Shown: positions 1 through 17,209 of the stretch, piece by piece
Numbering within the stretch: the stretch's first letter is position 1
How the letters are laid out: each line of letters begins with the position of its first letter
Position numbers and translations under genes: made by a program
Assembly (NCBI GenBank): GCA_003990745.1
Contig: RBNI01002900.1
Span: 1 to 17,209, forward strand
From: Jimgerdemannia flammicorona
Lineage: Eukaryota > Mucoromycota > Endogonomycetes > Endogonales > Endogonaceae
Direction: 5' to 3'
DNA length: 17,209 nucleotides
The notes under the pieces: generated by a model
Database searches by the model: none
What the model was told of the DNA's origin: nothing
What the model saw: only the letters and a program-made list of their open reading frames with translations

Positions 1-1968
1 GAACCCAACTCTGACCTCTATGTCCCCTACATCTGGGATGCTTTCTGCCAACAAGCTTTTCAAGAACTCAAGAACCGCCTGACCCATGCACCTGTCCTTA
101 GAAACATGGACCCAAACTTGAAGTTCACGGTCACTACAGATGCATCTAATTTTGCCATTAGTGCCGTCATTTCTCAAGATGATGGTCAAGGACACCGACC
201 TATTGCCTTTGAATCAAGAAAATTGTCCCCAGTGGAACAAAAGCTAGCTACTCATGAAAAGGAACTCCTGGCAATCATGCATGTCCTCAAGACCTGGCGA
301 CACTATCTAGAAGGAGTTGAGTTCGATGTGATCACCGATCACAGGTCCCTTCAGTATATCAACACTCAACCAACCCTTTCCCGCCAACAAGCCAAGTGGA
401 GCCAATTACTTCAGACCTTCACCCCAAACATCATCTACAAGCCCGGCAAAACTCTAGTTGTACCAGATGCACTGTCAAGAAGACCTGACCTTGCCGCAAT
501 CTTACAAGTCACTGTGGCACCGGAATTCCTCAATCAGATCAAGAAGGCTTATGAACAAGACTCTCTGGTTCTACAAAGGAACACCAAGGAATTCAAGGAA
601 AAGTACACCATCAAGGACAACCTTGTATACTATCAAGACAAAGTATATATTCCTGCCAACCCTGAACTACAGTATAAGATCCTTCATGAACATCATGACT
701 CCCCACTAGCTGGTCACCTTGGAACAGAGAAGACCATCAAGAATATCCAACGAGACTACTACTGGCCAAACATGCTCAAGGAAATCAAGGAGTATGTCCA
801 AAGCTGCAATCTCTGCCAAAGAAACAAGTCAAGCAACCAAGCACCTGCCAGTCTTCTACAACCCTTGTCAATTCCGACCAAGAAGTTTGAACAAGTCACA
901 ATGGACTTCATTGTGCAACTCCCACGAACCAAAACAGGCTATGATGCTATTGTTGTATTTGTAGACTGTCTCACCAAGATTATGATTGCCGAGCCAACCA
1001 CAACCAATGCCACTGCCCCAGAAATTGCAAGAATCTTCTTCAAGACTGTCTTCCGCCATTATGGACTTCCCTGAGTAATTATCAGCGACCGCGACCCCAA
1101 GTTCACAAGTCATTTCTGGCAAGCACTCTTCAAGACCCTTGGAACCCAAATTGCTATGTCCACTGCCTTCCATCCTCAAACCGATGGACAGACCGAGCGA
1201 ATGAACAGAACACTTGAACAAATGCTCAGAAACTATGTGTCTTATGAGCAAGATGATTGGGACCACTATCTGACCTACGCCAAGTTCGCCTACAACAATG
1301 CCAACCAATCATCAACTGGCCTTTCCCCATTCCAGCTACTTCACAGTCAAAACCCCGAGACCCCTGCAAGTCTAGTCCAATTTCAGCAATCCAGTCACAC
1401 TCGAGTCCCCACAGCCCAGAACCTTATCGACAAAATGGATTCCCTTCTCAAGATCGCCACTACAAACCTGCAAAAGGCTCAGCAACATCAAGCTAAGTAT
1501 GCAGACAAGAAGCGGCGAGATGTCACATACAATATCAGTGATATGGTTCTACTCAAAGCCGACAACATCAAGGTTCAATCTCAAGTCAACCGCCAGTCAG
1601 CCAAATTCCAGCCCAAGTACCTTGGACCCTTCGAAATCACCGAGCAAGTCTCTACATGGTCTTACTGTCTCAACTTGCCAACAACCATGCATATATACCC
1701 AGTATTCCATGTTTCACAACTCAAGGCCTGGAACCAGTCACCCCCATACCCTGGCCGAATTCTGACACCATCAGCACCAGTCATAGTTGAAGACCACATT
1801 GAGTATGAAGTCGAGAAAATCTTAGACAAGCGAGTCTGATACCGTCGCACAGAATACCTAGTCAAGTGGATGGGTTACCCTGAATATGACGCCACTTGGG
1901 AACCTGCCGCCAATCTCAAGAACTCCCAAGACCTCATCCAAGAGTTTGAGCAAAAAGGAACTCATTGA
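1..1968 (+). pseudogene. pol: Ty3/gypsy pol, C-terminal part: RNase H, integrase, chromodomain (two in-frame TGA)
   Basis: One frame is open from base 1 to a TGA at 1966-1968, broken only by TGA at 1072-1074 and 1837-1839. RNase H: TDAS with Asp at 139-141, and the VITDH motif near 328-342. Integrase zinc-binding region: His residues near 685-720 and CNLC at 805-816. Integrase core: Asp in TMDFI (904-906), Asp in SDRDPKF (1087-1089) and Glu in TERMN (1195-1197). The last two are 35 residues apart, the D,D-35-E spacing. A GPF module starts near 1624. A chromodomain (about 1790-1960) carries YLVKWMGYP and TWEP; in chromoviruses this domain steers integration to marked chromatin. Both internal TGA codons stand where the family commonly has Arg, so CGA to TGA is the simplest cause. 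The first falls inside the integrase core and the second inside the chromodomain, so a protein from this copy would be truncated. Confidence 0.95.
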
Positions 1969-2268
1969 CTGCCCATGAGGTTCTCCCCTTGGATAGTAGA
2001 CGACCTACTGTACTGATCAGGCACATTATGCATCAGGGCTCTCTAAGGGATACAGCATCAGAAACAAGAGATACAGGAGAACCCTATAAATCCTGCAACC
2101 AACGAGGTTCGAACCAGTTCTCATCCGATCAAGATAATACTTTGGCCCTCGCCTTATACAAGGATGGCCAATCCTTGCCAATGAGTCGACATATTTAATT
2201 TGAGGTTTCTTTTAGTCTTATTGTTTATTATGTGTAACTTTGAGAATTCAACAAGGACGTTGATTCTT
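1969..2268 (+). other. 3' untranslated stretch of element 1
   Basis: This is the non-coding stretch between the pol stop and the polypurine tract. The open frame at 1965-2198 has no resemblance to a retroelement domain and I treat it as chance. I see no extra gene or strong structure here. Confidence 0.7.
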
Positions 2269-2281
2269 AAGGAGAGGGAGA
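2269..2281 (+). other. Polypurine tract (plus-strand primer) of element 1
   Basis: A 13-base all-purine run (AAGGAGAGGGAGA) lies directly before the TG that opens the LTR. That is the expected site where RNase H leaves an RNA primer for plus-strand DNA synthesis. Its place fixes the 5' edge of the LTR. Confidence 0.88.
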
Positions 2282-2535
2282 TGTAACATTTTAGTGTAGT
2301 TTATTTCTTTTCTCTGTCTTTCTCGAATATTCTATAATTTTCCGGCACTTTCTGCATACTTAGAAATCCCCTTCTTGGCGCTGAGCATTAACTAGTACTT
2401 ATTTAGTTAGTCACTGAATGTCCTGGAAACTTGTAGAACTTTATTCATCATCATTTGTCATCTTTGCCGAGAACTTTCCTCTTGGCATTTTCCTTTGATT
2501 TCTCAGATCCTTCCGGATCCTTCTTTCAGATCTTG

Positions 2536-2543
2536 TATAAATA
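2536..2543 (+). promoter_or_regulatory. TATA-like box in the LTR of element 1
   Basis: TATAAATA lies about 140 bp before the LTR end, a plausible core promoter for the retrotransposon transcript. The assignment rests on motif and place only. Confidence 0.55.
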
Positions 2544-2560
2544 TCTCCTTTGTTCTCATG

Positions 2561-2566
2561 AATAAA
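2561..2566 (+). terminator. AATAAA polyadenylation signal in the LTR of element 1
   Basis: AATAAA lies 18 bases after the TATA-like box. In an LTR the same signal serves 3'-end formation of the transcript. Called from the motif and context. Confidence 0.5.
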
Positions 2567-2685
2567 GCTTCGGAATATTTTCTCTCAGAAATCCTTCGAG
2601 AACACTTGAACCCTTAGTATCTCTTCGAGCTACTTAGGATTACCAGAACTAGTCGCTTCCTCATTTAGAAACTAGAACCGTTACA

Positions 2686-2968
2686 ACCAGATTAACTATG
2701 CAGTCACCTCAGGGAGCTTATATCCAACTGACCTCAAGGTCTGGACTTGTCAGACAAGGAATAACTGTGGAAGGAGGAACCATAGACCCAGGATATAAAG
2801 GTGAGATTAAGGTCATCCTACACAACAGGTACAGAATGGCACTGAATCATTAGAGGACAGAAGATTGCCCAAGCAGTCTTCATGAAGATCAAAACTCCAC
2901 AATTGGAAGAAGTCTCTGAACTTATTGAAGGAACAAGACAAGCCAAAGGATTTGGAAGTTCAGATAGA
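2686..2968 (+). pseudogene. dUTPase domain (3' part) of element 2 pol, frameshifted
   Basis: dUTPase hydrolyses dUTP to dUMP and pyrophosphate, which keeps uracil out of newly made DNA. The reading frame begins in frame at 2686. It shows the second conserved motif (PQGAY...RSGLV, about 2707-2745), the third (GGTIDPGYKGEIKVILHN, about 2773-2826), the fourth in another frame (GQKIAQAVF, about 2855-2881) and a degraded C-terminal motif (KGFGSSD, about 2945-2965, against the usual RGxxGFGSTG). The Asp of the third motif is present. A TAG and a frameshift near 2850-2856 break the domain, and the first motif is missing because element 1 inserted here. dUTPases are known in some retroviruses and, as I recall, in a few basidiomycete Metaviridae, but they are rare in Ty3/gypsy elements. 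Confidence 0.87.
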
Positions 2969-3373
2969 AAGGAAGTACATCTCCTTCAAGTCAACTATCT
3001 CAAAAGGAACATTCCCCAGCTAGTGTACTGGCAACCAGTCAGACTGCACAAGAATCTGATCCTGGAGCCTGGAGAACAAACTACCTTCGAAATCTTTGCA
3101 CCACCTGACCTCAGAAACCTTTTCTTCGAGCCCAAGGAAGATATTCCCCACCTGGATATAGAAGGACACACATTCCCTAACAAGATGAACCCAGTATACT
3201 CCCGAGCAACCAACCAAAGTCATGAAACCATCATTTTGCTGAAAGGAACCATCATAGGACACCTGGTACCTTTTCTTAACCGAACTTATAGGAAAGTTTA
3301 TGAACGAAACCTATCAGGAAATGGCAAAAGGTCCCAGAAGAAAGAAAAGGCCCCTCTGCGACCCAGGAGATAG
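2969..3373 (+). pseudogene. Unrecognised beta-rich segment between dUTPase and RT of element 2
   Basis: This open stretch of about 135 codons continues the frame of the dUTPase C-terminus and ends at TAG 3371-3373. It contains LEPGEQTTFEIFAPPDL and later ETIILLKGTIIGHLVPF, with alternating hydrophobic residues that suggest beta strands. Many Ty3/gypsy pols have a similar segment after protease, with a pattern of the type N-x-T...I-x-L-x-K-G-T-x-I-G-x-L, so a structural spacer before RT is my inference. It is not recognisable as protease: no DTG or DSG triad is visible. The C-terminal 25 codons are basic (KRSQKKEK). A frameshift between 3305 and 3360 moves the pol frame to the one used by RT. 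Confidence 0.6.
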
Positions 3374-4785
3374 TGAAGCCTTCCACCAACATTGGAGAAG
3401 AATTGACACCTCAACAATAACAACTAGTAGAACTTCTCAACAAATATCAAGATATCTTCACTACCAATTATGACAACCTGCCATACAATCCATTATATCA
3501 CTACAGCATAAATACAGAAAATGCAACACCCATCTGGCAGAAACTCTATAGAATACCCCATTACTTGAAAATATTCAAAAAAGAGTAAATCCAAGAACTC
3601 TTAGACAATGGAGTCATTTGATCCTCTACTAGCCCCTGGGCTAGCCCTATACTAATTGTACTGAAGAAAGGAGGATGGAGACTCTGTGTGGATTACAGGA
3701 AACTCAATTCAGTCACTGAAAAGGATGCCTATCCTTTGCTTAGAATCGAAGATCTTTTAGATCAGTTACAAGATGCCAGATACTTCAGCAGTATGGACCT
3801 CTTTATGGGATTCCATGAAATCCCCATGGACCCAAAAGACATTCAAAAGACAGCCTTCCTTGCTCTAGGAAAACTGTTTGAATACCTCTGAATGCTCTTT
3901 GGACTTTGCAATATACCCCCCACCTTTCAGAGGATGATGAATTCAGTCTATATTCCCTTGATCCACCACTGCCTGATCATATATATGGATGATTTCAACA
4001 TTTATTCAGCAAATTTCGAAGAATACCTGCACCACCTAGAGGAATTCTTCAAGCTCACCCACAAGAACCACTTGAGGCTGAATGCAAAGAAATGCTACTT
4101 TGGGAAACAGAAACTTGAATTCCTTGAATTCATAGTTTTGAAGGAAGGAACCCATATAGACCTAAAGAAATCTGAGAAGATCAACAATTGGCCAGCACCC
4201 AAGACCCTGAAGGAAACACTATCATTCCTGATGCTAGTATCCTACTACAGAAGGTTTATCAAGGATTTTGCCCAAATCACTGCCCCAATCTGCATCCTTC
4301 TCAAGAAAGGAATACTATTCAAATAGACAGAATCATAAGAAAAAGCCTTCAAAGAACTCAAGAACTGTATGACTATAGCACCAATCCTTGTGTGCCCCAA
4401 TCTACAGAAGCCATTCATCTTGTATACAGATGCTTCTAAAGATGGCCTTGGAGCAGTCCTAGCCCAAGAAGGACCTGACCAATAATACCATGTGATAGCT
4501 TATGCAAGCAGAGCTACCAATCAGCAGCAGATGAACTATGGTAGCACCAAACTAGAATGTCTTGTAGTCATATGGGTGGTCACCCTGTTTAAGCATTACC
4601 TCATTAGAAAAAGGTTCACCCTAATTACAGACCATGTAGCTCTCAAATGGTTATTCAACTGCAAGGAACTCACCAGAATCCGAGCCTGCTAGATCCTTAT
4701 CCTTCAGAATTACAAAATCACCATCATCCACAAAGCAGGAAAAGCCCACAACAATGTTGATGTACTTTCCTGCCAACCCCAATGA
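3361..4785 (+). pseudogene. pol: Reverse transcriptase and RNase H of element 2 (multiple stops)
   Basis: One frame runs through this region with in-frame stops, for example TAA at 3418-3420 and TGA at 3889-3891. RT landmarks in order: SPWASPILIVLKK (about 3633-3670), LCVDYRKLN (about 3682-3708), SSMDLFMGF with the first catalytic Asp (about 3790-3816), and YMDD at 3982-3993 with the other two. RNase H landmarks: LYTDASKDGLGAVLAQ (about 4420-4470) and LITDH (about 4621-4635), then VDVLSCQP near the end. The stop before RNase H is in a stretch that normally starts with Trp and has a Gln a few residues on; here both are stops (TAG and TAA), as C-to-T change on the two strands would give. The catalytic residues survive but the chain is interrupted many times, so it cannot be made as one protein. 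Confidence 0.93.
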
Positions 4786-4802
4786 ACCAGAAGAAGGGTG
4801 TC

Positions 4803-5846
4803 CCAAGGAACTACACTCTAAAGGAAGCTCCTCAGACCATCAAGATACAAGAAGATCTCATCTATAAAGAACATCAGAAAGCCCACCAAGGACAAACAAG
4901 TACAGAAGACAAGATTTGAAAACTGTATCAACACTGGCCCCACCTCAGAACCCAAGTCTGAGACATTATCCAGAAATGTGACACTTGCCAGAAGTATTAA
5001 GGAAAGAAGAACTATCAAGCCCCTTTGCAACCAATTCCCCCACCCACTCACATCTTTCAGAGATGGGGAATAGATGTAATAGGACCCCTGCCAATAATAT
5101 CAAAACAAAATAGATACATCCTAGTATTTGTTGAACACTTGACCAAATGGTCTGAAGCATACCCCATGGAGATTACAGATGCCCTTTCCATTGTTGGACA
5201 TTTTCATGACCTTGCCCTCTGATATGGACCTCCTGAAGAACTCATCTCTAATAGAGGAACTGAATTTGTAAATAATATAATCTCAAGTTATGCACGAATT
5301 CATAGGATCCACCTGAAATAAACCACCTCTTATTATCCTCAAACTAATAGAATGACTGAAAGAATGAACCAGACCATCAAGAAAGGACTTGCCTAAGTCA
5401 ACCCTACCAATTGGGACCTCAGCTTATCTGAGATCCTATGGGAAATCCAAAATACCCCTGCTGTATCCACTAAATAAAAGTCCTTCAAAATGATGTTTGC
5501 TAAGAAGATCAGAACTGCTAACCATGAGAACCTCGGAAAGCTTCTTGAAAAAGGAGATCAGCTGCAAAATGAAGCCTGAATTCAGATTATCAAGGCCCAG
5601 GAAAGACAAAAGAAGTATTATGACCAGAAATAGAAGGATCAGAAGATCAAAATTGGTGATCAAGTCCTAGTTTGGAGAAGCATAATAGAAACAAACTTTG
5701 CTGCTAAACTGAAACTGAAATAGGAAGGACTATATCTTATACACAACATCAGAGGAACCAGCATCTATGTAAGAAGCATGGATGGATGTGTCTTGAGAAC
5801 TCCAGTCCTCATCAATTGCCTCAAGATATATCTGTACAAACCATGA
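4803..5846 (+). pseudogene. pol: Integrase of element 2, with D-to-N change in the active site
   Basis: This frame differs from that of RT/RNase H; the switch lies at 4770-4803. Landmarks are a zinc-binding region (KEHQKAHQG, then CDTCQKY at about 4977-4997), the core with Asp in WGIDVIG (5073-5075), then Asn at 5250-5252 in LISNRGTEF where the family has the second Asp, and Glu at 5358-5360 in TERMN. The Asn-Glu distance is 35 residues, so the D,D-35-E frame is kept but the second acidic residue is lost (GAT to AAT is one G-to-A change). A GPY/F-like tail follows (EGLYLI...RGTSIYVRS...DGCVLRTPVLIN...LKIYL, about 5722-5836). Stops are spread throughout, for example TGA 5220-5222. The frame ends at TGA 5844-5846, overlapping the ATG of the next ORF. 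Confidence 0.92.
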
Positions 5847-6304
5847 CTCAGAGGATAGATCAACACCTCCAGACCCTCATCCTCAGCTCTTTTCAAGCCC
5901 TGCCAATTCCCCTACCCCAGTTTTGCCAACTTGAAGGAACTCCCATACAATTGATCCAGAAGCATCAAGAGAACCTTGCCATTACCCAGAGGTTGCTTCA
6001 GATCCACCATCTACAAGCCTCCCATAACATTGGATAGCTATTGACAGAACAACCTTACATAAGGAGTCTGGCCAGAATTACTCTCAGAGAAGCAAGAACT
6101 GCCAAATAAATCTACACTCTGTATAATCGAAATATTGGAGCCCTGGTGCAGTCTCACTTCTACCTCAGCAATATTCATCAGATGAATGAGACCACCTCTC
6201 AGAGTATTCTTCAACAAGTAAGCATCCTGTTTCCTGAAGAACAAGAAGAAGATCCAGAGCTAGAATGGAGTGATCCTGGTACAGACAATAAAGATATGAA
6301 ATAG
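5843..6304 (+). pseudogene. Unrecognised extra ORF downstream of integrase in element 2
   Basis: An ATG at 5843-5845 overlaps the end of the integrase frame as ATGA. The frame runs to TAG 6302-6304, about 153 codons, with only two internal stops (TAG 6035-6037 and TAA 6107-6109). The other two frames are closed much more often here. The predicted product is rich in Gln, Leu, Ile and Pro, has no transmembrane segment or zinc motif, and ends in an acidic stretch (EEQEEDPELEWSDPGTD). I do not recognise the family. It could be a separate accessory protein made by stop-restart at ATGA, or a C-terminal extension of pol displaced by a frameshift. It is not env-like, because no signal or membrane segment is visible. 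Confidence 0.5.
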
Positions 6305-6483
6305 GCATAGAGGCAGAAGCAGCTTATGCTTATTGGGATGATGACTGAAGAACAGTCTGGAACAGACTATCCTTTAGTGAGAGCTGATGTGACAAACTGC
6401 AAAACATAGCAATCTCGAAACCCAACCAGGTGACATAAACATTAGTAAAGCATAGTAACCAGCAATGATTACTGCAGAAAATG

Positions 6484-6491
6484 TATAAATA
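6484..6491 (+). promoter_or_regulatory. TATA-like box, possibly of a decayed LTR
   Basis: TATAAATA lies 29 bases before an 18-bp tandem repeat and about 160 bases before an AATAAA. The match to the box in the LTR of element 1 is exact, but the surrounding LTR cannot be delimited. Confidence 0.3.
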
Positions 6492-6519
6492 ACCCAGATA
6501 GCTAAAGAAAGGAAAAACC

Positions 6520-6590
6520 CTGATAGTGGCTGTCACTCTGATAGTAGCTGTCACCCTGACAGTAGCTGTCACCCCACAGTGAATGTCACT
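6520..6590 (+). repeat. 18-bp tandem repeat, about four copies
   Basis: The copies are 6520-6537, 6538-6555, 6556-6573 and a shorter, diverged 6574-6590. The unit is CTGATAGTAGCTGTCACC with one or two changes in the first three copies. A further partial copy (CTAGATAGCGACC) may follow. Confidence 0.85.
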
Positions 6591-6982
6591 CTAGATAGCG
6601 ACCAAGATAGCAACCACAATGTGTAAAATACCCCAGAAACAAGAGTGAATAAACCTCAGTTCTGAAATACAAAGCAAAAGACAAGTCTGCCTACTACACT
6701 TCAAGAGATACATCTGCCAAAAGCCTCTTGATCCTAAAGGAATTGGATTGCAACACTTAGGAGAAACACCTGCTCTACAGCCACTACTAAGAGATTGTGA
6801 GCTTTGCCCCTTTCCCACTCCAGTCCACTTTCCATTACAATGAATGAGTCCATTTTGGTTGGCTTGCCAGATAAGTCTGAAGAATCCGAGTTTGCTATCT
6901 AAGTTCAAGAAGAATTTTGCAGCCTTTTGAGTAATCCACTACTTAAGGAATAAGCTGCCATTTTCAACTGCTATTCAAGAAA

Positions 6983-7106
6983 GTCTGCCATGTTTTGTCT
7001 GCCAATATGCATCATTCTATATCCTGTCTGCCATGTTTTGTCTGCCAATCTGTATTGTTCTATATCCTGTCCACTAATCTGCTGTATTCTGCTATACTAT
7101 AATCTA
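6983..7106 (+). repeat. 43-bp direct repeat, two clear copies and one degenerate
   Basis: Copies at 6983-7025 and 7026-7068 begin GTCTGCCATGTTTTGTCTGC and end TTCTATATCCT; they differ at only a few bases. A third, much diverged copy starts at 7069. Fragments of the same unit (CTGCCATTTT near 6954, CTGCCATGTTTAG near 7139, CTATTCAAG at about 6971 and 7107) show a wider degenerate array. Confidence 0.8.
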
Positions 7107-7480
7107 TACTATTCAAGTAAAACCATACTTAAGAAACCTGCCATGTTTAGTTCACCATCAGAAAAGGAACCTGATCACTATTACACCAGTAACTGGATCA
7201 CCAGAAGAACCCACACTTTTAAGGAAATTAGCTAAATTTACCATACACAAGATCACCATGTCATACAAATTAGTTTGCCACCTAAGAAGAAAACCCATTC
7301 ACATACAAAAGACCAACAACCTAAGAAAGCTACCAAATTAGGAAGTCATATACAAGAATTCTCCAGTTCGAATATTATACCACTAGATACAACATCTGAA
7401 TATTTTATTGCTTTTGACAAAGTAACTGAGGGCTCAAGCCAATCTATACTGCCACCCAACCTTGTAATTTGCCTCTATTG

Positions 7481-9095
7481 AGCCAGCACATTACAATATA
7501 GATGATATTTTTACTAAATTCTCCTTATATATTACCAAGATACAACCCCTTAGTTTAACTGAAAGAAGTATCTAGTCATTGATTGGTAATTATCTAAGTC
7601 TCTAGTCTAATCAATATTATATATATATATTAGATAGTAATATATTATTCTTCTTATTATTATTATTATTATCATAATTTCTACTCTATCTACTGAGAGT
7701 AAGAATATAGTACACCATACCTTTAATATATCTGAAAATCCTCTTAATTGTATTCTAATATAAATTATTATAGTAAGAAAAATACTATACTATCTTATTT
7801 ATAATATATAAGATATATATCTGACATTATTCTTAGTATGAGATATATAAGAGAACTAATTACTTACTAATAGAAAATATTAACATTTACCTCTAATATA
7901 GTATTGGGCTTCTTTAATTTTACTCAAGTTTTTATAGGAGTATTTACTAACCTACTATAAGTGTATAATCTTCAAGCTACTAAATCATATATTACTCTTA
8001 GAATAAATCTGAAAATTATATATAAGATTATGAAACTGAGTTAAACTGAAGTCATAGATCACAAAGCTAAGTCAACTTGAAGTTACAGAATATAAAATAT
8101 ATAAAAATAGAATTTTACCAATTAAGATCAAAAGTATATATACCAAATATATAATACAAAAAACCACAACAAATTAAAATAATAACTATAACAATCAAAC
8201 ATATATTTAGCCATAACTATTAAAGTTTATAACTTCATCTATACTGATATTTAGAATACTATTGTCAATTAGACTATAGTATTCCTACCTCTTATTTCTA
8301 TAGCTTAGTACTCCTCTACTTTATAAATACTCAATAGAATACTTTAAACACACTCAGTGAGATCCACTAAATTAGACAAATCTCAAGCTACTATCAAATT
8401 AGGTATTTTTTTAGAAAATATAATTAATTACTATTATAATATAAATATTATCAAAATATCTTAACACCAGAAGCTCAATGCATATAAATACTTAGAACTT
8501 TTTTATGAATATAGTATCTTTATTTTCTATCTCTAAGTTACTACTACTGAAATGATTATTACTTTGATCTTTGATCAAATTGATAATATAATATAAGAAC
8601 TTAACCAGAAATACATTAAGTATATCCAAACTATAGATAGACTCTTTTTGTATCTAGACAACTATATCTTACAAATATCTTAAGTAGAATATATTATAAA
8701 GGATATCTATAATATGATTTGTTTAATAATGATAAAGTAGGAAACAATAACTCCTTCAAAATAAAGTTAACTTTCAGTTAAGAATCTCTACAAATCCTGA
8801 TCACTCTGTCAATCTTACTAATGAACTCATAATAGTTTATAACTATCTATAAGATCTATTGAGATAATGACTACTAGTATAAGTATCAATATATATTCAC
8901 ATCTGACTATTTTAACTATAATGAAGAATAGTAGAATACAATCTATAACTCTAGACAACTCTTAAGATAGAACTAATAACTCTATCTTCTGAGTATGAGT
9001 AATATAATGAATAACTATCAGCTTACTACAACTCTGCAATATATAGTATTATAACCTACTAAAGGTATCCTGATAGTAAATCTGATAAAAGTGAA
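7481..9095 (+). mobile_element. Very AT-rich, CpG-free decayed element, left part
   Basis: No open gene is present, and by reading each line I find no CpG between 7371 and 9204. TpA steps are abundant, as RIP would leave. Protein-like stretches persist on +: one about 8580-8720, one in another frame about 8720-8990, and one about 8967-9113. Each is broken mainly by TAA and TAG, often where a Gln would fit. The last stretch continues in frame at 14903 once the LINE and one target duplication are skipped. I infer a transposable element ruined by C-to-T mutation. Its family is not recognisable by eye. Confidence 0.55.
7619..7672. repeat. AT and TTA microsatellites
   Basis: A run of AT dinucleotides (about 7619-7631) and about six TTA units (7654-7672) lie close together at the left of the AT-rich block. 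They are low-complexity sequence without visible function. Confidence 0.8.
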
Positions 9096-9114
9096 GATGA
9101 TATATCTCTCCTTT
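9096..9114. repeat. Target-site duplication of the LINE, 3' side
   Basis: GATGATATATCTCTCCTTT matches 14884-14902 with one mismatch (T at 9105, C at 14893). The last T's merge with the poly(T) run, so the edge is uncertain by one to three bases. The mismatch fits a later C-to-T change in this copy. Confidence 0.9.
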
Positions 9115-9135
9115 TTTTTTTTTTTTTTTTTTTTT
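9112..9135 (-). other. Poly(A) tail of the LINE (24 T on the + strand)
   Basis: Twenty-four consecutive T's at the 3' end of a minus-strand LINE read as the poly(A) tail left by target-primed reverse transcription. It adjoins the target-site duplication, which sets the 3' edge of the element. Confidence 0.93.
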
Positions 9136-9431
9136 AGTCACTCAGACTTCCCTTTATTATCTCAATCTAAAATAATAATACAATATCACTCCCATCCCCT
9201 CAACCGATACCCCTTGGATCTCTCTCTCTTCTCTCTATCTCTCTCTGCTAGAGAACAACCCAATCACCCACCACCCAAATCCTCCCTCCACTTTTCTGGC
9301 AAATACAATTCACCAAACTCTGGTGGCTCCCCCCACCCAGTCCCCACCCTCTCCACCAGCCATTTAAAATGTTCAGTAATAGCTATTCCCAATATACCAC
9401 CCTAGCCCTAACTCCAACCTGCCAACCCTCC

Positions 9432-12400
9432 TCAAATATATATATAACCAATGTTCAGCCAGCCTAACCCAAATTGCCAGGGCCCATCCCAGGGTCAGCT
9501 ATTCATCTCCAACCCCCCCCCACTAGCCTTCAGTGGAGCTCTCCCCATCTCCCTCCTTTCTCTCCCACCAGGGCTCACAGTCTTAACCAGTCTATAATGT
9601 GGCACCAAAACTCCCCTGAAATGTCACACTCACTAAGCCAATGTTCAGATGTTTGTACCACTCCCCTCCTGTCCAACATCCAAACATTCCTCAAACTCAA
9701 ACATGCCATCTGCTACCAAGTGCCCAGACCTATAGTTCAATATCACATTCCGCCTTAGAAACTACTACCACACTACCCTGAACTTGGGGGGAAGCAACCA
9801 TATCACCTGCTTGCTCCAAGGCCAAAGACCATTCTAGTCCCACTCCTCACCAATCTCCATCCTCTGCCATGCTTCTGGCCACAGGTCCCCCCCTAAGCCC
9901 TATATATACTCTATTTCATCACTAAGCCAGAAATTCTCCACCAAAGCACCACCCAGTAGTAGCCTGTTCCATCTCAACATCTGCAGTCCCCAATCTTCCT
10001 CTCCCTCATCACTCTGCCACTGAAGTTCAATTCTCCTAGTACCATCCACCACCCTCCACCAAAAGCTCTTATACTATATCCTCTTGCTCTCATCCAGGGC
10101 CACCATTGCGAGCAGATCACCAGATGCTCTGCAGGGGGAATACTGGGCCTCACACACCCTCTGCATGAGTGGTACCCACTCCTGGCCCCTTAACTCACTC
10201 ACCCTCTTCAGCCACCATGCTCTCAAGCAATGAAGGTATTTGGTAAAGTCCACCAAGCCCAGCCCACCTTTGGCTACAGGTAGGGTCAGAACCTCCCATC
10301 CTATCTGACTTTACTGCTCAGCCCAGATCTATGATCTTGCCATCTTCAGAAGTTGCCTGATCACCTATACTGGGAAGTCCAGATGATATCCCACATACTA
10401 TAACTTTGGCAGCCAATATACATTCAGCACCATCACCTTTCCTGCCAAGGATATATGCTGACCACTCCACTATAAGAGCATATCACCCCATACTAGAAGA
10501 CACTGTTTCTACCAAGCATGGGGCAGAAGGGACCCATACACTAAAAAGTAGATCCCCAGGTAACAAACTGGATCTTCTGCTGGCACCACCATTCCAATCA
10601 TGTCACCACCAACTATTCTGCCACCTAGCATCAGAGTCTCATATTTGTTCTCATTAAGTCTAGTATCAGAGCCCCTTTCATACTATTTCACAGTCCTCCT
10701 TAATTTCTCCACATCTGCTAATAAACTCAGTCTGACCACCATATCATCTACAAAGGCCCCCACTTTTCAATTAATCCCCAGAATATCCAAACCCCCAATT
10801 CAATACCTGATCCTATCCAATAGGAGCTCTAAGGAAAGAGTATATAAGATGGGTAACAAAGAATCTCCTTGTGGCACCCCATGACCAAGTGGAAAGGTTA
10901 CACCCCTGTATCTATTGACTACTAATACTGCCTGACTGTTTTCCAAAAGACTGATTAATGACCTCCTGAACCCTGGGGGAACATCAACCCATTTCAGCAC
11001 CCCTGCTAGGCAGATCCTCCTCACTCTGTTATATACCTTCTCCTGGTCCAGAAACACTAATCTGCCATTAACCCTGGCATCCTGAGCCTCTTCAATCACT
11101 CCATGGACCTAGGCCATCTCATCTCAGATCAACCAATCACCAACAAACCCTCTTTGCTCTACTCCCAGTGCTTGCTGAACAATCCCCTGCAGTCTAGTCA
11201 CCAAGACCTTTGTCACCAGCTTACAGTCCATATCGAGGAGTATGATCAGTTGCCAGTTATTCCAATCTTCTCTTCTCCTCTTATCCTTATAGAGCAAGGA
11301 GACCAGCCCTAGACACTGGCCCCCAATCCAAGTTTCAAACTGAAGAACCTCATCACACATCACCATCAACTCCTCTAACACTATCTCTATCCTGGTCATT
11401 TTTTTTCAAAAATCCAGAGAAGCCCATCCTCTCCCAGAGCCATCCCCTTGCTTGTTGAAGCCAGAACCTTGCAAATTTCCTCCCCTCTCACTGGGTCCCC
11501 CAGAGTCTTCAGGTCCATCACTAGGTCTATACCAATCCTCCAACTGCCTTTCAATGTTTGAGACATCCTCACCCCATTCCTCCTCACTCCATAGATTCTC
11601 CCAGCAGAACCTTAGCAATTCTAGAATCGCTGGAGTCCCCACCACCATCTTTCCATCCTTATCCAAGAGACCATCCCACTGCTTTTTAGTTCTCTACACT
11701 TGTAGCAACCACAATAAAAACCTAGTAGATCTCTCTCCCTCCTCCAACTCTTGCCACCTTAGCCTTGCCACTATCTCCTTTAGTTTAACCTCTTCCTCCA
11801 ATTGTATCACTTTCTTAAGCTTCTCAACTTTCTTTTGAATCCACACAATATGCTAGTCTGCCACCTCTCAATCCTCTAGCGCCCCTGCCCATCTCTCCAG
11901 GAGTACTGCTAGCTACTGTAAAGTCCAATACACTCTCTGCTGCCACTGAATGCTCTCTCTCCAGTATCTCTAAGTACTCAATTTCTGCCTCTGCTAGCAA
12001 TCACCAATCACCAGGCCCTGATCCCACCACCTACCAATTTTTCCAATAATCTCCTCCTTCCAGTATGCCCATAAAGCACCATCCTCCAACAAAGAGGAAT
12101 TCAGTCACCAATGTCCAGGCCTATCCCCACTTCTCCCAAACCTCCCCCCCCCTAGCAGACCCTAGTGATCTGACCATGGGCACCAAACCACCTTCAGCAC
12201 AGCCCAGACATCTGCTACTCAGTACTCTGCCATCAATATCCAGTCAATCCTTGAACCCAGCCCTGCCACCCAGTGAGTATAAATTCGACAATCTTCTCAG
12301 AACTGTCTCCCTGAATCAACGAAAGAACTCAACCTCTCCATCTCTATCCAATTATCCAACCTGCCACTTCTGCTCCTCATTCCTCTCTCATCATCAGTCC

Positions 12401-12826
12401 TGTCCACCACATTGTCCCTTACTATGTTAAAATCCCCCCCCAGGCAGTCAATCTCTACCTCACTCATGATACTAGCCTCTCTCAAATTTCTGATCCAATC
12501 TACCTGTTCTCCCCTCTCTGCTGGGCAATAACATGATCCAACTGACAAAGAGCTCTATCCAGGCCTCTTCCACACTCACCACACCAACTGACTCCCCCAA
12601 TGTCCAATATCACCAATGTCCCCCATCCCCTTTTGAACTAGGATACCCACCTGCCCAGTCCACACAGCCACCCCCCCCCCATTCCCTAGTCCAATCCTGT
12701 AAGTCCACATCTACCTCATAATGCATATTCTGCAGTAAGAAGTGATCTGCATCCAATCCCTTGAGCTAACCAAATATGTACTTTCACTGAGCTGCCCCCC
12801 TCAATCTATTCACATTCAAAGAGAAT
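9432..12826 (-). pseudogene. LINE ORF2: endonuclease and reverse transcriptase (stops, frameshifts)
   Basis: Endonuclease: SLNVNRLRGA near 12826-12797, an LLQN remnant of the LLQE motif, and GGDFN at 12440-12426 followed by VDRTDDERG. RT: a run-in GEDGL near 11410; KDKRRREDWNNWQLIILLD (about 11285-11229); LDQEKVYNR with the first catalytic Asp at 11048-11046; GVPQGD at 10880-10863; and FVDD at 10754-10743. Downstream, LPVAKGGLGLVDF (about 10285-10245) is a typical post-RT landmark of fungal LINEs, followed by Trp-rich sequence to TGA 9434-9432. Most of it lies in one frame. A shift to another frame at about 11520-11400 is undone by a second one, so GEDGL and its neighbours read in the alternate frame. 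In YNR the family has YDR. The endonuclease part switches frame around 12550-12600. The start is approximate. Confidence 0.92.
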
Positions 12827-12877
12827 ATTCTAGTTGTACTATTCATATTGAATAATGTTTGAATTTGAGAACCCAGC

Positions 12878-14734
12878 CTAGTATTTCATACTCATCTCAT
12901 CTCCAGCCAGATCCAAGTACCACTCCACTTCTAGGTCATCTTCCACTACAGTCTGAGCATCTAATGCCTTCAAGATTTCTTGATATTCCACCCCATCCAC
13001 TACTTCCATCTCTGCCTGATAATCTGTGCAGACCACTTTCCACTTCTCCAGCTCTTTCCTTGATCCCGATAAGTATACTGCCCATTTATTTGCAATCATC
13101 TGAAGTTTTTCCTCTCTCTGATCATCTATTTGATATTCAACCAATTCCAAGAGAACTGCTAGAATCTCATTCCTAACCTTCCTCAGTATCTTCTCACCAT
13201 GAAGAATTTCCTCCCAATGTCTCTCTTTTATAACTTGGAAGTTCTCTCCCCCCAGCTCCTCTACTGCCAACCCTTCCAGAGTCTTCCACAGCCACTTTTC
13301 CTCATCCACCATCTCTGTCATACCCTGGGTGACCTGTCCAACCCCCACCTCTGGGTCCACCAAAGCACTCCTCCTCACTGACTTATTCTACTCCTCTTCT
13401 GGTATATCCAGTAGTTCCTCCTCATCCTCTGCCCCACCTGGAACACCATACTGAGGGTGTACTTCCTCACCTATTTCCATGTCCACCTCTATACCTCCCT
13501 GTCTCTTCTCCCTCAATCCACCCTAGGCCCCACCTTGGGCTGTCCTGTATTCCCCTGCCCAGGCACTCTCTTGCAGTCCTGCTCCTCCTTCCCCTGTACT
13601 GCCAGTAGCCCCACCACTATCCAACTTCTCCAGTAGCTCCCTCTGGATTCTCCTCTCTTGTATCTTCTCCCAGGTCACCCTTTCCACCCTGATCCTCTTC
13701 TCATCTACCATTTCCACCACTGTCTTGGTCTCATACTCCTTCCAAGCCAACCTTCTCCTCTTGACTACTCTTGCCAGATCCTCCAGAGTCTCCAGTAAAT
13801 CCTCCTCCTCTTTCTGAGTCCCTTTTACCCTCACTACCTTGTACTCTACCTGTCACCACTTCAGAGTCACTGGCCAGTTCCTTGTCTTCCCCATATTCTC
13901 CTTTTCAGCTAGCCTCACTCAGATGTCAACATCATCAGTCTGGAGTTCTATACCCTCCCAAACTTTAAACCCAATGTCTACTATCTCTCTATAATCCTTG
14001 ACCATCTCTACAATTAACTCCCTGGCCCTCTCCCTCAATACCATTGGAAGATCCAACACCATCAACTGTACCACTTGGAGGTCCCAGCACATACACCTGA
14101 CCATAGGGACCACCACTCTGCCCACTATCACCCTCTTCTCCATGGCTGTCAACAATACTGCCTCTTCCTCAAACCCAACCTTGATCCCTTCTTTCTCCTT
14201 CAAGAACTTCACCAAAGCTGCCCCCTTCACCTCCTGAGCCACTAGCCCCAAGATCATCCTTGCTGTCACTGCCAAGCCTCTGAAACATAATGTGACAGTG
14301 AATTTCAACCTTGATTTTTTGAGTAATCATATCAACACCATACCTGTCACACCATCTGCCAGGTCCCTGGGCCTTGTGCCCACTCTCTATCCTGAACTGC
14401 CAACTACCATCACATCTGGATTTTTTTCCAGATCTCCAGTCACAGCTCTATTAGCAGTCATATCTCTAGCCCCTACTCCCCCCCCTCCTCTACTATCTGA
14501 TCCTCCCAAGGGGGCCTCTCTCTGTCTCTCAATAGAAGCCATTGATGCCTTCCCCAGGCCCAGCCAACTATCCAGACCAGAAGCCATTCTCCCTATCTTT
14601 ACTTTGTCTGCAAAGGTCATCCTCTCACCTCCACATTGCCTCAATCCACCTCTTTCTCCTCCAGCAGTACCATGGCCTGCCAAAGAAGGCCCTGATATTC
14701 CCAAACCATCCCCCCTCCTCCTCCCAACATGCTG
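12878..14734 (-). pseudogene. LINE ORF1 (Gag-like nucleic-acid-binding protein), six internal stops
   Basis: A single frame spans about 619 codons with only six stops: TAG 14389-14387, TGA 14329-14327, TGA 13921-13919, TGA 13855-13853, TAG 13525-13523 and TAG 13390-13388. It ends at TAG 12880-12878. No frameshift is needed, and all stops could come from C-to-T change (CGA or TGG to TGA, CAG or TGG to TAG). The N-terminal part holds TFADKVK, as in Gag-like ORF1 proteins of fungal LINEs. The middle and C-terminal parts are rich in Glu, Lys, Arg and Leu and look coiled-coil forming. I see no CCHC zinc knuckle, which ORF1 of Tad1-type elements often has. By position it is the RNA-binding ORF1; by sequence it is only weakly recognisable. 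The true start is uncertain, as a stop lies at 14737-14735. Confidence 0.8.
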
Positions 14735-14883
14735 TCAGTCGAAGGCACTGCTGCCCCCCTAGCTGATATGCTCACCAGTATATTCATTGCTGTCTATGTT
14801 ACTAGTCACCTTTTACCAAAAATGCTATAGAAAGTATTGTCTGAGTCTTGTATTACCTGAATATTACCAGTGAAAGGTGTACT

Positions 14884-14902
14884 GATGATATACCTCTCCT
14901 TT
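14884..14902. repeat. Target-site duplication of the LINE, 5' side
   Basis: GATGATATACCTCTCCTTT is the second copy of the 19-bp duplication at 9096-9114, with one mismatch. It sets the 5' end of the LINE at about 14883, so the copy is not strongly 5'-truncated. Confidence 0.9.
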
Positions 14903-15540
14903 ATCTGTCAACACTATACTCAACCTCTGAGTTAGATGATGTCATTCTGTAGAATAATTACTTTATTCTAATATACTAATATAAATAAATAGAGAGATAT
15001 AATCAAGAACTACTTTTCCTAGATGACTACTTTATCAGTAATAATATCATTAATAGTGACCTCATCTAAGAGTATCCAGATAGTGCCTAAATCTATAAAT
15101 AGCTTAGCAGTCATTAGTATAGTTATGTTAGCTTAGTATTACATAACTGTATTCTAATTTATCAATTAGTAGATCTCTTGATATATCAGTTTATACTTTG
15201 TACTATATAACTATATTCTGACTCTTTAAGGACTAAAGTGCTGCACCTATATTTAGCCTAGTTCAGATAGTCTCCTATTAGTATGAATACCCCCTCCTCC
15301 AGATCTCAGAAACTCAGACAAGAACTCAGATAAAATCAGATGAACACTTCTCTATACAATTATTCCTTTACACCTTATTTCTAGTATTAGCCAATAGCAA
15401 TCTTATGAATAGTAAATAAACCTATTAAATAACCCACTAATTACTTTTAAGTACACCTACACTATATTAGGTCTCACTTCTAACTAGATTTGGAAATTTT
15501 CTAATTGAGTAGTATCTATAGTAATATACTAATTCAACTA
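14903..15540 (+). mobile_element. AT-rich, CpG-free decayed element, right part
   Basis: This is the continuation of the AT-rich block at 7481-9095 after the LINE. A reading frame that enters the target duplication from the left goes on here from 14903 to a TAG near 14952 (acidic and Ser/Leu-rich). After that no frame stays open. Two similar stretches (near 15143-15160 and 15204-15222, with ATAACTGTATTCT and ATAACTATATTCT) are weak direct repeats. I see no LTR or terminal inverted repeat that would name the element. Confidence 0.5.
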
Positions 15541-15817
15541 AGCTGGTCTTAGTTTCTTGAACTTTCAGAAATAAGGAAAATCCAGAACACCCAGAACAAA
15601 TCCAAGAAAGGACTTTGGTTGAGATATCAACCCAACCTTGAAATCAATAAGTGTAGAGGATGTACACCATATGAAATTGATCTTGACCTTAATAAAGTGG
15701 TCTTCCAGAAGAACTTCCAGAAAACCTTTCCAGAACTACATAATGATACCCTAACAAAGTACCCTCTTACAACTTTATAGCAGCAGTTACAATCCAATTC
15801 TGCTTCAAGACACTTCC
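15541..15817 (+). other. Transition region, no supported gene
   Basis: The base composition is less AT-rich than to the left but still without CpG. A + frame stays open from about 15560 to TAG near 15779 and then on to about 15920. It has no recognisable motif and crosses the composition boundary at 15840, so I do not call it a gene. Confidence 0.35.
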
Positions 15818-16243
15818 TCACTCCACTACAAAATCTTCTCGGACTGGGATCGCATCACATGCCGAACGATATTCCTTCTCGACTCGGACGGATTGAAAGA
15901 TGTTGTCCACAGCCTTAAATTTCTTCGACAATGCAGGGATTCCTTGTAATTTGGGTCATCGTCGCGCGGCTCCTTCCAAGGCCTGGACCCATTAGCCAAC
16001 TCGAAAAGTATATTCCGAGAGCCCATATGCCACTGGAAAACGCTCCCCAGTTTTCAGGCTCATCGGAAAGTATTTCCGGCTTATGTAGAGCTAAGAGCTG
16101 CCATTACTAACTTGACGCAGGGTGGAGCGCAGATCCTCGGACACACGGTCCATAACAAGCATAATCCGATGATCGTCATCAATCGCGCTGAGGATCCATC
16201 GCCCGGACATGAGATAATTGCGGCATGGAGGTCCCTTAGTTCC
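15818..16243 (-). pseudogene. Decayed, unrecognised reading frame with normal CpG content
   Basis: One minus-strand frame runs from 16243 (an upstream TAA lies at 16246-16244), with an ATG at 16210, to TGA 15820-15818. It is broken by three stops (TAG, TAA, TGA) that each fit C-to-T change from CAG, CAA and CGA. The codons around the N-terminal part avoid A in third positions, and stretches such as MLVMDRVSEDLRSTLRQ and KAVDNIFQSVRVEKEYRSA look protein-like. I do not recognise the family. Frames on + are also open in parts (one ends at TGA near 16279 just before AATAAA and a poly(A) run), so the coding strand is uncertain. Confidence 0.35.
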
Positions 16244-16297
16244 TTAAAATATTTTAACAAATTTGCACTAGATAATTGAACTTGGATTTATAACAAT

Positions 16298-16311
16298 AAA
16301 AAAAAAAAAAA
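16298..16311 (+). repeat. Run of 14 A
   Basis: An A14 run directly follows an AATAAA-like sequence. It could be the tail of a short retrocopy in the + orientation, but I found no matching target duplication. A simple homopolymer is equally likely. Confidence 0.6.
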
Positions 16312-16603
16312 TATAGGGGAGAATGGAGTTCGAGCGTGTCCTGACAAATTCCATCACATATAAATTTGAGAAGTAGTGGAGAGATCGTTTGTGAACATTT
16401 TCGTCTGCTTTGAAAATGTCACGTGAGTACCATGCGATCAAAAAAATATTTAACTGAGCTTGAATTTTGGAAGCAGACAACGTTATTCGAAAACGCCGAC
16501 CCAAATTAACCATGTAAACCGCGTTCAAATTTGCTAATAATATGTATCACACTCGAGGTTTCTTTTTACTGATCGTCGTAAGACAATTCGAATTAGCTAC
16601 CCT
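16312..16603. other. No gene seen; only a small hairpin
   Basis: The only structure I see is an 8-bp inverted repeat, ACATTTTC (16395-16402) and GAAAATGT (16412-16419). CpG is present at normal density, unlike the region left of 15840. Confidence 0.5.
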
Positions 16604-16823
16604 AATGTCCAGTGTCCAAAGTACCGTACCACCCTCCTAGCACTATTTACTTCATAACAATACCAATGTCCAGTGTCCCACGCCACCTTCCCATTCTATT
16701 TACATCATAACAATACCAATGTCCGGCGTCCCACACCACCCTCCCATTCTATTTACATCATAACAATAACAGTGTCACGTATCACATCCAGCGCCACCTT
16801 TCCATTTCAATTTACATAATCCC
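16604..16823 (+). repeat. Minisatellite, 53-bp unit, about four copies
   Basis: The units are 16604-16664 (61 bp, with an 8-bp excess), 16665-16717, 16718-16770 and 16771-16823 (53 bp each). The shared core is AATGTCCAGTGTCCCAC near the start and CTATTTACATCATAACAATA near the end. Units 2 and 3 are the closest pair and unit 4 is the most diverged. It is rich in pyrimidines on +, and no reading frame crosses it convincingly. Confidence 0.9.
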
Positions 16824-17181
16824 AACCTTCCGCCTTAGCCACTACCCAACCAGTTCACCTTAGCGACGGCCTTGTACCCTGCGCCACCTTCAAGAATACG
16901 AAGAAAGGAACATATTGTGAGAATGGTGAACAATTTGCAAAATTCTAAACCCCCTTGCCTTCCTCCCTCGTTCCATCCGCCACCCCTAAATGCAAACTCA
17001 ACAAAATAATTAAAATGCCGAAAAATTCCAACACACACGGCTTACTTACACATGTCTATGGCCCCATGGAGGGGTCGTCGATATTCAATGAAGCTGGGGA
17101 GCGTGACTTGGCTATAGCAGACACTAGGCAAACTGGTGCCATGGAACACCCCTTGTGCTTGTGCACCCCAAATATTTTAAA
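16824..17181. other. No gene seen
   Basis: The base composition is mixed, with CpG present. The open frame at 16835-17038 on the minus strand is Gly-rich and shows no known domain. It overlaps only simple-looking sequence, so I treat it as chance. Confidence 0.5.
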
Positions 17182-17199
17182 TGTCGGGGAGGTCCGACA
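17182..17199. other. Short palindrome TGTCGG...CCGACA, possible LTR edge
   Basis: A perfect 6-bp inverted repeat with a 6-base centre starts with TG and ends with CA, 10 bases before the window ends. Several Ty3/gypsy LTRs begin with a TGTCGG-like palindrome, so another LTR may start here. There is no polypurine tract before it, so if it is an LTR edge it would be the outer 5' edge. This is weak evidence. Confidence 0.25.
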
Positions 17200-17209
17200 C
17201 ACCTTGTTT

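What the first reader, a model, noticed from the sequence alone, without database searches (positions are those of the whole stretch)
2686..2968. dUTPase domain inside a fungal Ty3/gypsy pol
The second, third and fourth dUTPase motifs are readable, and the C-terminal GFGS motif is present in degraded form. This dUTPase is joined to a Ty3/gypsy pol, upstream of RT and separated from it by about 135 codons. Retroelement dUTPases are known from some retroviruses and, as I recall, from a few basidiomycete Metaviridae; the position and partners may differ here. It suggests the element copied itself in cells or stages with high dUTP.
Basis: partly seen in the sequence, partly recalled or inferred. 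Interest (0 to 1): 0.75.

Follow-up and report, generated by a model that had tools for sequence, protein, structure and literature searches.

The report
Retrotransposon carrying its own dUTPase
A jumping gene that carries its own enzyme for clearing a mutagenic DNA building block lies here cut in two by another jumping gene; the arrangement is a known type, but this genome holds more than a thousand recognisable sites of three such families.

Summary
Confirmed: window 2686-2968 encodes a dUTPase (PF00692; pieces E 2.4e-8 and 2.4e-5) that belongs to a Ty3/gypsy element (family B). Motif 1 is missing because a second element (A) inserted between motifs 1 and 2; its 404-bp 3' LTR, 2282-2685, abuts the dUTPase. 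The dUTPase N-terminus is present in 29 of 29 other B loci held, and RT follows in 26 of 29 at nearly constant spacing. B reads Gag-PR-Cys region-dUTPase-X in one frame, then a -1 frame to RT-RH-IN, then a small ORF4 whose ATG overlaps the pol stop. The dUTPase frame is under purifying selection (dN/dS about 0.2; wrong frames 0.7-1.6), and five residues I take as active-site residues are in 30 of 30 rows. Two further families (A itself and '1') carry different dUTPases, placed before the protease region; 34-mer counts give 665, 263 and 833 sites. A dUTPase between PR and RT is already reported for a basidiomycete element, PosPlaTy3-5 (PMC2864245, passages), so this is a new member of a known kind. 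The idea of high-dUTP cells is untested. Host not identified.

The parts
1..2281 (+). Element A: 3' part of a chromodomain Ty3/gypsy element (RNase H, integrase, SH3_Tf2-1, chromodomain), inserted into element B
   Evidence: Pfam: RT_RNaseH 1e-35, Integrase_H2C2 5e-24, SH3_Tf2-1 2e-17; Chromo 3.8e-15 on window:1840-1965
2282..2685 (+). 3' LTR of element A, 404 bp, TGTAAC...GTTACA
   Evidence: blastn: matches both LTRs of related elements in L015, L021 and L023 at about 93-95%, L024 at 96.8%, L018 at 87-90%
2686..2690 (+). Candidate 5-bp target site duplication; the other copy would lie off the contig, so it is untested
   Evidence: LTR ends by 2683-2686 in most loci, B homology starts at 2685 or 2690 in 28 of 29 loci
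2686..2968 (+). Element B: dUTPase domain, motifs 2-5, one frame break near 2830-2850; motif 1 cut off by element A
   Evidence: PF00692 pieces 2.4e-8 and 2.4e-5; full domain in B copy L045, 6.3e-26
2969..3373 (+). Element B: conserved region X (about 130 aa, no Pfam family), to the stop of the Gag-PR-dUTPase frame
   Evidence: No Pfam family at E up to 10; 75-79% identical to P0001-P0003; ungapped alignment to window 2846-3370 over 523-525 of 525 bases in 29 of 29 loci
3304..3373 (+). Overlap of the Gag-PR-dUTPase-X frame with the pol frame (-1)
   Evidence: Overlap sequence alike in 29 of 29 loci and the window; P0001-P0003 end at the equivalent place
3622..4323 (+). Element B: reverse transcriptase, two pieces separated by a stop
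   Evidence: RVT_1 1e-9 and 2.6e-12
4486..4689 (+). Element B: RNase H
   Evidence: RT_RNaseH 3e-18
4802..5846 (+). Element B: integrase, decayed; no chromodomain in the one better copy tested
   Evidence: rve 0.0092 on window:5001-5219 (below cut-off); blastn 75.6% to L056 over 4802-6856; L056:2-1045 Integrase_H2C2 9.5e-10, rve 2.4e-9
5843..6172 (+). Element B: ORF4, ATG overlapping the pol stop (ATGA), decayed here
   Evidence: Same overlap and similar protein in L056 from 1045
7398..7510 (+). Element B: remnant of the 3' LTR end
   Evidence: blastn to the LTR ends in L055 (82.7%) and L056 (80.9%)

Best explanation
The segment is the dUTPase domain of an abundant Ty3/gypsy LTR retrotransposon family (B). 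Shown: B copies read Gag (zinc knuckle)-retropepsin-cysteine-rich region-dUTPase-X in one frame, then RT-RNase H-integrase in the -1 frame, then a short ORF4. The window copy is a dead relic, split by a chromodomain element (A), whose own relatives carry a different dUTPase. Inferred: the dUTPase is made as part of the Gag-PR precursor, so it would be more abundant than the RT made by frame change and would be packed into the particle. Freed by PR, it would convert dUTP to dUMP around reverse transcription, keeping uracil out of the cDNA and so protecting it from uracil excision.
For: PF00692 in the window and full length in L045, 6.3e-26. Linkage: dUTPase N-terminus in 29 of 29 B loci; RT pieces in 26 of 29, 24 of these at one exact offset for the first piece. 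PR: L055:2423-2971, PF13975 2.4e-12. Frame: in L057 Gag and the protease motif share a frame; in L058 Gag and the stretches before and after the protease share one (the motif itself was not read there); in L055 an indel splits Gag from PR. Selection: dN/dS 0.19 for dUTPase, 0.22 for the part outside the search query, against 0.7-1.6 in wrong frames, also after dropping CpG codons (27 of 30 rows; window, L036 and L043 dropped). Asp and Tyr of motif 3, Ser of motif 2, Gln of motif 4 and Phe of motif 5 in 30 of 30 rows (their catalytic roles are recalled). Nesting: LTR boundary.
Against: No activity, expression or particle data. No canonical slippery heptamer seen by eye in the -1 overlap, so how pol is expressed is unknown. 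The 29 loci were the best matches of a protein search, not a random sample, and X and the dUTPase C-terminus were part of that query. Motif-1 Asp is Asn in 4 of 29 copies. Gag-PR order was read in three copies only, with a complete protease motif in two.
Confidence: 0.8

Rival explanations
1. The dUTPase domain has no enzymatic job; it is kept as a structural or binding module (trimer contact in the particle, or partner binding), as proposed for some retroviral dUTPase-like proteins.
For: PMC4261571 (title and start of abstract in a listing) reports a bovine lentivirus dUTPase-related gene needed for replication despite lack of dUTPase activity. B's motif 5 ends SSD where the usual form has STG (recalled).
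Against: Five residues I take as active-site residues are in 30 of 30 rows, and the domain aligns nearly end to end with solved dUTPases (2okd, 2.6e-22).
Confidence: 0.15
2. The segment is a piece of a cellular dUTPase gene or unlinked genomic DNA that happens to lie beside a gypsy relic.
For: In the window alone the domain is truncated, frame-broken and starts right at an LTR.
Against: dUTPase, X and RT sit together in 26 of 29 other loci; 665 sites match a 34-mer in the overlap next to it.
Confidence: 0.02
3. Region X, directly after the dUTPase, is a second, catalytically dead dUTPase fold, so that the element carries a tandem.
For: hhalign aligns X 25-109 co-linearly with the dUTPase profile; 2 of 400 column shuffles score as high, and eight other regions of the element and reversed X score lower. 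With two reduced profiles 1 and 0 of 200 shuffles reach the real score.
Against: Probability only 6.5%. With the four reduced profiles the match covers just 21-39 columns, and with two of these four 35 and 95 of 200 shuffles score as high. The X model is poor (pLDDT 43.6); of 92 Foldseek matches, none at E <= 0.001, the 50 listed include no dUTPase by description.
Confidence: 0.12

Closest known systems
PosPlaTy3-5 and other dUTPase-bearing PosPlaTy3 elements, Postia placenta (PMC2864245, passages read)
   Same: Ty3/gypsy LTR element with dUTPase between PR and RT; other families of the same genome carry it elsewhere; independent acquisitions suggested
   Different: The passages read do not mention a Cys-rich region, X, a -1 frame between dUTPase and RT, or ORF4 overlapping the pol stop.
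dUTPase-containing Metaviridae of Phanerochaete chrysosporium, and Tmt1 of Tuber melanosporum (named in PMC2864245; the papers themselves not seen)
   Same: Fungal LTR retrotransposons with dUTPase
   Different: Not compared at sequence level
dUTPase domains enriched with other retroelement domains in Entomophthora muscae (PMC11105155, one passage read)
   Same: A fungal genome with many transposon-linked PF00692 domains
   Different: The passage gives no element anatomy or position of the domain
Juno, Vesta and TelKA elements of bdelloid rotifers (PMC5408684, passages read)
   Same: dUTPase between PR and RT; no chromodomain; extra ORF after pol in some
   Different: Different host group; their ORF3 types include env-like, esterase and exonuclease proteins; B's ORF4 has no Pfam match over a cut-off
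Betaretroviruses (dUTPase-PR in a separate frame) and non-primate lentiviruses (dUTPase after RNase H); layouts recalled
   Same: Reverse-transcribing element with a trimeric-type dUTPase sequence
   Different: In family B the dUTPase follows PR; families A and 1 have it before the protease region, the betaretrovirus order

Membership tests
Trimeric-type dUTPase (PF00692) | Profile match over the curated cut-off | tested here: met
   Window pieces 34.3 and 24.5 bits, cut-off 22; L045 91.1 bits, profile 3-128 of 129
Trimeric-type dUTPase (PF00692) | All five motifs with active-site residues | tested here: met
   In B copies: motif 1 GYDL with D in 25 of 29 and N in 4; motif 3 D and Y, motif 4 Q, motif 5 F in 30 of 30 rows. 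Not met by the window copy itself, which lacks motif 1
Trimeric-type dUTPase (PF00692) | dUTP hydrolysis, trimer | not testable with these tools
   Needs protein
Ty3/gypsy LTR retrotransposon (Metaviridae) | Domain order PR-RT-RH-IN between LTRs | tested here: met
   Copy on C1549: LTR pair 94.4% over 414 bp, zf-CCHC 7.4e-5, PR 2.4e-12, IN 9.5e-10 and 2.4e-9, RT and RH. LTR starts were not mapped
Chromovirus (chromodomain clade) | Chromodomain at the integrase C-terminus | tested here: not met
   No Chromo match in L056:2-1045, whereas element A and family 1 have it. One B copy tested
PosPlaTy3-5-like subgroup | dUTPase between PR and RT | tested here: met
   PR upstream in L055 and L057; RT downstream in 26 of 29 loci
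PosPlaTy3-5-like subgroup | Common descent with PosPlaTy3-5 in an RT tree | not tested

The most novel reading that the evidence does not exclude
At least three gypsy families in one genome took up dUTPases independently and at two different positions, and these families rose to at least 1,761 sites together. That would point to strong, repeated selection on reverse transcription in this host, such as chronically high dUTP or uracil-directed destruction of cDNA.
Probability: 0.25. Interest if true: 0.6.

Novelty: new member of a known kind. Interest (0 to 1): 0.36.

Why it matters
dUTPase in fungal retrotransposons has been in print since 2008, yet its role and origin were called unclear (PMC2864245, passages). 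A genome with three dUTPase families, each in hundreds of recognisable sites, gives enough copies to ask whether the domain helps amplification: compare families with and without it, and test the enzymes. The nested pair in the window also shows how one relic can mislead: the missing motif is an insertion, not divergence.

Tried and rejected
Gag/PR frameshift: the copy in L055 suggested a betaretrovirus-like third frame; L057 and L058 do not show it, so I dropped it. Slippery site in the pro/pol overlap: I read the overlap printed by eye and found no canonical X XXY YYZ heptamer. Second dUTPase fold in X: weak and not robust; listed as a rival. Structure prediction: the P0001 model had mean pLDDT 28.9 (4 rows), the X model 43.6 (5 rows); Foldseek gave nothing at E <= 0.001; all uninformative. 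CpA-type RIP: rejected, since C/T pair differences are 0.60 at CpG against 0.13 at CpA, 0.11 at CpC and 0.09 at CpT (29 copies). More X relatives: a profile search of the protein database gave 3 proteins, two of them known already. Phage records: 401 hold a match, all under 60% identity, as expected of any dUTPase. Searches used thresholds that the profiles could not reach and are uninformative. Host: hydrophobin and STE3 gave 0 candidates, but no control rang and genes may be split by introns, so this does not show absence; the EF-Tu family gave 9 matches among 12 candidates, some consistent with split exons; chitin synthase did not complete. dUTPase tree: 17 sequences, short alignment, three PDB references; it separates the three families but cannot date or source the acquisitions.

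Full report
OBSERVATION. Window 2686-2968 does encode a dUTPase. The frame piece 2653-2850 matches PF00692 at 2.4e-8 (profile 29-84) and the piece 2846-3370 at 2.4e-5 (profile 92-128), both over the cut-off. Downstream lie RT (1e-9 and 2.6e-12), RNase H (3e-18) and a weak integrase core (0.0092, below its cut-off).

WHY MOTIF 1 IS MISSING. The DNA before 2686 belongs to another element, A, whose RNase H, integrase and chromodomain lie in window 1-2281. Its 404-bp LTR, 2282-2685, matches LTRs of other copies mostly at 93-97%, L002 and L018 at 87-90%. Homology of the 29 B loci to the window starts at 2685 or 2690 in 28 and at 2698 in L028, just where A's LTR ends. So A landed inside B's dUTPase, between motifs 1 and 2. 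Its other end is off the contig, so the 5-bp duplication is untested.

FAMILY B IN THE GENOME. A protein search with the dUTPase end and X scored 150 of 1725 first-look candidates; all 150 matched, at 84-92% identity apart from the window itself. I held the 29 best other loci: the dUTPase N-terminus is in 29 of 29, and RT pieces in 26 of 29, 24 of them at one exact offset for the first RT piece; L038, L040 and L044 show no RT in the fetched stretch, which in L044 ends soon after the dUTPase frame at the contig end. The alignment to window 2846-3370 is ungapped over 523-525 of 525 bases in 29 of 29. A 34-mer in the overlap after X, with up to 3 mismatches, has 665 sites; the reversed control has 0. 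That 34-mer lies outside the dUTPase itself.

ANATOMY. L055 (C1549) has a Gag ORF with a zinc knuckle (7.4e-5) and a retropepsin (PF13975 2.4e-12). There a 1-nt difference puts Gag and PR in different frames; in L057 (C377) Gag and the protease motif are in one frame, and in L058 (C612) Gag and the stretches before and after the protease are in one frame. By contig coordinates of the ORFs, this frame is also that of the dUTPase in all three copies. It runs through a Cys-rich region with no Pfam family (L037, L052), the dUTPase, and X, and stops at window 3371-3373. The pol frame (-1) opens at 3304. P0001-P0003, database proteins 71-80% identical to L045, end at the same place. In C1549 the integrase frame ends in a TGA that overlaps the ATG of ORF4; the window shows the same ATGA at 5843-5846. 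B's integrase has no chromodomain hit (one copy). LTRs of the C1549 copy are 94.4% identical over the 414 bp compared.

IS THE DOMAIN KEPT? Over 27 copies (of 30 rows; window, L036 and L043 dropped) dN/dS is 0.19 for the dUTPase, 0.12 for X and 0.32 for an RT part; wrong frames of dUTPase and X give 0.7-1.7. For the dUTPase part outside the search query it is 0.22 (0.23 without CpG codons), wrong frames 0.7-1.6. These loci were the best matches, so the levels are biased low for X and the dUTPase end. The motif-3 Asp and Tyr, motif-2 Ser, motif-4 Gln and motif-5 Phe are in 30 of 30 rows; motif-1 Asp is in 25 of 29, Asn in 4. Damage is mainly of CpG type: C/T pair differences 0.60 at CpG against 0.09-0.13 in other contexts (29 copies), as expected from methylated CpG decay (inference).

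OTHER dUTPase FAMILIES. The first genome search scored 150 of 5391 first-look candidates for PF00692, all 150 over the cut-off. Family A (the invader) and family 1 carry dUTPase after a zinc knuckle and before the protease region (L024: zf-CCHC 0.032, dUTPase 2.9e-18 and 5.2e-11, PF13975 1.5e-7; L009 and L016: zf-CCHC 8e-4 and 4.2e-4, dUTPase 3.2e-34 and 2.7e-33, RVP_2 only 0.069 and 0.032). The three zinc-knuckle scores and the RVP_2 scores are below their cut-offs. Sites by a 34-mer within the dUTPase: 263 for A and 833 for family 1, controls 0. All these counts are sites, not intact elements. The three dUTPases share 32-43% identity; in a small tree each forms its own group, and B joins P0005, a protein I labelled phage-like without testing it, with support 87. 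That fits separate captures but does not prove them. By sequence, B's best solved match is 2okd (2.6e-22; a poxvirus enzyme by recall) and family 1's is 3lqw (1.2e-25).

MECHANISM. Shown: the domain, its linkage, its frame, its conservation. Inferred: it is made with Gag-PR, enters the particle, and lowers dUTP at the site of cDNA synthesis. The review PMC4531489 (passages) describes dUTP misincorporation as the likely reason for retroviral dUTPases and their importance in non-dividing cells for non-primate lentiviruses. Whether it holds here is open.

KNOWN OR NEW. PMC2864245 (passages) reports dUTPase at the N-terminus of Pol (PosPlaTy3-3), the C-terminus (PosPlaTy3-4) or between PR and RT (PosPlaTy3-5), earlier reports in Phanerochaete and Tuber, likely independent acquisition, and an unclear role. 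PMC5408684 and PMC6431247 (passages) report the PR-RT position in rotifers and planarians; PMC11105155 (passage) reports enrichment of PF00692 with retroelement domains in Entomophthora muscae, so a high load in a fungus is not without precedent. I saw no report of the X region, the -1 boundary behind the dUTPase or the ATGA-coupled ORF4 in the listings or the passages read; none of those searches named these features, and they cover open-access papers only. Hence: new member of a known kind, with a large copy load.

Noticed in passing
window 10074-14326, minus strand: Decayed non-LTR-type reverse transcriptase sequence (type recalled from its look): window:10800-11108 minus gives RVT_1 at 0.0028, below the cut-off; neighbouring minus-strand frames (e.g. 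11406-11693, 12878-13387) have no Pfam match.
   Followed up: partly
L010:1429-2196 on the dUTPase strand; similar frames in L009, L011, L016: Family-1 elements carry a further ORF before Gag (256 aa in L010) of unknown function.
   Followed up: no
L037:1-795, L052:2-796: Cys-rich region between PR and dUTPase of family B with six cysteines spaced roughly like a fungal zinc cluster (resemblance recalled) plus two CxH...CxxCH-like motifs; no Pfam match.
   Followed up: partly
window 5843-6172; L056 from 1045: ORF4 of family B; ATG overlaps the pol TGA in both copies. DUF7339 match only 0.0096, below the cut-off.
   Followed up: partly
P0007 (database protein): dUTPase followed by a DSG-type protease-like stretch (read by eye), perhaps another dUTPase-PR retroelement.
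   Followed up: no
window 7001-9000 and 16628-16817: AT-rich stretch (GC 0.29 and 0.23) around and after the end of element B, and a 53-bp tandem array of about three copies.
   Followed up: no
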